Made by a program: the position numbers and the translations under genes. Under the pieces are notes generated by a model that did no database searches, was not told the origin of the DNA, and saw only the letters and a program-made list of their open reading frames with translations. Shown here in pieces: positions 1 to 64,000 of a stretch of 64,000 nucleotides of DNA (position 1 is the stretch's first letter; each line of letters starts with the position of its first letter). Source of the DNA: Oscillospiraceae bacterium (lineage in GTDB: Bacteria > Bacillota > Clostridia > Oscillospirales > Ruminococcaceae); NCBI GenBank assembly GCA_009784825.1, contig WQXO01000010.1:1-64000 (forward strand). Direction: 5' to 3'.

Positions 1-112
1 ACAAGCGTGTCAAGGCTGTGTAAATTTAGTGAAGGGTTTTAAAAAAACCTTGTGACAAAGAAAAAATTACGACATGTTTTTTTTTTTTTTTTGTGAAACA
101 TCACCAAAGCGT

Positions 113-1099
113 TTACACGATTATTCCACCACCCAGAACAACCTCGTCTTTATAAAACACCGCACACTGCCCCGCCGTAATTGCTTTTTGGGGAACATCT
201 AAGATTACATTCCCGTCCTTAACCACACAAGGATAATCGTTTTGACTGTAACGGATTTTCACACAACACCGAAACTCACCGACAGGCAGGTTAGAATTCT
301 TTATCTTAAACTCGGATAAAAAAAGCTCGCTTTCCTCCCCTAATGTAACGGTGTTATCACGAGCGTCTTTCCCGATTACATAAAGGCGTTGACTGTTCGA
401 CAATTCCAACCCCCGCCTCTGCCCGACGGTATAATGGATATGCCCCTTATGCCTACCGATAACCCTACCCCCCATGTCAAGGAAATCTCCCCCCTCGGGA
501 ACGTCGCAATTCTCCCCGATGAACGCCGCATAATCCCCGTCCGGAATAAAACAAATGTCTTGGCTGTCGGGCTTGTCTGCGTTTAACAACCCATGCTCCC
601 CCGCCAATTCCCTCACAGCGGATTTGCTCATATTCCCCAGCGGCAGAACTAACTTAGACAGCATTTCTTTTGACAGATTATACAACATATACGACTGGTC
701 TTTATTATTTGTACCCGCCGACTTAATTAAGCCTTTTTTTAGAATACCGTTTTCGACTCTCGCATAATGCCCCGTCGCCATATAATCACAGCCCAATTCA
801 TCGGTATGCTTCATCAAAACATCGAACTTCATATAACGGTTGCAATGGGTACACGGATTAGGTGTCTCACCGTTTAACCACGCTTGATTAAAAGGCTCAA
901 TCACCCTTTCAATAAACTCCCTGCGATAATCAAAAACATAATGCTTTATATTGAACTGCTCTGCGATTTTCTTAACCCCGTCAACATCAATCCCGCAAAA
1001 ATCGAAAGTCACCCCTATGACTTCATAGTGTTCTCTCAGTAATATAACGGCGGCGGAGCTGTCAACCCCGCCACTCATAGCTAATAATACTTTTTTCAT
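113..1099 (-). CDS. mnmA: tRNA 2-thiouridine(34) synthase MnmA
   Basis: SGGVDSS PP-loop motif, GETPNPCTHCNRYMKF and DSQDICFIPDGDY motifs typical of MnmA/TrmU. Confidence 0.95.
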   Translation of the reverse strand: MKKVLLAMSGGVDSSAAVILLREHYEVIGVTFDFCGIDVDGVKKIAEQFNIKHYVFDYRREFIERVIEPFNQAWLNGETPNPCTHCNRYMKFDVLMKHTDELGCDYMATGHYARVENGILKKGLIKSAGTNNKDQSYMLYNLSKEMLSKLVLPLGNMSKSAVRELAGEHGLLNADKPDSQDICFIPDGDYAAFIGENCDVPEGGDFLDMGGRVIGRHKGHIHYTVGQRRGLELSNSQRLYVIGKDARDNTVTLGEESELFLSEFKIKNSNLPVGEFRCCVKIRYSQNDYPCVVKDGNVILDVPQKAITAGQCAVFYKDEVVLGGGIIV

Positions 1100-1152
1100 A
1101 ATTAATAATTAATAAGGAATAATGAATAATTTTTGTGTCGCTTTGCGACGGA

Positions 1153-3495
1153 TTATAATTTATGTTTTACACGTTCGCTTTCTTCCACACGCTTAGCGTT
1201 GTTAAACCGGTCAATCGTCCCCACTAAATACCCCGTAATCCGTCGAATTCTCTCGAATTTAACCCCGTCATCCTCACTTCGGCGGCACTTAGGGCAAATA
1301 TCGTCAATAACCCCGGTATACCCGCAGATGGAGTCATGGTCAACAGGATGGTTAATCGCACCATACCCCACACCGGACTCTTTCATAAGGCGGATAATCT
1401 TCTCGAACGCCTCAAGGTTATTACCCATGTCACCGTCCATCTCGACATAACTGATATGCCCCGCATTGGATAAAGCGTGATAGGGTGCTTCAATCTTAAT
1501 TTTCTCATAAGCGGTAATGTCGAAATACACAGGAATGTGGAACGAGTTAGTGTAATAATCGTGGTCAGTTACATTCTTAATCTCCCCATAAAGCCGCCTG
1601 TCTATCCGTAAAAATCTACCTGCCAGCCCCTCAGCGGGAGTAGCCAACAGCGTAAAGTTTAAGCCTGTCTTGGCACTTTCCTCATCTAAGCGGGTTCTGA
1701 ACCGTTTAATAATCCGCAGCCCCAGCTCACGTGCCTCCTCGGTTTCGCCGTGGTGTGAGCCTATTAACGAGTTCAAACACTCAGCCAAACCGATATACCC
1801 CATCGCAAGCGTTCCGTGCTTGAGGATTTCACCAATGGTATCCTCCGGACCTAATTTATCAGAATCCATCCAAACACCTTGCCCCATAAGGAACGGGAAG
1901 TTCTTGACTTTTTTCTGGCACTGGATTTTGAAACGATACATCAGCTGGTCAATAACAAGGTTCATCACATCCTCGAGCATTTCAAAAAACCTAACCGTAT
2001 CACCGCCCGCTTTAATGGCTAAACGAGGGAGGTTAACCGAGGTGAAACTCAAGTTCCCCCTACCGCTTACATGGTTGCGTGTCTTATCATAATTGTTTGC
2101 AATAACACGGGTGCGACAGCCCATATACGCCGCTTCACTTTCATAGTCGCCCTCTTTATAGAATTGCAGGTTATACGGTGCATCAAGGAACGAGAAATTT
2201 GGATACAGCCGCTTCGCCGAAACACGGCAGGCAATCTTAAACAAGTCATAGCTTGGGTCTTCCGGGTTATAGTTAATCCCCTCTTTAATTTTAAACACAT
2301 GAATGGGGAAAATCGGCGTCTCAGAATTGCCCAAGCCCCGCTCATTTGCGAGCAGAATATTCTTAATGACCATTCTACCCTCGGGGGAGGTGTCCGTCCC
2401 GTAGTTTATGGAAGAGAAAGGAGTCTGTGCCCCCGCACGGCTGTTCATGGTGTTGAGGTTATGAACCAACGCCTCCATGGCTTGGAAAGTAGCACGGTCA
2501 GTCTCTTTAACAGTTAATTTAGCTGAAAATCCTTGTATTTTTTTAGTAAGAGCGTCATCGCCGCCCATAATTTCTTTCAAGTGGGTGTATTCGGCTTCCT
2601 TATACCCGTTGTTGTCGGCGATAATGGGGTATAACCCGCTTTCCGCCTCGATTTTATTCATATAAGCTTCCACTTTTTCGCCGATTTCATCAAGCTCAAA
2701 GGTATCGGTATACAGTCCAATCCCTCGAACGATATTCTTTTCATATAACTGGCGAAAGGTCTTAGTAACCCCCTCTGCCATTGCATAATCGAAGTTAGGG
2801 ATTGACTGCCCGCCGTGCTGGTCATTCTGGTTAGACTGAATGGCAATACACGCCAAAGCGGAATAACTCCCTATATTATTAGGCTCTCTCAAAAAACCGT
2901 GTCCGGTGGAAAACCCGCCCTTGAACAATTTCTTAATATCAATCTGACAGCAAGTGGTGGTAAGCGTGAAGAAATCCAAATCATGGATATGTATATCGCC
3001 GTTTACATGAGCGCGGGAGTGTTCCGCAGACAGCACATACATTTCATAGAACTGCTTTGCCCCCTCCGAACCATACTTCAGCATAGTCCCCATAGCGGTA
3101 TCACCGTCTATATTGGCGTTCTCCCGCTTAATATCGCAGTCACTCGCCGATTTAAACGTCAAGTCCTCGAAAATCTTCATCAATCGTGTATTCATCTCCC
3201 GAACACGGGTTCTGTCTGCACGATACAGGATATAAGCCTTAGCAGTCTTAGCGTGACCGGTCTCGACAAGAACCTTCTCAACCACGTCTTGAACCTCTTC
3301 CACCGACGGCAGAATGTTGTTCTCGACGAAGTATCTTTCGAGCCGCTCGCAGACTTCCTCCGCTAAACTCATCGCTGTTGCATAGTCGTGACCGCCGACC
3401 GCCCTTGCCGCCTTGTAGATGGCATCGGCAATCTTGTCGATATTAAAGGAAACCTGTCGCCCGTCACGTTTCTGGATTTTTGTAAGCATAGCCAT
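1153..3495 (-). CDS. nrdD: anaerobic ribonucleoside-triphosphate reductase
   Basis: 780 aa; N-terminal ATP-cone-like region, HIHDLDFF, C-terminal zinc Cys motifs and glycyl-radical-like RITGYLVGTIDRFNNAK...ERVKH. Confidence 0.95.
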   Translation of the reverse strand: MAMLTKIQKRDGRQVSFNIDKIADAIYKAARAVGGHDYATAMSLAEEVCERLERYFVENNILPSVEEVQDVVEKVLVETGHAKTAKAYILYRADRTRVREMNTRLMKIFEDLTFKSASDCDIKRENANIDGDTAMGTMLKYGSEGAKQFYEMYVLSAEHSRAHVNGDIHIHDLDFFTLTTTCCQIDIKKLFKGGFSTGHGFLREPNNIGSYSALACIAIQSNQNDQHGGQSIPNFDYAMAEGVTKTFRQLYEKNIVRGIGLYTDTFELDEIGEKVEAYMNKIEAESGLYPIIADNNGYKEAEYTHLKEIMGGDDALTKKIQGFSAKLTVKETDRATFQAMEALVHNLNTMNSRAGAQTPFSSINYGTDTSPEGRMVIKNILLANERGLGNSETPIFPIHVFKIKEGINYNPEDPSYDLFKIACRVSAKRLYPNFSFLDAPYNLQFYKEGDYESEAAYMGCRTRVIANNYDKTRNHVSGRGNLSFTSVNLPRLAIKAGGDTVRFFEMLEDVMNLVIDQLMYRFKIQCQKKVKNFPFLMGQGVWMDSDKLGPEDTIGEILKHGTLAMGYIGLAECLNSLIGSHHGETEEARELGLRIIKRFRTRLDEESAKTGLNFTLLATPAEGLAGRFLRIDRRLYGEIKNVTDHDYYTNSFHIPVYFDITAYEKIKIEAPYHALSNAGHISYVEMDGDMGNNLEAFEKIIRLMKESGVGYGAINHPVDHDSICGYTGVIDDICPKCRRSEDDGVKFERIRRITGYLVGTIDRFNNAKRVEESERVKHKL

Positions 3496-3729
3496 ATTTT
3501 AAACACCTTCACCACATATTGTACTTCTAAGGGACGCACTTAATATTATATAGTGTATTTCCCCGCTTGTCAAGTTATAACTATATAAATTTTTTCTGTT
3601 AAAACTTGGTAATATTCGACAAATTTCTATGTTGAAAATTATGTAACCAAACTGTAACCTAAAAAACGCAACCTTTTAGAACCGTCGTTTGTGTTACTTT
3701 TAACAACATAAATGAATTGAGGTAACACC

Positions 3730-5307
3730 ATGAAAAAGAAAAGTATATTTTCCATTATTTTAGCGGGAGCGCTCGCAATAACAATGTCGTCTTGCTACGG
3801 CTTGGGCGATGCCACTATGAACGAGATGGGCGGTTATGGTTACATGGCAACCTACGCCGATTATTACTACGACGGCGAAGAGGATTGGCGTTATGTTGAG
3901 ATGAACCCTGCCGAAAACTACAACACCGTTACGGAATCGCCGTTCATCAACGCCGCCACTTCTCCGCTTTCGACGTTTTCGGCAAACCCGAACACTGCCG
4001 CCTACAGTAACATGCGTCGGATAATTAACTCAGGCAACGTCCCGCCCGCACAAAGCGTTCGCATAGAGGAATACGTCAACTATTTCAATTATGACTACCC
4101 AACCCCTCAACAGGGAAGCCCCGAACCGTTTTCGATTAATGCAGAGGTGGCAGTCTGCCCGTGGAATCCTGATAATCTTCTTGCAATGGTCGGTATTCAA
4201 GGTGAAAGGTTACAATCAGAGCAGAGAGTTCCCAATAACGTGGTATTTCTGATAGATGTCTCGGGTTCTATGAGCTCCGCCAACAGGCTTCCTTTGGTAA
4301 AGGAATCATTCCTCATGCTGTTAGACCAACTTGACGAAAATGACAGAATCTCAATCGTTACCTATGCCGGGAGCAACAAGGTACTAGCCGATTCCGTTAA
4401 GGGCAGTGACAGGAAAAGCCTTGAGCATATTATCAAGGGCTTATCTGCGGGAGGCTCCACAGGCGGCTCAGCGGGGATTACCGAAGCGTATGCCCTCGCC
4501 CACAAGAACTTCATCGAGGGCGGGAATAATCGCATAATTTTAGCCACCGACGGCGATTTTAATGTCGGATTAAGCAGTGTTGCTGATATTATCCCGTTAG
4601 TTCAGGAACAAAAGGAAAAAGGCGTGTTTATTACTGTCCTCGGATACGGCATGGGCAACCTCAACGACCATATGTTAGAGGAAATCGCAAAACAAGGGAG
4701 CGGCAACTACGCCTATATTGATACAATCGAGGAGGCGCAGAAATTCTTGGTTGACCAGTTCGATTCCACCATGTATGTAATCGCAAAGGACTTGAAGCTG
4801 CAAGTCGAGTTCAACCCTGCCGTCGTCAAGGAATACCGCCTAATCGGTTATGACAACCGCCGCCTTAATAACGAGGATTTCAACGACGATAAGAAGGACG
4901 GCGGCGACATAGGTGCAGGCTTCACGGTAACTGCGTTTTATGAATTAGTTCTGCATGACGGTGAAAGCAACAGCAGTGTTGATGAGTTAATATACCAAAC
5001 CGCCGAGTTCACGGGGAGCAGCGATTATATGAACATCAAGGTACGCTATAAAGCACCCTCAGGCGGCGAAAGCAGTCTTGTTCAAAAAACAATCACGGAA
5101 GAGTTTTTCACCCAAAACCCGTCCGATAATTTCAAATGGGCTTCCGCCGTTGCAGAATTCGGACTAATTCTGAGGAATTCCGATTACAAAGGTAACGCCG
5201 ATATTAACAGTGTAATCGAAAGAGCGGAAAACTGCCGAGGAGATAATTACGGACTTCGTTCGCAGTTCATAGAATTAGCAAAAAAGTATAAGCAAATTAT
5301 AAATTAA
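3730..5307 (+). CDS. VWA-domain lipoprotein (YfbK-like, DUF3520 type)
   Basis: Lipobox-like signal (ITMSSC), VRIEEYVNYFNYDYP region, MIDAS DVSGSMSS. Confidence 0.9.
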   Translation: MKKKSIFSIILAGALAITMSSCYGLGDATMNEMGGYGYMATYADYYYDGEEDWRYVEMNPAENYNTVTESPFINAATSPLSTFSANPNTAAYSNMRRIINSGNVPPAQSVRIEEYVNYFNYDYPTPQQGSPEPFSINAEVAVCPWNPDNLLAMVGIQGERLQSEQRVPNNVVFLIDVSGSMSSANRLPLVKESFLMLLDQLDENDRISIVTYAGSNKVLADSVKGSDRKSLEHIIKGLSAGGSTGGSAGITEAYALAHKNFIEGGNNRIILATDGDFNVGLSSVADIIPLVQEQKEKGVFITVLGYGMGNLNDHMLEEIAKQGSGNYAYIDTIEEAQKFLVDQFDSTMYVIAKDLKLQVEFNPAVVKEYRLIGYDNRRLNNEDFNDDKKDGGDIGAGFTVTAFYELVLHDGESNSSVDELIYQTAEFTGSSDYMNIKVRYKAPSGGESSLVQKTITEEFFTQNPSDNFKWASAVAEFGLILRNSDYKGNADINSVIERAENCRGDNYGLRSQFIELAKKYKQIIN

Positions 5308-5312
5308 CGTAA

Positions 5313-5352
5313 TTGACAAGTTTACCCCGTTATGGTACAATCATAACGGGGT
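5313..5352 (+). promoter_or_regulatory. thyA-folA promoter with overlapping palindromic operator-like site
   Basis: TTGACA (5313-5318), 17-nt spacer, TACAAT (5336-5341); perfect 11-bp inverted repeat ACCCCGTTATG/CATAACGGGGT spanning the -10. Confidence 0.65.
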
Positions 5353-5361
5353 GATTTAATT

Positions 5362-6192
5362 ATGAGCAAGGCAGATTTAACTTTTATAAATAACTGCAGG
5401 GACATTTTAAACAACGGGTTTTGGGACACGGGACACAACGTCCGCCCGAAATGGGACGATGGCTCACCGGCACATACCATTAAGAAATTCGGGGTCATAA
5501 ACCGCTATGACTTATCCGAGGAATTTCCCGCACTTACTTTGAGAAAGCTGGCGTTTAAGAACTGCATTGACGAAATTCTGTGGATATGGCAGAAAAAATC
5601 CAACAACGTCAAGGACTTAAGCTCACGCATATGGGATTCATGGACGGACAAGAACGGCAGTATCGGGAAAGCCTACGGTTATCAGTTGTCAATCAAGCAC
5701 AAATATTCCGAGGGAGAATTTGACCAGGTTGACAGGGTGCTGTTTTCCTTGAAGAACGACCCGTTATCCCGCAGAATTATCACTAATATATACAACCACG
5801 CCGACTTACACGAAATGGGACTCTACCCGTGCGTCTACAGCCTTACACTAAATGTAACGGGCGATACCCTTAACGGAATTCTCAACCAGCGTTCGGGGGA
5901 TTTTTTAGTCGCAAACAACTGGAACGTCTGCCAATACGCAATCCTGCTTCACATGTTCGCACAATCGTGTAATCTGCGTGTGGGCGAATTAGTTCACGTA
6001 ATCGCCGACGCACATATTTATGACAGGCATATCCCCGTTTTAGAAACACTGATTTCTAAATCGCCCCTCCCCGCCCCTAAGCTGAAAATCAACCCCGACG
6101 TTACCGATTTTTATAAATTCACGGTTGACGATTTTACTTTAGAGGATTATCAAACCCACGAGTTTAAGGAAAGAATTCCGGTGGCTGTATGA
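5362..6192 (+). CDS. thyA: thymidylate synthase
   Basis: ThyA motifs: LYPCVYSLTLNV, LNQRSGDFLVANNWNV, HVIADAHIYDRHI. Confidence 0.93.
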   Translation: MSKADLTFINNCRDILNNGFWDTGHNVRPKWDDGSPAHTIKKFGVINRYDLSEEFPALTLRKLAFKNCIDEILWIWQKKSNNVKDLSSRIWDSWTDKNGSIGKAYGYQLSIKHKYSEGEFDQVDRVLFSLKNDPLSRRIITNIYNHADLHEMGLYPCVYSLTLNVTGDTLNGILNQRSGDFLVANNWNVCQYAILLHMFAQSCNLRVGELVHVIADAHIYDRHIPVLETLISKSPLPAPKLKINPDVTDFYKFTVDDFTLEDYQTHEFKERIPVAV

Positions 6193-6683
6193 ATATAATT
6201 GTAGCAGTAGACAGTAATTGGGGAATAGGCTGTGACAATAAACTATTGTATAATATTCCTGCCGACATGCAGCATTTTAAGCGGCTCACCGACGGCAAAA
6301 TCGTAGTAATGGGCAAGAACACACTGCTGTCCTTGCCGAATTCCAAGCCGCTCAAAAACCGGATAAATATCGTCTTATCTAACAGCGTTACCGAAATCGA
6401 AAATGCAATCGTGTGCAACTCAATTGAGCAATTGCTTAAAACCGTAAAACAGTACAATTCTGATGACGTTTTCGTAATCGGCGGGCAGATTGTTTATGAA
6501 GAATTGTTGGACTATTGCAGCTACGCCTATATCACAAAAATCCACACCGCATTACCCGCCGACCGTTTCTTCCCGAATATCGACAATAAAGCAAACTGGG
6601 AATTAGTTAATAAATCGGCAGTACAGGCTCACGGTGAATTAGAATATACGTTTTGCGAGTATCGAAATCTTTCGGTAAAATAG
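6189..6683 (+). CDS. folA: dihydrofolate reductase
   Basis: IIVAVDSNWGIGCDNKLLYNIPADMQHFKRLTDGKIVVMGKNT; overlaps thyA stop. Confidence 0.95.
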   Translation: MNIIVAVDSNWGIGCDNKLLYNIPADMQHFKRLTDGKIVVMGKNTLLSLPNSKPLKNRINIVLSNSVTEIENAIVCNSIEQLLKTVKQYNSDDVFVIGGQIVYEELLDYCSYAYITKIHTALPADRFFPNIDNKANWELVNKSAVQAHGELEYTFCEYRNLSVK

Positions 6684-6732
6684 CACTCTCATAAAGCGTG
6701 CTTCACAAAGGTCTATCGAACAATGATTTTAT

Positions 6733-6761
6733 TTGACTTTGTGTGGTGATTGTGGTATAAT
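6733..6761 (+). promoter_or_regulatory. sigma-70-type promoter
   Basis: TTGACT, 17-nt spacer, TATAAT upstream of the 87-aa ORF. Confidence 0.6.
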
Positions 6762-6781
6762 GGATAAAAATGTGATAGGAG

Positions 6782-7045
6782 TTGATGAATATGTCAAGCC
6801 GTGATTATGCAAGAACACAGATTGATACTTTGCCGGACAGTATAATCGAAAAAGTTATTGAGTATATCTCTTTTCAAAAATTCAACCACGGTATGTATGA
6901 TAGCGATACCGATTATTTAACTTCTGTACCCGGAATGGTTGATAAAATCAAATCGGGAATGAACACGCCGCTTTCTGAGTGTGTGCCGTTGTCCGAGGTA
7001 TGGGACATTGTCAAGGTTACAAGTATGTGGACTCATTATGAGTAA
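6782..7045 (+). CDS. small antitoxin-like protein, no adjacent toxin
   Basis: 87 aa with TPLSECVPLSEVWDIV tail resembling small TA antitoxins. Confidence 0.45.
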   Translation: MMNMSSRDYARTQIDTLPDSIIEKVIEYISFQKFNHGMYDSDTDYLTSVPGMVDKIKSGMNTPLSECVPLSEVWDIVKVTSMWTHYE

Positions 7046-7048
7046 TCC

Positions 7049-8365
7049 TCACTGCAGCATAAACACGTTATAAATCACTTTAATCGCTTCCTCGAAATCC
7101 TCTTCCTTAATCCCGATTATAATATTAAGCTCCGACGAACCCTGGTCAATCATTCTAATATTAATCTTAGCGTGGGACAGTGCCGCAAACATTCTTGCCG
7201 CCGTTCCCCGTTTTTCTTTCATTCCCCGACCGACTACCGCAATCATCGCCAAGCCCCGCTCCGCCTCAATATGATTGGGGCGGGCGACCTCGTTAATTCG
7301 CTCAAGAAGTCCCGGGTGTTTATTAATCTCGTCGGTGCATAAAACAATACTAAGCGTGTCAATCCCCGACGGAATATGCTCGAAGTTAATCCCCTCTGCT
7401 TCAAACAAGGTGAGGATTCTCCTCAAAAACCCGATTTCGTTATTCATCTCGTCCTTTTCCAGGGAAATAACGCTGAAGTTTTTCCTGCCTGCAATCCCGG
7501 TAATAACAGTCGTGGTTTCTTCCTCGGTGGCATTCGGAACAATCATAGTCCCGGGAGCTAATGGGTCATTGGTGTTTTTGATATTTATAGGAATCCCCGC
7601 TGTTCGTACAGGGAATATCGCCTCCTCATGAAGCACGGTTGCTCCCATGTAAGAAAGCTCACGCAGCTCCCGATAGGTAATAACTTTGATTACCTCGGGG
7701 TTATCGACAATTCTCGGGTCTGCCGCAAGGAATCCGGAAACATCAGTCCAGTTTTCGTATAAGTCTGCCTTGACCGCCCTTGCGATAATCGAACCGGTGA
7801 AGTCGCTCCCCCCACGTGAGAAGGTTTTAATCTCACCGTTCGGCTTTGCCCCGTAGAACCCCGGTATCACCGCATAACGGGTTTTACTCAATATCGAGGT
7901 CAGAGAAGCATTAGTCAAATCCACATCGAAATCACCATTAGCACGGAACTTGACCCCGTCTGCCGCATCTATGAACGGGAAACCCAGATACTTCGCAAGA
8001 ATAATGCCGTTGAGGTATTCCCCCCTGCTTGCCGCATAATCCCGCCCTGCATTGTTTTTGAAATTATTTATAATTGTTTCGTATTCCTCGTTCAATGAAA
8101 GGTTCAACCCTAAATCCTTAGCTATCGCACCGAAACGCTCCGCAATCGGCTTAAATTCCTTTTGCGGGTCTGCACCCTCGGCTACAGCATCATAACAGCT
8201 GTAAAGCATATCGGTGACTTTGATGTCCGCACCGAAGCGTTTCCCCGGAGCGGAGGGGACAATGTAACGCCGCTTGCCGTCGGCTTTAATTATTTCTGCG
8301 ACTTTCTTGAATTGCTGTGCGTCAGCGAGGGACGACCCCCCGAATTTTACGACTGTCTTAGCCAT
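7049..8365 (-). CDS. lysC: aspartate kinase
   Basis: VVKFGGSSLAD, FSRGGSDFTGSIIARA, tandem ACT regions. Confidence 0.93.
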   Translation of the reverse strand: MAKTVVKFGGSSLADAQQFKKVAEIIKADGKRRYIVPSAPGKRFGADIKVTDMLYSCYDAVAEGADPQKEFKPIAERFGAIAKDLGLNLSLNEEYETIINNFKNNAGRDYAASRGEYLNGIILAKYLGFPFIDAADGVKFRANGDFDVDLTNASLTSILSKTRYAVIPGFYGAKPNGEIKTFSRGGSDFTGSIIARAVKADLYENWTDVSGFLAADPRIVDNPEVIKVITYRELRELSYMGATVLHEEAIFPVRTAGIPINIKNTNDPLAPGTMIVPNATEEETTTVITGIAGRKNFSVISLEKDEMNNEIGFLRRILTLFEAEGINFEHIPSGIDTLSIVLCTDEINKHPGLLERINEVARPNHIEAERGLAMIAVVGRGMKEKRGTAARMFAALSHAKINIRMIDQGSSELNIIIGIKEEDFEEAIKVIYNVFMLQ

Positions 8366-8411
8366 AGCTGTAGTTCTCCTGTTTTATATAGTTTAATATT
8401 TTCAACTTATT

Positions 8412-9524
8412 TTATGCCATCTGATAATCAAAGGTACTGAACGCCCACTTGTACAACATCTCGTGGTCGATATAGGTATAATGATGTGCCTCTTCACCTT
8501 CCAAGCGTTCAGCTCTCAGGTGCCACGGTGCGCCTAATGACACAATGATATAGTCTAAGCTGTTGTGTGTGGCTAATGAAACCAAATTCGTGAACCCCGG
8601 CATGGGATTAACAGTGTCGAACACCCCCGGCGAAGTTTCAAGGTAATACTCGGGCATGCCCCCGGTTTTAATGCCTTTCACAAACTCACAATAATAGGGA
8701 TTGTCGGAGCTTATGTTATTTATCATCATATTTGTGTTAGTGAGGGGATAACCGTGCGGTTCATCGGAATTTCCCGGCATATTATAAACCTGAGTTGCAC
8801 ATATTTCTGAAAATATCGGATAACGCTCATAAGCGAACTGCGTAATCAAATACATATCATGGACAGTAGAATAGTTAAGAGTTTCATACAACCCGTGCGG
8901 ATTTGTAAAGTTGGTATTTAAACAACCGAGTTCAGCCGCCTTATCGTTCATCATTTTTATAAACACGTCAAAAGCGTTAAAGTTCTTGCCGCCGACGTTA
9001 TAGGCTAATATATTCGCCGCATAATTGCTGGAGTACAGTAAAAGTGCATACAGGCAATCCCGATAGGTCAGGTTAGTTTGATTAGGCTGAATACCTGCGG
9101 CAATTCCCTCAAGATATTTATTGGGAAAATTCAAGTTCCAAAATTCATCGGCACACAGCGAGGAAATGGCCACAATCTCGTCGAGGTCAGCAACTTTTTC
9201 AAGGACTATCAGGGCAGTCATAATCTTGGCAGTGGAGGCGGGCGAAAGCGGTTCATGCTCGTTTTCTGCGTAAATGACAATGCCGGTATTAAGATTGACA
9301 ATATAAACTGCTTGACTGTATATTTCAAATTCGGGAGTAACTAAAAACGATTCTTTTACAGGTGGCAATTCAATCGGTTCTGTAGATTCGGCAAGAGACT
9401 CCTCTGTAGTTATAGCTCTTGTTGTTTCATCATAATCATTATAGTTTTCGCTGCGGCTCTCGCAACCCAAAAGCCCGCATAATAATACAGCACAAACAAC
9501 TAACGCAATCAGTTTTTTTAACAT
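8412..9524 (-). CDS. D-alanyl-D-alanine carboxypeptidase (S11 family)
   Basis: SxxK (STAK), SSN-containing YSSNYAAN, KTG (GIKTGG) motifs; lipoprotein-type N-terminus LLGC. Confidence 0.88.
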   Translation of the reverse strand: MLKKLIALVVCAVLLCGLLGCESRSENYNDYDETTRAITTEESLAESTEPIELPPVKESFLVTPEFEIYSQAVYIVNLNTGIVIYAENEHEPLSPASTAKIMTALIVLEKVADLDEIVAISSLCADEFWNLNFPNKYLEGIAAGIQPNQTNLTYRDCLYALLLYSSNYAANILAYNVGGKNFNAFDVFIKMMNDKAAELGCLNTNFTNPHGLYETLNYSTVHDMYLITQFAYERYPIFSEICATQVYNMPGNSDEPHGYPLTNTNMMINNISSDNPYYCEFVKGIKTGGMPEYYLETSPGVFDTVNPMPGFTNLVSLATHNSLDYIIVSLGAPWHLRAERLEGEEAHHYTYIDHEMLYKWAFSTFDYQMA

Positions 9525-9671
9525 AGCTGTAGTTCTCCTGTTTTTGTTTTGTTATATTATACATTATCGGTGATTAATTGTCAAATATTACTTTACGTGT
9601 TATAATGGTATTTGAAAGAACATGTAATAATACTATTTTTTTGCTGTCTTTACAAGTGAAGCTTCAAATAT

Positions 9672-10241
9672 ATGGAGGTAGAGATAATGACCGATATGGA
9701 AATTCTCGATTTATATCGGGAACGCTCTGAATCTGCTATCACAGAAACGGCAAAACAGTATAATTCATACTGTATTGCAATCGCAATGAATATTCTGCAC
9801 AATCGAGAGGATGCTGAGGAATGTGTTAATGATACATATTTTAAAGCATGGAACTCTATTCCCCCTCAATGCCCTGTGAAATTTTCATCGTTTCTCGGCA
9901 GAATAACACGCAACTTATCTATTAACAAATACAATGCACGGAAAGCCAAAAAACGCAACAGTGGCGAAAACGCTTTATTGTTGAGCGAATTGGAAACCTG
10001 CCTCCCCTCTGCCGATAATGTAGAAAAGAAAATAGACGAGGCAATTTTAGGGGAAACGATTGACCGTTTTCTGTCATCGGTAACAAGAAACGAAAGGGTG
10101 TTTTTTGTGCGGAGGTATTGGTACAACGATTCCGTTGCCGATATAGCGAAACGGTTTTCTGTAGGTGAAAGTAAGGTTGCGGTCAGTCTTTTCCGAACCC
10201 GTAAAAAACTGAAAGCTTATCTTGAGAAAGAGGGTATATAA
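9672..10241 (+). CDS. ECF-type RNA polymerase sigma factor
   Basis: Region 2 NREDAEECVNDTYFKAWNSIPP and region 4 VADIAKRFSVGESKVAVSLFRTRKKLKAYL. Confidence 0.9.
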   Translation: MEVEIMTDMEILDLYRERSESAITETAKQYNSYCIAIAMNILHNREDAEECVNDTYFKAWNSIPPQCPVKFSSFLGRITRNLSINKYNARKAKKRNSGENALLLSELETCLPSADNVEKKIDEAILGETIDRFLSSVTRNERVFFVRRYWYNDSVADIAKRFSVGESKVAVSLFRTRKKLKAYLEKEGI

Positions 10242-11500
10242 TGAACAGTGAAGTTATGTATAACGCAATCGGATATATAAGCGATGAAAAAATCGCCGAA
10301 GCCGATACTGATTTACTTGAACAAACATCGACTATAAAAAAATGGCATGTGTTTATACCGCTTACCGCCGCTTGTCTTATTATTGCTATAGCTGTATCAA
10401 TGCTTTCGCTTAATAAGCCTGAACCTTATGAGCCTGAACCCCGTGAATATGATTTATCGAATACTTCTTTAATCGGATTACCCGTTAGTTTTTCCAATCT
10501 TTCAGAACCCTACCCGCCGTATGAGGCAAGTCTTGTTTCGGGCTTTGAAACATGGAGTGAGGTTTTCAAGCATAATCCACCGCAAGCATTTGTCTTTGTC
10601 CGTGTTCTAAATACAGAGCTGGAACAAAATGATAAAAATGATAGAAATACAAGTCACATAAGTGAATGGCAAGTTTCAACCTTGCATATTATTTCAACAA
10701 TATGGAGCGACGATATTGAATTACCCGAAATTATAACAATAAGACAAGCTGTTTATGATAATGATATATATTACATTTCTCACAATAAAAAACCGGTCAT
10801 GAATAATTTATTGCGTAAAGACGGAGTTTATATGCTGCCGTTAAGAATTTTTGAAGAAGACCAATACGGTATCTCTTCCAGAACATTTGAAGTTGATGAT
10901 GAGGGGAAAGCTTGGGCACGCATGCGTTATTGGGATAGCTGGAGAAATAATGCTCCTCCCGAATTTGCATTTTTTAACGGGAAAGACGCAAACATTCTCG
11001 CAGAATTTATAGTTGAGTTAATGTCAGACGATTTCTTTTTTGATACCATCAGCACCCCATTCGGAAAGGAAATAACACACTATAACAGCATAATAGCACA
11101 GGTTACTGTTTTATCCGAAACACAGAATATATCTTTGTTTATAGACAATATTTTATATGCACCGGGAGAATTTCATGACCTGTCAGTAATAAGAAATTTA
11201 AAAATCGGGGAAACAATTACCCGTGTTGAAGCACCTACACCAAACACATATGAACACGGGGAACAATATTTAGTGTTTATTTACTCGTTCGCCCCTTTTC
11301 GTGATGTCGATATTTATCAATTTGCTTTTGCAAAAATAAATGACGACGGCACTATAACCCCGGTTAAAGATGAGCATAGGCGAGCTAATTATTTCGCCGA
11401 ATATGACGGTTACACGATTGAAGAAATTACAGACTTAATTGAACAAATTCAAACATGGTATGATAATTATTTTGGGAGCGAAATATTATTTTGGGAATAA
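10241..11500 (+). CDS. putative single-TM anti-sigma factor with large uncharacterised ectodomain
   Basis: Overlaps the sigma stop; short cytosolic N-terminus, one TM segment (FIPLTAACLIIAIAVSML), long extracytoplasmic region. Confidence 0.65.
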   Translation: MNSEVMYNAIGYISDEKIAEADTDLLEQTSTIKKWHVFIPLTAACLIIAIAVSMLSLNKPEPYEPEPREYDLSNTSLIGLPVSFSNLSEPYPPYEASLVSGFETWSEVFKHNPPQAFVFVRVLNTELEQNDKNDRNTSHISEWQVSTLHIISTIWSDDIELPEIITIRQAVYDNDIYYISHNKKPVMNNLLRKDGVYMLPLRIFEEDQYGISSRTFEVDDEGKAWARMRYWDSWRNNAPPEFAFFNGKDANILAEFIVELMSDDFFFDTISTPFGKEITHYNSIIAQVTVLSETQNISLFIDNILYAPGEFHDLSVIRNLKIGETITRVEAPTPNTYEHGEQYLVFIYSFAPFRDVDIYQFAFAKINDDGTITPVKDEHRRANYFAEYDGYTIEEITDLIEQIQTWYDNYFGSEILFWE

Positions 11501-11518
11501 AATTGAATAAACACAATA

Positions 11519-11545
11519 ATAACCGAGATAATCTCGGTTATTTTG
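11519..11545. terminator. bidirectional terminator-like hairpin
   Basis: AATAACCGAGA-taa-TCTCGGTTATTTTG between convergent genes. Confidence 0.7.
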
Positions 11546-12218
11546 TTTTCCCATACCCCTCACTCAACCACTTCATCGGTCTTGCCGAGGCGTTCTCATT
11601 CTCACTTATGTGGCTGTCGTCGTTAAACAACACAACCTCCGGTTTCATATCTTCATCGAAATTCACAAGACTCACCGACGTGTTCTTGCTCCAGAACGCT
11701 CGCTTGCCGATTTCCTCCTCACTGTATCCGTGGATAAACGACATCAGCATATACACGGCACACCCGTGCGTAACAACTGCAACGGTTTTCCCCCGATTAT
11801 CCTGTGCAATTCGTGTAATCGCCTGCTTCATTCTCTTATAAACATCACGGGTGGATTCACCGTTCGGGGCTTGGAAAGCACCTATATCGCTTTCCCATAA
11901 ACTATATGTATCGGGGTAAAGAACAGGCAGCTCACTCCATAGCTTACCCTCCATGTCACCCGCATTAATTTCAATAATCTCGGGTTCTTTTATTATCTCA
12001 ATGTCCCGCCCGCCCTGAACTGCTTCGGCTGTCAGCATGGTGCGTTTCAACGGGGAGGTGTAAATCACGTCTAAGTTAATATTGTGAAAACGCTCTTTCA
12101 GCAGTTCTAATTGTAACTGCCCCCGTTCGGTAATGCCGCAGTCGGTTATTCCTTGGAAGAAACCGCTGGTATTCCCCTCCGCCTCACAATGGCGGACAAT
12201 GTATATTTCAGTCACCAC
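11538..12218 (-). CDS. histidine phosphatase family protein
   Basis: IYIVRHCEAEGN RHG-type motif; GTG start. Confidence 0.88.
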   Translation of the reverse strand: MVTEIYIVRHCEAEGNTSGFFQGITDCGITERGQLQLELLKERFHNINLDVIYTSPLKRTMLTAEAVQGGRDIEIIKEPEIIEINAGDMEGKLWSELPVLYPDTYSLWESDIGAFQAPNGESTRDVYKRMKQAITRIAQDNRGKTVAVVTHGCAVYMLMSFIHGYSEEEIGKRAFWSKNTSVSLVNFDEDMKPEVVLFNDDSHISENENASARPMKWLSEGYGKTK

Positions 12219-12237
12219 TTTTCCACCTTTCCGATTA
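12211..12237. repeat. 27-bp direct repeat, copy 1 (3' end of hepT / start of phosphatase gene)
   Basis: GTCACCACTTTTCCACCTTTCCGATTA, identical to 12849-12875. Confidence 0.95.
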
Positions 12238-12559
12238 TTTCATCAATATCTTCAATTAATTTCGGTAAAAATTCCACCAACACGTCCCAAACAATGTTAT
12301 ATTGTATTCCCTCATAATCATGTACAATTTTATTACGCATACCTTTCATTTTACGCCACGGTATCTGCGTATATAAATTAATAAATTCCTCATCTAACCT
12401 ACTGACCAATTCACCGATTTGGCTCAAATTAAACACACATGCGGATATTGTTTTAAAGTCATTTGAAAACTCTGTAAAATCACAATCCCCTTTAAATTCT
12501 ATTGCTTGCAAAGCATATGTTTTCATTTTTATTAAAATAATCTTCTCATGCTCTTTCAT
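12212..12559 (-). CDS. hepT: HepT-like ribonuclease toxin (DUF86)
   Basis: RNKIVHDY (Rx4HxY) motif; MKEHEKI start chosen inside the longer ORF. Confidence 0.85.
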   Translation of the reverse strand: MKEHEKIILIKMKTYALQAIEFKGDCDFTEFSNDFKTISACVFNLSQIGELVSRLDEEFINLYTQIPWRKMKGMRNKIVHDYEGIQYNIVWDVLVEFLPKLIEDIDEIIGKVEKW

Positions 12560-12845
12560 ATATAACAATCCCCGTTTCTGCGATTTCCCGTTGAACCTGT
12601 CCCCCGTCAATAATCTGCGAGGCTTCAATTAAATCCACTGAAATATCTAATATCTCGGAAATATCTTCAAGGATACCAAAAAAATCAATTCCTCGTATTT
12701 TCCCCTTGCTGTCTATGAGAATGTCCACATCACTGGAATTAATCTGGTTGCCCTTTGCGTAAGAACCGAAAAGAACAGCCTTTTCAATCGGCGTTGAGCT
12801 GAACACCGGTAACAATTTTTCTTTTATTTCAATAGCTGTATACAT
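12546..12845 (-). CDS. mntA: MntA-like nucleotidyltransferase antitoxin
   Basis: GSYAKGNQINSSDVD (GSx10DxD) minimal nucleotidyltransferase motif; overlaps hepT. Confidence 0.87.
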   Translation of the reverse strand: MYTAIEIKEKLLPVFSSTPIEKAVLFGSYAKGNQINSSDVDILIDSKGKIRGIDFFGILEDISEILDISVDLIEASQIIDGGQVQREIAETGIVIYERA

Positions 12846-12848
12846 AAT

Positions 12849-12875
12849 GTCACCACTTTTCCACCTTTCCGATTA
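12849..12875. repeat. 27-bp direct repeat, copy 2 (3' end of pyrD)
   Basis: Identical to 12211-12237. Confidence 0.95.
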
Positions 12876-13767
12876 CCTCGGTTAAATTCTTCACGTCGTT
12901 CATGTTCATATAATGCTCAATCCCACCGATTATTTTAAGCGGTGAATAGGGGTCACTGATTATCACCGTCCCGATTTGGACTGCTTTTGCCCCCGCTAAC
13001 ATCATCTCGACAGCGTCCTCGGCAGTGGAAATCCCCCCCATACCGACTACGTCAATTTTAACGGCATTAGCCACCTGCCACACCATACGAACCGCCACAG
13101 GGAACACTGCCGCTCCCGATAATCCGCCCACATTATTTCGTAAAATCGGGCGGCGGGTTTTAATGTCTATCCTCATGCCTAAAAGCGTGTTAATTAAAGA
13201 AACGCAGTCTGCCCCCTCGGCTTCAACGGCTTTTGCAATTTCCGTAACATCGGCGACGTTCGGGGTCAGTTTTATCATAATCGGCTTATTCGTGACTGCC
13301 CTCACCGACTTTGTAACAAGTGCTGCACCGTTTGCAGTTACTCCCCACGCCATACCGCCCTCCTTAACATTCGGGCAGGAGATATTGACCTCAAGCATAT
13401 CGACATTCGTGGAATCTAATTTTTGAGCGATTTCAACATAATCCTCAATTGTGTTGCCTGCGATATTCGCAATTATGACATTGCCGTGTTCTTTCATATA
13501 GGGCAGGTGATTTTCAATAAAAAAGTCTATTCCGGGGTTTTGCAAGCCTACCGAATTAAGCATACCGGAGGGGGTTTCGGCAATTCTGGGGGGGATATTC
13601 CCGTCACGTTTTTCGAGCGTTAAGCCTTTACAGGAAACACCGCCTAAAATATTCATGGGGTACAGTGTCGCATAATTCTCGCCGAACCCGTAAGTCCCCG
13701 AGGCGGCGATTACCGGATTGGGGAATTTCACGCCTGCCACGATTACAGATAAGTCACGCTTTTTCAC
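12850..13767 (-). CDS. pyrD: dihydroorotate dehydrogenase B catalytic subunit
   Basis: NPVIAASGTYGFGENYA, NISCPNVKEGG, followed by pyrK. Confidence 0.95.
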   Translation of the reverse strand: MKKRDLSVIVAGVKFPNPVIAASGTYGFGENYATLYPMNILGGVSCKGLTLEKRDGNIPPRIAETPSGMLNSVGLQNPGIDFFIENHLPYMKEHGNVIIANIAGNTIEDYVEIAQKLDSTNVDMLEVNISCPNVKEGGMAWGVTANGAALVTKSVRAVTNKPIMIKLTPNVADVTEIAKAVEAEGADCVSLINTLLGMRIDIKTRRPILRNNVGGLSGAAVFPVAVRMVWQVANAVKIDVVGMGGISTAEDAVEMMLAGAKAVQIGTVIISDPYSPLKIIGGIEHYMNMNDVKNLTEVIGKVEKW

Positions 13768-14540
13768 AGCATTACCTCCTTACCGTTGAATACGGGTCCC
13801 TCTTTACAAACCCGCCCCATAAATTCCGTGTTGTTTTTTGAAATTCGGCAGGAACAAACGTAACATGCACCTACTCCGCACCCCATTCTCTCCTCTAAAG
13901 AAACCTCACACGGGACACCGCTTTTTTCACATTCCGCAATAACCGCTTTCAGCATGGGTTCGGGTCCGCAGGAATAAACCATGTCAACATCACCTTTTTG
14001 AAGCTCCTCTGCCAATTTAACCGTGACCGTTCCCTTGAACCCTACGCTTCCGTCGTCGGTGCAGGTAATTACGTGTGAGTCTGCCCGTTTAAAGTCCCCT
14101 GCTAATATAATTTTATCGTAGCTTCTGAAACCGAGAATGGCAGTAGCACTTTCTTTCATGACTTTCGCAATTCCGAGTAACGGAGGGACACCTATTCCGC
14201 CGCCGACAAGTATAACTCTTCTGTTGGGGTGGATTTCGTCGGGGATTGTGAACCCGTTTCCTAAAGGGGCAATCATGTCAAGGTTGTCGCCGATATTCAA
14301 GGAAGTCAGTTTTGCTGTGCCTTGTCCCCGAATTTCAAAGACTATTCGTAATGCACCGTTTTTATGGTCAATCTCGCAGATTGAGATAGGTCGCCGCAAG
14401 GTAAACCCGTCAATTTTAATATGCACGAACTGTCCGGGTTTGGCTAATTCCGCAACATCGGGGCAGAGAATTTCATAGGAATAAATCCCCGCCGAAATAG
14501 CGGTTTTTTCTATTACAGGATACGCTCCGCATTTGTACAT
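13764..14540 (-). CDS. pyrK: dihydroorotate dehydrogenase electron transfer subunit
   Basis: FAD/NAD reductase fold, RRPISICEID, 2Fe-2S motif EERMGCGVGACYVCSC. Confidence 0.93.
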   Translation of the reverse strand: MYKCGAYPVIEKTAISAGIYSYEILCPDVAELAKPGQFVHIKIDGFTLRRPISICEIDHKNGALRIVFEIRGQGTAKLTSLNIGDNLDMIAPLGNGFTIPDEIHPNRRVILVGGGIGVPPLLGIAKVMKESATAILGFRSYDKIILAGDFKRADSHVITCTDDGSVGFKGTVTVKLAEELQKGDVDMVYSCGPEPMLKAVIAECEKSGVPCEVSLEERMGCGVGACYVCSCRISKNNTEFMGRVCKEGPVFNGKEVML

Positions 14541-14544
14541 AATG

Positions 14545-15048
14545 TCAATCCTCTACTATTTCTCGTTTGTTTGTTTTTTTCACGGGTTTAGCCGCTTTTA
14601 TTCTGTGCCTTGTGAATATTATTATAATTATTATCAGAAATATGTCCGCTATTATTTGAAAGCTGAAAATGCTTTCCGGATTTCTTAAAATATAACTTGC
14701 GTGTTTTCCCGTAATTTCGGTGAGCATAAGCAGCACCGGTATTCTAATCAGCAGAACCGCATACACCCACATGTTAAACTGCTTTTGCGAAAACTTAGTT
14801 TTGATTTTAAAAATAAGCGGCAGAATTATTGAAGCAAGGTACACGATTATTCCGAGGATTCCCCATGTGATAATAGGGTAGGGTTCGGCATAAGCAACCT
14901 CGCCCCCGACTACTTTTACAGATGTTACATTGAACAGGGTAACCGCTATTATGAATTCGATTATGCTCCTGACAAGCAGGTACAATTGTACTGCGGAAAA
15001 GCAGTCTAAAAGGAATTGTACAATTTGGTAGTTACGTTTAAGTTTCAT
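14545..15048 (-). CDS. hypothetical multi-pass membrane protein
   Basis: Several hydrophobic segments; MKLKRNYQ start overlaps the upstream stop. Confidence 0.55.
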   Translation of the reverse strand: MKLKRNYQIVQFLLDCFSAVQLYLLVRSIIEFIIAVTLFNVTSVKVVGGEVAYAEPYPIITWGILGIIVYLASIILPLIFKIKTKFSQKQFNMWVYAVLLIRIPVLLMLTEITGKHASYILRNPESIFSFQIIADIFLIIIIIIFTRHRIKAAKPVKKTNKREIVED

Positions 15049-15341
15049 TGGTTGTATATAACATCGGGACAAACATCAATACAATTACATGGGTCAAAAT
15101 CTCCTTTAATGTCCCATGCCAATGTATGATTTAATACAACGCACCTCTCCTTAAAAAACTTAACATCTTCAAGTTGTGCGAATATCCCGCCTTTCTCTAT
15201 CAAAGGCTTTGCATTAAAAGATTTAACCTTACCATCGTCAAAATATACACTTACAGTAAAATTATCATGGGGTTCTACCATAAAAACACTTGGAAATTCC
15301 ATAATAACACCCTCCTTTTTATAGCGGATTAATTTTATCAT
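15045..15341 (-). CDS. DUF2442 domain protein
   Basis: DNFTVSVYFDDGKVKSFNAKPLIEKGGIFAQLEDVKFFKERCVVLNHTLAWDIKGDFDPCNCID. Confidence 0.75.
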   Translation of the reverse strand: MIKLIRYKKEGVIMEFPSVFMVEPHDNFTVSVYFDDGKVKSFNAKPLIEKGGIFAQLEDVKFFKERCVVLNHTLAWDIKGDFDPCNCIDVCPDVIYNQ

Positions 15342-15576
15342 ATCCCTCGCCTGACATTAACTTCTCCCAATTCGCCAACAATTCTTCTTTGTGAAGTTCA
15401 TACCAAGCTAATACAAGCCGTGCTTCTTTGGTCGGGATACTGCCTTTAATGAATGTACCGTCTTTTATGCTGAACAATGCTTTTCTGCCATTATATTCAA
15501 CATGAAAATGAGGCGGATTGTGGTCATATGAGTTCATTGTAATAATAATACCATAAAAGCGTGATAATTCCGGCAT
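15319..15576 (-). CDS. DUF4160 domain protein
   Basis: MPELSRFYGIIITMNSYDHNPPHFHVEYNG signature. Confidence 0.85.
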   Translation of the reverse strand: MPELSRFYGIIITMNSYDHNPPHFHVEYNGRKALFSIKDGTFIKGSIPTKEARLVLAWYELHKEELLANWEKLMSGEGYDKINPL

Positions 15577-15588
15577 AAAATCCCTCTC

Positions 15589-18500
15589 CTATATCTTCGT
15601 AATGTCAATCATTTCAACATCATCGATTGTTTTATTCATTTCCAAGCACTTCAGCAGTGCCGAGGCGGTGTCTAACGAAGTAAGACACGCCACTCCCCGT
15701 TCGGTGGATTTACGGCGGATTTTCACGCTGTCTAACGCAGGCTTACGCCCGGTTTCAGACGTTGATATGACGTATTGGATTTTCCCGCTTTCTATGAGCG
15801 AAATGACATTTCTCTCGTGATTGGGTTCTTCATTAATTTTGAAAGCGAAGTTTGCGGCAACCATGTTCCGGTTAAGAACGCCCGCTGTTCCTCCTGTTGC
15901 GTACAGCTTAAATCCTAATCTCTCGAACCGTTCGGCGATTTCGATAATCTCGGGCTTGTCGTTATTGCGAACTGTGAACAATACTCCGCCCTCACTAAAC
16001 ATCTTAACGCCTGCCGCCATCAGTCCCTTAAACAAGGCTTCATCAAAGGTTTTCGCTATTCCTAATACTTCACCCGTGGACTTCATTTCCGGGCCTAACT
16101 GGGTATCAACGTCATGCAGCTTCTCAAAGCTGAACACCGGGACTTTTACGGCGATGTAGCCGCTTTCGGGGAATACGCCGCTTTCGTAGCCTTGTTCTTT
16201 CAGTGAAACGCCGAGCATTGCCTTAACCGCTATGTCAACCATCGGGACACCCGTCACCTTGCTTATGTAAGGCACGGTTCTTGAAGAACGGGGGTTGACC
16301 TCTATAACATAGACTTGATTATCATGCACCACATATTGAATATTGACAAGTCCGACCACTTTTAACGCTTTTGCTAACTTTTCTGTGTAATCTACTATGA
16401 TTTTTTTGATTTTGCTTGAAAGTGTCTGCGTGGGGTAGACCGATATGCTGTCACCGGAATGGACTCCCGCTCTTTCGATATGCTCCATTATTCCGGGAAT
16501 TAAGAAGTCCGTGCCATCGCAAATTGCGTCAACCTCCACCTCGACGCCCTGCATGTATTTGTCGACTAATACAGGGTTTTCTAACTTTGTGGCAGTGATA
16601 ATATCCATGTATTCAGAAACATCGTCGTCGCAGTGTGCTATTATCATATTCTGCCCGCCGAGAACGTATGACGGGCGAAGAAGTACCGGATAACCTAATT
16701 CCTCGGCAACTGTGAGTGCTTCCTCAGTTGTGAACACTGTGCTTCCCTCGGGTCGGGGAATTCCGCACTGTTCCAAAAGAACATCGAACTTTTCCCTGTC
16801 CTCGGCGGCGTCTATGCTTTCGGCAGGTGTGCCTAAAATATTTGCTCCGATTTTTTGCAGGTGCTTAGTCAGCTTAATGGCAGTCTGCCCGCCGAATTGG
16901 ACTACAACTCCGTCGGGTTTTTCTGTGGCAAGAATGCTGTCTGCGTCCTCCGGGGTCAGCGGGTCAAAGTAGAGCCTGTCACCTGTATCGAAGTCGGTCG
17001 AAACCGTTTCGGGGTTGTTGTTGCAGATGATTGCTTCATACCCTAATTCCTTTAACGCCCATACGCAATGAACCGAGCAGTAATCGAATTCTATGCCTTG
17101 CCCTATTCTTATGGGTCCGGAACCGAATACTATTATTTTTTTCTTGCCTGTGTTATTTTTCTCGATGAATTCTGCGGCTTCATTCTCGTCGTCGTAGGTT
17201 GAATAGAAATACGGTGTGTCGGCGGCGAATTCGGCGGCACAGGTATCAACGGTTTTGTAAACCATGCTTTTGCGATTAATATTATCAAGATTTTGTTTTG
17301 ATAATTCGATTATGGTTTTATCGAGATAACCGTAATTTTTGGCACGGTTATATAGTTCTTGAGTTAAACCTAAACCGTTTGCCATTTCTTTTTCTATGTC
17401 GGACAGGTTTTTAAATTTGCGGATGAACCATTTATCCACCCATGTGATTTCATTGATTTTATCGACGGATACACCACGTTTCAACGCCTCGAATATGCAG
17501 AAAAGGCGGTCAACGTCTATATCGGATAACTTTGCGATAATTTCATCGTCACTCAGTTTTGTGAATTCCGGTTTGGTGAGCGTGTCCATGCCTAATTCTG
17601 CACCTCTGATTGCTTTCATAATCGCACTTTCAAAGGATGTTCCTATAGACATGACCTCGCCAGTCGCTTTCATCTGTGTGCCGAGGGTTTTCTTAGCGTA
17701 TACGAACTTGTCGAAAGGAAACTTCGGGAACTTAACCACAAGATAGTCTAAAGCGGGTTCACTGCAGGCGTATGTCGTCCCTGTGACTTGGTTTATGATT
17801 TCATCAAGGGTATAACCGATTGCAATTCTTGTGGCGACTTTCGCAATCGGATACCCTGTCGCTTTTGAGGCAAGAGCACTTGAACGGCTTACACGGGGGT
17901 TGACCTCGATTACGCCGTAGTCAAAGCTGTTGGGTTCAAGTGCGAATTGTACGTTACAGCCACCCTCCACCCCTAACGCTTGAACGATGTTCAGGGCTGA
18001 TGTTCTCAGCATATTAAATTCCTTGTTGCCGAGTGTGACACAGGGGGCTACCACTATGCTGTCACCCGTGTGAACGCCTACGGGGTCGATGTTCTCCATT
18101 GAGCAGACGGTTATTGCATTACCCTTGCTGTCTCTTATTACCTCGAACTCGATTTCTTTCCAGCCGGAAATGCACTTTTCAACTAAGATTTGCCCGATTG
18201 GGGAGCTGCGGATTCCGTTTTCTGCAATTGTTTCTAATTCTTCGGCGGTTTGTGCTATTCCCCCGCCTGTGCCGCCCATTGTGAATGCGGGGCGGACGAT
18301 TACCGGATATGTAATTACCTTTGCGAAGTCCAAAGCTGCTTCAACCGATTCGACTACCTTTGAGGGAATACAGGGTTCGCCTATGCTTTCTAATGTGTCC
18401 TTGAACATCTGCCTGTCTTCGGCTTTGTCAATCGTCTCGGGTTTTGCACCGAGGAGTTTTACGTTGTTCTGAGCCAAGAATCCGTCCTTAGCTAACTGCA

Positions 18501-18798
18501 TTGACAGGGTTAACCCCGTCTGCCCGCCTAAGGTTGACAACAGGCTGTCGGGCTTTTCTATTTTTATAATTTTCTTGACTGCGTCAAGGGTTAGCGGTTC
18601 TATGTAGATTTTGTCTGCCATGTTTTTGTCGGTCATAATCGTGGCAGGGTTGGAGTTAATCAGGACTACCTCAAGCCCCTCTTTTTTGAGGGCTCGGCAG
18701 GCTTGTGTTCCGGCATAATCAAACTCGGCGGCTTGCCCGATTACTATCGGCCCTGAGCCGATTACAAGTACCTTGTGAATGTCTTTCCTTAACGGCAT
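15589..18798 (-). CDS. carB: carbamoyl-phosphate synthase large subunit
   Basis: 1069 aa, two ATP-grasp halves, MPLRKDIHKVLVIGSGPIVIGQAAEFDYAGTQACRALKKEG. Confidence 0.98.
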   Translation of the reverse strand: MPLRKDIHKVLVIGSGPIVIGQAAEFDYAGTQACRALKKEGLEVVLINSNPATIMTDKNMADKIYIEPLTLDAVKKIIKIEKPDSLLSTLGGQTGLTLSMQLAKDGFLAQNNVKLLGAKPETIDKAEDRQMFKDTLESIGEPCIPSKVVESVEAALDFAKVITYPVIVRPAFTMGGTGGGIAQTAEELETIAENGIRSSPIGQILVEKCISGWKEIEFEVIRDSKGNAITVCSMENIDPVGVHTGDSIVVAPCVTLGNKEFNMLRTSALNIVQALGVEGGCNVQFALEPNSFDYGVIEVNPRVSRSSALASKATGYPIAKVATRIAIGYTLDEIINQVTGTTYACSEPALDYLVVKFPKFPFDKFVYAKKTLGTQMKATGEVMSIGTSFESAIMKAIRGAELGMDTLTKPEFTKLSDDEIIAKLSDIDVDRLFCIFEALKRGVSVDKINEITWVDKWFIRKFKNLSDIEKEMANGLGLTQELYNRAKNYGYLDKTIIELSKQNLDNINRKSMVYKTVDTCAAEFAADTPYFYSTYDDENEAAEFIEKNNTGKKKIIVFGSGPIRIGQGIEFDYCSVHCVWALKELGYEAIICNNNPETVSTDFDTGDRLYFDPLTPEDADSILATEKPDGVVVQFGGQTAIKLTKHLQKIGANILGTPAESIDAAEDREKFDVLLEQCGIPRPEGSTVFTTEEALTVAEELGYPVLLRPSYVLGGQNMIIAHCDDDVSEYMDIITATKLENPVLVDKYMQGVEVEVDAICDGTDFLIPGIMEHIERAGVHSGDSISVYPTQTLSSKIKKIIVDYTEKLAKALKVVGLVNIQYVVHDNQVYVIEVNPRSSRTVPYISKVTGVPMVDIAVKAMLGVSLKEQGYESGVFPESGYIAVKVPVFSFEKLHDVDTQLGPEMKSTGEVLGIAKTFDEALFKGLMAAGVKMFSEGGVLFTVRNNDKPEIIEIAERFERLGFKLYATGGTAGVLNRNMVAANFAFKINEEPNHERNVISLIESGKIQYVISTSETGRKPALDSVKIRRKSTERGVACLTSLDTASALLKCLEMNKTIDDVEMIDITKI

Positions 18799-19586
18799 AA
18801 TTCAACCTCCGCAGCATTAAATTGCACCGACACGGCGGGTATGTTTTTGTATTTAATCCCCTCGATGGTTCTGTCGTTTACGTTTTCGAGAATTACCTCA
18901 CCTACGTCTGCGGGGACGGATTTTACCGCATATCCGTGATTTTGCCTTGTGATGTGGATTTTCCCTGTTCTTAAATCAATAACCGGTTGGTTGTTTCCTC
19001 GGTGTCCGGTTTTCATCTTGTATATTTCACAGCCCATTGCCGCCGCAAGGAACAGATGTTCTTGTTCTGAGGCGAATATGGTTTCATTTGATTCTGTGCG
19101 TTTTTTCATTTGAGCGATTTCATTAGCGTATATCTCGGTGAAATCAATTTTCATCGGTTCATTAATTGTCAATTGTCCATTGTCAATTGTCAATTGTATC
19201 GTCCCGGGCATTGAGCCGTGTTCTCTTAAATGGCGGGTCAGTTTTCGGGTGTCAATCCCGCATAAGCCTGTGATACCACGCTGTTTCATGAATTCGCCGA
19301 GTGTGCCTTTTTCACGGAAGTTCGAGGGCTCGTCACAGTATTCCCTTACGATAAGTCCTGCGGCGTTCTTTTCGGAAATGCTGTTTTCTTCGTTTATGCC
19401 TACGTTTCCGACTGTCGGGAAGGTCTGCACTAAAATCTGCCCTTGACAATTAGGGTCGGTCAGCGATTCTTGGAAGCCGGTCATGTTTGTTGCAAAGACG
19501 ACTTCGCCTGTTACGTCCCCGTCTGCCCCGAAGGAGTACCCCTCGAATTTAGTGCCGTCTTGCAGTATCAGCCACGCTTTTTTCAT
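18789..19586 (-). CDS. carA: carbamoyl-phosphate synthase small subunit, shortened and apparently glutaminase-dead
   Basis: N-domain matches CarA; GATase remnant HLFLAAAMGCEIYKMKTGHRGNNQPV...QNHGYAV retained; nucleophile Cys and HPE motif not found; 265 aa. Confidence 0.85.
   Translation of the reverse strand: MKKAWLILQDGTKFEGYSFGADGDVTGEVVFATNMTGFQESLTDPNCQGQILVQTFPTVGNVGINEENSISEKNAAGLIVREYCDEPSNFREKGTLGEFMKQRGITGLCGIDTRKLTRHLREHGSMPGTIQLTIDNGQLTINEPMKIDFTEIYANEIAQMKKRTESNETIFASEQEHLFLAAAMGCEIYKMKTGHRGNNQPVIDLRTGKIHITRQNHGYAVKSVPADVGEVILENVNDRTIEGIKYKNIPAVSVQFNAAEVELCR
19161..19198. repeat. AATTG/CATTG short repeat inside carA
   Basis: ATTAATTGTCAATTGTCCATTGTCAATTGTCAATTGT; encodes QLTIDNGQLTIN. 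Confidence 0.75.
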
Positions 19587-20536
19587 ATACGTATTTCTCC
19601 CACATATTTCATTATATCGTCTCTCATGCGGATTGCCTCACGATATGCCGCTTTTGCGTAATCGTGTTCGTCGCAGTTTTCTTTTTTATATGCGGCGATT
19701 ATTCCCCTTGAGCTGTTGACAATGCCGCCTAAGCCGTTTTTATCGAATGCTGCCGCCAAGTCTTGTGCTGTTCCGCCTTGTGCCCCGTAGCCCGGAACTA
19801 AGAAGAACGTGTTCGGCAGTTTTGCACGAAGCTGTTTAATCTGTTCGGGATAAGTCGCACCCACAACCGCACCTACGCCGTTATACATGTATTTCCCGGG
19901 TAAGTCTTCTCCCCATTTCGCAACCATATCCCCCATAATCTCGTAGACTGCTTTGGATTCCGCTTCCGGCGAAGCCGGCATGCCACAGGCGGTTCGCCTG
20001 TCTTGTAGTTCACCGGAGGAGGGATTTGATGTTTTTACAAGGACGAAAATGCCTTTGTCATTGGTTTTGCAGGTGTTTATAAAAGGCTTGACCCCGTCCG
20101 TCCCTAAGTAGGCGTTTACGGTGAGTGCGTCGGCTTGGAAAGCACTGCCTCCTAAGAAAGCAGTTGCATACGCCTCGGCGGTTGAACCTATGTCACCTCG
20201 CTTGGCATCGGCGATTATGAACATTCCCTTGCTTTTTGCATATTCGGTGGTTTTTACGAAGGCTTTGACCCCCTCAACACCTAAGGCTTCATAAAAAGCT
20301 AATTGCGGCTTTACTGCGGGGACAATCCCGTAAAGCTCATCAATCAGCCCTTTGTTGAATTTATAAACGGCTTTCGCCATACCCTTGGGGTTTTCCCCGT
20401 ATTTGTCATATGCCTTTTGTTTAATGAATTCGGGGATTAAGTCTAACGACGGGTCTAACCCTACTACTGACGGGTTCTGTGTTTTTACGATTTTTTCGAT
20501 AAGTCGGTCGAGTGACATATGCCCTCCTTTGTTCAT
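19583..20536 (-). CDS. pyrF: orotidine 5'-phosphate decarboxylase
   Basis: SVVGLDPSL, FIIADAKRGDIGSTAEAYA, VKTSNPSSGE. Confidence 0.95.
   Translation of the reverse strand: MNKGGHMSLDRLIEKIVKTQNPSVVGLDPSLDLIPEFIKQKAYDKYGENPKGMAKAVYKFNKGLIDELYGIVPAVKPQLAFYEALGVEGVKAFVKTTEYAKSKGMFIIADAKRGDIGSTAEAYATAFLGGSAFQADALTVNAYLGTDGVKPFINTCKTNDKGIFVLVKTSNPSSGELQDRRTACGMPASPEAESKAVYEIMGDMVAKWGEDLPGKYMYNGVGAVVGATYPEQIKQLRAKLPNTFFLVPGYGAQGGTAQDLAAAFDKNGLGGIVNSSRGIIAAYKKENCDEHDYAKAAYREAIRMRDDIMKYVGEIRI
19961..20001. repeat. paired GC-rich palindromes inside pyrF
   Basis: GCTTCCGGCGAAGC and CAGGCGGTTCGCCTG; encode an extra segment RRTACGMPASPEAES. Confidence 0.6.
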
Positions 20537-20700
20537 ACAGTGTATATTATGCAGGATTTCAAAAACCCTCGCGTGCGGGTGCGTGCGTTTTATTAATATA
20601 AATCTTATTATAATATTTATAATATATAAAGCGAGTGTGAAAAATTAGTCAAATTTGCGGTGCATATTAATGCATAAATGTTGCATAATGCTGTATAATG

Positions 20701-21969
20701 TTATTTATCTTCATAGACGATTTCGCCGTTTACCAATGTGTATTTTATTCTGCCTTTGACCCTCATTCCTTTAAAGCAGGTGTTTTTTGATTTGGAGTGC
20801 AGTTTTTCGGGGTTGACCACCCATTGTTTATTTAAGTCAAACACTGCTATGTCCGCCATGCCACCCGCTTCTAAGCCGCCTGTGCCTATTCCTAAGATTC
20901 GGCGGGGGTTTATACAAAGCAGTCTGACGATTTTCATAAGCGGCAGCTTGCCTGTGTGGTAGAGCCGTGTTAATGTGACGGGGAGAAGCGTTTCTAAGCC
21001 GATTACACCGTTGGGGGCAGAGTGGAAGTCCGACTTTTCATCGGGGGTGTGGGGGGCGTGGTCGGAGGCAATACAGTCAAACACGTCATTGCATAGGGCT
21101 TTTGTGATTTCCATAACGTCCTCAAATTCACGAAGAGGGGGGGACATTCTGTAATCTGCGTCCTGCTTCATCAGCGAGTCCTCGGTTAGGGTGAAATAAT
21201 GCGGTGTGGTGTCACAGGTTGCCATTATTCCACGCTCGGTGAACGCTTTTATATAAACTGCCGCTTCTTTAGTTGATACGTGGGTTATATGAATAGAAGC
21301 CCGTAGGTCGTGGGCAAGGCACATGTCACGCAAGACCATGATATTCTCGCTTGAGCGGCTTACTCCCTCAACTTCTAACTTTTCTGAGATTTTTCCCTCG
21401 TTTATTATACCTTTTCCGGTTATATCAAGGTTTTCGCAGTGTGAAATTACTTTTAGCCCTGCCGCACGTGCTTTGACCAACGCTTCTGACATTAAACGGG
21501 CGTTTTCCACCGGTCTGCCGTCGTCCGAGACTGCGACTGCTCCCGCTTTCCTCAGCTCCTTGAAGTCGTTGAGTTTTTTGCCCTGCAGCCCTTTTGTGAT
21601 GGAGGCACATACGTAAATCTTGACCTTTGAGGCTTTGCCCCGCTCGATTATGTCCCGAATTATCTCGGGTGTGTCGATTACAGGAGATGTATTGGGCATA
21701 CATAAAACAGCGGTTACTCCGCCTGCCGCCGCCGCCTCGCCTCCGGAAATCAAGTCCTCCTTATGGGTTTGACCCGGGTCACGCAGGTGGACGTGCATGT
21801 CGCATATTCCGGGGATTACCGTAAGTCCTGTGCAGTCGATTGTTTTGTCTGCAGGGAAATTTATGTCCTTAGCAATGATTGAGATAAGCTTGTCCTCGAT
21901 TAGAATATCGAAAACGCCCTCTCGGCTCTTGCCGTCAACTATGTAGCCGTTTTTGAGTAATACGGTCAT
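20701..21969 (-). CDS. pyrC: dihydroorotase
   Basis: DMHVHLRDPGQTHKEDL, SDDGRPVENARLM, CIASDHAPH. Confidence 0.97.
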   Translation of the reverse strand: MTVLLKNGYIVDGKSREGVFDILIEDKLISIIAKDINFPADKTIDCTGLTVIPGICDMHVHLRDPGQTHKEDLISGGEAAAAGGVTAVLCMPNTSPVIDTPEIIRDIIERGKASKVKIYVCASITKGLQGKKLNDFKELRKAGAVAVSDDGRPVENARLMSEALVKARAAGLKVISHCENLDITGKGIINEGKISEKLEVEGVSRSSENIMVLRDMCLAHDLRASIHITHVSTKEAAVYIKAFTERGIMATCDTTPHYFTLTEDSLMKQDADYRMSPPLREFEDVMEITKALCNDVFDCIASDHAPHTPDEKSDFHSAPNGVIGLETLLPVTLTRLYHTGKLPLMKIVRLLCINPRRILGIGTGGLEAGGMADIAVFDLNKQWVVNPEKLHSKSKNTCFKGMRVKGRIKYTLVNGEIVYEDK

Positions 21970-22079
21970 CGTCTGCTCCCCACATCAATCAGTACACAAA
22001 TCAATTAATTATACAACATTTCAATTAGTTTTGCAAGATAAATTTTTAGTTTTTTATAATTTTTTTATTTTTACCAAGA

Positions 22080-22137
22080 CCACCCCGTCCGCTGACGCGT
22101 CCACCCCTCCACGGAGGGGAATTGCAGGGTGCAAGCG
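22080..22137. repeat. CACCCCTCC-family dispersed repeat
   Basis: CCACCCCGTCCGCTGACGCGTCCACCCCTCCACGGAGGGGAATTGCAGGGTGCAAGC. Confidence 0.6.
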
Positions 22138-22240
22138 TGAAAGTTTTCCTGCTGTTCACGATTGTGATTTGTTCTGCACCGGTACACGGGAAACAGTGTA
22201 GATGTTATTATTTACAGCAAATTGCACTATATAATTCGCA

Positions 22241-22286
22241 GGCGAACGCACGATAGGGCGGCAATAGCCGTCCCGTGGGCGTTCGC
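22241..22286. repeat. structured inverted repeat
   Basis: CGAACGC (22243-22249) ... GCGTTCG (22279-22285) with nested GGGCGGC/GCCGTCCC. Confidence 0.5.
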
Positions 22287-22381
22287 AAGCCACTCCGGCG
22301 TTTGAGGAGTGTGTTTTTGTTACTTTTTGCACAAGCAAAAAGTTAAAGAGGGCGTGAAGGAAACACCTGTACCGAAGTCAC

Positions 22382-22408
22382 GGGACGCCCGGGTGTGCGT
22401 CCCCTACG
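22382..22408. repeat. CCCCTAC-family palindrome
   Basis: GGGACGCCCGGGTGTGCGTCCCCTACG. Confidence 0.55.
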
Positions 22409-22512
22409 GGGGCAAATTACATAGATTGTCTTCCTATTTCTGTAAATTTTCAATTTGCTATATGAATTTTTGTGTTTTTATAGTATAATAGATATACGTG
22501 TTTGACATTTAA

Positions 22513-23007
22513 GTGACGGGAGATATGACTATGATTGGTTTTAGGGTTGGTTTCGGGTATGACGTCCACCGGTTCGCTGAGGACAGGCAGTTAGTCCTCG
22601 GGGGGGTGGAGGTTCCTCATTCTCACGGGCTGCTCGGACATTCTGACGCTGATGTACTTATTCACGCAGTTATGGACGCTTTATTGGGGGCGGCTGCGTT
22701 GGGTGATATTGGGACGCTGTTTCCGCCGTCTGACGAACGCTTTCGGGGGGCAGACAGTGCGGTTTTGTTGGGGGAGGTCGTTGCACTCCTCGCAAAACAC
22801 GGCTGGGCAGTCGGGAATATTGATACTGTCATAATTGCGGAAGCCCCTAAAATGGTTGGGTATGTTAATAAAATGCGTACCAATATTGCGGGGATTTGCG
22901 GTGTTGGTGTGAACTGTGTCAGCGTTAAGGCTACCACCGAGGAGGGGTTGGGGTTAAGCGGTAACGGAATAGGTGCAAATTGCGTTTGCCTATTATATAG
23001 AAAATAA
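22513..23007 (+). CDS. ispF: 2-C-methyl-D-erythritol 2,4-cyclodiphosphate synthase
   Basis: VGFGYDVHRF, GHSDADVLIHAVMDALLGAAALGDIG; start could be 22525 or 22531. Confidence 0.95.
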   Translation: MTGDMTMIGFRVGFGYDVHRFAEDRQLVLGGVEVPHSHGLLGHSDADVLIHAVMDALLGAAALGDIGTLFPPSDERFRGADSAVLLGEVVALLAKHGWAVGNIDTVIIAEAPKMVGYVNKMRTNIAGICGVGVNCVSVKATTEEGLGLSGNGIGANCVCLLYRK

Positions 23008-23100
23008 TTTTTTCTGAGGGGTTAAGAAATTGGTGGGAGCGGACGATAATACTTGTGGAAAGATTTTTTTGGGAAAGAAATTTTTAGTTTGTAGAAGGAG

Positions 23101-23397
23101 GTGTGCATTATGGAAATAAATAAAATTAACAGAAATGTACTGAACACCTATAAAAATATTTCAAGTGCCAAGCCATCTGAAAAGAAAGACGGCGGTGCTA
23201 AGCCGAATGTCGATAAAATAGAAATCGACTTTGAACGTGATTTCGCTAAGTTAGCTAACGCCGCTAAGTCGAATATTGCGGGCAGGCTTGACGCTGAGGC
23301 GAATTTGGCGAGAATTCAACAGCTTCAAAAGGATTATGAGGGGGATAACTGCCCTGTTTCCGTTGAAGCAGTCGCTGAGTCAATTAAAGGGGAATAG
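23101..23397 (+). CDS. flgM: anti-sigma-28 factor FlgM-like
   Basis: Small protein at head of flagellar operon with FlgM-like C-terminal pattern. Confidence 0.7.
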   Translation: MCIMEINKINRNVLNTYKNISSAKPSEKKDGGAKPNVDKIEIDFERDFAKLANAAKSNIAGRLDAEANLARIQQLQKDYEGDNCPVSVEAVAESIKGE

Positions 23398-23408
23398 TGC
23401 ATTATTTC

Positions 23409-23456
23409 GGGCGAACAGGAGGTTGATTTATCAAACTCTTATGTTCAGCCCCTACG
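23409..23456. repeat. CCCCTAC-family palindrome (long imperfect hairpin)
   Basis: GGGCGAACAGGAGGTTGATTTATCAAACTCTTATGTTCAGCCCCTACG. Confidence 0.55.
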
Positions 23457-23474
23457 TTAGTTGGAGGAAATAAA

Positions 23475-23954
23475 ATGAACAATACCCAAGCACTCGAAAT
23501 AGTGGAGTTCCTCGGGAAGTACAATGAGCATTTCACGGAGCTTTTTGTGTTTTTGGGCGAGAAGCAAAACAAGGTCTTAGCTGATGATATTCTTTGGCTG
23601 CATGAATCGCTTACCACCGAGCAGAAGTTAGCGATGATGGGCAATTCGTTAGAGAATAAGCGGCTTGAAATGATGGAGCGGTTAGGGTTCAGCGAGTATA
23701 CCTCCTCTAAGCTGCTTGAAATATGTCCGGAGGAATTCCGGGGCAGATTGAAATTAGAATGTACTAATATAGAAAATACAATCGGGAAGATTAAACAGTT
23801 AAACGCCGATATACTCGAAACAGTCGAGAAGAAAATGGCGGCGGCAGAGGGGTTCTTAAGAGATAAAGGTATTTTAGCAACCGACGTTTATGATGAAGCA
23901 GGGGCAAAGCACAGGCTGAATAACCCCGATGATGATATAATAGGCAGTGTTTAA
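23475..23954 (+). CDS. FlgN-like flagellar chaperone
   Basis: Helical protein between flgM and flgK. Confidence 0.55.
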   Translation: MNNTQALEIVEFLGKYNEHFTELFVFLGEKQNKVLADDILWLHESLTTEQKLAMMGNSLENKRLEMMERLGFSEYTSSKLLEICPEEFRGRLKLECTNIENTIGKIKQLNADILETVEKKMAAAEGFLRDKGILATDVYDEAGAKHRLNNPDDDIIGSV

Positions 23955-23981
23955 GTTAATTACGATTAAGGAGATTGAATT

Positions 23982-25805
23982 ATGCGTCCGACATTTTTAG
24001 GGCTTGAGGTTTCTAAGCGGTCTATTCAAATGGCACAGAAAGCACTCGATATTACAGGGAATAATATGGGTAATGCCGGGGTGAAGGGTTTCACTCGTCA
24101 GCGGATTGACACATCCTCCCTGTATATCAGTTCATATACATATTGGCAGACACGGCTGTCTAAGCTTTCATTGGCAGGGCAGGGCGTTACTGCTTTCGGC
24201 GTTTCGCAAATCCGTAACGGTTACTTAGACAAACGCTACCGTGATATGGCACCTGAAGCGGCTGAGCATGATACTAAGGTGAAAATCCTTAAGGAAATCG
24301 AGACGTCGTTGGACAACATCGATAACTTCGGGCTTTTAGCCGCTTTCGATAAATTAAAATCCACCATGGCACAGGTTTCCCTTGTTTCTCCGGACGCAAA
24401 GGACATGTGCAGTCTTGTTCGTAATGAAGCGGTGAACATCTGCTCCATGCTTCGTTCGTATAATACCGACCTTGAAAGATTAATCGAGCATAACTTGGTT
24501 GAGCTCAAAAACTCCATAAATAGTGCGAATGTTCTTATTGAGAAAATCGTTGAATATAACAAGACCATTGTTGATGAATATGCTTCCACCGATATTCACC
24601 GCATGAGAAGCGGTAAGGGCGTTTCTGAGTATGGGCCTTTGGAATTGTTAGACCAGCGGAACCTCCTCTTAGATGAGCTTGCGAAATACGGAAACATCTA
24701 CGTTTCTGAAAATGTGGACGGCTCTGTTAAGGTTACTATGGGCGGTACTACCATTATCGACGGTAAGTTCAGCGAGAATATCGTTATGCTGAAATATGAG
24801 GATTATAATGCGGCAGTGCTTACTTTCTCAAACGGTGCTGAGTTCAGACCCGCTTCCGGTGAGATTAAAGCATACGTCGATATGTTAAACGGGCAGGGAC
24901 CATATTCTGTGGGTAGATTCCAGAGTTCGGAATATGGAATTCCTTATTACAGAAATGCACTTAACGCTTTCGCCGAGCAGTTCGCTAATTTAATGAACGA
25001 TACCAACGGCGTTACCAGAAGATATGATACTTATACACCCGATATGGCTGCATTAGTCGACGGTGAGGAATACAGCATTGATATTACACTCAGCGGTGTT
25101 ACAAGAAGCATTACGTTTTTGGCAGGGGCTGACGCAGATGAATCAATTATTAATATGCGTGACGCTATCAACGCCGGTTTCGGCTCGAGAATTGCCGTGG
25201 ATGATACCGGAGCGATTATCGCCAATCCGGATTCTGCCACCATATCTGTGGCTGTTACTGCGGGGCATGTTAATGCGGCGGGATTAAACGTAGTTCGGGA
25301 TACTGTTACTGCTGTTGATGAAACAAGAAGATTGATTACGGCGATTGATACCACTTACGGAATTACTGCGGCGAATATCCGTGTTTCTGACAATTGGATG
25401 GATAATTCGCTTATGATTGGCGAGACCTATAACCAAATTACCGGGCGGTGGCAGGTCAATAACTTAGACGGCACTAACCTGCATAGGTTTGTTCAGGCAC
25501 TTGAAAATCCTCGTGAGTGGGGGCGGGCAAGGGATTTCACCGGTACTGTGTTCGAGTATTTAATGTTCCTCAGCAACCGGATGGGACAGAGCATAGACTT
25601 CATGGAGAACCAGTTTGATGTGGTTATGGACACCATTAATACATTATTAGATAACCGTGATGCGATTTCTGCTGTTTCGGACACCGAGGAAGGCATTAAT
25701 ATGATGACCTATCAAAAATGGTATAACGCTTCTGCGAGAATAATGACTACCTTAGATGAAGCACTTGATGTAGTTATAAATCGTATGGGACGAGTGGGAC
25801 TGTAG
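23982..25805 (+). CDS. flgK: flagellar hook-associated protein 1
   Basis: N-terminal ALDITGNNMGNAGVKGFTRQRID; C-terminal MMTYQKWYNASARIMTTLDEALDVVINRMG. Confidence 0.95.
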   Translation: MRPTFLGLEVSKRSIQMAQKALDITGNNMGNAGVKGFTRQRIDTSSLYISSYTYWQTRLSKLSLAGQGVTAFGVSQIRNGYLDKRYRDMAPEAAEHDTKVKILKEIETSLDNIDNFGLLAAFDKLKSTMAQVSLVSPDAKDMCSLVRNEAVNICSMLRSYNTDLERLIEHNLVELKNSINSANVLIEKIVEYNKTIVDEYASTDIHRMRSGKGVSEYGPLELLDQRNLLLDELAKYGNIYVSENVDGSVKVTMGGTTIIDGKFSENIVMLKYEDYNAAVLTFSNGAEFRPASGEIKAYVDMLNGQGPYSVGRFQSSEYGIPYYRNALNAFAEQFANLMNDTNGVTRRYDTYTPDMAALVDGEEYSIDITLSGVTRSITFLAGADADESIINMRDAINAGFGSRIAVDDTGAIIANPDSATISVAVTAGHVNAAGLNVVRDTVTAVDETRRLITAIDTTYGITAANIRVSDNWMDNSLMIGETYNQITGRWQVNNLDGTNLHRFVQALENPREWGRARDFTGTVFEYLMFLSNRMGQSIDFMENQFDVVMDTINTLLDNRDAISAVSDTEEGINMMTYQKWYNASARIMTTLDEALDVVINRMGRVGL

Positions 25806-25807
25806 GC

Positions 25808-25930
25808 AATTAATAATTAATAATTAATAATGAATAATGGTGGTGTCGCCTGCGGCGACGGATTTCAAATAAAAATCTTTGCGGACGCAAATACCATAAT
25901 TATTAATTATTACTTATTCATTATTAACTA
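25808..25930. repeat. MITE-like element copy A
   Basis: AT-rich inverted ends (TTAATAATTAATAATGAATAAT / TTATTCATTATTAA), core GTGTCGCCTGCGGCGACGG and ATCTTTGCGGACGCAAATACCA shared with 52141-52262. Confidence 0.75.
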
Positions 25931-25954
25931 ATAAAAACCGGAGGTTTTATTGAT

Positions 25955-27490
25955 ATGGCAAGTATGAGAATAACAGGTTCAACCGTTATAAGGCGTTATG
26001 TGAATAACCTTGAGCGGAACTTTTACAAAAAGAACCAGTCTGAAAACAGAATTACCAGTGAGCGTAGATATACCAGAGCCAGCCAAAGCCCGCTTGAAGC
26101 TGTTAAGGCTTTGAAGGTGCGTAAGGCTATGTCGGAGGTAGAAACCTATCAAAGAAACCTCGAGACGGCTGCCGGTATTTATGATACTGCACAGCACGCT
26201 GTTGTTCAGATTTCCGGAATATTGCAGAACGTTCAAGAAAAGCTGATTGCTGCCGCTCACGGAACATATGCTGTTCATCCCGATAAGCAGATATTAGCTA
26301 CGGAAATTGAGGAAAGTGCCAGTGAAATGGTTCGTTTAATGAACCTGATTGTTGCTGACAGAAGAATATTCGGCGGTGTCAACAACGAAGAACAGGCTTA
26401 TAAAATAGAGGACGGGATTGTTTTTTATAACAATGTTCCCGTGAACAGACACCAAGACCCCACCGCTTTCCCGTTCAGCACCACCTCGTTCTTAGATGCG
26501 GGATTAGGTATGGCGTTCTTAGACCCTTATACCATTGACCCGCAGACCGCTATTCCCGTGACCTTCAACGGTGCGGAAATACTCGGCTCGGGATTAGGCG
26601 GCAACCTGTATACCTTAGATTTTTCCGCTTTCGGGAATAGTGTTTCGACGTTCGGGTTCGACAGCTCTTTAGATGTGTTTACCTTTGACGCAGAGGTAAA
26701 CGGGTTGGCAGGAACTATTATAATCGACAACACCTCCGGTACTCCCGTTGTGGGAGGTTCCTTAGCACCCTTTGTGACAGTTACCGAGGACGCAGGCAGG
26801 CTCATCATAAGCTCCACAGATAATGCAAATACACTGAGCGTTACAAATTCTGCAGGGGCACCGGGGTTCGCCGCAACAACCGATACGGTTTCGGATGTTG
26901 AGAGAGTTTACAGCTTTGTAGTCACACTCGGAAATAATCGGCAGGAGATTAATATTCAGGTTGAGCCGGGTGACACAGAGGAGATTATTCGTAATAAAAT
27001 TAACACCGAGTTATTTGCGGCAGGGTATGGCGATACGGTTAGATTAACCGAGAGCGGTATGTTCGTTTCACGAGCAAGTCCTTTGACCGAGTTCACCATT
27101 GCCGACAACCCGAATTTACAGCAGAGCCTTATTACTGAACAGCCCAGCGGTTATCCGCTTAATATCATTCAATTGACCTTAGATGCGGCGAAGTCCGCTC
27201 GGGCGGGAACAGATGACCAGACTGCTTTATATGCGGATTTGCTGTTCGCTTCGCAGAGCTTCCTCTCGCTTTCGATTGCTAAAATCGGTTCGGAACAGAA
27301 GTTCATCGAGTTTAACCAGGAAAGACTTGACAATAACCTGCTCAGTCTTAAAGAACAGCAGAACCTCTTAGAGTTCGTTGACTTAGGTGAAGAAGCGACA
27401 AGATGGAAAATGCTCGAAATGATTTACAACGCTACTCTTCAAATGAGTGTCACCACCGTCCCGCAGTCGATATTTAATTTCATGAGATAG
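25955..27490 (+). CDS. flgL: flagellar hook-associated protein 3
   Basis: N- and C-terminal flagellin-like regions; follows flgK. Confidence 0.88.
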   Translation: MASMRITGSTVIRRYVNNLERNFYKKNQSENRITSERRYTRASQSPLEAVKALKVRKAMSEVETYQRNLETAAGIYDTAQHAVVQISGILQNVQEKLIAAAHGTYAVHPDKQILATEIEESASEMVRLMNLIVADRRIFGGVNNEEQAYKIEDGIVFYNNVPVNRHQDPTAFPFSTTSFLDAGLGMAFLDPYTIDPQTAIPVTFNGAEILGSGLGGNLYTLDFSAFGNSVSTFGFDSSLDVFTFDAEVNGLAGTIIIDNTSGTPVVGGSLAPFVTVTEDAGRLIISSTDNANTLSVTNSAGAPGFAATTDTVSDVERVYSFVVTLGNNRQEINIQVEPGDTEEIIRNKINTELFAAGYGDTVRLTESGMFVSRASPLTEFTIADNPNLQQSLITEQPSGYPLNIIQLTLDAAKSARAGTDDQTALYADLLFASQSFLSLSIAKIGSEQKFIEFNQERLDNNLLSLKEQQNLLEFVDLGEEATRWKMLEMIYNATLQMSVTTVPQSIFNFMR

Positions 27491-27493
27491 TGG

Positions 27494-27537
27494 GATTATT
27501 CATTCATTATTAATTATTCATTATTAATTATTAATTA
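27494..27537. repeat. partial AT-rich MITE-like end
   Basis: TTATTCATTCATTATTAATTATTCATTATTAATTATTAATTAG. Confidence 0.5.
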
Positions 27538-27555
27538 GAAAAAGGAGGGCTCGCC

Positions 27556-28164
27556 ATGAGTAACCCTAATTTATTAGAAATTAACACCGTTCCGATTAAA
27601 ATTGAGATTAATGTTACCCGTGCGTCCCTCGAAAGCCCGGGTAAGAAGCTCCCTCGTATGAATGTTCGTACCGAGAAGGGCGGCTTCCGCATGGAGGCAA
27701 GACCGGCTAAGCTGAACATTGATACTTATGCGGCACGCTCAAGCATGGGGTATGGAAATTATAACCTTTCCGACTTCTACAAGAACGAAGCCAACAGAGG
27801 TATTCGCTTGTCTTATCAAGGGGTTGCGAAAATGGTCGAAAACGGCAACGCTTTGGGGCGGGGTTCGTCTCCTGTGGAAATTGCCGTTCAAAATGAGCGG
27901 GCAGGGTATTCCATTCAAACAGTCATGGAGTATATTCCCAAGACCGGCCCTGATTTCTCTTATGAAGAGGGAGTTCTGCACATTGATTATCAAGTAGACG
28001 ACAGTATGGTTGATTGGGAGAATTTGGAGGCTTCACGCTTGATATTTAATCCGGGGACTGTCGAAATAAGTGTGGCACAGTTACCGCAAATCGAAATAAG
28101 ATATGTGGGTGAGCCGATTTATGTTCCTCCCAGTGCTAACCCCAACTATGTTTCCAGAGCTTAA
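27556..28164 (+). CDS. DUF6470-type (YviE-like) flagellar-locus protein
   Basis: Position between flgL and fliW. Confidence 0.65.
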   Translation: MSNPNLLEINTVPIKIEINVTRASLESPGKKLPRMNVRTEKGGFRMEARPAKLNIDTYAARSSMGYGNYNLSDFYKNEANRGIRLSYQGVAKMVENGNALGRGSSPVEIAVQNERAGYSIQTVMEYIPKTGPDFSYEEGVLHIDYQVDDSMVDWENLEASRLIFNPGTVEISVAQLPQIEIRYVGEPIYVPPSANPNYVSRA

Positions 28165-28212
28165 GTATTGTTTTGGCATTTTTATAAAGTTTCGTAACGC
28201 CCTTGGGGGCGA

Positions 28213-28267
28213 ACCACCCCGCCGGCAAGCCGGCACCCCTCCAAGGAGGGGATGGCAGGCTGCAAGC
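28213..28267. repeat. CACCCCTCC-family dispersed repeat
   Basis: CCACCCCGCCGGCAAGCCGGCACCCCTCCAAGGAGGGGATGGCAGGCTGCAAGC. Confidence 0.6.
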
Positions 28268-28290
28268 AAAAAAATGGAGATTTAATGTAA

Positions 28291-28743
28291 ATGATTAAGA
28301 TAAATACAAGAGATTTTGGTGAGATTGAGGTTAATGAGGACGATATTTTCACGTTTCCGACAGGAGTTTTCGCTTTCGAGGAAACACGGCATTTCGCCTT
28401 GTTCAGCCCCCTCGGTGAGGATGTTTACCCTAAGTGGTTGCAATCAACTGACGCGATTACCCCTTGTTTTATCGTGTTTGACCCTACGATTATTGCTGAG
28501 GATTATGCCACATCACTTAACCCTGCAGAGGAAACACTTTTGAAAATTAAAGACGGCTCTGAGGTTCGGCTTTTAGTCATTGCTACAGTTCCTGAGGATT
28601 ATAAAAAAACCACTGTTAATATGAAATCGCCGATTATTATAAACGTCAAGGAAAAATTAGCGGCACAGGTTATATTGCCGAATAATTATGAGTTCAGATT
28701 ACCCATTTACGTCGAAGCAGGGGAGAAAGCGGGGGCTGACTGA
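28291..28743 (+). CDS. fliW: flagellar assembly factor FliW
   Basis: FGEIEVNEDDIFTFPTGVFAFEE; adjacent to csrA. Confidence 0.92.
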   Translation: MIKINTRDFGEIEVNEDDIFTFPTGVFAFEETRHFALFSPLGEDVYPKWLQSTDAITPCFIVFDPTIIAEDYATSLNPAEETLLKIKDGSEVRLLVIATVPEDYKKTTVNMKSPIIINVKEKLAAQVILPNNYEFRLPIYVEAGEKAGAD

Positions 28744-28985
28744 TGCTCGTGATTACTCGAAAAACCGATGAGGGGATTATTATTTCCGATAACATCGAGA
28801 TTACTATTTTAGAGATTACTAAGGACAGAGTTAAAATAGGGGTCAACGCCCCTAAGGATATTAAGATAATACGGCATGAGCTGTTGGCGGCTCAAAACGC
28901 AAACATGGAGGCTTCTAAGGCTGTTCCCGAAAATGCATTAAAGGCACTTTTAAATACCAAGAAAGGTAATGGACAAAATGATTAA
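28743..28985 (+). CDS. csrA: carbon storage regulator
   Basis: MLVITRKTDEGIIISDNIEITILEI. Confidence 0.97.
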   Translation: MLVITRKTDEGIIISDNIEITILEITKDRVKIGVNAPKDIKIIRHELLAAQNANMEASKAVPENALKALLNTKKGNGQND

Positions 28986-31848
28986 CAGAGCTACTAATTT
29001 AAGGATAGGCGGACTACATTCCGGACTCGATACCGATGCAATCGTAAGAGCCATGAGTGCGTCTACAAGACTTAGAATTAACAATAACAAGCGGAAGGTT
29101 TTGCGGTTAGAGGCACAGCAGGTGGCTTATCGTGATGTTATTTCTAAAATGCAGAATTTCCAAAGAAAGTATTTTGACCAGTTAAACAGAAATACGTTTT
29201 TGAAGTCTGCTACTATTTTTAATCAGCATAAGGCATCTGTGTTTAACTCCGATGGGGAAATGAAGACTCCGAGCGGTGTTACTGTAACTTCGGGGACGAA
29301 TGCTTCTCCGGGGTCATATGATGTTACGCTTATTCAAAAAGCGACGCAGGCGACCTTGCAGGGGACTGCTTTCGGCAGTGATGTTAAGATGGATTTGGAA
29401 AAACTCACTGACAACGGTCACGGTAGTTATGCTTTCTCCATCAGAGTCGGTGATACCGCTAAGAATATTATGGTTGAGTTTGAAGCCGGCGATACCGAGG
29501 TCGATGCAGTTAATCGGGCTTTGAAAAAGGCGTTCGGTGAAGACAATCTCGGCGGCGGGTTAGTGTATATCAACGATGAGGGTAATGTTTTTTCTGCTGA
29601 CAGAAGAGCTATTTCGGTTTCTGATTTTATTCGGGCGGAGAGCTTGGTTGACCTCGGTGAGATTGGCAGTAACCTTAAAGCGGGGAATAACTCTATCAGC
29701 ATTCAAATTGGTGATGAGCTTCGCTTGTTCCGGTTTGATTCGCAGGAGGCAAGCTATTTCAGCATACTCTTTGAAGCACCTCTGACCAATGACAGGGACG
29801 CTAATATTAAAGCTATCGCACAGGACAGATACGACGCTGCATTAGCTTTGGCTCTTGACGAAGCTCAAAATGACCCCGAAATAATGGAGAAAGCACTTGA
29901 GAGAGCTTATGCTTTGGCGATAAGAAACAAGTTTATTGACGAGGATGTAACCTTAGAGGAATGGGTTGATGATATTGGCGAGGAAGAAGCCTTTAAATAT
30001 GGTTATGCAAATAATGTAACCACCAGCCTTTTCTGGGAAACTGAAACTGTGAAAGCCTCCTATGAGCCTGCGTTTGCGGCGTTCGAGAGAGCGGTTTTAA
30101 CCAGATATAACGATATGGTTCGTCCGGAATTTGAGGAGTGGAAAGAGTCTGTCGATTATGAAACCGAGAAAGATGTTGTTTTTGAAGCGGCGTATCAAAA
30201 ACGCTTGGCTGAACAGCAGGCGACTACTATTGAACGGTTGTTTAAAGCAAATCCGGATAACGGTTATGATACTTTTGAGGAAGCGTTGGAAGCATTCAGA
30301 GATGGTGAGCTTACCGGTAAATTAGCAGAGGAAGCCGCTAAGCTGACTTGGCTTACAAAAACAGCATTCAGGAACGGTGCTTATAACGAATTTGAGGCGT
30401 TTAAAGAATTCTCTCACCTTACTAATTCTGAGTTAGATGTAAAGTTCGACGATTTTAGAAGTGATTTCGATACTGCCGAGAAAATAGCCGAGTTATATAA
30501 TCAGCAGAGTTTGAAAATTGCATTAGAATCTGAAAACTGGAATAACAAAGAAAAGCTGCATGTTTCTTTCGACAGTAACGGAATTGCTTCTGTTACCACC
30601 TCCGGCGGGGAAGATTTAGCTATATCGTTCAACAAGGGTTCTGCTAATGAGTTCGGTGTTGTTGAAAAAACTGAGGTTAAAACCGCCTCTGTTTCAAATA
30701 CCACGACTTTAGCCGCTCTTGACGGTATTGCATTCGACTCGAACGGCAGGGCAAGCATTACTGTTAACGGGACTACGATTAATCTGACTTCAACTATGAC
30801 TGTGGCTGAAATGGTGAGAGATGTTACTAACTCGGCGGCGGGTGTTGTTATGAGCTTCTCGGCACTCACCAACAGCTTTACCCTTACCTCTAAGGAATAC
30901 GGTACGGGTGCTAATATTACCGTAACCGGGACTGACGGTGTTGTTGCTACGTTGGGATTGGGCGGAACAGTTGAACGTGGGAAAAACCTTGAAATAGAGA
31001 TTAATAAAGAGAAGGTTCAAACCACCTCTAACTCTTTTACCATTGACGGGACTACCATTACTTTTGCTAATCATGTGGAGGAAAATGTTAAGTTCACCAT
31101 TGAAGTGGGCAGTGATAAATCGCAGGCGGCGGCGGCAATCAAGAGCTTCGTCGAGGACTATAACAAGTTAATTGAGGACGTTTTCGGGTATGTTTCCGAT
31201 AAGCCTAACAAAAGCTATCACTTCCTCACTGATGATGATATTGATGATATGCAGTTGTCTGACAGGCAAATCGAGCAGTGGGAAGCCGCTTCTAAAAAAG
31301 GTTTGCTGTATAACGATTCTGCCATTACCGGGATTATGTCTAAGTTAAGAACCGCTATGTATACCAGTGTTAAAGGGATTAACGGGAAGGATTTCGGGAT
31401 TTATAACATCAGGGGCAACGACGGGACGATTGCTATTAAGGCGACCTCGGACTATAAGAAAAACGGCATGTTAGAGTTCGACGAGAACGCTTTAATCGAG
31501 GCATTAGAAAGAAATCCCGACGATATAATCAAACTGTTCACTGACCCGCAAAACGGGCTTATGAAAAAGTTAGAGGACGTTCTCGATTCGGCAGTTAAGA
31601 CCACCGGTGCAAAGGAAAACCAAGGTATTCTTATTCAGAGAGCCGGAACTGCTACGGGCTTGTCTTCCATGAACAACAGCATTTTTGACCAAATCAAGAA
31701 CCTTAACAGAATGATTGATACGCTTCAGGTGCGTTATGACAAACAGCAAGACAGGTATTGGAACATCTTCACCGCTATGGAAAAACAGTTCGCTTCTATG
31801 AACAGCCAGTCAAGCTATATCACAAATATGTTCGGCGGTATGCAGTAA
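28969..31848 (+). CDS. fliD: flagellar filament capping protein (hook-associated protein 2)
   Basis: N-terminal LRIGGLHSGLDTDAIV, C-terminal IDTLQVRYDKQQDRYWNIFTAMEKQFASMNSQSSYITNMFG; 959 aa. Confidence 0.93.
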   Translation: MDKMINRATNLRIGGLHSGLDTDAIVRAMSASTRLRINNNKRKVLRLEAQQVAYRDVISKMQNFQRKYFDQLNRNTFLKSATIFNQHKASVFNSDGEMKTPSGVTVTSGTNASPGSYDVTLIQKATQATLQGTAFGSDVKMDLEKLTDNGHGSYAFSIRVGDTAKNIMVEFEAGDTEVDAVNRALKKAFGEDNLGGGLVYINDEGNVFSADRRAISVSDFIRAESLVDLGEIGSNLKAGNNSISIQIGDELRLFRFDSQEASYFSILFEAPLTNDRDANIKAIAQDRYDAALALALDEAQNDPEIMEKALERAYALAIRNKFIDEDVTLEEWVDDIGEEEAFKYGYANNVTTSLFWETETVKASYEPAFAAFERAVLTRYNDMVRPEFEEWKESVDYETEKDVVFEAAYQKRLAEQQATTIERLFKANPDNGYDTFEEALEAFRDGELTGKLAEEAAKLTWLTKTAFRNGAYNEFEAFKEFSHLTNSELDVKFDDFRSDFDTAEKIAELYNQQSLKIALESENWNNKEKLHVSFDSNGIASVTTSGGEDLAISFNKGSANEFGVVEKTEVKTASVSNTTTLAALDGIAFDSNGRASITVNGTTINLTSTMTVAEMVRDVTNSAAGVVMSFSALTNSFTLTSKEYGTGANITVTGTDGVVATLGLGGTVERGKNLEIEINKEKVQTTSNSFTIDGTTITFANHVEENVKFTIEVGSDKSQAAAAIKSFVEDYNKLIEDVFGYVSDKPNKSYHFLTDDDIDDMQLSDRQIEQWEAASKKGLLYNDSAITGIMSKLRTAMYTSVKGINGKDFGIYNIRGNDGTIAIKATSDYKKNGMLEFDENALIEALERNPDDIIKLFTDPQNGLMKKLEDVLDSAVKTTGAKENQGILIQRAGTATGLSSMNNSIFDQIKNLNRMIDTLQVRYDKQQDRYWNIFTAMEKQFASMNSQSSYITNMFGGMQ

Positions 31849-31877
31849 TAATTTTTATTTAACAGGAGAATAATATT

Positions 31878-32273
31878 ATGAATCCTTATGCTTCATATAA
31901 GCAGCAATCGGTTATGACAATGACGCCGGTTGAAATAATTGTAAAGCTTTACGACGAATGTGAGATGAACCTGCACCGTGCTGTTCATTTTATCGATGTG
32001 AAGGATTATGCGAATGCACATAACGCCTTGGATAAGTCCGGCGAGATTGTTAATGCACTTCGCTCGGCTCTCGATATGAGCGTGGGCGAAATAAGCGAGA
32101 ACCTCGACAGTCTTTATGATTTTTTCTTTAAACAAATTGTTCACGCAGATATGAAAAAAGATAAGGAAATAATCACACAGCTTATTCCGCAAATCAGTGA
32201 GCTGAAGAGTGCTTTTGTTCAAATCTCGAAGCTGCCCAAGGGTTCGTCGGGTTATGAGTTGGAAATTGTGTGA
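31878..32273 (+). CDS. fliS: flagellar export chaperone FliS
   Basis: YASYKQQSVMTMTPVEIIVKLYDECEMNLHRA; follows fliD. Confidence 0.93.
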   Translation: MNPYASYKQQSVMTMTPVEIIVKLYDECEMNLHRAVHFIDVKDYANAHNALDKSGEIVNALRSALDMSVGEISENLDSLYDFFFKQIVHADMKKDKEIITQLIPQISELKSAFVQISKLPKGSSGYELEIV

Positions 32274-32285
32274 CGGTAACTATTT

Positions 32286-32810
32286 ATGATTAATAATATT
32301 GAAATTTTTCTGCGTGAAGCAAACGGGCTTCTGTCGGCTTTGACCGATTATCGTGACGCAACCGAGCGGCTTTGTGCCATTAACTTGGACTCAATCAGTG
32401 CCGATGCGATTGATAATACTATATTCGCCATTGATGAAATTGAGGCTGTTTTAGGTGAGCGTGAGGTTATTAAACAGCGTGCGGAGAAACATGAAATAGC
32501 CATGACCGCTGTTATTAACGGGCAGAGCGAGGAAAGTGCCAAGCTAATCCGCAGTATGTTCTCGGTGCTTGCGAGCGGGGAGGAGGTCGTTATTTTAAGC
32601 GGTGATGATAAGCTGGCTAAAATTGCGATTGAAAAGCTGCTCGAAATGCAAAAGGACATTATCGGTAAGGACGGCGATTTTATTGCACGGCTCACAAGCA
32701 AGTTTGATGAAATTAAAGAGGCACTTAAGGGGCTTCAGGGAGATAAAAAGAAGATAGATTATTTGCAGAAAACTGCGGTTATCGGACAGGATTTGGGGTT
32801 TAAAGCGTAG
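32286..32810 (+). CDS. FliT-like/uncharacterised flagellar chaperone
   Basis: Helical ORF directly after fliS. Confidence 0.45.
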   Translation: MINNIEIFLREANGLLSALTDYRDATERLCAINLDSISADAIDNTIFAIDEIEAVLGEREVIKQRAEKHEIAMTAVINGQSEESAKLIRSMFSVLASGEEVVILSGDDKLAKIAIEKLLEMQKDIIGKDGDFIARLTSKFDEIKEALKGLQGDKKKIDYLQKTAVIGQDLGFKA

Positions 32811-32815
32811 AATAG

Positions 32816-32843
32816 TCCCGCACTGTGATAGTGCGGGATTTTT
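32816..32843. terminator. intrinsic terminator of flagellar operon
   Basis: TCCCGCACT-gtgat-AGTGCGGGA followed by TTTTTG. Confidence 0.85.
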
Positions 32844-32844
32844 G

Positions 32845-33240
32845 TTATATTCCGGTGTAAATGACAGAACCGGGGTATTGTGTTAAAAGTTTGTCGGCGG
32901 TTAGAAAAACTATTCCCTCTGACATAGCCTGGGCGAGCATAATCCGGTCAAACGGGTCTTTGTGAATAGGTGGGAGAGAAGAAATAAGCAGTGTGTGCCG
33001 ACCTGTTATGGGCAGTTCTTCATAACCTGCATTGAGGAGTCCGTTATATAGAATAAATGGGTCAATTATAAAATCTTCTCGCCCTTTACTGCGTTTTACA
33101 GCAACCTCCCAAATTACTGCAGAGCTGAACAAAAGTAAATTTGACTTATCCTCGATATATCCTATCGATTTTGGTGCTTTTTGTGAAAGCCTATCCGTTG
33201 CAAGCCAAACCATTATATGTGTATCAAGTAAGATTTTCAT
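32845..33240 (-). CDS. PIN-domain type II toxin
   Basis: MKILLDTHIMVWL ... DPFDRIMLAQA, FLTADKLL. Confidence 0.88.
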   Translation of the reverse strand: MKILLDTHIMVWLATDRLSQKAPKSIGYIEDKSNLLLFSSAVIWEVAVKRSKGREDFIIDPFILYNGLLNAGYEELPITGRHTLLISSLPPIHKDPFDRIMLAQAMSEGIVFLTADKLLTQYPGSVIYTGI

Positions 33241-33493
33241 ATTTATTCTCGTATTCCCCCTCAAACATTTTAATAATTTCTTCTCTATCTAAATCATCAA
33301 AATCGTCCGGAATTGATATTTGCCCTTTCAGGAAACCTATGCGGGGAGGTTGTTCGGGTGCTGTATACGGAATTACTTTAACAAGAGGACGACCGGATTT
33401 TGCAATAATAAACGACTCCCCTGCTGCCGCCTTTTCCACGAGCGAGGAAAGATGTGTCTTTGCGGCATGAATATTAATCTGTTGCATAAGCAT
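33224..33493 (-). CDS. Phd/YefM-family antitoxin
   Basis: QINIHAAKTHLSSLVEKAAAGESFIIAKSGRPLVKVIPY. Confidence 0.9.
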   Translation of the reverse strand: MLMQQINIHAAKTHLSSLVEKAAAGESFIIAKSGRPLVKVIPYTAPEQPPRIGFLKGQISIPDDFDDLDREEIIKMFEGEYENKYENLT

Positions 33494-33540
33494 ACCTCCT
33501 TAATGTAGTAAACTAAGTATAACAGACTAAGTTCAATTTG

Positions 33541-34941
33541 TCAAGACTTTTTTACCATTTTAATCATGTCTTTTAGTTTTATTCTGTCGCCATTGTGCAG
33601 AATTATATGTTCGTAAACCTTTGCCACGAATATTGCAAATAATACAAGGCATAACGCTAAGAACCCGATTGCTAAAAACGCCTCGCCCCCGCTCATATCG
33701 CCGGACAGGATTGCTCCGGGGAGGGCGTAGGGAGAAGAAATCGGCAGGTAATACGACAGCTTTGCGATAAATCCGCCACCACCCTCACCCAATGAGAATA
33801 ATGGGGTGATGTAGCTTAAATAAAACCCGAATACGCTTACGAGCATGAGCGGTTGTAATGCGGTTTGCAAGTCCTCTATCCGGCTTATGGTTGCTCCGAT
33901 TAGTCCTGCTATCAGCGAATAAAACAAGAAGCCGAGAATGAATATTACTATTACCGCTATTATTTCAAGTGCACCTATCCCATTGAATGAGTTGCTTAAT
34001 TCGGCAGATAATTCTTGAATTGCTGCGTCCTCGGTTTCTATTATTCCGAATACCTCGCCGAGTGCACCCATTGGCGAAGTTACAATAAATACTATTACTG
34101 TCAGACCGCCTACGGCTATTATTGAGGTTAGGGCGACTAATGCCATTGCTAAGACTTTCCCGATTATTACCGCTAAGGGTTTAACCGAGGTCAACAGCAG
34201 CTCCATAACACGGGAGGATTTTTCTGTAGCAATGGCTTGTGCTGTCATTTGGGCGTAGGTGAATATTAGAATGAAGAGTGCTATTGAGGTAATCATGATA
34301 ATAAATGAACCCACCATTTCCGCAATGATGCCTTTTACCTCCTCGCCGTCCACCATTACCTTAAATAACACAGGTGCGTTAATCAGTGCCAGCTCCTCCT
34401 CGGTTATTCCGGTGGAGGTCAGTTTTGTGTGGTATAAAAGTGAGTTGAACACGTTTATGAGTTCCCAGCAGTCATCGCTTTTAATCACTTCAAGGCTTTG
34501 AGGGCGGGACATTGTGATTTCGTAGTAGATATTATTCCCCTCGCCGCCTTTTTCGATTACTGCCATTACCTCGGCTTCGGTGCTTTGTGTCACTTTATCG
34601 AGAATTACGCTTGTTTGAGATTGGGTAATGTATTCGTGCTCTATGTGCAGCTCTTTCAGGAATTCAAAGTCGAGGTTTAGCTCGGAATTGTCAAGAATAT
34701 ATACCTTGTTAATTTTGAACATGGCGATTTCTTCACCGATTATGTTCCCCTCATCGTCGGTGACTGTTACTGTGTTTTCCGGCTCGGCTAATAATGCGGG
34801 GAGGAAATTAGACCCCATTATCATAAGTACGAAAACTACAAGTGTGACAACGCAGCTCGCTATAAACGGTTTCGATTTGATTGTTTGTATGTAGGTGAAT
34901 TTCATCACCCTTGACCAGCCCTTAGTCTGCATTTTCGTCAC
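33541..34941 (-). CDS. ABC-2 type transporter permease (NatB-like)
   Basis: Multi-TM protein with large extracellular loop, downstream of ATPase. Confidence 0.85.
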   Translation of the reverse strand: MTKMQTKGWSRVMKFTYIQTIKSKPFIASCVVTLVVFVLMIMGSNFLPALLAEPENTVTVTDDEGNIIGEEIAMFKINKVYILDNSELNLDFEFLKELHIEHEYITQSQTSVILDKVTQSTEAEVMAVIEKGGEGNNIYYEITMSRPQSLEVIKSDDCWELINVFNSLLYHTKLTSTGITEEELALINAPVLFKVMVDGEEVKGIIAEMVGSFIIMITSIALFILIFTYAQMTAQAIATEKSSRVMELLLTSVKPLAVIIGKVLAMALVALTSIIAVGGLTVIVFIVTSPMGALGEVFGIIETEDAAIQELSAELSNSFNGIGALEIIAVIVIFILGFLFYSLIAGLIGATISRIEDLQTALQPLMLVSVFGFYLSYITPLFSLGEGGGGFIAKLSYYLPISSPYALPGAILSGDMSGGEAFLAIGFLALCLVLFAIFVAKVYEHIILHNGDRIKLKDMIKMVKKS

Positions 34942-35827
34942 CTCCTACCTTTTCTACGAAGATTTCATGTAATGAGGGTTCTCTTAACTCGAATTTTACG
35001 AGGGTGATTTGGGATTCTACAATTTTTTTAAGCAGTTCCTGCCCTTGCTGCTCGTTTTGGGTTTTGAAGCAGATTCCGTTGGGGGTATGGGAAATAGGCT
35101 CTAACCCACATTCCTTGGCAAGGGGTAGGATATTCGTGTCGGCTTTTACGCTTAGGTTAATCCGCCCGTAGCCTTTTTTAATTTCGTTTAGGTTGCCTTG
35201 CAGGACTACATCGCCCCTGTTCATGATTACGATGTTTTCGCAGAATTCCTCCACTGTGGGCATTTGGTGGCTTGACATGATTATAAACTTGTCTTTTTCT
35301 ATCTGCTCACGGATTATGCTTTTGAACAGGTCTGAATTAACCGGGTCTAACCCTGACAGCGGTTCGTCTAAAATAAGCAAGTCCGGATTTGATATTAGGG
35401 CGGCGGCAAGCTGGATTTTCTGCTGGTTGCCTTTCGATAACTGGTCGGCACGTTTTTTGCGGTATTCGTCGATTTTCAGCCGCCCGAACCAATAGTCAAT
35501 CGACACGCCTGCGTCCTTGCGGTTCATGCCTTTTAATTCGGCGAAATAATACATCTGCTCGATTATGTTGTATTTCGGGTATAAGCCTCGCTCCTCCGCT
35601 AAGTAGCCCACTTTTTCATCGGTGACGACAAGCGGTTTGTTGTTCCATGTGACAGCTCCGCTTTCTTTCGCTAACATTCCTAAAATTACGCGGATTGCTG
35701 TTGTTTTTCCCGCTCCGTTCGTCCCGAGCAGTGCGAATACGCCGGGTTTGTCAATGTTGAAGCTGAGTTCTTTTACGGCGAAGTAGTCACCGTATTTTTT
35801 TCTGACGTTCTCTACACGTAAAGACAT
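34922..35827 (-). CDS. ABC transporter ATP-binding protein (NatA-like)
   Basis: Walker A GTNGAGKTT, LSKGNQQKIQLAAALISNPDLLILDEPLSGLDP. Confidence 0.93.
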   Translation of the reverse strand: MSLRVENVRKKYGDYFAVKELSFNIDKPGVFALLGTNGAGKTTAIRVILGMLAKESGAVTWNNKPLVVTDEKVGYLAEERGLYPKYNIIEQMYYFAELKGMNRKDAGVSIDYWFGRLKIDEYRKKRADQLSKGNQQKIQLAAALISNPDLLILDEPLSGLDPVNSDLFKSIIREQIEKDKFIIMSSHQMPTVEEFCENIVIMNRGDVVLQGNLNEIKKGYGRINLSVKADTNILPLAKECGLEPISHTPNGICFKTQNEQQGQELLKKIVESQITLVKFELREPSLHEIFVEKVGGDENAD

Positions 35828-35978
35828 GTACCCCTCCTTAGTTATGCAATACTTTTTACAAGTATAGCATAGTTTTCTTGTTTTTGCAATTGTTCTTTAT
35901 TTAATGAAATATTCATACAATGATTATGGGACAGGCTAACGTCCTATAATATATTAATTAAAACAAAGGAAACACAAA

Positions 35979-38456
35979 ATGATAGAATTTAATGACTTCA
36001 CCGAGAAAGCCAACAAAGCACTTAATGCCGCCGTGAAAACTGCTGCCGGGTTAGGGCATATCTATATCGGAAGTGAACATATACTCTGCGGGCTGCTGTC
36101 TGAGGAAAGCGGTGTCGCCGCCCTCGCTTTGTCTAAACAAGGCATTGTGTTAAATGAGATTACTCGAAAAATCGAGGTGGTTGTCGGGCGGGGAATACCT
36201 ACCCGTTTGACCGCTAACGATTTTACTCCGAGAAGTAAGCGAATTTTAGAACATGCACTCACTGAGGCACGTTCGCAAAGGCATAATTTTGTGGGGACTG
36301 AGCATGTCCTTAAAGCGATTATCCGTGATTCGGAATGTTATGCTGTTCTTATGCTGAAAGAAATGGGGGTTAATCTATCCTCGCTTTATAACGATTGCGG
36401 GGGAGGCGATGACAAAAGTAAGAACGTGGCATTAAACGATTCCTCTGACAGTGATTTCGCCACTACCTCCACCGACGGTAAAAAAACGGTTAAGACGGCT
36501 TTGGGAAAGTATTGCCGTGACTTAACCGAGTTGGCGAAGCAAAATAAGATTGACCCTGTTGTTGACCGGGATAATGAGATTGAGCGTGTAATACAGGTGC
36601 TTATGCGTAGGAGGAAAAATAACCCTTGCCTTATCGGGGAGAGCGGTGTGGGGAAAACCGCCATCGCTGAGGGGCTGGCTCTTAAAATAGCACAGGGGGT
36701 TGTTCCCGAGAATATAAAAAATAAGCGGATTATGATGCTCGATTTACCGTCTATGCTTGCGGGGGCGAAATATAGGGGGGACTTCGAGGAGCGGATTAAG
36801 AATGCTCTTGACGAAGCTGTCAATGACGGGAATGTGATTTTGTTCATTGATGAAACCCACTCAATTATCGGGGCGGGGGCGGCTGAGGGGGCGATTGACG
36901 CCGCTAATATTCTTAAGCCCATTTTGGCACGGGGAGAGATTAGATTAATAGGGGCGACGACGATTGAGGAGTATCGCCGTTATATCGAAAAGGATGCGGC
37001 ATTGGAACGCAGGTTCCAGCCCATTACTGTGGAGGAGCCTGACGAAAATGCGGCAGTGCGTATTCTAACAGGATTGCGGGACAAATATGAAGCACATCAT
37101 AAGGTGAAAATCACCGACGATGCGGTAAAGGCTTCGGTGGAGCTGTCGGCACGGTATATCAATGACCGCTTTTTACCGGATAAGGCAATTGATTTAATAG
37201 ATGAGGCGGCGGCGTTGTTAAGGCTACGCAAATACACCGCTCCCCCCGATATGCAGGAATTGGAAAATAAGCTTAAACGATTGACCGATGACAAGGCGAG
37301 TGCGATTAATTCGCAGGATTTTGAGGCGGCGGCGGCATTACGTGACGAGGAGCGGGAAATTACCGAAAAATTAAACAGTTATAAGGTAAGCATGGGGATT
37401 GCCTCAAAGAAAGCGGGCTTAAAAAGTAAAGAGGTTTATGGGGAGATAACCTCGGAAAATATCGCCGAGTTGGTTTCTAAGCAGACGGGGATTCCATTAG
37501 CAAGGCTGACACTTGACGAATCGGCGAAGTTATCGGATATGGAGGGTGAGCTTCAAGCAAAGGTAATCGGGCAGGACGAGGCGGTTTCGGCGGTTTCCCG
37601 TGCTATAAAAAGAAGCAGAGCAGGGTTCAAAAACCCTGCAAGACCAATCGGCAGTTTTATTTTCTTAGGGCCCACCGGTGTGGGGAAAACCGAGTTATGC
37701 AAAAGCTTGGCGGAGAACCTTTTCGGGGATAAGTCGGCGTTAATTCGGTTTGACATGTCCGAGTATATGGAAAAGCACACGGTTTCTAAGTTAATCGGGT
37801 CGCCGCCCGGATACGTCGGTTATGAGGAGGGAGGGCGGTTAACCGAGAAGGTGCGTCGTAAGCCTTATTCGGTGGTATTATTCGATGAGATAGAAAAGGC
37901 TCACCCCGATGTGTATAATATATTTTTGCAAATAATGGAGGACGGCATTCTCACCGCTTCGGACGGGCGGAGGGTGAATTTCAAAAACGCTGTTATTATT
38001 ATGACATCGAATGTCGGTGCGTCGCTTATTACCGAGAATAAACGGGCGTTGGGGTTCGCTGATAATAGTGATAATGACGATTCGAGCGTAAACAGTAGGG
38101 TTATGGAGGAGCTGAAAAAGACGTTTAAGCCCGAGTTCCTTAATCGGGTTGACGATATTATTGTGTTCGGGAAGTTATCAGAGGAGAAAATAAGTGACAT
38201 TTGTCGGTTATTGCTCGATGAGGTGGTCACACGAGCTATGGCGTTGGGGGTGACTGTTTCATTCACCGATGAAGCGGTAAGTGAGCTTGTTAAATTAGGG
38301 TATGACAAGATGTATGGGGCACGTCCGTTAAAGCGGGTCATTACTTCAAAAATAGAGGATATGCTTTCCACGAAGCTACTCGGCGGGGAGATTAAGAAAA
38401 ACGACGTTATTCAATGCACAATTCACAATGCACAATTCACAATTAATAAATTATAA
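35979..38456 (+). CDS. clpC: ATP-dependent Clp protease ATP-binding subunit
   Basis: Clp N-domain, two AAA+ modules (GESGVGKTA, GPTGVGKTE), UVR-like linker. Confidence 0.95.
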   Translation: MIEFNDFTEKANKALNAAVKTAAGLGHIYIGSEHILCGLLSEESGVAALALSKQGIVLNEITRKIEVVVGRGIPTRLTANDFTPRSKRILEHALTEARSQRHNFVGTEHVLKAIIRDSECYAVLMLKEMGVNLSSLYNDCGGGDDKSKNVALNDSSDSDFATTSTDGKKTVKTALGKYCRDLTELAKQNKIDPVVDRDNEIERVIQVLMRRRKNNPCLIGESGVGKTAIAEGLALKIAQGVVPENIKNKRIMMLDLPSMLAGAKYRGDFEERIKNALDEAVNDGNVILFIDETHSIIGAGAAEGAIDAANILKPILARGEIRLIGATTIEEYRRYIEKDAALERRFQPITVEEPDENAAVRILTGLRDKYEAHHKVKITDDAVKASVELSARYINDRFLPDKAIDLIDEAAALLRLRKYTAPPDMQELENKLKRLTDDKASAINSQDFEAAAALRDEEREITEKLNSYKVSMGIASKKAGLKSKEVYGEITSENIAELVSKQTGIPLARLTLDESAKLSDMEGELQAKVIGQDEAVSAVSRAIKRSRAGFKNPARPIGSFIFLGPTGVGKTELCKSLAENLFGDKSALIRFDMSEYMEKHTVSKLIGSPPGYVGYEEGGRLTEKVRRKPYSVVLFDEIEKAHPDVYNIFLQIMEDGILTASDGRRVNFKNAVIIMTSNVGASLITENKRALGFADNSDNDDSSVNSRVMEELKKTFKPEFLNRVDDIIVFGKLSEEKISDICRLLLDEVVTRAMALGVTVSFTDEAVSELVKLGYDKMYGARPLKRVITSKIEDMLSTKLLGGEIKKNDVIQCTIHNAQFTINKL
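38412..38453. repeat. AATTG/CATTG short repeat at 3' end of clpC
   Basis: CAATGCACAATTCACAATGCACAATTCACAATTAATAAATTA; encodes QCTIHNAQFTINKL. Confidence 0.75.
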
Positions 38457-38461
38457 AGGCG

Positions 38462-38740
38462 GTGTATTATATGCAGTCAAGGTCAATAGAAGAGGTTTTA
38501 GCGGAGTTACGAAAGAAACATGATGTTGAAAAACAAGAAACAGAAACAGTATCTGTGCAGACATCGCAGAGGTTCGCAGAGTCGGTGCGTCGGGGTCGCC
38601 GTACTCTGCGGTTCGGGCATGTAGTAATCGTTCAAGCAGTTACTGCTGTGATTATTGTTTTAGTTGTGTTAACGGCAAGGTTTGCAAATCCGGAGTTTTT
38701 CGAGATTATTCAGACGTTTTTACGGGAGAATGTCTTTTGA
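38462..38740 (+). CDS. small single-TM hypothetical protein
   Basis: Translationally close to clpC and the M50 protease gene; one hydrophobic segment. Confidence 0.55.
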   Translation: MYYMQSRSIEEVLAELRKKHDVEKQETETVSVQTSQRFAESVRRGRRTLRFGHVVIVQAVTAVIIVLVVLTARFANPEFFEIIQTFLRENVF

Positions 38741-39303
38741 TACATTTACATATTAGAAATACGGCAGTTAATTTAGATTTTACGTTTTTTGCCGTGATTG
38801 CGTTATTTTTGGCGTTTGACGTTACGGGGTTTGGGATATTAAGCGTATTGGTCTGCCTTATTCATGAGGCGGGGCATTTGTTCGCTATGCTCATTCGGGG
38901 GGAGAAGGTAGAGTCGATTGTGTTTCGAGGGGGCGGGATTAAAATAATCCCGGAAATTAAGGGCGGGGATTCGATATTCGTGACAGCGGCAGGCAGTGCG
39001 GTAAATATCGGGTTGTTTTTCCTTTTGTATTTCACCTTGCCGAAAACCGACATTTATCCGGTTATGTTCGCTGTTTTGAACCTTGTTATCGGGTTGTTTA
39101 ATCTGCTGCCTGTCGGGTGCTTGGACGGTAAGCGATTAGTCGAGAATATCCTGCCTTATAAGGTGGCTCGGATTGTGGAAATAATTGCATTAGCTGTGAT
39201 ATTAGTCGGGGTGGCTGCTGCGTTTGTGTTCGGCTCGGTGAATTTTACATTATTAATTGTGATAATTTATATAATGGTTATTGATATTTTTATAAAAGTG
39301 TGA
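38737..39303 (+). CDS. M50-family site-2 metalloprotease
   Basis: HExxH in LIHEAGHLFAM and conserved LDGKRL. Confidence 0.8.
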   Translation: MIHLHIRNTAVNLDFTFFAVIALFLAFDVTGFGILSVLVCLIHEAGHLFAMLIRGEKVESIVFRGGGIKIIPEIKGGDSIFVTAAGSAVNIGLFFLLYFTLPKTDIYPVMFAVLNLVIGLFNLLPVGCLDGKRLVENILPYKVARIVEIIALAVILVGVAAAFVFGSVNFTLLIVIIYIMVIDIFIKV

Positions 39304-39336
39304 TATTATTGTTTCAATAACCTTGGGAGATATTAT

Positions 39337-40095
39337 GTGAAAATGAGAGAAAACAATAAACGGGCGGGATTTTTAGATGAGGTGAGAGGCTTTGCTATAT
39401 TATGCATGGTAGTCTATCACGTGATGTTCTTATTGAAATTCCAGTTTGAGGTAGATGTAAAGATATTCTTTGAAAGCTGGTTTTCTTATATCCAGTCCTT
39501 TTTTGCGGGGACGTTTATATTTATTTCGGGGACTGTCTGCCGTTATTCTAAGAATAATATTAAAAGAGGGGCACAGTGTTTTTTACTCGGAATGGTGGTT
39601 ACATTCGTTGTGGCTTTGTTCGTGCCGCAGTTTCCTATATTGTTCGGGATTTTGCACTTCATGGGGATATGCATGATTTTGTTCGGGCTGGGTGAGAAAA
39701 TGTGGGATTATATCCCCGCATTTATCGGAATAATCATATGTGTCGCTTTGTTTGTTCTTACCTTTAATGTACGTAACGGTTATTTAGGATTTGGCGAGCT
39801 TTCGATTGCTTTACCCGATATGTTATATGAGGCACGGTTGTTGTTCCCGCTGGGGTTCAGATATAAGGGATTCGATTCGGCGGATTATTTCCCCTTGTTC
39901 CCGTGGATGTTTTTGTTTTTCGCAGGAGGGTATTTCGGGGTTTATGTCAAGAATAATCAGATGCCCGCTTTCTTTTATAAGACACGTGTGCGGTTTTTAG
40001 CGGCGACGGGGCGGTATACCATATGGATTTATTTATTGCATCAGCCCATTGCGTTTTTAATATTATCAATTATTTTCAGAAATTCTGAAGTTTAG
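39337..40095 (+). CDS. DUF1624/heparan-alpha-glucosaminide N-acetyltransferase-like membrane protein
   Basis: RAGFLDEVRGFAILCMVVYHVMF and multiple TM segments. Confidence 0.8.
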   Translation: MKMRENNKRAGFLDEVRGFAILCMVVYHVMFLLKFQFEVDVKIFFESWFSYIQSFFAGTFIFISGTVCRYSKNNIKRGAQCFLLGMVVTFVVALFVPQFPILFGILHFMGICMILFGLGEKMWDYIPAFIGIIICVALFVLTFNVRNGYLGFGELSIALPDMLYEARLLFPLGFRYKGFDSADYFPLFPWMFLFFAGGYFGVYVKNNQMPAFFYKTRVRFLAATGRYTIWIYLLHQPIAFLILSIIFRNSEV

Positions 40096-40101
40096 TGAAA
40101 C

Positions 40102-40146
40102 AAAAAAGTGCTTTCGTTTGTATGTATATACAGAAAGTACTTTTTT
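40102..40146. terminator. terminator-like hairpin
   Basis: AAAAAAGTGCTTTC ... GAAAGTACTTTTTT. Confidence 0.6.
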
Positions 40147-40171
40147 ATCATTAATTTACGGAGGTTGTACC

Positions 40172-40669
40172 GTGACAGAGTATACGTTTCGAGAGAAGCT
40201 CACACAGTATAAAAACACCGTGTTCCGCCTCGCTGTCGGTTATACCAAGAATATACAGGACGCCGAGGATATAACACAGGATGTGTTTTTGAAATTATAC
40301 TGTAACGAGAAAGAGTTCGAGTCTGACGAGCACGAAAAGGCGTGGCTTATTCGTGTTACGGTCAACCTATGTAAAAATCATCTTAAGACAAGCTGGATGA
40401 GGCTGCGAAGCCCACAGTCTGAATATGACAGCAATACTGCGTTTTATGACGAGAGCAATATAGAAATGATGGAAATGCTTTCTAAGGTTAAACCGGATTA
40501 TCGTGTACTGTTGTATCTGTTTTACTATGAACAATATAAAACATATGAGATTGCCAAGATACTTAAACGAAATGAGAATACGGTGAGGACACAGCTAAAA
40601 CGTGCGAGAGAGCAATTGAGATTGCTTATGCTTGAGGAAAGGGGCGAGTTGTATGAATACAAGGTATGA
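40172..40669 (+). CDS. ECF-type RNA polymerase sigma factor
   Basis: NIQDAEDITQDVFLKLY, region 4 TYEIAKILKRNENTVRTQLKRAREQL; GTG start after GGAGG preferred to ORF-track start 40118, which lies in a hairpin. Confidence 0.9.
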   Translation: MTEYTFREKLTQYKNTVFRLAVGYTKNIQDAEDITQDVFLKLYCNEKEFESDEHEKAWLIRVTVNLCKNHLKTSWMRLRSPQSEYDSNTAFYDESNIEMMEMLSKVKPDYRVLLYLFYYEQYKTYEIAKILKRNENTVRTQLKRAREQLRLLMLEERGELYEYKV

Positions 40670-42179
40670 CAGCTTTTATAACAGCCTTGCTTTAGATGAT
40701 AGGAAAACAGAAGAAATCATCAGAAGGGCGGTTAATATGAAACAGAAAAATGAGCGGATTAAAGGATTTGCACCGTTAATGGCGTTCGCCTCAATTGCAC
40801 TTGTTGTGACATTGGGGTTTGGGATTTATTTTACGGCGTTCAGTGAATTTGGCGTGTTCGGGCAGAGGGACGGGGAGGACGATGACATTCCCGCAATTGT
40901 AAGCGACGATGAACCTGATATTGAGGATTTTCTACCCCCTCATTCCGACCCGACAGGCAAGATTATTATAAACATCAACACTTTTTCCGATGAATTGCGT
41001 GATAATATTCTCCGGCAGTTCTTGGCGGAAAATCCCGAGTTCTTTGAAAAGTATTATTTGCAATTTAATGTAATCGTTGAGGACAGCAAGTATATCATTG
41101 ACGTAAACGACAGGTTAAATCAAGGGGCGGCTGATATTTTCTTAATGGATATTAACCATATTCAATCGATTATTAATAATCCGGGAATTGCGGCATTAAG
41201 TGACTTGGGTATGAATATAAACGAGGACGATTATTTTAATTATACCCTCGATTTAATGAGGGTGAATGACGAATTAATGGGGCTACCGGTGCATACTTGC
41301 CCGGGGACGGTGTTCTATCGTGCGGATTATGCGAGTGAATATCTCGGAATTAATTCACCCGAGGAGATGACTGCTGCAATTAGCACGTGGGACGGGTTAA
41401 TTGAAACGGCGAAACGGCTTCATGAGAATTCCGGCGGGGAAATCAGCATGGTGTACAGCGTTGATGAGTTTATCCAAAGCATGTTAGCGGCGAGAACCGC
41501 TCCGTGGATTAAAGACGGCGAGCTTGTTCCCGAGGAGGAGCTTCTAAGACAATGTTATGACGTGGCAAGGGAGTTATACGATAACGGGTTGATTGCAAGC
41601 TATGAGGGGAGATGGTCGGTTTCTTGGTTTGATGAAATGCGTGACGGCGGGGTGTTTATGTATTTCGGGACGACGTGGTTCCACGATTATGTGATTAAAC
41701 ACACAGCATGCGGTGATGACCATCATGTAGTTTATAATGACCCTGAGCATGATTGCACCGGTAACGGTTCCTATGGATTATGGGCGATGGCATTACCTCC
41801 CGAGCCGTTCTTCTGGGGTGGGACGTTTGTTGGGGTTTCTAAAACTGCGGTGAATGACCCCGAAAAAAATCAAGCGATAGCACAGCTAATTGAATGGATT
41901 AGCAATAATTCGGCAAGTGCAGGGACGGATTTTTTCGCTTTTTCTAATAAATCAGACACTGACAGGGTTAATGAAAGCGAGTTCTTGGGCGGGCAGAACG
42001 CTTATACCGTGTTCGCACAAGCGGCGGAGAATATAGAAAATCTTGTTATTTTCGATGAGTATGACAATCGGTTCGTCGAGGTTGTTCTTGAGGCGATTGC
42101 GGAGGGGTGGAGCTTTGAGGAGATGATGGAGAGGTTTAATATGATAGTGGAGTATGGTCACGATATATTGTTAACGTAG
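40653..42179 (+). CDS. predicted transmembrane anti-sigma factor fused to an extracytoplasmic solute-binding-protein-like domain
   Basis: ATG overlaps sigma stop; short cytosolic N-terminus, single TM (MAFASIALVVTLGFGIYFTAF), then SBP-like domain (ADIFLMDINHIQ, LMGLPVHTCPGTVFYRADYASEYLGI, FFWGGTFVGVSKTAVNDPEKNQAIAQLIEWI). Confidence 0.75.
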   Translation: MNTRYDSFYNSLALDDRKTEEIIRRAVNMKQKNERIKGFAPLMAFASIALVVTLGFGIYFTAFSEFGVFGQRDGEDDDIPAIVSDDEPDIEDFLPPHSDPTGKIIININTFSDELRDNILRQFLAENPEFFEKYYLQFNVIVEDSKYIIDVNDRLNQGAADIFLMDINHIQSIINNPGIAALSDLGMNINEDDYFNYTLDLMRVNDELMGLPVHTCPGTVFYRADYASEYLGINSPEEMTAAISTWDGLIETAKRLHENSGGEISMVYSVDEFIQSMLAARTAPWIKDGELVPEEELLRQCYDVARELYDNGLIASYEGRWSVSWFDEMRDGGVFMYFGTTWFHDYVIKHTACGDDHHVVYNDPEHDCTGNGSYGLWAMALPPEPFFWGGTFVGVSKTAVNDPEKNQAIAQLIEWISNNSASAGTDFFAFSNKSDTDRVNESEFLGGQNAYTVFAQAAENIENLVIFDEYDNRFVEVVLEAIAEGWSFEEMMERFNMIVEYGHDILLT

Positions 42180-42181
42180 AC

Positions 42182-42208
42182 AGGGACACCATGTATGGTG
42201 TCCCTACG
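42182..42208. repeat. CCCTAC-family palindrome
   Basis: AGGGACACCATGTATGGTGTCCCTACG. Confidence 0.65.
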
Positions 42209-42228
42209 GGTTATGGGGGTTGGGTAGC

Positions 42229-42255
42229 GGGCGGACAGGGTCGTCCGCCTCTACG
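42229..42255. repeat. CCCCTAC-family palindrome
   Basis: GGGCGGACAGGGTCGTCCGCCTCTACG. Confidence 0.65.
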
Positions 42256-42259
42256 TTTT

Positions 42260-42655
42260 TTATGGTCTTGAAAGGTTAAGATGTTCGATTACAGCAGATT
42301 GAATGAACCCCGAAAAATTCATGTTCGATTCTTTCACCGCTTCATCAATCCATGCCGGTAAAGCGATATTGCGGCGAACAGTGCGGTTTTCATGTTTTCG
42401 ACGGTATTCGTCAAAATCAATGTCAACCCATGTAATTAATTCGTTAGATTTTCTTTTAGGTTCGGTTGTTGACGGTTCGGGTATTGGTTGATTTTTGTCT
42501 TGTTTACAAATTCCCCATAATCCGATTGCATCGCGAGCCATAAAAATAGCCTCCGCCATATTTTCGCCTTGTGTGTTTATCTCAAGGTCGGGAACAGAAA
42601 CAACAAACCCACCCTCTTTTGCCGGAGTTAAAATAACAGGATATACCTTTTTCAT
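42260..42655 (-). CDS. hicB: HicB-family antitoxin
   Basis: YPVILTPAKEGGFVVSVPDLEINTQGENMAEAIFMARDAIGLWG with C-terminal RHH-like region. Confidence 0.9.
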   Translation of the reverse strand: MKKVYPVILTPAKEGGFVVSVPDLEINTQGENMAEAIFMARDAIGLWGICKQDKNQPIPEPSTTEPKRKSNELITWVDIDFDEYRRKHENRTVRRNIALPAWIDEAVKESNMNFSGFIQSAVIEHLNLSRP

Positions 42656-42701
42656 TGAAATTCGCCTCCTTTTCTATAATAATGTGAGGTGAGACAGACG
42701 A

Positions 42702-42893
42702 TTATTTTAATCTGTGCCTCTTGATAATTGCTTTGGCTAAGCCTTCTTTGATTTCTGTGTGTCTCGGTATCGGTTCTTCATTTACACCGTTGGTGTAGAT
42801 TGTATGATTACTGCCCTCTCTGTCGAACCACCATCCGTTTTTCTCGAAAAGTTTTATTAAATCACGTCGTTTAATTTTACCCACCTCCTGCAT
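42702..42893 (-). CDS. hicA: HicA-family toxin
   Basis: KRRDLIKLFEKNGWWFDREGSNHTIYTNG...PRHTEIKEGLAKAIIK. Confidence 0.92.
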   Translation of the reverse strand: MQEVGKIKRRDLIKLFEKNGWWFDREGSNHTIYTNGVNEEPIPRHTEIKEGLAKAIIKRHRLK

Positions 42894-42952
42894 ATATTAT
42901 ACACAATAAATACACAATTGTCAACATTTATTTAGTTTTAGTAAAAACGGGT

Positions 42953-42988
42953 GGGCGGAGTTTGTTTTAAACTCCGTCCGCCCCTACG
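42953..42988. repeat. CCCCTAC-family palindrome
   Basis: GGGCGGAGTTTGTTTTAAACTCCGTCCGCCCCTACG. Confidence 0.65.
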
Positions 42989-42991
42989 TTT

Positions 42992-44527
42992 TCAGAAATT
43001 ACCGATGAATTCCAGAGCTTTTTCTTCACCTATGAAGAACATGCTGTCTTCACCGATTTTTAGCCAACCGTGGCTGTTTACCGTAAACTCAGTATCATTA
43101 TCAACTGTAAAGGTGACGGCGATACTATATTCCTCTTGGAAGAACCAGTAGTGATATTCTAACCGTAATGGTGTTTTGTCGGACAGCAGTTTTTCTACTG
43201 CGGTATCGAATACTTCGTTTGTGTGTACTGCGAGGTATTCGCCGAGTGTGGTTTTCATTAATGTTAAGGGTTGGTCGATTTCGACTTTGAATATTTTGGG
43301 AATTATAACGGGGTATAACTCCTGTACCATACCGTCGTAGTGGACGATTATCTCCTGTCCGGCAAAGTATGAGCCGTCTGCCGAGAGGTGTGCTAATGTT
43401 CCGTTGCCGCCGTATAGGTCGTTGGTGAATACTAAGAGGGAGTTATTGTTTGTTGACATTACGGTTGCTCGGAAGGAATGGTGTTCTTGGACTTCGCTCG
43501 CTATCGTATATTCTTTTGAATCAATTATTACCGATTGCACTTTTTCTCCGATTAATTCTTCTTTGTGAATAAAATGAATTACAAGTCCGACAATTTCACC
43601 GTTTTCAGCAACTACATGCAAAAAATGAATTGAAGTGAAGGAGTTTGAAATCTTAACCTTATCAGTGAATGTGACTTCGTACCTTTCACGGCTACACAAA
43701 GCCGAATTAATCTCCTCATTAAATTCGTCAAAGCTATAATAAATCAACACTGAATAATCCGAAAAACTTATTTTTTCTAATGCTACGGGAAAACCTTTTA
43801 CAATTGTTTCTTCGTTGATGATGGTTTCGTTCTGCTTTGCGGGAATGTAATCAGCGGTGAAAGTTGCGGTGAATATACCCTCCATGACCGGCTCGAAGCG
43901 TTCAAAAAACGGGACCTCGGTTTTCGACTCGTATCGGTAAACGCCTATTCTTGTAAATTCGAGCACAAATTCTTCGCCGATAACATCAGTTGTCATAATT
44001 TTTATATTGAAATACAGTATGCCGTCTTTAACATAACGGTCTGCGTCTTTGCTTAACGGATTAATGTCGGAGTGTATTAATTCATTTGAATGACTAAGAT
44101 ATGCGGGATAGTAAGTGTCGTATTTAAGATGCTCCAATAATAAATAATTCTCATTTTCATCGAATATATAATCGTTCGTCGGTTTCATCTCAAATAAAAC
44201 ATTGAAATAATGCTCGTCACCGTGTATTTCTAATAGGCGTACATCTAAATCAAGAGTATTTTCATGGATTGTGAAATTAGTCGATTTTTCCGCTTCGGTG
44301 CGGGGGTCGATGGCGGGGACGGCTTCTCTGAAGGTAATCCCCCACAGTAACGCTGTTCCTGCAATCAGAGTAAGACATGCCGCCGATAATACTGCGATGT
44401 TGGCTTTCCACGGTTTTTTAACGGGGACGCGAGCATTAGCGTTATCGAGCATACGGTATTTCGCCCTTTCGTCGGGTTCGATTACATCAAACGCATTTAT
44501 AATTTTTTCATTTTTCATAATAATCAT
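42992..44527 (-). CDS. DUF4179-like putative anti-sigma factor
   Basis: Overlaps the ECF sigma gene; N-terminal cytosolic stretch, one TM, large ectodomain. Confidence 0.75.
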   Translation of the reverse strand: MIIMKNEKIINAFDVIEPDERAKYRMLDNANARVPVKKPWKANIAVLSAACLTLIAGTALLWGITFREAVPAIDPRTEAEKSTNFTIHENTLDLDVRLLEIHGDEHYFNVLFEMKPTNDYIFDENENYLLLEHLKYDTYYPAYLSHSNELIHSDINPLSKDADRYVKDGILYFNIKIMTTDVIGEEFVLEFTRIGVYRYESKTEVPFFERFEPVMEGIFTATFTADYIPAKQNETIINEETIVKGFPVALEKISFSDYSVLIYYSFDEFNEEINSALCSRERYEVTFTDKVKISNSFTSIHFLHVVAENGEIVGLVIHFIHKEELIGEKVQSVIIDSKEYTIASEVQEHHSFRATVMSTNNNSLLVFTNDLYGGNGTLAHLSADGSYFAGQEIIVHYDGMVQELYPVIIPKIFKVEIDQPLTLMKTTLGEYLAVHTNEVFDTAVEKLLSDKTPLRLEYHYWFFQEEYSIAVTFTVDNDTEFTVNSHGWLKIGEDSMFFIGEEKALEFIGNF

Positions 44528-45023
44528 CTCCTAATATAGTTTTCAATAGCTTTCTTGCTTCGCTTAGGTAATTGCGGATTGTAGATTCCGGCTTTTTCAG
44601 GATTTTTGCGACTTCGGCGGATTTATACCCCTCATAATAATACAGCCAGACTGTCAGCTTATACTTTTCCGGGAGGGAGAGAACCGCCTCTAATACATCA
44701 CGGTTGTCGCTGTCCGTATGACGTAATATGTTTGAGTAGGTGGAAATGTCCTCGTCACGCCTGTGCCGCTTTTTCAAAAAGTCCTTGCAGACGTTTCCCG
44801 CTGTTCTGATTAGCCACGCTTTCTCGTGTTCGGTGTCGTTGAACACGGGAGATTTTTTGATTAAACGGTAAAAGGTTTCGGAAACGCTGTCCTCGGTGTC
44901 TGCCGGGTTCTTCATAAAAGTGAAGCAGACACGATAGATTGTATTAACCTGTCGGTTGTATATTTCGGTAATCTCGTTATGCGAGCTCAACATAAGGAAT
45001 TCACCGCCTTTCATTAGTAACAC
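44508..45023 (-). CDS. ECF-type RNA polymerase sigma factor
   Basis: NPADTEDSVSETFYRLIKKSP, SAEVAKILKKPESTIRNYLSEARKLL. Confidence 0.9.
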   Translation of the reverse strand: MLLMKGGEFLMLSSHNEITEIYNRQVNTIYRVCFTFMKNPADTEDSVSETFYRLIKKSPVFNDTEHEKAWLIRTAGNVCKDFLKKRHRRDEDISTYSNILRHTDSDNRDVLEAVLSLPEKYKLTVWLYYYEGYKSAEVAKILKKPESTIRNYLSEARKLLKTILGDDYYEK

Positions 45024-45092
45024 GATTTATATGGTGAAAATGCCGGATTTTTTTGTAAAAACAGTTTCCATAAAGTTTTCACGCTTTATGTA

Positions 45093-45121
45093 TTGAAAAA
45101 TTTGATTTTATGTAGTATAAT
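45093..45121 (+). promoter_or_regulatory. sigma-70-type promoter of lon
   Basis: TTGAAA, 17-nt spacer, TATAAT. Confidence 0.6.
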
Positions 45122-45164
45122 GTTATTTGTTAAATATGTCTTATACCGAAAGGAACAAATACAT

Positions 45165-47645
45165 ATGGCTTCTTCAAGAAACTTTCAGTCCATGCCTGCA
45201 CTGCCTATGCGTGGGTTGGTTATCTTTCCGAAAATGATTTTGCACTTCGATGTGGGGCGGGAGAAATCTGTCGATGCACTTAAAGCGGCGGCGAACGGCT
45301 CAAGGAAAATATTCCTTGTGGCTCAAAGGGACGCAACCGTTTCTCACCCGGAAACAAGTGAGATTTATAAAATCGGTGTTATTGCCGAGGTGAGGCAGAT
45401 TCTTAAAACTCCGGAAAATACCACCCGTGTGCTTGTCGAGGGATTGCAAAGGGCGAAGTTAATCTCCATTGACTCGAATGACCCGTTTATGAAATGCACC
45501 GTTTCTCCGATTGCACAAACATCGTCACGCCTTTCTTTAAATGAAGAATGTGCATTAGCCCGTATGCTTTTAGAAGTGTTCAAGCGGTATTGTTCCCTTG
45601 CTCCTAAGATGCCCAATGAGCTGTATCAGACTATATTAACCGAGACGAGCTTAGATAAATTATTCGACAGCATTGTGTTTAATATTTACTTAAAACCCGA
45701 GGATAAACAGGATTTGCTCGAAATTAACGGGGTGAAAAAACGAATTGAACGCCTGCTTTCTGTTCTTGAGAGTGAAATCGGGATTATGGAACTTGAAATT
45801 GATATTCACGAGCAGGTGAGAGATTCCTTGGAACGTAACCAGCGTGAGTATTATATGAGAGAGCAAATGCGGATTTTGTCACGCCAGTTAGGTGACAGAG
45901 ATGACCCTCAAGAAGAATTTTACGCTTATGTCGATGATATTGAGGCAGTCGGCTTTGATGAGGATACTGAGGAGAAGTTAGTTCGGGAGGCGGAGAAATT
46001 ATTAAAATTCTCGCCGTCTTCACAGGAGGCGGGGGTTGTTCGTGCGTATTTAGACATGGTTTTGGAAATGCCGTGGAACCATTATACCAAAGAGAAAATA
46101 GATATGGCTAAGGCACAAAAGCAGCTTGATAAAGACCATTATGGCTTAAAAGAAGTCAAGGAACGTATTCTTGAATTGTTCGCTGTTCGAGCACTCAAGC
46201 CCGATGTTAAGGGGCAGATTATCTGCCTTGCGGGGCCGCCGGGAGTGGGTAAGACCTCGGTGGGTCAGTCAATCGCAAAGGCGTTGGGGCGAAAGTATGC
46301 ACGGATTTCATTAGGCGGCGTTCGTGATGAGGCAGAAATTCGGGGTCACAGGAAAACCTACATAGGGGCAATGCCGGGCAGAATTGTTAATGCATTAAAG
46401 CAGTCAAAATCAATGAACCCCGTTATTTTGCTTGATGAGATTGATAAGATGAGTAACGATTATAAGGGAGACCCTGCCTCGGCTATGCTGGAGGTTTTAG
46501 ACACCGAGCAGAATATAGCCTTCGTTGACCATTATCTTGAAATTCCATTGGATTTAAGCAGGGTTATGTTCATCACCACTGCGAATAATACAGATGAAAT
46601 TCCCGCTCCTTTATTAGACCGCATGGAGGTTATTGATTTAAGCAGTTATACAAGGGTTGAAAAGTTTAACATAGCTAAGAAACACCTTATTCCCAAGCAA
46701 TTGAAAAAACACGGGTTAACCGCTTCACGAATGGGTATATCCACTGATGGTGTGTATACTCTTATAGATTCCTATACAAAGGAAGCGGGGGTTCGTAAGT
46801 TAGAACGGAAAATCGCCTCCCTATGCAGGAAAGCGGCTAAGGAGATTGTCGGTAACGGTTTAGAAAACAGTGCGGTGTCGGAAGACGGGCGAACACAGTT
46901 CGCCCCTACGAAAGTCGTGTTCAACCCGAGTAACCTCGAAAAGTATCTCGGTGTCAAGAAGTATTTACCCGAGCATCTTCCGGAATCTGACGAGGTGGGT
47001 GTGGTTAACGGGTTGGCGTGGACATCGGTGGGCGGTGTGCTTATGCCGCTTGAAGCCGTGATTATGGAGGGGACAGGGAAAATCGAAATTACCGGGTCTT
47101 TGGGCGAGGTCATGAAGGAATCGAGTAAGTTAGCGGTCAGCCTTGCACGGACATTGGCAGTTCAATATAATATTGACCCGAATTTTTATAAGGACAAGGA
47201 CATTCATATTCACGCACCTGAGGGAGCAGTTCCGAAGAACGGCCCGTCGGCAGGGGTGGCAATGATTACTGCGTTAATCTCGGCTTTGTCGGGGATTAAG
47301 GTTCGCCGTGATGTTGCTATGACGGGTGAGATTACACTGCACGGGAAAGTCCTCGCTATCGGTGGGCTGAAAGAGAAGACTATGGCGGCTTATAAGGCAG
47401 GTGTCAAGACCGTGATTATTCCTAAGGAGAATGAGCCTGATATTCAAGAGCTTGATGAAGCTGTTCGTGGGGCGTTGAATTTTGTGATTGCCGAGAAAAT
47501 TGAAACTGTTCTTGAAGCTGCGTTAGTCCGTAGTGAGCCGCTAATGAAGTATAAACTTGACAATGTGATTGAGAATATGGGGTTCACCATTGACGAGCAG
47601 CCCGCTTCACGTTCACGAAAGGAAATCCCGGGGCGGAGGAAGTAG
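45165..47645 (+). CDS. lon: endopeptidase La (Lon protease)
   Basis: LPMRGLVIFPKM, GPPGVGKTSVGQSIA, PKNGPSAGVAM; start placed downstream of the promoter rather than at ORF-track 45093. Confidence 0.95.
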   Translation: MASSRNFQSMPALPMRGLVIFPKMILHFDVGREKSVDALKAAANGSRKIFLVAQRDATVSHPETSEIYKIGVIAEVRQILKTPENTTRVLVEGLQRAKLISIDSNDPFMKCTVSPIAQTSSRLSLNEECALARMLLEVFKRYCSLAPKMPNELYQTILTETSLDKLFDSIVFNIYLKPEDKQDLLEINGVKKRIERLLSVLESEIGIMELEIDIHEQVRDSLERNQREYYMREQMRILSRQLGDRDDPQEEFYAYVDDIEAVGFDEDTEEKLVREAEKLLKFSPSSQEAGVVRAYLDMVLEMPWNHYTKEKIDMAKAQKQLDKDHYGLKEVKERILELFAVRALKPDVKGQIICLAGPPGVGKTSVGQSIAKALGRKYARISLGGVRDEAEIRGHRKTYIGAMPGRIVNALKQSKSMNPVILLDEIDKMSNDYKGDPASAMLEVLDTEQNIAFVDHYLEIPLDLSRVMFITTANNTDEIPAPLLDRMEVIDLSSYTRVEKFNIAKKHLIPKQLKKHGLTASRMGISTDGVYTLIDSYTKEAGVRKLERKIASLCRKAAKEIVGNGLENSAVSEDGRTQFAPTKVVFNPSNLEKYLGVKKYLPEHLPESDEVGVVNGLAWTSVGGVLMPLEAVIMEGTGKIEITGSLGEVMKESSKLAVSLARTLAVQYNIDPNFYKDKDIHIHAPEGAVPKNGPSAGVAMITALISALSGIKVRRDVAMTGEITLHGKVLAIGGLKEKTMAAYKAGVKTVIIPKENEPDIQELDEAVRGALNFVIAEKIETVLEAALVRSEPLMKYKLDNVIENMGFTIDEQPASRSRKEIPGRRK
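46887..46910. repeat. CCCCTAC-family palindrome in frame within lon
   Basis: GGGCGAACACAGTTCGCCCCTACG; encodes GRTQFAPT. Confidence 0.85.
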
Positions 47646-47646
47646 G

Positions 47647-48504
47647 TTATTTTACCCATTTCATCGAAATATCGAATGCCTTAACCGAATGAGTTAATGC
47701 ACCCAAGCTTATTATATCAATACCTGTTTCGGCAACCTCACGTATGTTATTTAACGTGATGTTGCCGCTTGCTTCTAATAAAGGGCGTGGGTTAAGCGGG
47801 CGAACACAGTTCGCCCCTACAGTCATTGCTTTATAATCCATATTATCGAGCATGATTATGTCTGCTTTTGCCTGTATGGCTTCATTTAATTCATCGAAAT
47901 TGCGAACCTCGACCTCTATCATAATAGTGTGACCGGCACGTTCACGAAGGGTTTCAACGGCTTTTGTAATCGAGCCGTATGCGTCGATATGATTGTCTTT
48001 TATTAACGCCGCAGAACTCAGATTATACCTGTGGTTACTGCCGCCCCCGCATAACACTGCGTATTTTTGTAATGCTCGTAAACCGGGGAGGGTTTTTCTC
48101 GTGTCGGTGATTCTTGCGTTAGTTGAGCTTACCGCTTTGACACATTCATGGGTATATGTCGCAATGCCGCTCATATGCTGTAAGATATTCAATGCTGTTC
48201 GCTCGGCTTTGAGCATACTTGCACTACTGCCGCTGATTTTTGCAATTATGTCGCCGTTATTAATTTTTTCGCCGTCTTTAAAAAAAACGGTGGTTTTTGT
48301 GTTGTTATCAAGCATTGTAAACACTCGTTGGGCTATTGTTATTCCGGAAAGAATTCCGTTTGATTTTGCGATTAATTCTGCGGTGCCTTGCACGGATTCA
48401 TCAATTAATAAATCGGTGGTTACGTCAATGTAATTAATGTCCTCCGCTAAGGCGGTTTTGATAATATTATCAATGTAGAAATCGGGTAGTTTAGGCAGGT
48501 TCAT
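47647..48504 (-). CDS. nadC: nicotinate-nucleotide pyrophosphorylase (carboxylating)
   Basis: DVTTDLL, RTALNILQHMSGIAT, ITDTRKTLPGLRALQKYAVLCGGG. Confidence 0.95.
   Translation of the reverse strand: MNLPKLPDFYIDNIIKTALAEDINYIDVTTDLLIDESVQGTAELIAKSNGILSGITIAQRVFTMLDNNTKTTVFFKDGEKINNGDIIAKISGSSASMLKAERTALNILQHMSGIATYTHECVKAVSSTNARITDTRKTLPGLRALQKYAVLCGGGSNHRYNLSSAALIKDNHIDAYGSITKAVETLRERAGHTIMIEVEVRNFDELNEAIQAKADIIMLDNMDYKAMTVGANCVRPLNPRPLLEASGNITLNNIREVAETGIDIISLGALTHSVKAFDISMKWVK
47798..47820. repeat. CCCCTAC-family palindrome in frame within nadC
   Basis: GGGCGAACACAGTTCGCCCCTAC, identical to the lon copy. Confidence 0.85.
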
Positions 48505-48546
48505 CTGTACTCCTTTTAATTAATATAATTATTGAAAACGCATTTT

Positions 48547-49395
48547 TTATTTCAGATTGGATTTCACCCATTTATCATATAACCTATCAAATGCAATATA
48601 CAATGTAATTGCACTAAGCACGTCTTTAACGAATTCTACATTCTCATCACCCCAATTTATACATATAGCAAATAAAGTAACAATTGCTATAATTAGAAAG
48701 TTAAATATATACGTTTCTTTTTTTGATTGCATATAATCATATTCATTGTTATCTGATTTCTCAACGTATTCATCATACGTGATTTTTCCTTTTTTATATT
48801 TTCTTTTAACAAAGAATTTCTCACAATAAAAATATATTCGGATAATTGTATATGACGTTAAATAATTAAAATTGAAACTAATAAAAACAGCAATAATGTT
48901 CGCCATAAAGAGATTAAATCCTAATAAAAAATAATAAATAATTAAATATAGTATGCAACTGACAATCGGACTAATAATTAAACACAAGGAATATAAGTGA
49001 AAGTATTTGATAACATTATGAAACTTTGTTTTATTAATTACAAACATTGATATTGTAACGGGTAACGCCAACACAAATAATACAATCAAGCAGGCAATTC
49101 CGCTTCCCCTAAGTATTTGACTTATTATTCTTATATTCTTGTTCTTTTTATTGATTTGGAATAAATTTGAGAATAATATGAATAGAAAACTTGTTAAAAA
49201 GAAAAAGGATACATAAAAGCAAAACATTTTATCAAATGCTCTGTTTGTGATGAAAGTTAATAAGAAAAACATAATCGCAAAACTAAGAGTAATGAAAATT
49301 ACCGGGATTATTCTTTTATTGTTGTTCTCGTCACCATAAAGAGCGTTTAAAAATTCATTAAACTCTTTAATAATTCTTTTTATTGATTTCCTCAT
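48547..49395 (-). CDS. hypothetical multi-pass membrane protein
   Basis: Multiple hydrophobic segments, between nadB and nadC. Confidence 0.6.
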   Translation of the reverse strand: MRKSIKRIIKEFNEFLNALYGDENNNKRIIPVIFITLSFAIMFFLLTFITNRAFDKMFCFYVSFFFLTSFLFILFSNLFQINKKNKNIRIISQILRGSGIACLIVLFVLALPVTISMFVINKTKFHNVIKYFHLYSLCLIISPIVSCILYLIIYYFLLGFNLFMANIIAVFISFNFNYLTSYTIIRIYFYCEKFFVKRKYKKGKITYDEYVEKSDNNEYDYMQSKKETYIFNFLIIAIVTLFAICINWGDENVEFVKDVLSAITLYIAFDRLYDKWVKSNLK

Positions 49396-50837
49396 CTATT
49401 GTTCTCCATCACGTCTTTTAACACTAACCATGCTGTTGTTACTAACGACTTAACCTCGGCGAATTCGGGGGTTGTTGCGAATTTTCCTGTGTCTAACAGG
49501 TTCTTCAATTCATTAAGCCTTGTGAAGCCGTTCGCCGCCTCGGTGTAATTCGGGGTGACGAAAAATGATTTCTGCATAATGTCCCGCACTTCTTCCTTTA
49601 TTCCGTCGGGTAAAGCCTTACCCTTGCTGTCGGGTATCTTTATGGCAAATTGTGCATTGTGCATTGTGTTTTGTGAATTGTTAATATTTTCTGCTGTCAG
49701 CCTGCTGAACACCAACGCCTCAAGCAGTGAATTGCTGGCTAACCGATTAACCCCATGAACGCCCGTAAATGCACATTCGCCTGCCGCATATAAGCCGGGT
49801 ACGTTGGTTTCGCCGTGTGCTGTTACGGTAATCCCGCCCATTAGGTAATGCTGGCAGGGGTAAATCGGTACGGGTTCTTTGGTTAAATCATGCCCTTTTT
49901 TAAGCAATCGCTCATATATCATGGGAAACCTTTGTTTTATGAATTCAGGGTCTTTATGTGAAATATCAAGGTAGAAGTCTTTACTGCCTGTTCTCTTTTC
50001 CTCTTTCATGATGTTACGGGAAACCACGTCACGTGGGGCAAGCTCGTCGGTGAAGCGTTCCTTGTCGCAGTTGTAAATGTACGCTCCTTCACCCCGCAAC
50101 GCTTCGGTGAGTAGGAAGCATTCATGATTTTGCCTGTCGGCAAAGGCGGTCGGGTGGAATTGAATAAGGTTCATTTTTTGAATATCCGCCCCTAAGTTGT
50201 AGGCGAATTGAATCCCGTCACCCGTGGCAATTGCTGAGTTTGTTGTGAAATTATAAATTCCGCCCACTCCACCTGTTGCAAGAATGGCAACATCTGTGCT
50301 ATAATAGTTACGTTGGGTTTTTATCATTACCTCTGTTATAAAGCCGTCACCTTGTTTATCAATTCGCAGAACCTGTGCGTTTTCTAAGCAGTCTATATTT
50401 TTAAATTGTTTGACTTTTTCGATTAACGCTGTCACTATTTCCCAGCCGGTACTGTCCTTATGGTGTGCAATTCTGTTTTTGGAATGCCCCCCCTCTAAGG
50501 CGAGAGAGATTGTTCCGTCGGGGGTTTTGTCAAAGCTTACGCCTAATTCAATCAGCCTTTCGATGTTTTGCCGCCCGTGTTCAACGAGGATTTGCAGGTT
50601 TTCTTGATTGTTCTCGCCGCCTCCCGCTGTTAAGGTATCGTTAATGTGGGTGTCAAGACTGTCGTCTTCTTCGTTCATTACTGCGGCGACACCGCCTTGT
50701 GCTAATGCTGAATTGCACAAGGTAAGCTCCCGTTTCGATAACAGGAGGATTTTGAGGCGGCTGTCGAGGTTCAAAGCTGCATACAGCCCCGATACCCCTG
50801 CCCCGATTATTATAACATCGTAATTCTTAAATTGCAT
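49392..50837 (-). CDS. nadB: L-aspartate oxidase
   Basis: DVIIIGAGVSGLYAALNL, SALAQGGVAAV, GVHGVNRLASNSLLEALVF. Confidence 0.94.
   Translation of the reverse strand: MQFKNYDVIIIGAGVSGLYAALNLDSRLKILLLSKRELTLCNSALAQGGVAAVMNEEDDSLDTHINDTLTAGGGENNQENLQILVEHGRQNIERLIELGVSFDKTPDGTISLALEGGHSKNRIAHHKDSTGWEIVTALIEKVKQFKNIDCLENAQVLRIDKQGDGFITEVMIKTQRNYYSTDVAILATGGVGGIYNFTTNSAIATGDGIQFAYNLGADIQKMNLIQFHPTAFADRQNHECFLLTEALRGEGAYIYNCDKERFTDELAPRDVVSRNIMKEEKRTGSKDFYLDISHKDPEFIKQRFPMIYERLLKKGHDLTKEPVPIYPCQHYLMGGITVTAHGETNVPGLYAAGECAFTGVHGVNRLASNSLLEALVFSRLTAENINNSQNTMHNAQFAIKIPDSKGKALPDGIKEEVRDIMQKSFFVTPNYTEAANGFTRLNELKNLLDTGKFATTPEFAEVKSLVTTAWLVLKDVMENNR
49644..49685. repeat. AATTG/CATTG short repeat in frame within nadB
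   Basis: GCAAATTGTGCATTGTGCATTGTGTTTTGTGAATTGTTAAT; encodes NNSQNTMHNAQFA. Confidence 0.7.
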
Positions 50838-50885
50838 ATGTACCTCGAAACATTATTTCATTTACAGGCGGACATTTTATTTTAC

Positions 50886-50911
50886 GGGCGGACAGGGTCG
50901 TCCGCCCCTAC
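50886..50911. repeat. CCCCTAC-family palindrome upstream of hflX
   Basis: GGGCGGACAGGGTCGTCCGCCCCTAC. Confidence 0.75.
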
Positions 50912-50928
50912 AGAAAGGATTATTTTTT

Positions 50929-52152
50929 ATGGAACAGACAGCCATTCTCGCAGGGATTGACACCGGTGAATATGATGCCGAGATTTCAATGGAGGAGCTT
51001 GGTGAGCTTGCTAAAACAGCGGGGGCTGAGGTCGTTGCACAGGTTATTCAAAAACGCCCGTCCCCGGATACTGCAACGGTTTTAGGTGAGGGGAAGATAG
51101 AGGAAATTAAAGAATTGTGCAAGTCTATGGAAGTGGATTTGTTGATTTTCGATGTGGAATTGTCGGCGAGTCAAATTCGCAATATCGAGAAAATTACCGA
51201 GGTTCGAGTAATCGACAGGACTATGCTTATTCTTGATATATTTGCGGGGAGGGCAGTTTCAAAGGAGGGTAAGCTGCAGGTTGAGCTTGCACAGCTGAAG
51301 TATCGCTTGCCCAGACTTGCGGGTATAGGGACGGCATTGTCACGCCTTGGGGGTGGTATCGGTACACGCGGACCGGGTGAAACTCAGTTAGAAACTGACC
51401 GCCGACATATTCGCAGACGGATAGAAAAATTAACCGAGGAGTTAAAGGAATTAGAAATTCGCCGCAGCTTCTCCCGCTCTCGAAGAAAAAAAGACAGTGT
51501 GTTAGTCGGGGCGATTGTGGGTTATACCAATGCGGGAAAGTCAACCCTTTTGAACTCCTTGACGGGGGCAGATGTTTTAGCCGAGGATAAGCTGTTCGCA
51601 ACGCTTGACCCCACCTCCCGAAATATAGAATTACCAGACGGGAGAAGCCTTTTATTAGTTGACACAGTAGGGCTGATTAGGCGACTGCCGCATAAATTAG
51701 TAGAAGCGTTTAAGTCTACCTTAGAGGAAGCCGCCTGTGCCGATATAATACTGCATGTGCGTGATGTTTCTGACCCGGAATCCGACGAAAAATCAGTTGT
51801 GACTTCTAAAATTTTGGCGGAGCTCGGGGCGGCGGAAATCCCTGTCGTGAATGTGTTAAACAAATGCGATGTTTTAGAAAATAATCCGCCGGAAAACGAG
51901 AACACTGTGTTGGTTTCTGCGAAGAACGGGACAGGCTTTGAAAAGTTATTGGAGGTTATCACAGTTAATTTACCGGCTCAGGCTAAGAGAATGAATCTGC
52001 TTCTGCCTTTCGATAAAGCGGGATTGGCGGCGAAAATTCGGGTCAACGGGAAGGTGTTTCATGAGGAATACACCGAAACCGGGTTAAAGTTAGATGCACT
52101 TGTGGAGGAGAGGTTGGTTAAGGAGATGAGCGGTTATACAATTAATAATTAA
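50929..52152 (+). CDS. hflX: GTPase HflX
   Basis: GGGIGTRGPGETQLETDRR, GYTNAGKSTLLN, DTVGLIRRLP. Confidence 0.96.
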   Translation: MEQTAILAGIDTGEYDAEISMEELGELAKTAGAEVVAQVIQKRPSPDTATVLGEGKIEEIKELCKSMEVDLLIFDVELSASQIRNIEKITEVRVIDRTMLILDIFAGRAVSKEGKLQVELAQLKYRLPRLAGIGTALSRLGGGIGTRGPGETQLETDRRHIRRRIEKLTEELKELEIRRSFSRSRRKKDSVLVGAIVGYTNAGKSTLLNSLTGADVLAEDKLFATLDPTSRNIELPDGRSLLLVDTVGLIRRLPHKLVEAFKSTLEEAACADIILHVRDVSDPESDEKSVVTSKILAELGAAEIPVVNVLNKCDVLENNPPENENTVLVSAKNGTGFEKLLEVITVNLPAQAKRMNLLLPFDKAGLAAKIRVNGKVFHEEYTETGLKLDALVEERLVKEMSGYTINN

Positions 52153-52262
52153 TAAGTAATAATGAATAATAGTTGTGTCGCCTGTGGCGACGGGTTTTGG
52201 AATAAAATCTTTGCGGACGCAAATACCAAAATTATTCATTATACATTATTAATTATACATTA
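52141..52262. repeat. MITE-like element copy B
   Basis: Same organisation and core as 25808-25930 (GTGTCGCCTGTGGCGACGG, ATCTTTGCGGACGCAAATACCA, AT-rich inverted ends). Confidence 0.75.
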
Positions 52263-53523
52263 CTTCTGTGCCGCCGATGTTCCTAATCCTCACAACATGG
52301 CAGGTGTTGGCACCGAATACAGTTTCTATATTCATTTTAAAGACTTTAAGGCTTTCATTAGGTACAAACGCTTGAATAGTCCCCTCAAAGCCGCCTCCGT
52401 GGACACGGCACGCACCCGTCCTCGCTAAGGCAACCTCTGCGACGTTTAAGCCGATTCCGAGGGGCTGAACCGTGGGGTTCTGCGGGGAGTAGACGTTTTG
52501 CAGGTATTTATACGAGCTGTCGCCCGATTCGTTAATGTAGCTCAAAAATGCGGGGAAGTCCCCAACTCTTAATGCGTGGACTAACTTGTCAACCCTGTTA
52601 TTCTCTTCAAAAAAGTGGAGCGAACGCAATACCGCCCTGTCGCCGCATTTTTTCCGCAGAATATTAATGTTTAAAATAATGTCCTGCTTGCAGATTTGAC
52701 GGAGGTTCTCGGTGTCAAAGTGAGCGGCAATCGCTTTCATGTCGCCGGGGACTGCTGCATAATCCTCGGTTAAATCAGCGTGTGAGCCTTTGGTGTCGAT
52801 TATGCATAAAGTATGCCCGAATTCTTCAAAATTGGCATTGACATTCTCAATTATGGGTGAACCCTTTTCTTTAAAATCAATTGCAACAAATCCGCCGACG
52901 GAGGAGGTTAATTGGTCCATAAGCCCCGACGGTTTCCCGAAATAGTTGTTTTCGGCAAATCCGCAGATGTGTGCGATTTTTATTGGTGAGATTTTTCCGT
53001 CGTTATAAAGATAAGACAGGATTGTGCCAATCAGCACTTCAAATGCCGCTGACGACGACAGCCCCGAGCCGATTGCCACCTTTGATGTGGTGTAGGCTTT
53101 GAAACCGCCGATTTTCATTCCGCCCTTGCTGAAGCCTTTTGCAATTCCCCTAATCATGGCGTTCGGGAGGAGCTTTTCTTCTTCTAAGGGTTCAAGATTA
53201 TCTAATTCTACTCGGCTTTCCTCAAAACCCTCGGATTTTACCACAATCACATTTTCTTCAATGGGGACAACTGCGGCGATTATATCAAGGTTCACCGCCG
53301 CCGAGAGAACCTTTCCGTTGTTGTGGTCAGTGTGGTTGCCGCCGATTTCAGTTCTTCCGGGGGCGGAAAAGTAGCGGAATGGTTGCTCTGTGTCACCGAA
53401 GTGTGAGTTGAATGAGGTTTTGAGATTGTCGTATCTTATGCGTTGTTTTTCAAGGAAGAATTCATTCCCCTCGCCGGTTAAATCGTAGAGCTCCTCAACA
53501 CGGTAAATAGTGGGTTTGTACAT
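52249..53523 (-). CDS. galK: galactokinase
   Basis: APGRTEIGGNHTDHNNGKVL, GSGLSSSAAFEVL, GTEV/GGGFEGTIQAFV. Confidence 0.92.
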   Translation of the reverse strand: MYKPTIYRVEELYDLTGEGNEFFLEKQRIRYDNLKTSFNSHFGDTEQPFRYFSAPGRTEIGGNHTDHNNGKVLSAAVNLDIIAAVVPIEENVIVVKSEGFEESRVELDNLEPLEEEKLLPNAMIRGIAKGFSKGGMKIGGFKAYTTSKVAIGSGLSSSAAFEVLIGTILSYLYNDGKISPIKIAHICGFAENNYFGKPSGLMDQLTSSVGGFVAIDFKEKGSPIIENVNANFEEFGHTLCIIDTKGSHADLTEDYAAVPGDMKAIAAHFDTENLRQICKQDIILNINILRKKCGDRAVLRSLHFFEENNRVDKLVHALRVGDFPAFLSYINESGDSSYKYLQNVYSPQNPTVQPLGIGLNVAEVALARTGACRVHGGGFEGTIQAFVPNESLKVFKMNIETVFGANTCHVVRIRNIGGTEVMYN

Positions 53524-53585
53524 ATTGTCACCTCATCATCGGCTGAATTTATTATAATAATTAAGTATAACATAAAAATTTACTC

Positions 53586-53646
53586 TTGACAAGATAATTA
53601 TTTTATTGTATAATACAGTTTATACTTTGTCGCTTTAAAGCGACAA
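53586..53646 (+). promoter_or_regulatory. consensus promoter plus leader palindrome of symporter-paaK operon
   Basis: TTGACA (53586-53591), 17 nt, TATAAT (53609-53614); perfect 20-nt palindrome TTGTCGCTTTAAAGCGACAA (53627-53646). Confidence 0.7.
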
Positions 53647-53670
53647 CAAAGAAGATTGGGAGAGATTGAC

Positions 53671-55206
53671 ATGTTTATAAAAGTGGCATTACTTTTGTTA
53701 TTCTTTGGGGTAACAATTTTTATCGGGATTTACTATCGCAAAAGGGCGAAAAATGTGAACGACTTCGTTCTCGGCGGGAGAAACGTAGGTCCGTGGCTTT
53801 CGGCGTTTTCGTATGGGGCAACGTATTTCTCGGCGGTGGTGTTCGTGGGGTTTGCGGGGCAGTTCGGCTGGAGGTTCGGGACGGCGGCAGTCTGGATTGG
53901 ACTGGGCAACGCCTTCATCGGTTCATTAGCGGCGTGGTTGGTTTTAGGACGGCGTACCCGTGTTATGACCAATCACCTCAAAAGTGCCACTATGCCGGAG
54001 TTTTTCGGGGCGAGGTTCTTGTCGCCTGCTTTGAAAATCGGGGCGTCGATTATTGTTTTTATATTCCTTATACCGTATACCGCTTCGTTATATAACGGGC
54101 TTTCGAGATTGTTCGCTATGGCGTTCGGTGTCCCCTTTGAGTATTGCATTATCGCTATGGGGATTATTACTGCCGTATTCGTGGTTGTCGGCGGGTATTT
54201 CGCAACGGTGGTAAATGATTTTATACAAGGCTCGATTACAATAATCGGGATTGTTGCTGTTATTGCCGTGGTTTTGGGGAATAACGGCGGGTTTTTGGCG
54301 GCGATTGAATCCCTTGCAAGAGTTGAAGCTGATGTTCCGGGGGTGTATACCTCGTTTTTCGGGCCTGACCTTGTTTCTTTAATAGGCGTGTTTATACTTA
54401 CCTCGTTCGGTGCGTGGGGGTTGCCGCAAATGGTGGCACGGTTTTATTCCATTAAGTCTGAGAAGATGATTACAAAAGGTGCGATTGTTTCTACCGTTTT
54501 TGCAATTCTTGTTGCGGGTGGGTGTTATTTCTTAGGAAGCTTCGGGCGGCTTTATGCACATATGGATATTTATAACGAAAATGGCGGGGTTATATTTGAC
54601 GCAATTATTCCGGAAATACTCTCTGAGTTGCCGGAAATTATGATTGGGTTGGTAATTGTTCTTGTGTTTGCGGCTTCCATTTCCACCCTGTCTTCCTTGG
54701 TTATGGCATCCTCGTCTACATTGACACTTGACTTTTTAAAGGGGCATGTTGTTAAAAATATGAGCGAGAAACAACAATTAATTATCATTCGTGCGTTAAT
54801 CGTTGTGTTTATTGCAATTTCTTCGGGATTGGCAATCTTCCAGTATAGCGGCGGAATTACATTTATTGCACAGCTTATGGGTATTTCTTGGGGGGCATTA
54901 GCCGGGTCATTCCTTGCACCGTTTTTGTATGGGCTGTATTGGAAGCGTGTGAGTAAGATTTCTGTGTGGGTCAACTTCATATTCAGTACATCGGTTATGG
55001 TGCTTAATATTATTTTCCGTGATTCGTTTCCGACGTTGCTGCAGTCGCCGATTAATGCAGGGGCGTTCTGTATGTTAGCGGGGCTTGTGATTGTACCGTT
55101 AGTGAGCTTGTTTACGAAAGCCCCCGCAAAGGAAAAAGTGGAACACTGCTTCTCTTGTTATGAAGAGAAGGTTACTACTACCAAAAAAGAAGCATTGGGA
55201 GAATAA
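53671..55206 (+). CDS. sodium:solute symporter family protein
   Basis: SSS-family pattern KNVNDFVLGGRNVGPWLSAFSYGATYFSA; ATG after GGGAGAG preferred. Confidence 0.9.
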   Translation: MFIKVALLLLFFGVTIFIGIYYRKRAKNVNDFVLGGRNVGPWLSAFSYGATYFSAVVFVGFAGQFGWRFGTAAVWIGLGNAFIGSLAAWLVLGRRTRVMTNHLKSATMPEFFGARFLSPALKIGASIIVFIFLIPYTASLYNGLSRLFAMAFGVPFEYCIIAMGIITAVFVVVGGYFATVVNDFIQGSITIIGIVAVIAVVLGNNGGFLAAIESLARVEADVPGVYTSFFGPDLVSLIGVFILTSFGAWGLPQMVARFYSIKSEKMITKGAIVSTVFAILVAGGCYFLGSFGRLYAHMDIYNENGGVIFDAIIPEILSELPEIMIGLVIVLVFAASISTLSSLVMASSSTLTLDFLKGHVVKNMSEKQQLIIIRALIVVFIAISSGLAIFQYSGGITFIAQLMGISWGALAGSFLAPFLYGLYWKRVSKISVWVNFIFSTSVMVLNIIFRDSFPTLLQSPINAGAFCMLAGLVIVPLVSLFTKAPAKEKVEHCFSCYEEKVTTTKKEALGE

Positions 55207-55208
55207 TT

Positions 55209-56504
55209 ATGTTTTTTGATAAAACTGCCGAGACTATGCCGAGAAGTGAGCTACAGTCATTGCAGGTTCAGCGGCTACGTAAGAATATCGCACTTTGTTA
55301 TGAGAAATCCGCATTATACAGGAAGAAGTTCGATGATGCGGGGGTTAATCCCAATCATATTAATTCGCTGTCGCATTTAAAAAATGTGCCTTTCACTTAC
55401 AAGGACGATTTCCGCTCACAGTATCCCTTTGATATGTTTGTAGTTCCTATGAAGAAGATTCTGCGTCTGCACGCTTCCTCGGGGACGACGGGGAAACCCA
55501 CTGTAGTCGGGTATACTCGAAATGACCTTGATACTTGGAGCGACTGCGTGGCACGGTTAATCGTAGCAGTCGGTGCTAAGGAAGACGATATTGCACAGGT
55601 GGCGTTCGGGTATGGGTTGTTCACGGGGGCGTTGGGGCTTCATTATGCTTTGGAGAAAATCGGGGCGGCAATAATCCCTATGTCCTCCGGAAATACCGAG
55701 AAACAGGTCATGCTTATGAAGGATTTCGGGACGACTGTGTTAATCGCAACACCGTCCTACGCTCTTCATATAGGAGAGGTTGCACGTGAGGCGGGAGTAG
55801 CCGACGATTTGAAAGTGCGGCTTGGTTTATTCGGCTCGGAGGGGTGCACTGCCGAAATGCGGGTGCAGATTGAAAAATTGCTGAACCTGTTCGCTACCGA
55901 CAACTATGGAATGAGCGAGGTTATGGGACCGGGGGTTTCGGGGGAATGTGAGTTCAGGTGTGGGTTGCATATTAATGAAGACCACTTTATTCCCGAGATA
56001 ATTGACCCTGTCACTGAAAAAGTCCTCCCTGAGGGGGAGAAGGGTGAGTTGGTTCTGACTACACTTACAAAAGAGGCACAGCCGGTTCTGCGTTATCGAA
56101 CCCGTGATATTACTTCGTTGAATTATGAAAAATGTGAGTGCGGCAGGACGTTCGTTCGCATGGCGAAGACAACCGGGCGTACTGATGATATGCTGAAAAT
56201 CCGCGGAGTGAACGTCTTCCCGTCGCAGATTGAAAGTGTGATTATGACCATTAGTGAGGTTGCACCGTATTATGTGATTATTGCCGAGAGGGAGGGTAAT
56301 CAAGATACTTTGGAGGTTCGAGTGGAGCTGCTCGACGGGTCACTGTTAGACAGTTATGCACTGTTGGAGCGGCTTCGTGAGAAGATTAAACATGACCTGC
56401 GGACGGTTTTGGGGTTAGATGTGAAGGTTATGTTGGTTGAGCCTAAGTCGATTGAACGGTCATTGGGGAAAGCGAAACGAGTATTCGATAACAGACAGAA
56501 ATAA
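55209..56504 (+). CDS. paaK: phenylacetate-CoA ligase family protein
   Basis: LHASSGTTGKPTVVGYT, NYGMSEVMGPGV, AMP-binding C-terminal region. Confidence 0.9.
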   Translation: MFFDKTAETMPRSELQSLQVQRLRKNIALCYEKSALYRKKFDDAGVNPNHINSLSHLKNVPFTYKDDFRSQYPFDMFVVPMKKILRLHASSGTTGKPTVVGYTRNDLDTWSDCVARLIVAVGAKEDDIAQVAFGYGLFTGALGLHYALEKIGAAIIPMSSGNTEKQVMLMKDFGTTVLIATPSYALHIGEVAREAGVADDLKVRLGLFGSEGCTAEMRVQIEKLLNLFATDNYGMSEVMGPGVSGECEFRCGLHINEDHFIPEIIDPVTEKVLPEGEKGELVLTTLTKEAQPVLRYRTRDITSLNYEKCECGRTFVRMAKTTGRTDDMLKIRGVNVFPSQIESVIMTISEVAPYYVIIAEREGNQDTLEVRVELLDGSLLDSYALLERLREKIKHDLRTVLGLDVKVMLVEPKSIERSLGKAKRVFDNRQK

Positions 56505-56505
56505 A

Positions 56506-56547
56506 CCACCCCCCGGCTACGCCGTACCCCTCCACAGAGGGGAATTA
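56506..56547. repeat. CACCCCTCC-family dispersed repeat
   Basis: CCACCCCCCGGCTACGCCGTACCCCTCCACAGAGGGGAATT. Confidence 0.6.
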
Positions 56548-56550
56548 ATA

Positions 56551-56580
56551 CCGCCTTTACTGTAAAAGTAAAGGCGGGTT
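56551..56580. terminator. terminator-like hairpin
   Basis: CCGCCTTTACT-gtaaa-AGTAAAGGCGG followed by GTTTGTGTT. Confidence 0.7.
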
Positions 56581-56584
56581 TGTG

Positions 56585-57712
56585 TTATAGTGTAATCCAC
56601 ATCGCCGGACGAATGCCGACATGGGTCATGTGCGTGCTGCCACCCTTGATAACTTCACCGAAATAATTAGCGAAAGCGGCACCGCCTGTATAACCATAAT
56701 CGGCGGGAGACCTAAGCCACCAAATATCCGACATGTTACCGGAATTCAAAGCGATTCCTGCAGAGTATTTATTAGCTTCATCAACGCTTAACAGGAAAAT
56801 ATAATCTGTTGTATTCACGCCGCCCGGAGTCGGTCCGTTATCTGCATTAATAACCGTTGTCTGCCGAATTCTTGCCCTGTCTGTTGAATTGAAACTGTTG
56901 TAAAAATCACCGTTAAGCCATTTACGAATATCGCTGTCTGCCCATGTTATAGCGTCAACTTGTCTATGATAAGCCCTGTTATCTATAACCCTATCGGTCA
57001 GTATCAACGCCCTATCACCTTGAACGTCTAACACCCGCCAGTCATACCCGCCTAATTGAATTATATCGCCGACATTTACGGTAATGGGTTGGGGTTCGTC
57101 GGGGTCACCGGGTAGCCCGAAATCATCGTCATAAGCATGCATTTCGTAGTCTTCGTAGTCGGGGTGACCGGGTAGTGACCAACCGGAACCATCTTCAAAA
57201 CTATGCATTCCGTAATAGATTAACTCACCAATTGTTGTGCCGGTTGTTTCGATATTTTCGTTACGTAATAATTTCCATTTATAAGTCTGCCCCGATATAT
57301 TAACATGAAGAGTGTCGTGTCCCTCAACCCAATATGTGCCTGCTTCATCATAACCGTAAGCATAGTAATCAATGAGTCCATGGTCTTTATAGTCGTCTCT
57401 CCATGTAGCGGCGTCGGTATGTATATACGTAACTATGCCGTTTCGGTGGAATGCGTAATGATAAGGAGCCGCTCCGAAAACTAAGAATACAACTTCCTCC
57501 TCAACTTCGTACATATATTCCGCATTTTGGACGAACGGCATGGGGTGGGGAGCGGTGGTAGTCGGTGGCGGTGAGGTTGTTTCTTCAGCAGTCGTAACCT
57601 CGGTGACTGCTTCGTCTGCCGCTGTTGTTTCGTCGGGTTCGCCGGTAGTGTCACAGGCGGTAAAAGTGAGTATAAGCGACAGTGTAAGTAATAGCGAGAG
57701 TAGTTTTTTCAT
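56585..57712 (-). CDS. DUF6273-domain lipoprotein
   Basis: Lipobox LTFTAC; WLNGDFYNSF...WWLRSPADYGY...VGIRPAMWI. Confidence 0.8.
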   Translation of the reverse strand: MKKLLSLLLTLSLILTFTACDTTGEPDETTAADEAVTEVTTAEETTSPPPTTTAPHPMPFVQNAEYMYEVEEEVVFLVFGAAPYHYAFHRNGIVTYIHTDAATWRDDYKDHGLIDYYAYGYDEAGTYWVEGHDTLHVNISGQTYKWKLLRNENIETTGTTIGELIYYGMHSFEDGSGWSLPGHPDYEDYEMHAYDDDFGLPGDPDEPQPITVNVGDIIQLGGYDWRVLDVQGDRALILTDRVIDNRAYHRQVDAITWADSDIRKWLNGDFYNSFNSTDRARIRQTTVINADNGPTPGGVNTTDYIFLLSVDEANKYSAGIALNSGNMSDIWWLRSPADYGYTGGAAFANYFGEVIKGGSTHMTHVGIRPAMWITL

Positions 57713-57860
57713 AATAATGCTCCTGTTGAGTTAATCAAGTATTGCTTTATAATATCACTAAAAACCGTGAATGTCAACTCTATACTTTTAAATTAGTTGA
57801 CATTTAGTTTAATATGTGTTAGTATTATATTAAAGATAAAGTAAATTAAGGGGGTTCGTT

Positions 57861-58424
57861 ATGAGGAAATATATCTGCCCGATTTGCGGTTACATACATG
57901 AAGGGGAAAATCCGCCCGTGTTCTGCCCGTTATGCAAGTGCGGCGGGAAGAAGTTCGAGCGTTCGTCAGAGGTGGTTGCACCGAAAATCGCCCCTGTGGC
58001 TGTTATTGGGGATGAACCATCGTCTATTCCGGAAACTGAGCCGTTTTTTGAACCTGACCCGGAATTACCCGAACCGGAGCCGGTAATTGAACCGGAAGCG
58101 GTATTGTCTGAACCGGAATCGGTGCTGCCTGAACCCGAACCTGTTATTGAACCGGAAGCAGTAAGTGAACCTGAGCCTGTTTTTGAACCGGAAGCAGTAA
58201 GTGAACCCGAGCCTGCTCCTGAAATAAAAGAAACGCCGAGTTCATCGGCGACTGCATCTGTTATATCTGATTCTGCTGAAACGGGAATGTTCTTGATTAT
58301 GTCGAAAGCCGCACATAATGCGGGTTATCCCGAGTTCGCCGAAGCGTTTATGCGGATTGCGATGGATAAGGCGGAGGAGTCTGCCGGTTCTGTCGGATTA
58401 TTGTTGAAAAAATATATGAAATGA
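57861..58424 (+). CDS. rubredoxin-like zinc/iron ribbon protein with Glu-Pro repeat linker and rubrerythrin-like helix
   Basis: [29 protein letters not shown]; repeated EPEPVxEPEAV; C-terminal [20 protein letters not shown]. Confidence 0.8.
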
Positions 58425-58427
58425 TTA

Positions 58428-58456
58428 TTGACATTTGTTTACCAATGTGTTATAAT
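58428..58456 (+). promoter_or_regulatory. consensus sigma-70 promoter for tRNA-Arg locus
   Basis: TTGACA, 17-nt spacer, TATAAT. Confidence 0.85.
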
Positions 58457-58469
58457 GTCATGGCACTCA

Positions 58470-58521
58470 GCGTCGGTAGCTCAATTGGATAGAGCGTCTG
58501 GCTACGGACCAGAAGGTCTGT
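58470..58521 (+). pseudogene. truncated tRNA-Arg (5' half only)
   Basis: GCGTCGGTAGCTCAATTGGATAGAGCGTCTGGCTACGGACCAGAAGGTCTG; D-arm and anticodon arm (ACG) present, T-arm and 3' acceptor strand missing. Confidence 0.8.
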
Positions 58522-58559
58522 TGAATAATTCATGCATAATTTCGAGAAAATATACACAC

Positions 58560-58633
58560 GCGCCGGTAGCTCAATTGGATAGAGCGTTTGGCTACGGACC
58601 AAAAGGCTGGGGGTTCAAGTCCTCTCCGGCGTA
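58560..58633 (+). tRNA. tRNA-Arg (anticodon ACG)
   Basis: Cloverleaf: GCGCCGG...CCGGCGT acceptor, CTACGGA anticodon loop, GGTTCAAGTCC T-arm. Confidence 0.92.
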
Positions 58634-58670
58634 TCTGTGGACTTAGTGTAAACAAAGTCCTACCCGCTAT

Positions 58671-58702
58671 TACATCTAACTTTACGTTGGATGTATTTTT
58701 TT
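58671..58702 (+). terminator. intrinsic terminator after tRNA-Arg
   Basis: TACATCTAAC-tttac-GTTGGATGTA followed by TTTTTTTG. Confidence 0.8.
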
Positions 58703-58966
58703 GTGCCATTCATTTTTATTTTGTTGTTTTTGAGATTTATGTTTATACAGAAATTGTGTATAAAAATATGTCCGAAATCTCTTTGCTAACATTCTGCTAA
58801 CATTTGAAAAATACGCAGCCTGTGCGAGCAGTGCAGATGTGCGTTTCTTGCGTGTAAACCAACTATACTTTATATATAAACACGTTTAGGTTTACACTGC
58901 ATAAACTATAAACTACACCACTCTGTAACAAAATAATCAATGAATATTTTCTGCATATTTCCTTAA

Positions 58967-60322
58967 TTATCCGTTGATTAATGCGGAGAGAAAACGCTGT
59001 TGCATTTCGGGGTCTGACTTGATTATAGCGATGAAATTATTCATGTTCTCATCCGGTGAATAAGAAACTGTTGATTCGGAACTGGTGTTGTTGTAGAAAT
59101 CCTGCTCGACCTGCTTCATCATGGAAATACGGTTTTCATCTCTTGTGTGTGCATACGTATCAATAACCATTTTTGCGGAAGCGTGCCCTGTGTCACCTTG
59201 AACAGACTTAATATCACCACCGCTGACCTTAAGCTTATATGTCGTACCTGAATGACGAATTTCGTGGAAAATTAATCCCGACACATTAAGGTGTGTTCTT
59301 GACTGCCACTTTTTAAACCACTTTTCACATAACGCCGGCTCAACAGGTGAACCATCATCCTGTGTAAAAACTAAGTCATGGTCAGTGTAATCATCCGCCA
59401 TAAACTGCTTTTGCCTTTGTACAAAAGACAATCTTTCCAAGAGTTCTTCCTTTAACGGTTCTGTAATGAATATTTCGCGTATACTTTCTTCCGTTTTAGG
59501 AGATTTCAAGATAAGCAATGACTTCGATTCCCTTTTGGGCTCAAACGTCTTAATAAGTTGTGTTGGTGGGATTTCCTCCAATGCTTCCTTATCTGCTCGC
59601 TGCATGATTTTGTTAATATAGATTTTACCGTTCACAAAATCTACGCACTCCCAAGTTAAGCCGGTGACTTCACCTATCCGTAATGTACATATAAATGCAA
59701 GATGTACAGCTAAATGAAGTTGTTTATGCTCTATTTCACCGAGTATCGACTTAACCAACCCTATATCCCAAGCTTTCCGATTTGACTTTAACTTTAGGGG
59801 TGCTTTACAGATTACAGGGTTTGAGCGGATTAGTTGCCATTCAACCGCTTTATCAAAGGCTGTTTTAAGAATAAAATAGATATGCCTCGCTGTGGTTGAA
59901 GACAAAAGCGGGGTTTCGCTCTCTTCCTTATTGTATGATTTACTTCCTAAAACGCGAGTGTTTTTAAGATTACGCATAAAGATTTCAATCATCAATGGAG
60001 TTATATTAGCAAGTTGTGCATCCCCTAATTTGGGTAGAATATGGTTTTCAATCATACACTTATTAGAGGCATAGGTTTTATACTGCCATTTTTCCTTGCC
60101 GTAAATGTCGACCCACTGTGCTAAGAACTCCCGAAGAGTTGCGGTTGTAGGGATTATCAAGTTCCCATTTAGTTTTTCATTCTCAACTTGGCTTTTGAAA
60201 CGCTGAGCTTCTTTCTTGTCAGAACATGATTTCCATTTTTGTTTTCTTTCTCCGTCTTTGTAATAGTCGTAAATAACTGTGTATTTACCATTCCTTTTTT
60301 GTATTGTTGCCATAATGACCAT
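58967..60322 (-). CDS. int: tyrosine recombinase/integrase
   Basis: Catalytic R (CTLRIGEVTGL), HEIRHSGTT, GHASAKMVIDTYAH; next to tRNA-Arg. Confidence 0.95.
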   Translation of the reverse strand: MVIMATIQKRNGKYTVIYDYYKDGERKQKWKSCSDKKEAQRFKSQVENEKLNGNLIIPTTATLREFLAQWVDIYGKEKWQYKTYASNKCMIENHILPKLGDAQLANITPLMIEIFMRNLKNTRVLGSKSYNKEESETPLLSSTTARHIYFILKTAFDKAVEWQLIRSNPVICKAPLKLKSNRKAWDIGLVKSILGEIEHKQLHLAVHLAFICTLRIGEVTGLTWECVDFVNGKIYINKIMQRADKEALEEIPPTQLIKTFEPKRESKSLLILKSPKTEESIREIFITEPLKEELLERLSFVQRQKQFMADDYTDHDLVFTQDDGSPVEPALCEKWFKKWQSRTHLNVSGLIFHEIRHSGTTYKLKVSGGDIKSVQGDTGHASAKMVIDTYAHTRDENRISMMKQVEQDFYNNTSSESTVSYSPDENMNNFIAIIKSDPEMQQRFLSALING

Positions 60323-60331
60323 CCTTTCAGA

Positions 60332-60502
60332 TTAAATTTCAGTCCGGCAACAAGCAAACCAATTGTCAAAAGACTCCTTATGCACCCTGACGCACCTGCC
60401 AATGTGAACAACTTTGAATTCATCTGTTTTATTGCAAAAGTCATATGCTGTTCTTTTGCTTATTTTAAGCATTTCGGCAATTTCCGATACTTTATAAGTC
60501 AT
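60332..60502 (-). CDS. xis: excisionase/MerR-like HTH DNA-binding protein
   Basis: MTYKVSEIAEMLKISKRTAYDFCN...VRVHKESFDNWF; directly upstream of int. Confidence 0.75.
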   Translation of the reverse strand: MTYKVSEIAEMLKISKRTAYDFCNKTDEFKVVHIGRCVRVHKESFDNWFACCRTEI

Positions 60503-60911
60503 AGAGCCTTTTTTAGTATGTCTTCTTGAGTTGCATTGTTGTTCATCAGGCTGAATAAGTAGATTTTCAGCAATCATTTAATTAGAACCTCCTTTTCCGC
60601 AGAGCAACCCAAAGAAGCCGAGAAGTCATGCTAATCCGAGTTGAGGCGATTTATAGTAGTATATAAAACGGTTACTTTTCAGATTAGCTCGAGAGTATTA
60701 TGTATAGCTACTTAATATTCCCGATAATTCCATATTATAACCGATTATTTCGTTTGTCAAGTGACGGTTGCTCAAAGAACCGTATTCTGTTTTGATTTCT
60801 TATGTCAAATTTGTTAATGTTGCACAATATATAATAATTATAGATGACAGAGTTGAAATATATTTTGTTCAACATTAACGAAATTCAACAAAATATCACC
60901 TCTGCGATTCT

Positions 60912-63458
60912 TTATAGGGAGACCATCCCTTCTGCGGTATAATGTGATATATCTGAGAGTATATTTACATTTGGAGAATGGTCCAATATGATTTTTTTGG
61001 CTATTTCAATATTATAGTACATCAACTCAAGTTCATATTCTGAAAACGCACTTCTTCTTTTTTCAACAATGAACACTACATTGAACTCTTCGTCTTTATC
61101 AACTTTACCAGCTGTAACATTGAAAATCTCAGAAGTTGTGTGTGTCGAAACACCTAACACCTCAGAAGTTATTTCTTCCTCTAAGTCAAGCCCTAAGAAG
61201 TCGAACCACTTTTCCATGTCCATAAGACAGTAAGTTCCGAGTTCATCCACCTCAGTATATAATATATTATTCTCAATGTCAAACTTTGTTTCAATCGGGA
61301 GCGACATATTTATCTCATCGAACCACTTGAACACGTTTATTCGCTTAATTCCGACAAATTCCGGGTGGTCGGTGAAAATATCAAGCTCATTTGGGAGGTA
61401 TTCGTCCATGATTTCAAACTTCAATGTGACGCTTTCGATTATGTAATGTTCGGGATAAATCAATTCCGGCGTCACCCCGAGCATCATATCGTTCTTCATT
61501 ACATAGGAATAGCCGCTCTGACCTACAATGAGATTGCTCTCAACCCAGCCGGAAGCCTCAATTTCAATCGAAAGTTGGAAATACTCGTTTCCATCGTTTA
61601 TTCCTGCAAGAACAGGACTGTCGTTAGTTATAACCTGTGTTACAACATGCTCTATATCGGGATAACCGAATGTTTCGGGGTTGTTGGGGTCTAACCCTAA
61701 TTTAATCTCGTCCCCGTCCCAAACCCCGTCACCGTCTGTATCGGGGTTAAGCGGGTCGGTGAAGTATACGAATATTTCTTCGTAATCGGTAAGACCGTCA
61801 CCATCGGTATCGGGATTCCACGGGTCGGTTCCGTACAGGTATTCCTCATAGTTGGTAAGCCCGTCTCCATCAAAGTCATATTCACCGTCGGACTTGCCCT
61901 CACCGAGAGTATCGTATTTCAATGGGTCTGTACCCAGCACAAACACCTCATACCCATCGGGTAACCCATCACCATCGGTATCGGGGTTAAATGGGTCTGT
62001 ACCTAAGATTAACTCATATATATCGGGTAATCCGTCTTCATCACTGTCTATGTAAATGAAACCATATGTACCGAATTCATTAAGCTGTAACACTACATCG
62101 TTGGAAACGAGGTTTTCTTCGTCTTGCATTACCTTTTCCACAATAAATATATATTCGTCCTTGTATTCAGCTAAGGGGAACGTGAATATATTATCATCGG
62201 CAATTTCCGCAAGAAGTGTGTCGGTAGACGTATCAATTGCTAACGGGTGACTATCGCTGCTTTTCTCATACACACGATAAGTACCCTCAATTTCCTTATA
62301 CCCCCATTCTATGAGAATGGAGTCGGTTTCAGTATCATATGCCGCAAACGCAATAAGGGCATTTAAGTCTTTATACCAGTCACCATGTAACAATCTGATC
62401 GTGTTATCAGTGTCATAGCTTAGCCTAACTATGTAAATATAATCAACTGAACCTATTTTTATGGTTTTTGCTGTTTCAAAGGAAGTTATGCTGTTTCCCG
62501 GAGGATTTGCACTGAGTTCATTATCCATTGCAAACGCTATATTTGCAAATATGGAGAACGCAAGTATGAAACAAAGCATTAAACTTGATATTTTCAATGC
62601 TCTCTTAGACAAGCGGGTTCTGTATTTAACACCCACTATCACACCTGCTGTAATCATAACTACGGGGACTGCCCATAGCAGAAATCTTAAATTTGATGAA
62701 GATTTCTCATTATCCGTCTCTGTTGCAGTTAATATCTCATCGGCATTACCTACCACAACGGGCTGTACCCCCGAAGGTTCTTCGGGGATAATCGGGTTTA
62801 TTACACCTAAACCATCTGCTTCATTTTCTCTTTCAATAGATTCGGCAGGGGTGTTAGGCTCTGTATCTTCAATAGAATTGTTATTTGAAATATCTTGTTG
62901 TATATGGTTAGTTTCTGCGGGGATATGTTCGTTACCGCCAACAGGTACAGTATTATGATTATCGAAATCAGCCGCATAACCACCGGGGACATCTATATCA
63001 TCAACTATGTTATCGGGAGTAATTGCATCTGCGTGAGCCACTGTATTTGGCGGAATAATCGGATTAACAGACACGGGAGGGTTAGCGGGTGGATTGACTA
63101 ACCCTGCGTTGATTTCGACTACTGCAACGCTTACTTCAACTTTTTCGCCTGCCGCAAAGCTCCTCACCTCTGTTAAATTGCCATTCCCCGACACTCTTAA
63201 GCCGTGAGGGATTATATGTTCAATAATAACATTCTCGACAGGGAACGGGTTTGTGTTTTCGATAACAACAGTGATTACGGGCGTTTCGCCTCCCGAGTAC
63301 GAGGGCTTGTCCGTTGTTATGGTTACACTTAATCCGTCCTTGTTTCCCACGCCCGAATGTACACCGTTACTCGTTAAACCGGAAGGGAAGATGATTATTG
63401 TACACATTATTGCTACAAATATGATGAAGTACATGGATGTCTTTATTGGCTTAAGCAT
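60912..63458 (-). CDS. surface protein with TSP3-like calcium-binding repeats and partial VWA-like C-terminus
   Basis: Signal peptide; internal TM pair; repeated DGDGLPDGYE...GTDPxNPDTDGDG motifs; end resembles start of a VWA domain (FNVVFIVEKRRSAFS). Confidence 0.75.
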   Translation of the reverse strand: MLKPIKTSMYFIIFVAIMCTIIIFPSGLTSNGVHSGVGNKDGLSVTITTDKPSYSGGETPVITVVIENTNPFPVENVIIEHIIPHGLRVSGNGNLTEVRSFAAGEKVEVSVAVVEINAGLVNPPANPPVSVNPIIPPNTVAHADAITPDNIVDDIDVPGGYAADFDNHNTVPVGGNEHIPAETNHIQQDISNNNSIEDTEPNTPAESIERENEADGLGVINPIIPEEPSGVQPVVVGNADEILTATETDNEKSSSNLRFLLWAVPVVMITAGVIVGVKYRTRLSKRALKISSLMLCFILAFSIFANIAFAMDNELSANPPGNSITSFETAKTIKIGSVDYIYIVRLSYDTDNTIRLLHGDWYKDLNALIAFAAYDTETDSILIEWGYKEIEGTYRVYEKSSDSHPLAIDTSTDTLLAEIADDNIFTFPLAEYKDEYIFIVEKVMQDEENLVSNDVVLQLNEFGTYGFIYIDSDEDGLPDIYELILGTDPFNPDTDGDGLPDGYEVFVLGTDPLKYDTLGEGKSDGEYDFDGDGLTNYEEYLYGTDPWNPDTDGDGLTDYEEIFVYFTDPLNPDTDGDGVWDGDEIKLGLDPNNPETFGYPDIEHVVTQVITNDSPVLAGINDGNEYFQLSIEIEASGWVESNLIVGQSGYSYVMKNDMMLGVTPELIYPEHYIIESVTLKFEIMDEYLPNELDIFTDHPEFVGIKRINVFKWFDEINMSLPIETKFDIENNILYTEVDELGTYCLMDMEKWFDFLGLDLEEEITSEVLGVSTHTTSEIFNVTAGKVDKDEEFNVVFIVEKRRSAFSEYELELMYYNIEIAKKIILDHSPNVNILSDISHYTAEGMVSL

Positions 63459-63504
63459 TTGTGCCTCCGATTATATATTAATATTTTTATTTCCAAATAT
63501 GTTT

Positions 63505-64000
63505 CTAACGGACACGTACCCTATAACTTCCAACTACACTTTCTTTTGGTTTTAATGAGTTATCAAGTTTTTTTATATCTTCTTTACTAAGGGTTACAGG
63601 GTAAAAGCTTTCAACATGCTTTTCACCATTAATCCATGTAATGTATTCCGTCAACCCATTACTGTAAGAAAGTGTTATTCCAGAAATATTACTTTCGATT
63701 CCACCAATCATTTTACTTACTTCCATTGAAATATTATAAATAGTAATATCTGAAACATTTGTCAGTTCAAAAGTTGTTACAACAGATGTGTCCTCAATTA
63801 TAAGGTGTTTTATATCTAAATGCAATGCCTGACCGCCCCAAACCTTTAAAGGTGGGTCGGATTTGAATACTATATTCACCTCTTCTCCGAAAGGCATTAA
63901 AAATCCACTAAAATGAGCTTCAATATTATACTCGCCAGCTGTATCACCTCTAATTATCCATGATTCTGTAACAGTTTTTCCACCCTTTACGCTTCCTAAA
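63505..64000 (-). CDS. partial extracytoplasmic protein, 5' end beyond window
   Basis: Frame stays open upstream of listed Met (…GSVKGGKTVTESWIIRGDTAGEYNIEAHFSGFLMPFGEEV), so the ORF-track start 63897 is probably internal. Confidence 0.65.
   Translation of the reverse strand, partial: LGSVKGGKTVTESWIIRGDTAGEYNIEAHFSGFLMPFGEEVNIVFKSDPPLKVWGGQALHLDIKHLIIEDTSVVTTFELTNVSDITIYNISMEVSKMIGGIESNISGITLSYSNGLTEYITWINGEKHVESFYPVTLSKEDIKKLDNSLKPKESVVGSYRVRVR

Follow-up and report, generated by a model that had tools for sequence, protein, structure and literature searches.

The window, the whole 64,000-nucleotide stretch of DNA analysed here, belongs to a 2.18-Mb draft genome of 32 contigs and contains a gene for an ECF sigma factor that runs into the gene for a 508-residue membrane protein (Table 1). 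A ribosome-binding site, GGAGG (40160-40164), lies 7 nt upstream of the GTG start codon of the sigma factor gene, and its stop codon (40667-40669) falls inside the partner gene. An earlier sequence-only reading had described the two overlapping genes, and the ORF calls reproduced the open reading frames, their coordinates and the overlap, which amounts to 17 nt. The sigma factor scores above the cut-offs for PF04542 (Sigma70_r2, 51.3 bits), PF08281 (r4_2, 49.7 bits) and the NCBIfam sigma70-ECF model. It has regions 2 and 4 only and falls in the size class of about 160-200 residues, as expected for an ECF sigma factor, and with 75.2 bits it lies below the cut-off of 190 for the NCBIfam SigV equivalog model. 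The hairpin that follows the partner gene makes the pair look like a closed two-gene operon.

Table 1. Features of the sigma factor/partner locus and of the upstream protease genes, in window coordinates.
Feature	Position	Strand	Details or basis
ClpC gene, upstream of the pair	35979-38456	+	
M50-type gene (site-2-protease-like, M50B-like), upstream of the pair	38737-39303	+	
ECF-type promoter-like element, TGAAAC-N18-GTATGTATA	40096..40128	+	Same element in L075 and L076
ECF sigma factor gene	40172..40669	+	GTG start codon; 165 aa; sigma regions 2 and 4
Partner gene (predicted anti-sigma factor, single TM pass, SBP ectodomain)	40653..42179	+	508 aa; ATG start at 40653
N-terminal cytosolic segment (residues 1-41), predicted to bind the sigma factor	40653..40775	+	Partner-profile score; sigma co-variation
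TM helix, about residues 42-62	40776..40838	+	Hydropathy; helix in AlphaFold model
Acidic unstructured linker, about residues 63-99	40839..40949	+	Low pLDDT; composition
Two-lobed sugar SBP domain, residues 100-508	40950..42176	+	PF13416; AlphaFold; Foldseek
Intrinsic-terminator-like hairpin, 3' of the anti-sigma gene	42229..42250	+	Consensus match only

No metabolic genes adjoin the pair. Directly beyond it, on the opposite strand, is a gene for a HicB-like antitoxin (PF15919, 42263-42655), beside which no HicA toxin was identified. The window contains two more pairs of an ECF sigma factor and a transmembrane (TM) partner: one at 42995-45023 on the reverse strand, the partner of which gives only a sub-threshold trace of DUF4179 in Pfam, and one at 9672-11497 on the forward strand, the partner of which has no Pfam match.

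Topology of the partner

The 508-residue partner has the layout of a membrane anti-sigma factor, with a gene overlapping that of the sigma factor, a cytosolic N-terminus and a TM helix. There is a single hydrophobic segment, from around residue 42, where the Kyte-Doolittle mean reaches its maximum of 2.15, in keeping with the short cytosolic N-terminus and single TM helix of the sequence-only reading. The acidic linker that it had placed after the helix is borne out by composition and by pLDDT values below 60, which the TM helix shares in the AlphaFold model. Likewise, the protein is without a lipobox, as no cysteine occurs before residue 216. No ABC permease gene is found near the pair in the window, as had been noted, and none of the eight BPD_transp_1 domains in the genome lies near the partner gene or its two solute-binding protein (SBP) paralogues. 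The partner therefore has neither the signal peptide or lipobox nor the cognate permease nearby that characterise the SBP of an ABC importer.

The ectodomain is a sugar solute-binding protein

The ectodomain matches PF13416 (SBP_bac_8) with 50.3 bits, well above the cut-off of 27, while the match to PF01547 is weak. A phmmer search against the PDB retrieved GltA (7vfq, E 2e-6), CebE (8bfy) and a trehalose/maltose-binding protein (1eu8). In an AlphaFold model built with 41 homologues a confident domain starts at about residue 100, with pLDDT mostly 85-98 per ten-residue block and weaker stretches within it, for example at residues 351-370 and 421-440. The structure prediction and Foldseek comparison that the sequence-only reading had proposed as a check returned the two-lobed SBP fold, the top match in the PDB being the cellotriose-binding protein CebE (8bfy; E 1e-18, probability 1.00, TM-score by target 0.70) and nearly all of the best 50 being sugar SBPs. 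All 60 homologues retrieved at genus and family level align with the ectodomain only. Nearly all of these have lipoprotein-type N-termini with a signal peptide and lipobox, and the closest four inspected (L151, L153, L154 and L155) sit with two MalF/MalG-type permeases. The profile match above the cut-off, the model with its structural neighbours and the homology to importer SBPs confirm that the ectodomain is a bona fide two-lobed sugar SBP, which had been suspected from its likeness to sugar ABC binding proteins.

The partner shares with CebE and GltA a common fold, homology and conserved tryptophans. W246, W285, W321, W342, W388 and G389, invariant across the SBP homologues, are all kept. 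At other positions that are near-invariant in transporter SBPs the partner departs from the consensus (G206D, Q214H, A215T and Q240T), and it may therefore bind a different ligand or have altered in its ability to bind one. Since the tryptophans are retained but these residues are altered, the pocket is probably functional with a changed specificity. The difference is in context: CebE and GltA are secreted or lipid-anchored parts of transporters, whereas in the partner a TM helix connects the SBP to a cytosolic tail.

The two orphan SBP paralogues are encoded elsewhere in the genome (L005:8-1738 on C30 and L006:4751-8651 on C13), one behind a TPR region and the other adjoining a TPR-DUF6273 protein. 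No permease genes were found near them in the stretches read, and they are possibly sensory rather than involved in transport. Also in this genome (L309/L272; C14, ~3426-11214) is an apparent operon behind the element TGAAAC-N18-GTTTACATA, in which several lipoprotein genes are followed by a MalF/MalG-type permease pair; by eye, two of the lipoproteins, which have no Pfam match, resemble fusions of a propeller and an SBP.

The N-terminus belongs to a shuffled sigma/anti-sigma chassis

The genome contains at least 21 related ECF sigma factors (21 matches at E<0.001), most of them with a similarly built partner. Among related sigma factors of the genus and those from a scan of GTDB genomes, nearly all precede a gene for a single-TM product with a short cytosolic stretch, mostly of 35-75 residues. 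When a profile was trained on the N-termini of 58 other partners in a leave-one-out design, the N-terminus of the partner scored 22.9 bits (E 1.7e-5), compared with 10.8 for the best of 2000 shuffles, and all 1227 background ORFs scored lower. It still ranked first, at 19.3 bits, after the two nearest relatives were taken out of the profile. Across 57 pairs the similarity of the N-termini follows that of the sigma factors (Mantel r 0.64, p 0.0005), the corresponding correlation for the ectodomains being much weaker (r 0.24).

The closest sigma factors, L075 (G045) and L076 (G005), group with the sigma factor of the pair in one clade (support 100/99), and their partners carry the closest N-termini, for example MANRFNDLYDKLTLGDEKTAEILRKAKEMKQKN vs MNTRYDSFYNSLALDDRKTEEIIRRAVNMKQKN in the 508-residue partner. 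The ectodomains of these two partners are an Ig-like Big_14 domain and an M23 peptidase, and DUF5050, Beta_propel, LRR and DUF4179 domains are found by Pfam on others. That the closest sigma factors and N-termini go with such unlike ectodomains indicates that the ectodomain is exchanged on a conserved sigma/anti-sigma core. The pair is part of a genus-wide, shuffled ECF/anti-sigma chassis. By Pfam the partner has no class I/zinc-finger (ZAS) or other anti-sigma domain and no RsgI domain, while RsgI_M was matched by two partners in the wider survey. The assignment of the N-terminus as an anti-sigma segment, and with it the earlier proposal that the partner is a membrane anti-sigma factor, is supported by the leave-one-out profile, the co-variation with the sigma factor, the operon structure and the precedent of Tt-TolB discussed below; residues 1-41 would be expected to bind the sigma factor.

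An M23 peptidase ectodomain occurs on the anti-sigma chassis in 7 of 43 partners scanned (L076, L138 and L144 among them). Elsewhere in the genome (C9, C1 and C5) are single ORFs in which an ECF sigma factor is joined with a hydrophobic segment and an ectodomain (L116:1617-2873 and 2958-4754; L115:1275-2975; L117:1190-3349), placing sensor and sigma factor within one polypeptide. The fused ectodomains are a C-type lectin (PF00059, 55.6 bits), LRRs in two cases and DUF6273.

Distribution and a second SBP-bearing pair

A search for orthologues with both the N-terminus and the SBP gave no convincing match reaching the N-terminus in 71 genus, 398 family and 394 order genomes; the exact architecture is a singleton, present in one genome. 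The sigma scan of GTDB species genomes gave 80 loci with a TM partner beside nearly every sigma factor and no Pfam SBP domain among these partners. By Pfam an SBP ectodomain is found in 1 of the 123 partners scanned, plus one that Pfam missed (L111), so SBP ectodomains are rare. Searching the partners with SBP profiles of the 508-residue-protein type and of the L111 type gave no further cases. The former profile missed L111 and is therefore narrow, so that distant SBPs may be overlooked. The survey for ECF sigma factors paired with TM-SBP proteins, which had also been proposed, thus yielded one independent further case.

L111:3962-5494 (G011, another species) is the partner of a different sigma factor. 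Its SBP ectodomain is 55-58% identical to lipoprotein SBPs adjoining GH5-cellulase-type genes (the GH5 identity being confirmed by Pfam for one gene), and its N-terminal 60-90 residues match those of DUF5050-type partners at 37-41%. The best match by both phmmer and Foldseek is the arabino-oligosaccharide-binding protein AbnE (6rjy); its structural model carries lower confidence (mean pLDDT 71.5). In the sigma tree L111 falls among DUF5050-type pairs, and an AU test rejects the grouping of the two SBP-bearing pairs (p 0.003). By the tree position and this test, L111 acquired its SBP independently of the 508-residue partner, so that SBPs have been captured at least twice.

A promoter-like element upstream of the sigma factor

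An element TGAAAC-N18-GTATGTATAT starts 76 bp upstream of the sigma start codon, and L075 and L076 keep it at an equal distance from theirs. The pattern AAC-N18-GTVT is present upstream of 44 of 136 sigma factors, compared with 5.05 expected and a maximum of 9 in 100 shuffles, though these regions come from related sigma factors and the draws are not independent. The enrichment peaks only at a spacer of 18. The TGAAAC-N18-GTAT element thus matches what autoregulation by an ECF sigma factor would look like.

The exact pattern TGAAAC-N18-GTMTNTATA occurs at four sites in the genome, one being the sigma factor's own and the other three lying before lipoprotein genes. Those three have spacer letters in common with each other and not with the sigma factor's own promoter, and another sigma factor, L073, has a similar flank; on these grounds they were not assigned to the regulon. 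Allowing two mismatches gave 30 forward and 17 reverse sites genome-wide, hardly above the control (13 and 29). Near the ends of C1 and C7 in the same genome are tandem lipoprotein genes without a Pfam match (L275 and L277), with an exact TGAAAC-N18-GTATTTATA within ~40 nt upstream; they are probably under the control of some ECF sigma factor.

Discussion

The closest parallel in organisation is Tt-RpoE1/Tt-TolB of Thermoanaerobacter tengcongensis, in which the sigma gene is likewise followed at once by that of a single-pass partner (PMC3397946). Tt-TolB has ~39 cytosolic residues, a TM helix at 39-61 and an ectodomain at 62-645; residues 1-39 bind Tt-RpoE1, which Tt-TolB inhibits and which transcribes its own gene (PMC3397946). 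The ectodomain is, however, of the TolB type rather than an SBP, and the Tt-RpoE1 promoter is tGTTAC-N16-CGTC rather than TGAAAC-N18-GTAT. SigV/RsiV and SigP/RsiP also involve Gram-positive ECF anti-sigma factors, and the ectodomain of RsiV senses directly, but the ectodomains of RsiV and RsiP are unrelated to the SBP of the partner. Systems with carbohydrate-directed ectodomains are known as well. Sigma24C is an ECF-type sigma factor. In Clostridium thermocellum sigma24C/Rsi24C (Cthe_1470/1471) has a membrane anti-sigma factor with a carbohydrate-active ectodomain that is proposed to sense extracellular polysaccharide and is GH5-like, not a two-lobed SBP (PMC3990059, citing Nataf 2010 and Bahari 2011). 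SigI/RsgI of the same species combines a short cytosolic segment and one TM helix with varied carbohydrate-binding ectodomains (PMC12203970, PMC6056542). SigI, though, has no region 4 and does not count among the ECF sigma factors, and RsgI has a self-cleaving periplasmic domain, whereas the partner has no RsgI Pfam domain. In BvgS-type kinases a Venus-flytrap fold serves as the ectodomain of a transmembrane receptor (PMC5829827), with a histidine kinase rather than a sigma factor as the output.

ECF/anti-sigma pairs with extracytoplasmic sensors, carbohydrate modules included, and Venus-flytrap ectodomains in kinases are therefore already known. We found no description of a sugar SBP on an ECF anti-sigma factor in the literature searched, mostly open papers, and such absence is not proof. 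The sequence-only reading had regarded the architecture as uncharacterised, which stands insofar as no published SBP case was found, but the pair is less isolated than was supposed since many ectodomains share its chassis.

We consider it quite probable that the two genes constitute an ECF sigma/anti-sigma operon that regulates itself. The sigma factor would be sequestered at the membrane by the 41 cytosolic residues at the N-terminus of the partner, and the ectodomain, used as the sensor, would derive from an ABC-importer lipoprotein and bind sugar oligosaccharides. Ligand binding, with domain closure, or ligand release may then alter the exposure of the juxtamembrane linker, the candidate region for site-1 cleavage, to a site-1 protease. 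An RseP-type M50 protease would then cut within the membrane and a Clp protease would remove the N-terminal fragment, freeing the sigma factor to transcribe its own operon and a putative set of target genes. This putative cascade is modelled on RsiP, in which site 1 is cut by signal peptidase before RasP acts (PMC8844934), and on RsgI, which is released through proteolysis by RseP and then Clp (PMC12203970); by analogy with these, release by intramembrane proteolysis is what we would expect. Computational searches show that the genome has both an RseP-type M50 protease gene (G000:C18) and a ClpC gene; they identified neither a protease for site 1 nor a cleavage site. The M50B-like and ClpC genes upstream of the pair were also considered as part of the system. 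They are absent around the related pair L075, so their proximity here was treated as chance.

It is also conceivable that the anti-sigma factor is real and the SBP fold is a scaffold for sensing something other than a sugar, such as a peptide, a cell-wall fragment, a partner permease or another protein, for instance an enzyme resembling lysozyme. RsiV of B. subtilis is a receptor for lysozyme (PMC4183432, PMC5014341), the M23, Ig-like and beta-propeller ectodomains of the chassis suggest envelope or protein signals in some cases, and the altered near-invariant residues would fit a change of this kind. Against this, the conserved tryptophans are retained, the best structural matches are SBPs for sugars, and the independent case, L111, derives from SBPs adjoining GH5-cellulase-type genes, so that we regard a non-sugar signal as unlikely and sugar as the presumptive ligand.

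Two further explanations leave the anti-sigma role aside. The partner could be a membrane-anchored SBP serving a distant ABC importer, the adjacent sigma factor being regulated otherwise, and its clear transporter homology and the three MalF/MalG-type permease pairs elsewhere in the genome would be compatible with this. It is made very improbable by the 41-residue tail, which matches those of other sigma partners and co-varies with the sigma factor, by the gene overlap and the missing lipobox, and by paralogous sigma operons that hold unrelated ectodomains in the same position. Least plausible of all, to the point of being nearly negligible, is an assembly error that linked the N-terminus of an anti-sigma factor to an SBP gene, or a decaying or pseudogene pair. 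The exact protein does occur in one genome only, and that a draft in 32 contigs, but the join is in frame, the 508-residue ORF is intact with its own ribosome-binding site, a promoter element and the sigma overlap, the fold is predicted with high confidence and L111 is an analogous, independent fusion in another species.

We thus lean towards a sugar-gated sigma factor, in which a fused importer-type SBP would act as the receptor that converts ligand binding into transcription. Such SBPs would have joined, on at least two independent occasions, an ECF chassis that shuffles propeller, M23, LRR and Ig-like ectodomains. This suggests that the cell can sense a sugar directly and switch genes on without importing it. 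If true, a small molecule bound outside the cell would act on a dedicated sigma factor through one two-gene module, which would need neither a kinase nor uptake of the ligand. Much is known about which ligands the various sugar SBPs bind, and this would make the module an ECF sensor that is unusually easy to test and to engineer. The pair also shows that closely related sigma factors of one genus can bear quite different sensors.
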